A stretch of 8,450 nt of DNA from Actinomycetes bacterium (lineage in GTDB: Bacteria; Actinomycetota; Acidimicrobiia; Acidimicrobiales; RAAP-2), in the NCBI GenBank assembly GCA_021850345.1, contig JAJZMN010000201.1:1-8450 (forward strand), written 5' to 3'. The position numbers and the translations under genes were made by a program. Positions 1-8,450 of the stretch are shown in pieces; the stretch's first letter is position 1; the number at the start of each line of letters is the position of its first letter. The notes under the pieces are model-generated. The model searched no databases, was not told where the DNA came from, and was given only the letters and a program-made list of their open reading frames with translations.

Positions 1-1179
1 CCAGGCTGCAGGACGCTCCGCGACCTGCTGGGTCGCGATCGGGACTCGTACCATGTGCAGGGGGCGCTGCTCCGCCCCCTCGCGGAACGACTCCACCCAG
101 TGGGCGAATACGAGGTCGTCATCGTCCAGCATGGCGAGGTAGCGGCCGCGGGCCACGAGCGCCCCTTCGTTCAGGGGGCGAGAGCGCCCACCGCCGTACA
201 CCTCGACCACGCGTACGCGCTGGGCGAAGGAGGGGTGGAACTCTCCGACCATCTCGGAGAGTGAGGAGGCCGTGCCGTCGGTGCCGTTGTGCAGCAACAC
301 GAGGACTTCGAAGTCGTCGCAGCTCTGCGCCGCGAGGCACAGGAGCGACTCTTGGAGCGTCCCCGGGCGCTTTCCCTGCGTGCGCAGCAGCACCGAGAGG
401 AACGGCCGAGCGGCGGGCCCGTCGACGCGTTCCCCGTTGTCGTGCACGACCACGGATGCTGCACGCGATGGCTCTTTTTGCACCGGTTCGTACATCCGCA
501 CGAAGTGCGTCACGAAAGCAGCGCTGTCCGCCATCTGGCGCAACGCGCTGAGCTGCATGCCGATCGAGGTCGTTCGTTCGAGCGGCACGTCTTCGCAGGG
601 CCCGTCCAACCTGGCGTGCCGCACGTCGGCGGCGCCCATCTGCGAGAAGCCGTGCTGCGCCATGAGCGTGTGGAGCGAGCGGTCGGAGAACTGCCGTACC
701 TGGTCCGGTGACACGATGCCACCGGGCACGGCATCCCAGCGCCCCAAGAGAAGCGTCGCCGCGACATCGAGGTGGGTGACGTTCGCCACGTGGGCCACGA
801 TCGGTGCGTTCCCCACCTCGATGCAGAACGCCCTGAGCGCGTCGAGCACGCTCCCGATGGCGAGCACACGGCTCGGTGCGTCGCCGAGGACGACTCCAGC
901 GACCGGCCTCTCACCCAGGCAGGAGCGAACGGCAGTGAAGAGGGCACGTGGTGTGGCGAGACCTTCGCCGACGACTTCGATGCCGCCGCGTACGAGCCGC
1001 GGTATCTCGGTTGCCGCCGGGCCGGCGGCGAGATAGCCGAGCCCGAGGGGCACGAGGGCGTCGTGGACTTCTTCGTGGTTCCTTCCGAGGTCGACCACGA
1101 CCGAGCCCTGGGGGGGACGCCGTCGGCACAGCAGCTCCACCACCCGATCGGTGGGAGAGAGGGAGGCGCGGTCCGTCAT
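1..1179 (-). CDS. Degenerate-methyltransferase / GT2 glycosyltransferase fusion (3' end outside window)
   Basis: The frame is open from ATG 1179 to the window edge, giving 393 residues with no stop; the C-terminus is missing. Residues about 1-230 align with the methyltransferase half of the protein encoded at 2152-3798: both carry a V-V-D-L-G strand, an A/I-N-V-T/S-H stretch and an L-L-L-G-R-W-D block (143-149 here). However, the SAM-binding loop that should read GCGxG is R-N-H-E-E (residues 33-37), so SAM binding looks lost. Residues about 259-393 are a GT-A family 2 domain: P-F-L-S-V-L, a D-D-F-E-V-L-V strand, N-E-G-A-L-V-A-R-G-R-Y, and an intact acidic DDDD metal/nucleotide-sugar motif at 352-355. 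The start overlaps the upstream gene's TGA as ATGA, and no clear Shine-Dalgarno is seen, so translation is probably coupled. Likely role (inference): sugar transfer in surface polysaccharide assembly. Donor and acceptor cannot be read from the sequence. Confidence 0.87.
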   Translation of the reverse strand, partial: MTDRASLSPTDRVVELLCRRRPPQGSVVVDLGRNHEEVHDALVPLGLGYLAAGPAATEIPRLVRGGIEVVGEGLATPRALFTAVRSCLGERPVAGVVLGDAPSRVLAIGSVLDALRAFCIEVGNAPIVAHVANVTHLDVAATLLLGRWDAVPGGIVSPDQVRQFSDRSLHTLMAQHGFSQMGAADVRHARLDGPCEDVPLERTTSIGMQLSALRQMADSAAFVTHFVRMYEPVQKEPSRAASVVVHDNGERVDGPAARPFLSVLLRTQGKRPGTLQESLLCLAAQSCDDFEVLVLLHNGTDGTASSLSEMVGEFHPSFAQRVRVVEVYGGGRSRPLNEGALVARGRYLAMLDDDDLVFAHWVESFREGAEQRPLHMVRVPIATQQVAERPAAW

Positions 1180-2102
1180 GGATCGCTGTAGCTGAAGCGG
1201 TGCGCCGCGTACTCGTTGCCGACGAACTGCGCCACACGGTGATCTGGATCGATGGGCTCCGGCATGTCTCCGGCGTCGATCTTCGCCCGCAGCTCCGCGG
1301 CGATCCGTCGCTGGTAGCGCTCCGGTGAGGACTCGAGCGCCGCGAGGCGCGCGAGCGCAAGGTCTCTGCGGCTGTAGCGCCAGGGGAGCAGCACGTGGGC
1401 GCGCGCCGAGAATTCGAGCTCACGTTCACTGGGTCTGAGCCCGCCGTTGTCGTCGAGGCGCTTGTCGTGGAACACCCGAGCAGAGGGTCGGTGCACGACC
1501 CGCCAGCCGGCCAATCGTGCCCGCCAGGAGAAGTCGACGTCGTCGCCGTGGAGGAAGAACAGCTCCGTGTCGAACCCGTTCGTTGCTGCGACCACCTCGG
1601 CGCGCACGAGGACGCACGATCCCGATGCCCAGCTCGTGTCACCGGTGACCGGATCATGGGCCTTCGGATGTTCCAGGGGTAGCTGACGCGCCTCGACCAC
1701 GCCGACGGAGCTGTCGGCGAGACCCCGGACGAGCTCGGTCACCAATCGTGGCGACGCGTAGGTGTCGGGGTTCATGACCAGCACGATGTCCGCGCGCGAC
1801 TCCTGGAACAGCCGGTTGTGCCCGCCGGCCGATCCGAGGTTCTCGCCGAAGTGCAGGTAGTCCACGCTCGAGAACGGGTGTGGACCGTCGGGGAGGAAGT
1901 CTTCGGCTCGGTCGGAGAGCGGGTGCTCGGAGCTGTCGCCGATCGCGAGCTCGGTCGCGCAGACCGCGCCGCCGTCCAGTGCATGCTCGCAGGCCGCCAC
2001 CACGCTGCTCGTGAAGCGCACAACGTCATCTCTCGCGTTGTGGAACAGGACGGTCTGCACGCGCAGCGTCGGCGCAGGACCACGAGCGTGCCCTTCGCTC
2101 AC
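1176..2102 (-). CDS. GT2 glycosyltransferase, rhamnosyltransferase-like
   Basis: A 308-aa protein with the layout of the dTDP-rhamnosyltransferase-like branch of GT family 2. It has an N-terminal Rossmann-like strand (R-V-Q-T-V-L-F-H-N, 14-22), N-L-G-S-A-G-G-H-N-R at 88-97, the M-N-P-D acidic motif at 110-113, A-S-G-S-C-V-L-V-R at 159-167, then F-F-L-H-G-D-D-V-D-F-S-W-R at 182-194 and A-G-W-R-V-V-H at 198-204. This last block is the usual catalytic/acceptor-side motif of these enzymes. No membrane segment is seen, so it is probably a cytosolic or membrane-associated enzyme. The frame is open further upstream, to 2270, but that would overlap the preceding gene's 3' end. GTG 2102 was chosen because it lies just after that gene's stop and has a TATGCT box 8 nt upstream. 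Its TGA overlaps the next gene's ATG. Sugar specificity is inferred from family resemblance only. Confidence 0.88.
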   Translation of the reverse strand: MSEGHARGPAPTLRVQTVLFHNARDDVVRFTSSVVAACEHALDGGAVCATELAIGDSSEHPLSDRAEDFLPDGPHPFSSVDYLHFGENLGSAGGHNRLFQESRADIVLVMNPDTYASPRLVTELVRGLADSSVGVVEARQLPLEHPKAHDPVTGDTSWASGSCVLVRAEVVAATNGFDTELFFLHGDDVDFSWRARLAGWRVVHRPSARVFHDKRLDDNGGLRPSERELEFSARAHVLLPWRYSRRDLALARLAALESSPERYQRRIAAELRAKIDAGDMPEPIDPDHRVAQFVGNEYAAHRFSYSDP

Positions 2103-2110
2103 GGATCGGC

Positions 2111-2116
2111 AGCATA
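2111..2116 (-). promoter_or_regulatory. Candidate -10 box for a leaderless transcript
   Basis: Read on the minus strand this is TATGCT, a TAnnnT match ending 8 nt before the GTG at 2102. That would put the transcription start at or next to the start codon. The GTG has no Shine-Dalgarno. No good -35 is seen. It lies in the 49-bp gap after the upstream gene, so it would be an internal promoter within the cluster. Confidence 0.4.
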
Positions 2117-2151
2117 GCGGTGGTGATGCATCGTCCCTGCCCAGCGCACGC

Positions 2152-3798
2152 TCAGCGGTGACGCCACCAACCGGTGACGGCGCGCAGTGGTGCCGTGGCG
2201 CGCCAGCTGGTGGACTCGCGCATGTCGGTGAGCTGCATCTGGAGGTTCTCGCACGCCCGGGCGAGGACATCTCGTTCGTCGTGCAGTTCTACGAGCAGAG
2301 TGGCACTGTCGCAGTCGAGGAGCAGCGGCTCTTGGTCGAGCGCGAAGACGATCTCCTCTCGGGCTGGATCGGGCAGTGCGTCAGCGGCCACTGGGGTGGG
2401 ATAGTGGGACGAGACGAGCTCTCTCGACGTGGTCGCTGAAAGGCCGCACAGCCGGACGCCGTCGATCACCAGCTTCCAATCGGTCGAGCCTTGGTCGAGC
2501 GCGACACCCATGTCCACGAAGATCGACCGCGGGAAGGCGAAGGCCGAAAGCGGCCCGGGGTCCGTCACGAGCATCCCGAGAAGGTGTGCACCCCGCTCGA
2601 TTCCGGCATCGATCACGCGGCCCGGCGCGCGCGCGGCGGTCTGGATCAGCTCGCTCACCCAGTGCGGCTCGGTGACGTCGGCGGCGCCGAGGAAGGCGAC
2701 ATAGCGACCTCGGGCAACCTGGACGGCGAGCTCCTCGGGGCTGGTCCGCGGCGCGGGGCCCAGTGCCCTTTCTCGTGTCGCCGCAACATCGACCGTCACG
2801 ACGCGCAGGCGCCCTTCCAGTGCCCTGTGGCGGCGCGTCAGCGCCTCTTCGAGATCGCCGGGGGTGCCGCGCATGGAGATGACCACTTCGAAGTCGCGAG
2901 AAGCTTGCATGCACAGCGAGGCCACGAGCGGCTCGAACGTGTCCAGCGCGCTCGACGCCGTGGGTCCGGCCAGCGGTACGAGCACGGAGAGAAAGGGGCG
3001 CTGGAGGTCATCGGAGTGGACGTCGGCCGCGAGCCCCGCGACGGCATCACTCGGGTGCTCGGAGGCACCGCGAGGCGAGTATGCCCGAACGAACTGGTTG
3101 GTCGTGCCACCGGGCGCGGCCGCTTCCCGTATCCGGCGGAGGAGCGCACCAACTGGCGTGCTGGCCAGCAGCGCCGGACAGTCGTCGGGAAAATGCTGAT
3201 CGCTCTCGTCGAGCTCGAAGTCGTCGGCTTCGAGCTCGTTCCACCCGGTCGCCGCCATCGTCGACGACAGCGTCGACGGGGCGAAGAAGCGGACGTGCGT
3301 GACGTCGAGGAGACCCGTGGGCGTCACGTCCCAGCGGCCAAGGAGCAGCTTCACTGCGACGTCGCGGTGGGAGACGTTCGGGATGCTCACGACAAGTGGC
3401 ACGCTTCCGTTCGACGACGCGTGCCGAAAGAGGGCGGTGAGCACTTCGATGGAGTTCGGGAGGTGCTCGATGCAGTCCAGCGCGACGAACGCCGCCAGGC
3501 GTCGTCCCGCGAGTGCCACGGCGAGGGCGTCGAGGAGCTGGACGGGTTCGCAGACGTTGGCGGTGAGGCCCTCGAAGCCGCGCGACTCGAGGGAGCGGAG
3601 GCCGGCGGCCTCGACGTCCACCCCGAGGTAGGTGAGCCCGAGGTCCCGAACCGGTTCGGCGATCGGGCCGAAGCCGCAACCGAGGTCCACGACCATCTCG
3701 CCGGTCGGGGCGCGCCATCGCTCGATGAGACCGACCGCGTGGGCGTAGGGCGTGCCGGGTCCGTACGAGAACCGGTATCTGTCGCCGACCGCGGACAT
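2152..3798 (-). CDS. SAM methyltransferase / degenerate GT2 fusion with C-terminal SWRxTAPLR tail
   Basis: A 548-aa two-domain protein. Residues about 10-240 form a class I SAM-dependent methyltransferase: motif I V-V-D-L-G-C-G-F-G at 36-44, the acidic strand end G-V-D-V-E at 59-63, D-C-I-E-H-L-P at 108-114 and S-I-P-N-V-S-H at 138-144. Residues about 268-400 have the fold pattern of a GT2 domain (P-F-L-S-V-L-V-P, D-F-E-V-V-I, V-A-R-G-R-Y-V-A-F-L). The acidic DxD site reads G-A-A-D (371-374) and the first acidic pair is also absent, so glycosyl transfer is doubtful. Residues about 500-528 look helical or coiled-coil, followed by S-T-S-W-R-A-T-A-P-L-R (529-539), a tail seen on many O-antigen and surface-polysaccharide enzymes. 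ATG 3798 was preferred over upstream in-frame starts because the protein becomes domain-like only here and a TACCAT box lies 7 nt upstream. Likely role (inference): methylation of a glycan or sugar intermediate in a polysaccharide pathway. Confidence 0.88.
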   Translation of the reverse strand: MSAVGDRYRFSYGPGTPYAHAVGLIERWRAPTGEMVVDLGCGFGPIAEPVRDLGLTYLGVDVEAAGLRSLESRGFEGLTANVCEPVQLLDALAVALAGRRLAAFVALDCIEHLPNSIEVLTALFRHASSNGSVPLVVSIPNVSHRDVAVKLLLGRWDVTPTGLLDVTHVRFFAPSTLSSTMAATGWNELEADDFELDESDQHFPDDCPALLASTPVGALLRRIREAAAPGGTTNQFVRAYSPRGASEHPSDAVAGLAADVHSDDLQRPFLSVLVPLAGPTASSALDTFEPLVASLCMQASRDFEVVISMRGTPGDLEEALTRRHRALEGRLRVVTVDVAATRERALGPAPRTSPEELAVQVARGRYVAFLGAADVTEPHWVSELIQTAARAPGRVIDAGIERGAHLLGMLVTDPGPLSAFAFPRSIFVDMGVALDQGSTDWKLVIDGVRLCGLSATTSRELVSSHYPTPVAADALPDPAREEIVFALDQEPLLLDCDSATLLVELHDERDVLARACENLQMQLTDMRESTSWRATAPLRAVTGWWRHR

Positions 3799-3805
3799 CC
3801 TGCGG

Positions 3806-3811
3806 ATGGTA
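3806..3811 (-). promoter_or_regulatory. Candidate -10 box, leaderless start of the fusion gene
   Basis: The minus strand reads TACCAT, a TAnnnT element with 7 nt between it and ATG 3798. This places transcription initiation at about the A of the ATG. No convincing -35 was found about 17 bp upstream. The nearest purine-rich stretch, AGGGAG, directly abuts an in-frame GTG at 3834 and is too close to act as a ribosome binding site for it. Confidence 0.42.
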
Positions 3812-3863
3812 GTGCGCGGGTGTGCTGCGGGCACCTCCCTGGAGTGCCGACGTGATGTGCATG

Positions 3864-3877
3864 CAGGTGGCAGGTGG
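3864..3877 (+). repeat. Tandem CAGGTGG pair in the divergent intergenic region
   Basis: Two adjacent copies of CAGGTGG lie about midway in the 193-bp region (3799-3991) between the divergent genes. They are preceded by the palindrome TGCATGCA (3858-3865), which overlaps the first copy by two bases. They could be an operator controlling both directions, but the sequence alone gives no regulator. The rest of the gap shows only the two -10 candidates. Confidence 0.3.
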
Positions 3878-3979
3878 CGCAGGACGCCATTGCGAGATGC
3901 CGGCCGCTGATGTGATGGCAGCGGCGTCGCCCTCGTTCGGGGGCGCAACAACGCCACCGTCCAGCGGGCTGTCCTCTCC

Positions 3980-3985
3980 TACACT
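3980..3985 (+). promoter_or_regulatory. Candidate -10 box, leaderless start of the divergent glycosyltransferase
   Basis: TACACT fits TAnnnT and ends 6 nt before GTG 3992. With the usual geometry, transcription would start on the G of the GTG itself. No Shine-Dalgarno precedes the start, consistent with a leaderless mRNA. The -35 region (about 3957-3962) is not recognisable. Confidence 0.5.
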
Positions 3986-3991
3986 CGTGCG

Positions 3992-5200
3992 GTGCGATCT
4001 GTGGACCCGGCAGACCTCGCGCTCGTCGACGCCTTCGTCCACTACCTGCGACGGCAGCTCGGAGGCGGCGAAGCGGACGTCGTGCATGTATCCAAGCCGG
4101 CCCGGGCGGTCCCGGCCCGTGCTGCGATCGTGGTCGACACGGGCGCAGGCGGGTGGCGGCGGACGGCGCTTCGGCTCAGAGGCCTTCGCCCGCAGTTCTC
4201 GGGCGTCGCCAGGGGCGCGGGCGGGTCGAGCGGGGTCCCCGTCACCATCTGGGATCGCTGGGACCGCCACCGGGTGGGGGAGCCGCCGGCGGGGTTCGAG
4301 GTCATGGCGATCATGACCACCTATAACGAGGCAGGCATCATCGACCAACAGCTCGACCGGATGACGGCAGCGGGGCTCCACGTCCACATGATCGACAACT
4401 GGTCGACGGACGACACCTGGGAGCGGGCGAAGGCCAAGGCGGCACACGCGCCCATCACGCTCGAGCGCTGGCCGGAGAATGGACCGTCGCGCTACTTCAG
4501 CCTGAGGGGGCTGCTCACCAAGGTCGAGCAGGTCGCGCATACCTGCGGCGCCGACTGGGTCATCCACCACGACGCCGACGAGATCCACGAGTCGCCGTGG
4601 CCGGACACCGACATGCGACACGCGTTGTGGGCGCTCGAGCAGTGGGGGTTCAATGCAGCCGACCACACCGGAGTGGACTTCCGGCCCGTCGACAACCGGT
4701 GGGGGTCCGGCGACGACCTTGCGACGTCCTTCGAATGGTTCGAGTTCCCGCCAATCCCCGCGTACTTCACGCTCGTCAGATGCTGGAAGCCACAGCCCTC
4801 GCCGGTCGACCTGGCGAACGCAGGCGGTCACGACGCGGTGTTCGAGGGCCGACGGATGTTCCCCTACAAGTTCCTCATCCGCCACTATCCGATTCGCTCC
4901 CAGGCGCACGGGGAGCGCAAGATCCTGCGCGAGCGAAAGGCGCGGTTCGACCCCGCCGAGCGGGCCAAGGGCTGGCATGTGCACTACGACCACTTCGATG
5001 AGGGCTCGAGCTTCCTTTGGGATCCCTCGGGACTGCACCGCTGGGAGGAGATCGACGAGCGTTACCTGCTCCAGCGGCTCAGTGGGGCTGGCCTCCCTGG
5101 CAACCCCCGCCCCGACGAGGCCGGTCCTGCAGCAGCAGCTGCAGTCGCCGCTGGAGCGCCCGCAGCACCCGGCCCGCCGCCCGCGGGCGGGGTGCGCTGA
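3992..5200 (+). CDS. GT2-type glycosyltransferase (GT-A fold)
   Basis: A 402-aa protein from GTG 3992. The GT-A core starts near residue 102: V-M-A-I-M-T-T-Y-N-E-A (104-114), H-M-I-D-N-W-S-T-D-D-T (132-142) as the nucleotide-binding strand and loop, and W-V-I-H-H-D-A-D-E at 189-197 carrying the DxD metal/donor motif. The C-terminal part (A-F-I-R-H-Y-P-like R-H-Y-P-I-R-S at 297-303, then basic K-I-L-R-E-R-K-A-R-F) resembles cytosolic GT2 proteins of polysaccharide loci. The first 100 residues match no family I recognise. The last 30 (about 373-402) are an Ala/Pro/Gly tail that is probably disordered. No membrane segment is seen. It is divergent from the three minus-strand sugar genes and shares their intergenic region, so a role in the same surface-glycan pathway is likely. 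Donor and acceptor are unknown. Confidence 0.87.
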   Translation: MRSVDPADLALVDAFVHYLRRQLGGGEADVVHVSKPARAVPARAAIVVDTGAGGWRRTALRLRGLRPQFSGVARGAGGSSGVPVTIWDRWDRHRVGEPPAGFEVMAIMTTYNEAGIIDQQLDRMTAAGLHVHMIDNWSTDDTWERAKAKAAHAPITLERWPENGPSRYFSLRGLLTKVEQVAHTCGADWVIHHDADEIHESPWPDTDMRHALWALEQWGFNAADHTGVDFRPVDNRWGSGDDLATSFEWFEFPPIPAYFTLVRCWKPQPSPVDLANAGGHDAVFEGRRMFPYKFLIRHYPIRSQAHGERKILRERKARFDPAERAKGWHVHYDHFDEGSSFLWDPSGLHRWEEIDERYLLQRLSGAGLPGNPRPDEAGPAAAAAVAAGAPAAPGPPPAGGVR

Positions 5201-5271
5201 GCCGTCGAGGTGGCCAGTTGCCTGGGGCGCACTTGCGCGAGCCCGTGCCGGACCGGCAGCATCGAGCCGTC

Positions 5272-5907
5272 ATGATGTCCGACGACCCCCGGCACACGCG
5301 CACCTACAGGACGGCCGTCGGCTCGCAGACGGTCGAGCTGCCGCTCGTACGCGTCGCGCCTGACGTCACGATCGCCCTGCTCATCTGCGTCGACCACGGC
5401 GTGGAGTTCTCCGCGCGTGCAGGCAAGGAGCTTGCTGAGCTCCTCACGGATGCCGAGCCCGAGGTCGTCGTGTCCGTCGCCACGATGGGGATTCCTCTCG
5501 CCATCGAGGTCACCCGCGGCCTAGGGCTCGACGACTACGTCATCTTGCACAAGACGCCCAAGATCCACCTCGGGGACACCTGGGTCGAGCCGGTGCGGTC
5601 GATCACGACGGGCGCGGACCAGACGCTCAGGCTGGACCCGGTGCGCGTGGACGCGGTGCGCGGTCGGCGGGTCGCTGTCGTCGACGACGTGGTCTCGACC
5701 GGCGCATCGCTCCGTGCGTCACTGAACCTGCTGCGGCGTGTCGGCGCCGAACCGGTGGTGGTCGGCGCCTTCCTGACCGAGGGCGAACAGTGGCGCCATG
5801 CGCTCGGAGACGATGCAGAGCTCGTGCGCGCCCTCGGCGCCATCCCGCTGTTCCACGACGCGCCCGGCGGAGGGCTCGTCGAAGATTGGGCGGGCGACGC
5901 AGGCTGA
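5272..5907 (+). CDS. Phosphoribosyltransferase, purine (adenine)-type
   Basis: A 211-aa type I phosphoribosyltransferase. The PRPP-binding signature V-A-V-V-D-D-V-V-S-T-G-A-S is at residues 134-146. An upstream V-V-V-S-V-A-T-M-G-I-P-L-A strand and loop (65-77) and the K-T-P-K-I-H / S-I-T-T-G-A-D-Q-T-L flexible-loop region (94-119) match purine PRTases of the adenine phosphoribosyltransferase type. The reaction would be a free base plus PRPP giving a nucleoside monophosphate and pyrophosphate, in the cytosol. The frame is open back to 5017, but that would overlap the preceding gene by almost 200 bp. Two in-frame ATGs at 5272 and 5275 begin the domain-like sequence, with only a weak GAG 5 nt upstream. 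It lies 71 bp after the glycosyltransferase and ends 18 bp before the convergent permease stop, and that pairing supports nucleobase salvage. The exact base (adenine, another purine or a pyrimidine) is not determined; a regulatory PurR-like role is less likely. Confidence 0.85.
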   Translation: MMSDDPRHTRTYRTAVGSQTVELPLVRVAPDVTIALLICVDHGVEFSARAGKELAELLTDAEPEVVVSVATMGIPLAIEVTRGLGLDDYVILHKTPKIHLGDTWVEPVRSITTGADQTLRLDPVRVDAVRGRRVAVVDDVVSTGASLRASLNLLRRVGAEPVVVGAFLTEGEQWRHALGDDAELVRALGAIPLFHDAPGGGLVEDWAGDAG

Positions 5908-5925
5908 GGGGTACCGGGCAGCGAA

Positions 5926-7410
5926 CTACTCGGTTGGTGCCGCGGCCAGCAGCTCGTCCTGGCGGTCCGCCTCTCTGCGCACCGCGACGCCGGCAAGCAG
6001 GAGGTACACGAGGCCGCCGACCCCGATCCCGAGGTAGATGCTGAAGTCGGCGCCTCCTGCGTTGCTCGTCACTTCGTTCAGCCAGGTTGGCAGGTGGAAC
6101 GTGGCCGACAGGCCCGAGATCGCCGCGAACATCCCGACAAGCTGAGCGATGAGGGCGGGCCAGAAGAAGCCACCGTTGCGGTAGTAGAAGCTGTCGCGCC
6201 CCGTGCGCTGGAGCTGCTGGGGCAGGTACTTGAACCGCCGGAGTGCCCAGTCCACCAGGTAGATCGCGACCCATGGGGCGATCCAGACGATGACCACGTC
6301 GACGAAGTCGTGGAGGAACGAGGAGAACGACGTGCTCAGCACCGCGAAGATCGTGAACCCGAGGACGATCACCGAGTCGATCAGCACGGCCACATAGCGC
6401 TTGACTCTGAGGCCGAGCGCCTGGAGCGTGACACCGGAGGAGTAGAGGTCGAGGCCGTTGATCGCGAAGATCTGCAGGATCGCGAACACGAGGAACAGCA
6501 CCACGAACCACGACGGGATGATGTGCTGGTGCGCCAAGGCGCTGAACGTTGTGCCTGTGACGCCGACACCCTTGATGAAGGTGTAGACGGCGGCACCGAG
6601 AAGCATCACTGCGATCTCCGGCAGCGCCGTGGAGACGAAGACCCAGCCGACGATCGAGGACTTCTTGGCATCCGGGCGGCAGTACCGGGAGTAGTCGTTC
6701 CCGCACTCGGTCCAGCCGAGGCCCGAGAGCGTGATCGTGAAGGCCAGTCCCGCCAAGTACGTCTCCCAGCTGGCGCCGTGCGCGACGCCCGTCGTGGTGG
6801 CGTGCGGGATGGCGAACGCGAGCAAGATCGCGAAGATCGCCAGGAACGGGAGCGTCAGCCAGCGAAGGACCTTCACGATCGTGGCGTGGCCGAGGAAGGG
6901 AAGGACACCCTGGATCACGACGGCCACGACGACGAAGATGATCTTCGCCGGGTCTCCGGCACTGAAGCCCGCCTTCGCGGCGAGTGCCATGCCGGCCAGG
7001 ACGATCAGGAAGATGCCCTCGACTTCGAAGCCGAGCTGGGTGATCCAGTTGAAGAAGGCGATGATGCGCGATCCGTTGGGCCCGTATGCGGCACGGTTGG
7101 AGCCGAACACGGTCGTCCCGGCCTGCGGCCCTTGCAGGCTCGTCAGGCCGAGGATGAAGTACGACAAGTTGCCGAGCACGATGATCGACAGGGCCTGCCA
7201 GAACGTGAACCCGAAGGTCATCAAGATGGCGCCGTAGATGAAGTACTCGATCTGGACGCTCGCGCCGGCCCACATCCCGCCGACCGCACGCGGAGAGGCC
7301 CAGCGCTCGCTCAGCTTGATGTAGTCGACGCCGTGGGTCTCGATATGGAAGGCCTCGTCGGTCTCGGGTTCTTTCCCGATCGACGTGTTCTCCTCCAGAG
7401 CCGTGGTCAT
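5926..7410 (-). CDS. NCS1-family nucleobase:cation symporter (cytosine/purine permease)
   Basis: A 494-aa integral membrane protein with about 12 hydrophobic segments (roughly 53-70, 73-92, 120-145, 157-177, 184-204, 216-236, 256-280, 299-321, 335-362, 368-388, 414-436, 456-476). This matches nucleobase:cation symporter-1 proteins in length and topology. Family features include the A-V-G-G-M-W-A-G-A-S segment at TM1 (42-51), G-P-Q-A-G-T at 94-99 after TM2, N-R-A-A-Y-G-P-N-G (105-113), and W-T-E-C-G-N-D-Y-S-R-Y (233-243), the D-Y-S-R-Y block typical of cytosine/purine permeases. It would import a nucleobase or related heterocycle (cytosine, purine, possibly allantoin or hydantoin) with a cation across the cytoplasmic membrane. 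ATG 7410 has a good GAGG ribosome binding site 7 nt away. The convergent phosphoribosyltransferase suggests the imported substrate is a salvageable base. Substrate is inferred, family is firm. Confidence 0.93.
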   Translation of the reverse strand: MTTALEENTSIGKEPETDEAFHIETHGVDYIKLSERWASPRAVGGMWAGASVQIEYFIYGAILMTFGFTFWQALSIIVLGNLSYFILGLTSLQGPQAGTTVFGSNRAAYGPNGSRIIAFFNWITQLGFEVEGIFLIVLAGMALAAKAGFSAGDPAKIIFVVVAVVIQGVLPFLGHATIVKVLRWLTLPFLAIFAILLAFAIPHATTTGVAHGASWETYLAGLAFTITLSGLGWTECGNDYSRYCRPDAKKSSIVGWVFVSTALPEIAVMLLGAAVYTFIKGVGVTGTTFSALAHQHIIPSWFVVLFLVFAILQIFAINGLDLYSSGVTLQALGLRVKRYVAVLIDSVIVLGFTIFAVLSTSFSSFLHDFVDVVIVWIAPWVAIYLVDWALRRFKYLPQQLQRTGRDSFYYRNGGFFWPALIAQLVGMFAAISGLSATFHLPTWLNEVTSNAGGADFSIYLGIGVGGLVYLLLAGVAVRREADRQDELLAAAPTE

Positions 7411-7413
7411 ATG

Positions 7414-7421
7414 CCCCCCTC
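7414..7421 (-). promoter_or_regulatory. Ribosome binding site of the permease gene
   Basis: The minus strand reads GAGGGGGG, with the GAGG core 7 nt from ATG 7410. It is the only strong Shine-Dalgarno in the window and fixes the permease start. It contrasts with the SD-less starts of the sugar genes. Confidence 0.75.
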
Positions 7422-7441
7422 AGGTCAACCGGTCGCTCCGC

Positions 7442-7447
7442 ACGATA
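7442..7447 (-). promoter_or_regulatory. Candidate -10 box for the permease gene
   Basis: The minus strand reads TATCGT (TAnnnT), 31 nt upstream of ATG 7410. This would leave a leader of about 25 nt that includes the Shine-Dalgarno. No clear -35. The 140-bp gap 7411-7550 holds no gene and no convincing terminator hairpin. Confidence 0.3.
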
Positions 7448-7550
7448 CGTGTCGCGCCGGCTCGCGTCTTCCGGAATCCTACGACGACTGTGTGGACCAG
7501 CGAGGGACCGTCGGGCGTCGCTTCGTGACGGCTGCTCTGCACGGACGCGC

Positions 7551-8450
7551 TCAGCTCGTCGAGGTGGAGGAGTTGGTGCCTGTAGGCGCCGGCATGTTCG
7601 TGCCCGACGTCCCGTTCGAGGGGGCCGCCCCACTTGCCGGCCCCGCTGTGGCGCCTTTCGCCGGAGGATCGGTGCTCGCGGATGTCGAGACCTGAGCAGG
7701 CGCCGCTGTGGCCGAGCTTGCTGTGGGCCGAGCGGGCGCCGCTGTGGCCGAGCTGACTGTGGGCTGACCGAGGGGGTCAAGGAAGACGACGGTGAGCGCT
7801 GCGGTGTCAGAGGGCTCGAGGACCTGGACTTCTGCGACGAAGTTCGGTGGCAGGCTCCAGGGGAGGCCGTCGGAGGGGCCGCTCGTTCCAGCGATCTGGG
7901 TGACCGAACCACGGAAGAGATAGTCGACCGCGCCCGACGTCGTGGGGCTAGCGCCTGTGGGGCCGCCGAAGGGACGCGAGACGAGCGAGCCGACGAGGCG
8001 CCACTCGTTTCCTGTCTGCGTGGTCATGTCGACGGCGAGGATCGAGCCGCCCTCCGCCAGGCAGGTACCGATCTTGACGTGGACCGGCGCGCTGGACCCC
8101 GCCGTCGCGTTCACCGAGGCTGTGCTCGAGAAGCTCGGTGAGGTGCTCTGTGACGTGAGCGGGACTGTGCCGGTGCTCAAGATTGCGTCGAGGACCGACG
8201 AGCTGAGTGGCGGCACGGATGTCGGCTTGGTGACCCCGGGGAACCCAGGAACCCCCGTGCAGCTGCCGATCGGCAACGTGAAGCCGTGTCCGCCGGCCAC
8301 CGACGTCCCCGACGTGCTCGTGCTCGACGACCCGCTGCCCGACGACGTGCTCGTGCCCGACGACCCGCTGCCCGACGACGTGCTCGTGCTCGACGACCCG
8401 GTACCCGACGACGCGCTCGTGCCCGACGACGTGCTCGTGCCCGACGACGT
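7551..8450 (-). CDS. Low-complexity, probably exported protein of unknown function (5' end outside window)
   Basis: The frame is open from the right window edge to TGA 7551-7553 (299 residues); the N-terminus is missing, so signal peptide and start are not visible. Visible residues 1-50 are only Ser, Thr and Gly with a single Ala, encoded by tandem repeats. Residues about 51-230 alternate hydrophobic and small polar residues as in beta-sandwich proteins. They include H-V-K-I-G-T-C (124-130), G-N-E-W-R-L-V-G-S-L-V (147-157), D-Y-L-F-R-G-S-V (176-183) and F-V-A-E-V-Q-V-L-E-P (204-213). There are two cysteines, at 64 and 130. Residues about 232-299 are an Ala/Ser/Thr/Pro tail with a duplicated 12-residue unit. 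No membrane anchor or LPxTG motif is visible in this part. I recognise no family. The composition suggests an extracytoplasmic, possibly O-glycosylated protein (inference). The opposite strand is also open from 7924 to the edge, but its product is less protein-like. Confidence 0.68.
   Translation of the reverse strand, partial: TSSGTSTSSGTSASSGTGSSSTSTSSGSGSSGTSTSSGSGSSSTSTSGTSVAGGHGFTLPIGSCTGVPGFPGVTKPTSVPPLSSSVLDAILSTGTVPLTSQSTSPSFSSTASVNATAGSSAPVHVKIGTCLAEGGSILAVDMTTQTGNEWRLVGSLVSRPFGGPTGASPTTSGAVDYLFRGSVTQIAGTSGPSDGLPWSLPPNFVAEVQVLEPSDTAALTVVFLDPLGQPTVSSATAAPARPTASSATAAPAQVSTSASTDPPAKGATAGPASGAAPSNGTSGTNMPAPTGTNSSTSTS
7694..7765 (-). repeat. 36-bp tandem duplication in the Ala/Ser/Thr/Pro tail
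   Basis: Two head-to-tail 36-bp units (7694-7729 and 7730-7765) differ at 4 positions. They encode a 12-residue unit containing S-A-T-A-A-P-A followed by R-P-T-A-S or Q-V-S-T-S. The period is a multiple of three, so copy-number change preserves the frame. Confidence 0.85.
8308..8450 (-). repeat. 33-bp / 18-bp tandem repeats encoding a Ser/Thr/Gly segment
   Basis: On the plus strand an 18-bp unit, cccgacgacgtgctcgtg, alternates with a 15-bp unit, cccgacgacccgctg or ctcgacgacccgctg. This gives 33-bp composites at 8338-8370 and 8371-8403, a 30-bp variant at 8308-8337, then 18-bp units from 8404 to the edge. The array continues out of the window. All steps are multiples of three and keep the minus-strand frame open; translated, it is only Ser, Thr, Gly and one Ala. 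Confidence 0.88.

Follow-up and report, generated by a model that had tools for sequence, protein, structure and literature searches.

The region analysed here, hereafter the window, comprises 8,450 nucleotides of an actinomycete contig (JAJZMN010000201.1) and carries two genes for related proteins, A and B, each of which joins a methyltransferase (MT) half to a glycosyltransferase half of family GT2 (Table 1). A third gene, C, encodes a separate GT2 enzyme and lies between them on the same strand. A-C-B is probably one transcript, since the stop of C overlaps the start of B by 4 nt (ATGA) and the stop of A is followed after 49 bases by the start of C. Gene D, whose Pfam matches fall just below the cut-offs, is transcribed divergently from A, the two starts being about 200 bp apart. 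On the far side of D, a phosphoribosyltransferase gene (5272-5907, plus strand) and a purine/cytosine-type permease gene (5926-7410, minus strand) adjoin the glycan genes. The last minus-strand ORF (7551-8450), cut at its 5' end, may specify a secreted or wall protein; close to that end, tandem repeats of 18, 33 and 66 bp (8304-8450) give it a stretch rich in Ser, Thr and Gly.

Table 1. Genes and motifs of the glycan locus, in window positions
Feature	Position	Strand	Description
Protein B, cut by window edge	1..1179	-	degenerate methyltransferase half + intact GT2 half
Intact GT2 DDDD motif of B	115..126	-	residues 352-355
RNHEE of B replacing SAM loop	1069..1083	-	residues 33-37
Gene C, separate GT2 between A and B	1176..2102	-	NPD + DDVDFSWR motifs; GTG start 2102 assumed
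Protein A	2152..3798	-	MT half + GT2 half + C-terminal helices
GAAD of A replacing GT2 DDDD motif	2677..2688	-	residues 371-374
Intact SAM-binding loop GCGFG of A	3667..3681	-	residues 40-44
Gene D, GT2-like glycosyltransferase	3992..5200 (or start 4001)	+	HDAD motif

At the protein level, the complete form of B (579 aa) was obtained from the nearest genome, G001 (L022:2743-4482), in which a 41-kb contig matches window positions 1-3800 with a rounded identity of 100%. In a single comparison, A and full-length B are 28% identical over 570 columns (E 7e-50), in agreement with the proposal of an earlier note on this DNA that both have the same two-domain MT-GT2 order and can be aligned along both halves. 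The shared stretches LLLGRWD, DFEV and ARGRY do occur in both proteins, and the SAM-loop and GT2 motifs lie at the residues that the note had named (Table 1). The MT half of A (about residues 10-245) is a class I SAM methyltransferase with intact motifs, including a DLGCGFG loop and YLGVD with the acidic end of beta-2. Its GT2 half (about residues 265-520) is shortened and altered, with LGAAD in place of DxDD and STDW at the ED(W) site, so that the E of the ED motif is changed besides the DDDD motif. Roughly 25 residues present in the GT2 half of B are missing from A after residue 400, and in the AlphaFold models strands 381-393 and 396-401 of B have no counterpart in A. Protein B displays the opposite pattern. 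Its SAM site is broken (DLGRNHE at the loop, YLAAG at the end of beta-2) and the damage extends beyond the loop to the beta-2 acidic residue and the DxxEH and GLLDxTHxRFF motifs, while the full-length protein retains LDDDD and, at the catalytic ED site, LEDWD. An intact GxGxG loop with a beta-2 acid is thus present in A and absent from B, and DxDD plus ED(W) is present in B and absent from A.

Profile comparisons agree with this picture. Pfam recognizes a methyltransferase in A (Methyltransf_23, PF13489; 2.9e-11, 43.8 bits against a curated cut-off of 27) and a GT2 domain in B (PF00535; 1.8e-10, 41.4 bits against 23.3). The GT2 half of A reaches 16.9 bits, under the curated cut-off of 23.3, and no Pfam methyltransferase match is obtained in B at E up to 0.1. 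With the family profiles, A scores 341 bits for MT and 103+51 bits for GT, and B 231 and 384 bits. Residues and Pfam scores together confirm the claim of the note that in each protein the motifs are intact in a single half only and that the damage is reciprocal. Structure prediction of the single chains indicates that both damaged halves may still fold. The nearest solved folds are 3cc8 of Bacillus cereus for the MT half, and AvpGT, the K4CP chondroitin polymerase, RmlT and TarS for the GT2 half; all of these are separate proteins or have other architectures, and 3cc8 is titled 'putative methyltransferase'. Both chains end in helices with an STSWR motif (A residues 498-547, B residues 515-572) in which the two S and the W hardly vary across 30 aligned relatives; proteins of G008-G011 have 724-742 aa, whereas B has 579, and most of the difference lies in an extended segment ahead of STSWR. 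A is not favoured as a pseudogene, because its frame is open and so are those of relatives damaged in a similar way. A horizontal origin of A finds no signal in composition, the G+C of A being that of its neighbours.

The family was collected by two protein searches at E 1e-10 (the best 120 of 234 matches and the best 120 of 321), which together yielded 204 distinct rows, not counting the truncated B (P0002), which was excluded from all family sets. Among the matches listed, a motif rule applied to 191 rows found both sites intact in 118 (both-live), MT broken only in 39 (counting P0180 and P0183, which have no MT half, and P0188, outside the main clade), and GT2 altered only in 31 (counting P0062, P0069 and P0080, without the ED segment, and P0064, which has EG); three rows were unsure and none had both sites broken. 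L023fus and P0009 are probably one protein (G003). In an unrooted mixture-model tree of 77 rows chosen from the 191, with the motif columns removed, 21 MT-broken rows form one clade (support 100) and 12 rows around A another (support 100), while a second GT-altered clade of 12 (support 99) sits elsewhere. Because the A and B clades nest with both-live rows in a 46-row group (support 99), the both-live condition would be, we infer, the ancestral state. The earlier note had read the pair as a duplication whose copies then decayed in complementary halves. Placed within this lineage, so recent a duplication of A and B fails the AU test, in which A, P0003, B and P0123 were constrained to one clade (p-AU 6.2e-9). 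MT loss is a trait of one whole clade and GT2 alteration of another. To judge from the trees, A and B are members of separate old subfamilies that differ in the half affected. Their respective sister proteins, P0003 and P0123, may come from one genome or from separate genomes.

At the level of the individual losses, a FastTree tree of all columns places most GT-altered rows on one side. A single origin of all GT-altered rows is nevertheless not favoured, as the mixture-model tree without motif columns parts the A clade from the second clade, and two losses of GT2 appear to give a better tree than one. Inside the A clade the decay of GT2 is graded, with DDDQ or DDDH in 4 rows and the third aspartate gone in 8. 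Decay of the MT half seems to have proceeded from live to broken to absent, since 11 of the 12 GT-only proteins branch among MT-broken rows (in a 32-row group, support 98, which includes P0160, flagged partial by its source) and two congeners of the window's species (G004 and G005) carry C followed by a GT2 half without an MT half.

Co-occurrence of the two types was examined in 44 genomes (stated completeness 58 to 100%) with one profile at E 1e-20, at most 30 candidates being scored per genome and classes assigned by motifs; G365, G389, G526, G552 and G567, with cut, GT-only or irregular copies, were left out of the counts. No intact-MT family copy was visible in 8 of the 9 B-type genomes, the exception being G001. 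Fifteen genomes are GT-altered, and 10 of them have no second family copy with intact GT2 at E 1e-20 in assemblies that are incomplete; the other five are G001, G201, G202, G291 and G541, the intact GT2 lying in the same chain in G201, adjacent in G291 and elsewhere in G202. A further 16 genomes contain a single both-live fusion as their sole match, the term being generous for four of them with variant SAM sites (loop GCGTA in G230 and G339 and GCGWS in G472, all three with E at beta-2; G at beta-2 in G424). Within this 44-genome sample the A-plus-B pair is unique to the window's species, so that homologous loci do not always carry both copies: G001 alone displays the two types. An obligate A-B partnership is not a general rule, because B-types and GT-altered types mostly live apart, and the distribution lends no support to the heteromer that the note had envisaged; a physical partnership in this one species is possible. 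Second intact-GT2 copies are found in 5/15 GT-altered and 0/16 both-live genomes (Fisher p 0.018), an excess that, as a post hoc comparison of related genomes, is a lead. Complementary neighbours are seen once more in G291 (L183:3062-5976), where a GT-only paralogue with intact motifs lies directly ahead of an MT fusion whose GT2 half is altered.

The neighbouring genes provide a further layer of evidence. A script placed C directly upstream of a fusion at 29 of 39 loci, or 30 counting G190; in the window it is B that C precedes, and A has no C upstream. In the copies read, C has NPD (NAD in G003, NDD in G424) and DDVD, DDID or EDVD motifs, with the exception of G526. There (L157) the fusion has an altered SAM loop, and the adjoining C may itself be altered, since VPHAY replaces NPDTY. 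The pairing of C with a fusion is usual but not fixed, because C is out of view in G002, G006 and G013 (3 of the 8 other B-type loci); nor is it in view in G202. It is a weak match in G198, G383 and G537. In G472 it lies on the other strand, and the GT-only gene of G291 separates it from the fusion there. The C of the window is closest to C genes of B-type loci (70%). D, C and B are colinear in four B-type congeners, and D-C-GT2 occurs in two without an MT half. In the second GT-altered clade, D is in one frame with C and N-terminal to it (L079-L083, L085, L090), an arrangement found in six GT-altered genomes with a clear C. D is in view in 9/14 GT-altered, 4/8 B-type, 2/2 MT-less and 0/16 both-live loci, the last figure being weak evidence because some loci end close to C. 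Since D is divergently transcribed here, it is the other genomes that suggest for it a role in the same pathway. The simplest history would start from a D-C-B cassette, with later entry of an A-type gene between D and C.

The damaged halves were also compared for selection (NG86, pairwise omega and dN per half). In the MT-broken clade, MT-half omega is 0.31-0.53 in 12 pairs with MT dS 0.09-0.7 and 0.45-0.84 between B and each of eight other members; G009-G010, the closest pair, with few changes, has 0.80, and the GT2-half value lies below it in 36/36 pairs. For the second GT-altered clade, GT2-half omega is 0.24-0.43 in 5 pairs of near relatives and 0.63-1.10 in the other 16 of 21. The MT half has the greater dN in 36/36 MT-broken and 0/21 GT-altered pairs; it does so as well, though less markedly (dN ratio 1.1-1.7), in 6/6 both-live pairs, and since these run in the same direction, the signal in MT-broken pairs is the size of the excess. 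Dead halves diverge faster, and their folds are predicted to be kept. Continued purifying selection on them appears clear only in close pairs, a set to which A does not belong, its single available pair, with G003, being distant (GT2 dS 1.5).

Changes at the active sites, the grouping into two clades, the frequent pairing of C with a fusion and the faster divergence of the damaged halves, whose predicted folds are retained, are direct observations. The account that we consider probable, although with a good deal of reserve, is that B and C, probably with D, formed a resident cassette, and that A came later and supplied the methyltransferase that had been lost in B's lineage. The ancestor would have been a two-domain protein, a methyltransferase plus an inverting GT2, encoded directly after C. 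The B subfamily would have lost methyltransferase activity and kept GT2, and the reverse would have happened in the A subfamily. Today the A-type gene of this species stands between D and the C-B pair taken as resident, so that the locus would again have an intact glycosyltransferase (B) and an intact methyltransferase (A), in two polypeptides. Gene order and the affinity of C are what suggests that A arrived after C-B. Together, A, C, B and probably D would make or decorate one cell-surface glycan: B would transfer a sugar, C (and D) would also add sugars, and A would O-methylate a hydroxyl of the glycan, on one of the sugars so added. The damaged halves may now serve as scaffold, acceptor-binding or partner-binding domains. 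That a split enzyme has been rejoined in trans, two oppositely decayed lineages meeting in one operon and forming a complex in which the dead halves hold a shared acceptor, we regard as unlikely.

Other readings account for part of the same evidence. Loss of GT2 in GT-altered lineages may have been allowed by a takeover by D or another extra GT2, and not by B-like partners, A having inherited its dead GT2 in that way; this is compatible with the resident-cassette account, and we hold it to be possible though on balance somewhat improbable. It is in line with the presence of D in GT-altered loci (six of them in one frame with a clear C) and its absence from view in both-live ones, and with the intact GT2 members in G291, G201 and G202. 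Nevertheless, the D-bearing GT-altered loci that the tree places form one clade, so that one event may explain them all, no D is in view in the A-type congener G003 or in G238, and D also stands beside B types with intact GT2 and beside GT-only types. In an obligate A-B heteromer, the live half of each protein would be bound or activated by the dead half of the other, coupling methylation (capping) to chain growth. This would fit the common domain order, the predicted folds of the damaged halves, the C-terminal helical segments of both chains and the probable operon with its C/B overlap, and as far as the published description goes WsaE unites methylation and transfer in one polypeptide (PMC2943079). 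The reading is decidedly unlikely in view of the genomes in which either type lives without a complementary member, and the damaged halves diverge fastest, unlike what is predicted for a conserved interface.

The notion of an ancient duplication with complementary decay (subfunctionalisation), one copy being lost in most genomes and both being kept here, draws on the AU test, in which the union of the A clade and the MT-broken clade, both from the same 46-row group, is not rejected (p-AU 0.33). The unconstrained tree nonetheless keeps the two clades apart with an lnL 8.3 better than when joined, the window's C groups with the B-type cassettes, and four A-clade rows retain DDDQ or DDDH, so that the GT2 half seems to have decayed step by step after the two clades had parted; we find this history quite unlikely. 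Least probable, and very doubtful indeed, is that A is not half-dead, its altered GT2 half working with another metal or donor geometry. One D of DDDD and the D of STDW remain and the fold is predicted to be retained, but the strands after residue 400 are absent from the model, the residues drift (GPGD and STSW in the sister protein P0003), and A and P0003 share 66% identity in the GT2 half against 83% in the MT half.

Fused methyltransferase-glycosyltransferases are already known, and what seems new is the opposite half-death of two co-resident homologues. WsaE, a methyl-rhamnosyltransferase that 2-O-methylates the terminal rhamnose in the S-layer glycan of Geobacillus stearothermophilus NRS 2004/3a, is described as an N-terminal methyltransferase followed by two rhamnosyltransferases, its methylation being tied to chain capping and, in vitro, independent of chain length (PMC2943079). 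According to that description, A and B resemble WsaE in having MT before GT in one chain, and WsaE methylates and transfers on the same glycan; they differ from it in having one GT2 half each, and one damaged half, whereas both rhamnosyltransferase domains and the methyltransferase of WsaE are active (PMC2943079). The A064R protein of chlorovirus PBCV-1 also has fused MT and GT domains acting in sequence on a surface glycan, but its published account gives the order GT-GT-MT with all three domains active, D1 resembling GT34 and D2 being described as a new GT family (PMC9614988). Direct homologues with the same order and C upstream are the both-live fusions of Actinomycetota and Myxococcaceae (P0018, L071-L073, L075-L077), which differ from A and B in keeping both sites intact in one polypeptide. 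In the open-licence PMC literature we found no paper on reciprocal half-dead MT-GT fusions, which may exist elsewhere. A search there for RmlT likewise gave no result. The family offers a natural series of a two-domain enzyme coming apart (both halves intact, one altered, broken but folded, deleted), with opposite end points in related clades that meet in one locus, and it turns the retention of a dead catalytic domain as a scaffold into a testable question. It is also a warning for annotation, since a 'methyltransferase' or 'glycosyltransferase' label may misname half of such a fusion. In Microvirga flocculans (L088:9926-12769 / L125), one chain has the WsaE-like order MT-GT-GT, the first GT2 matching poorly (60 bits) and the second being intact (298 bits).
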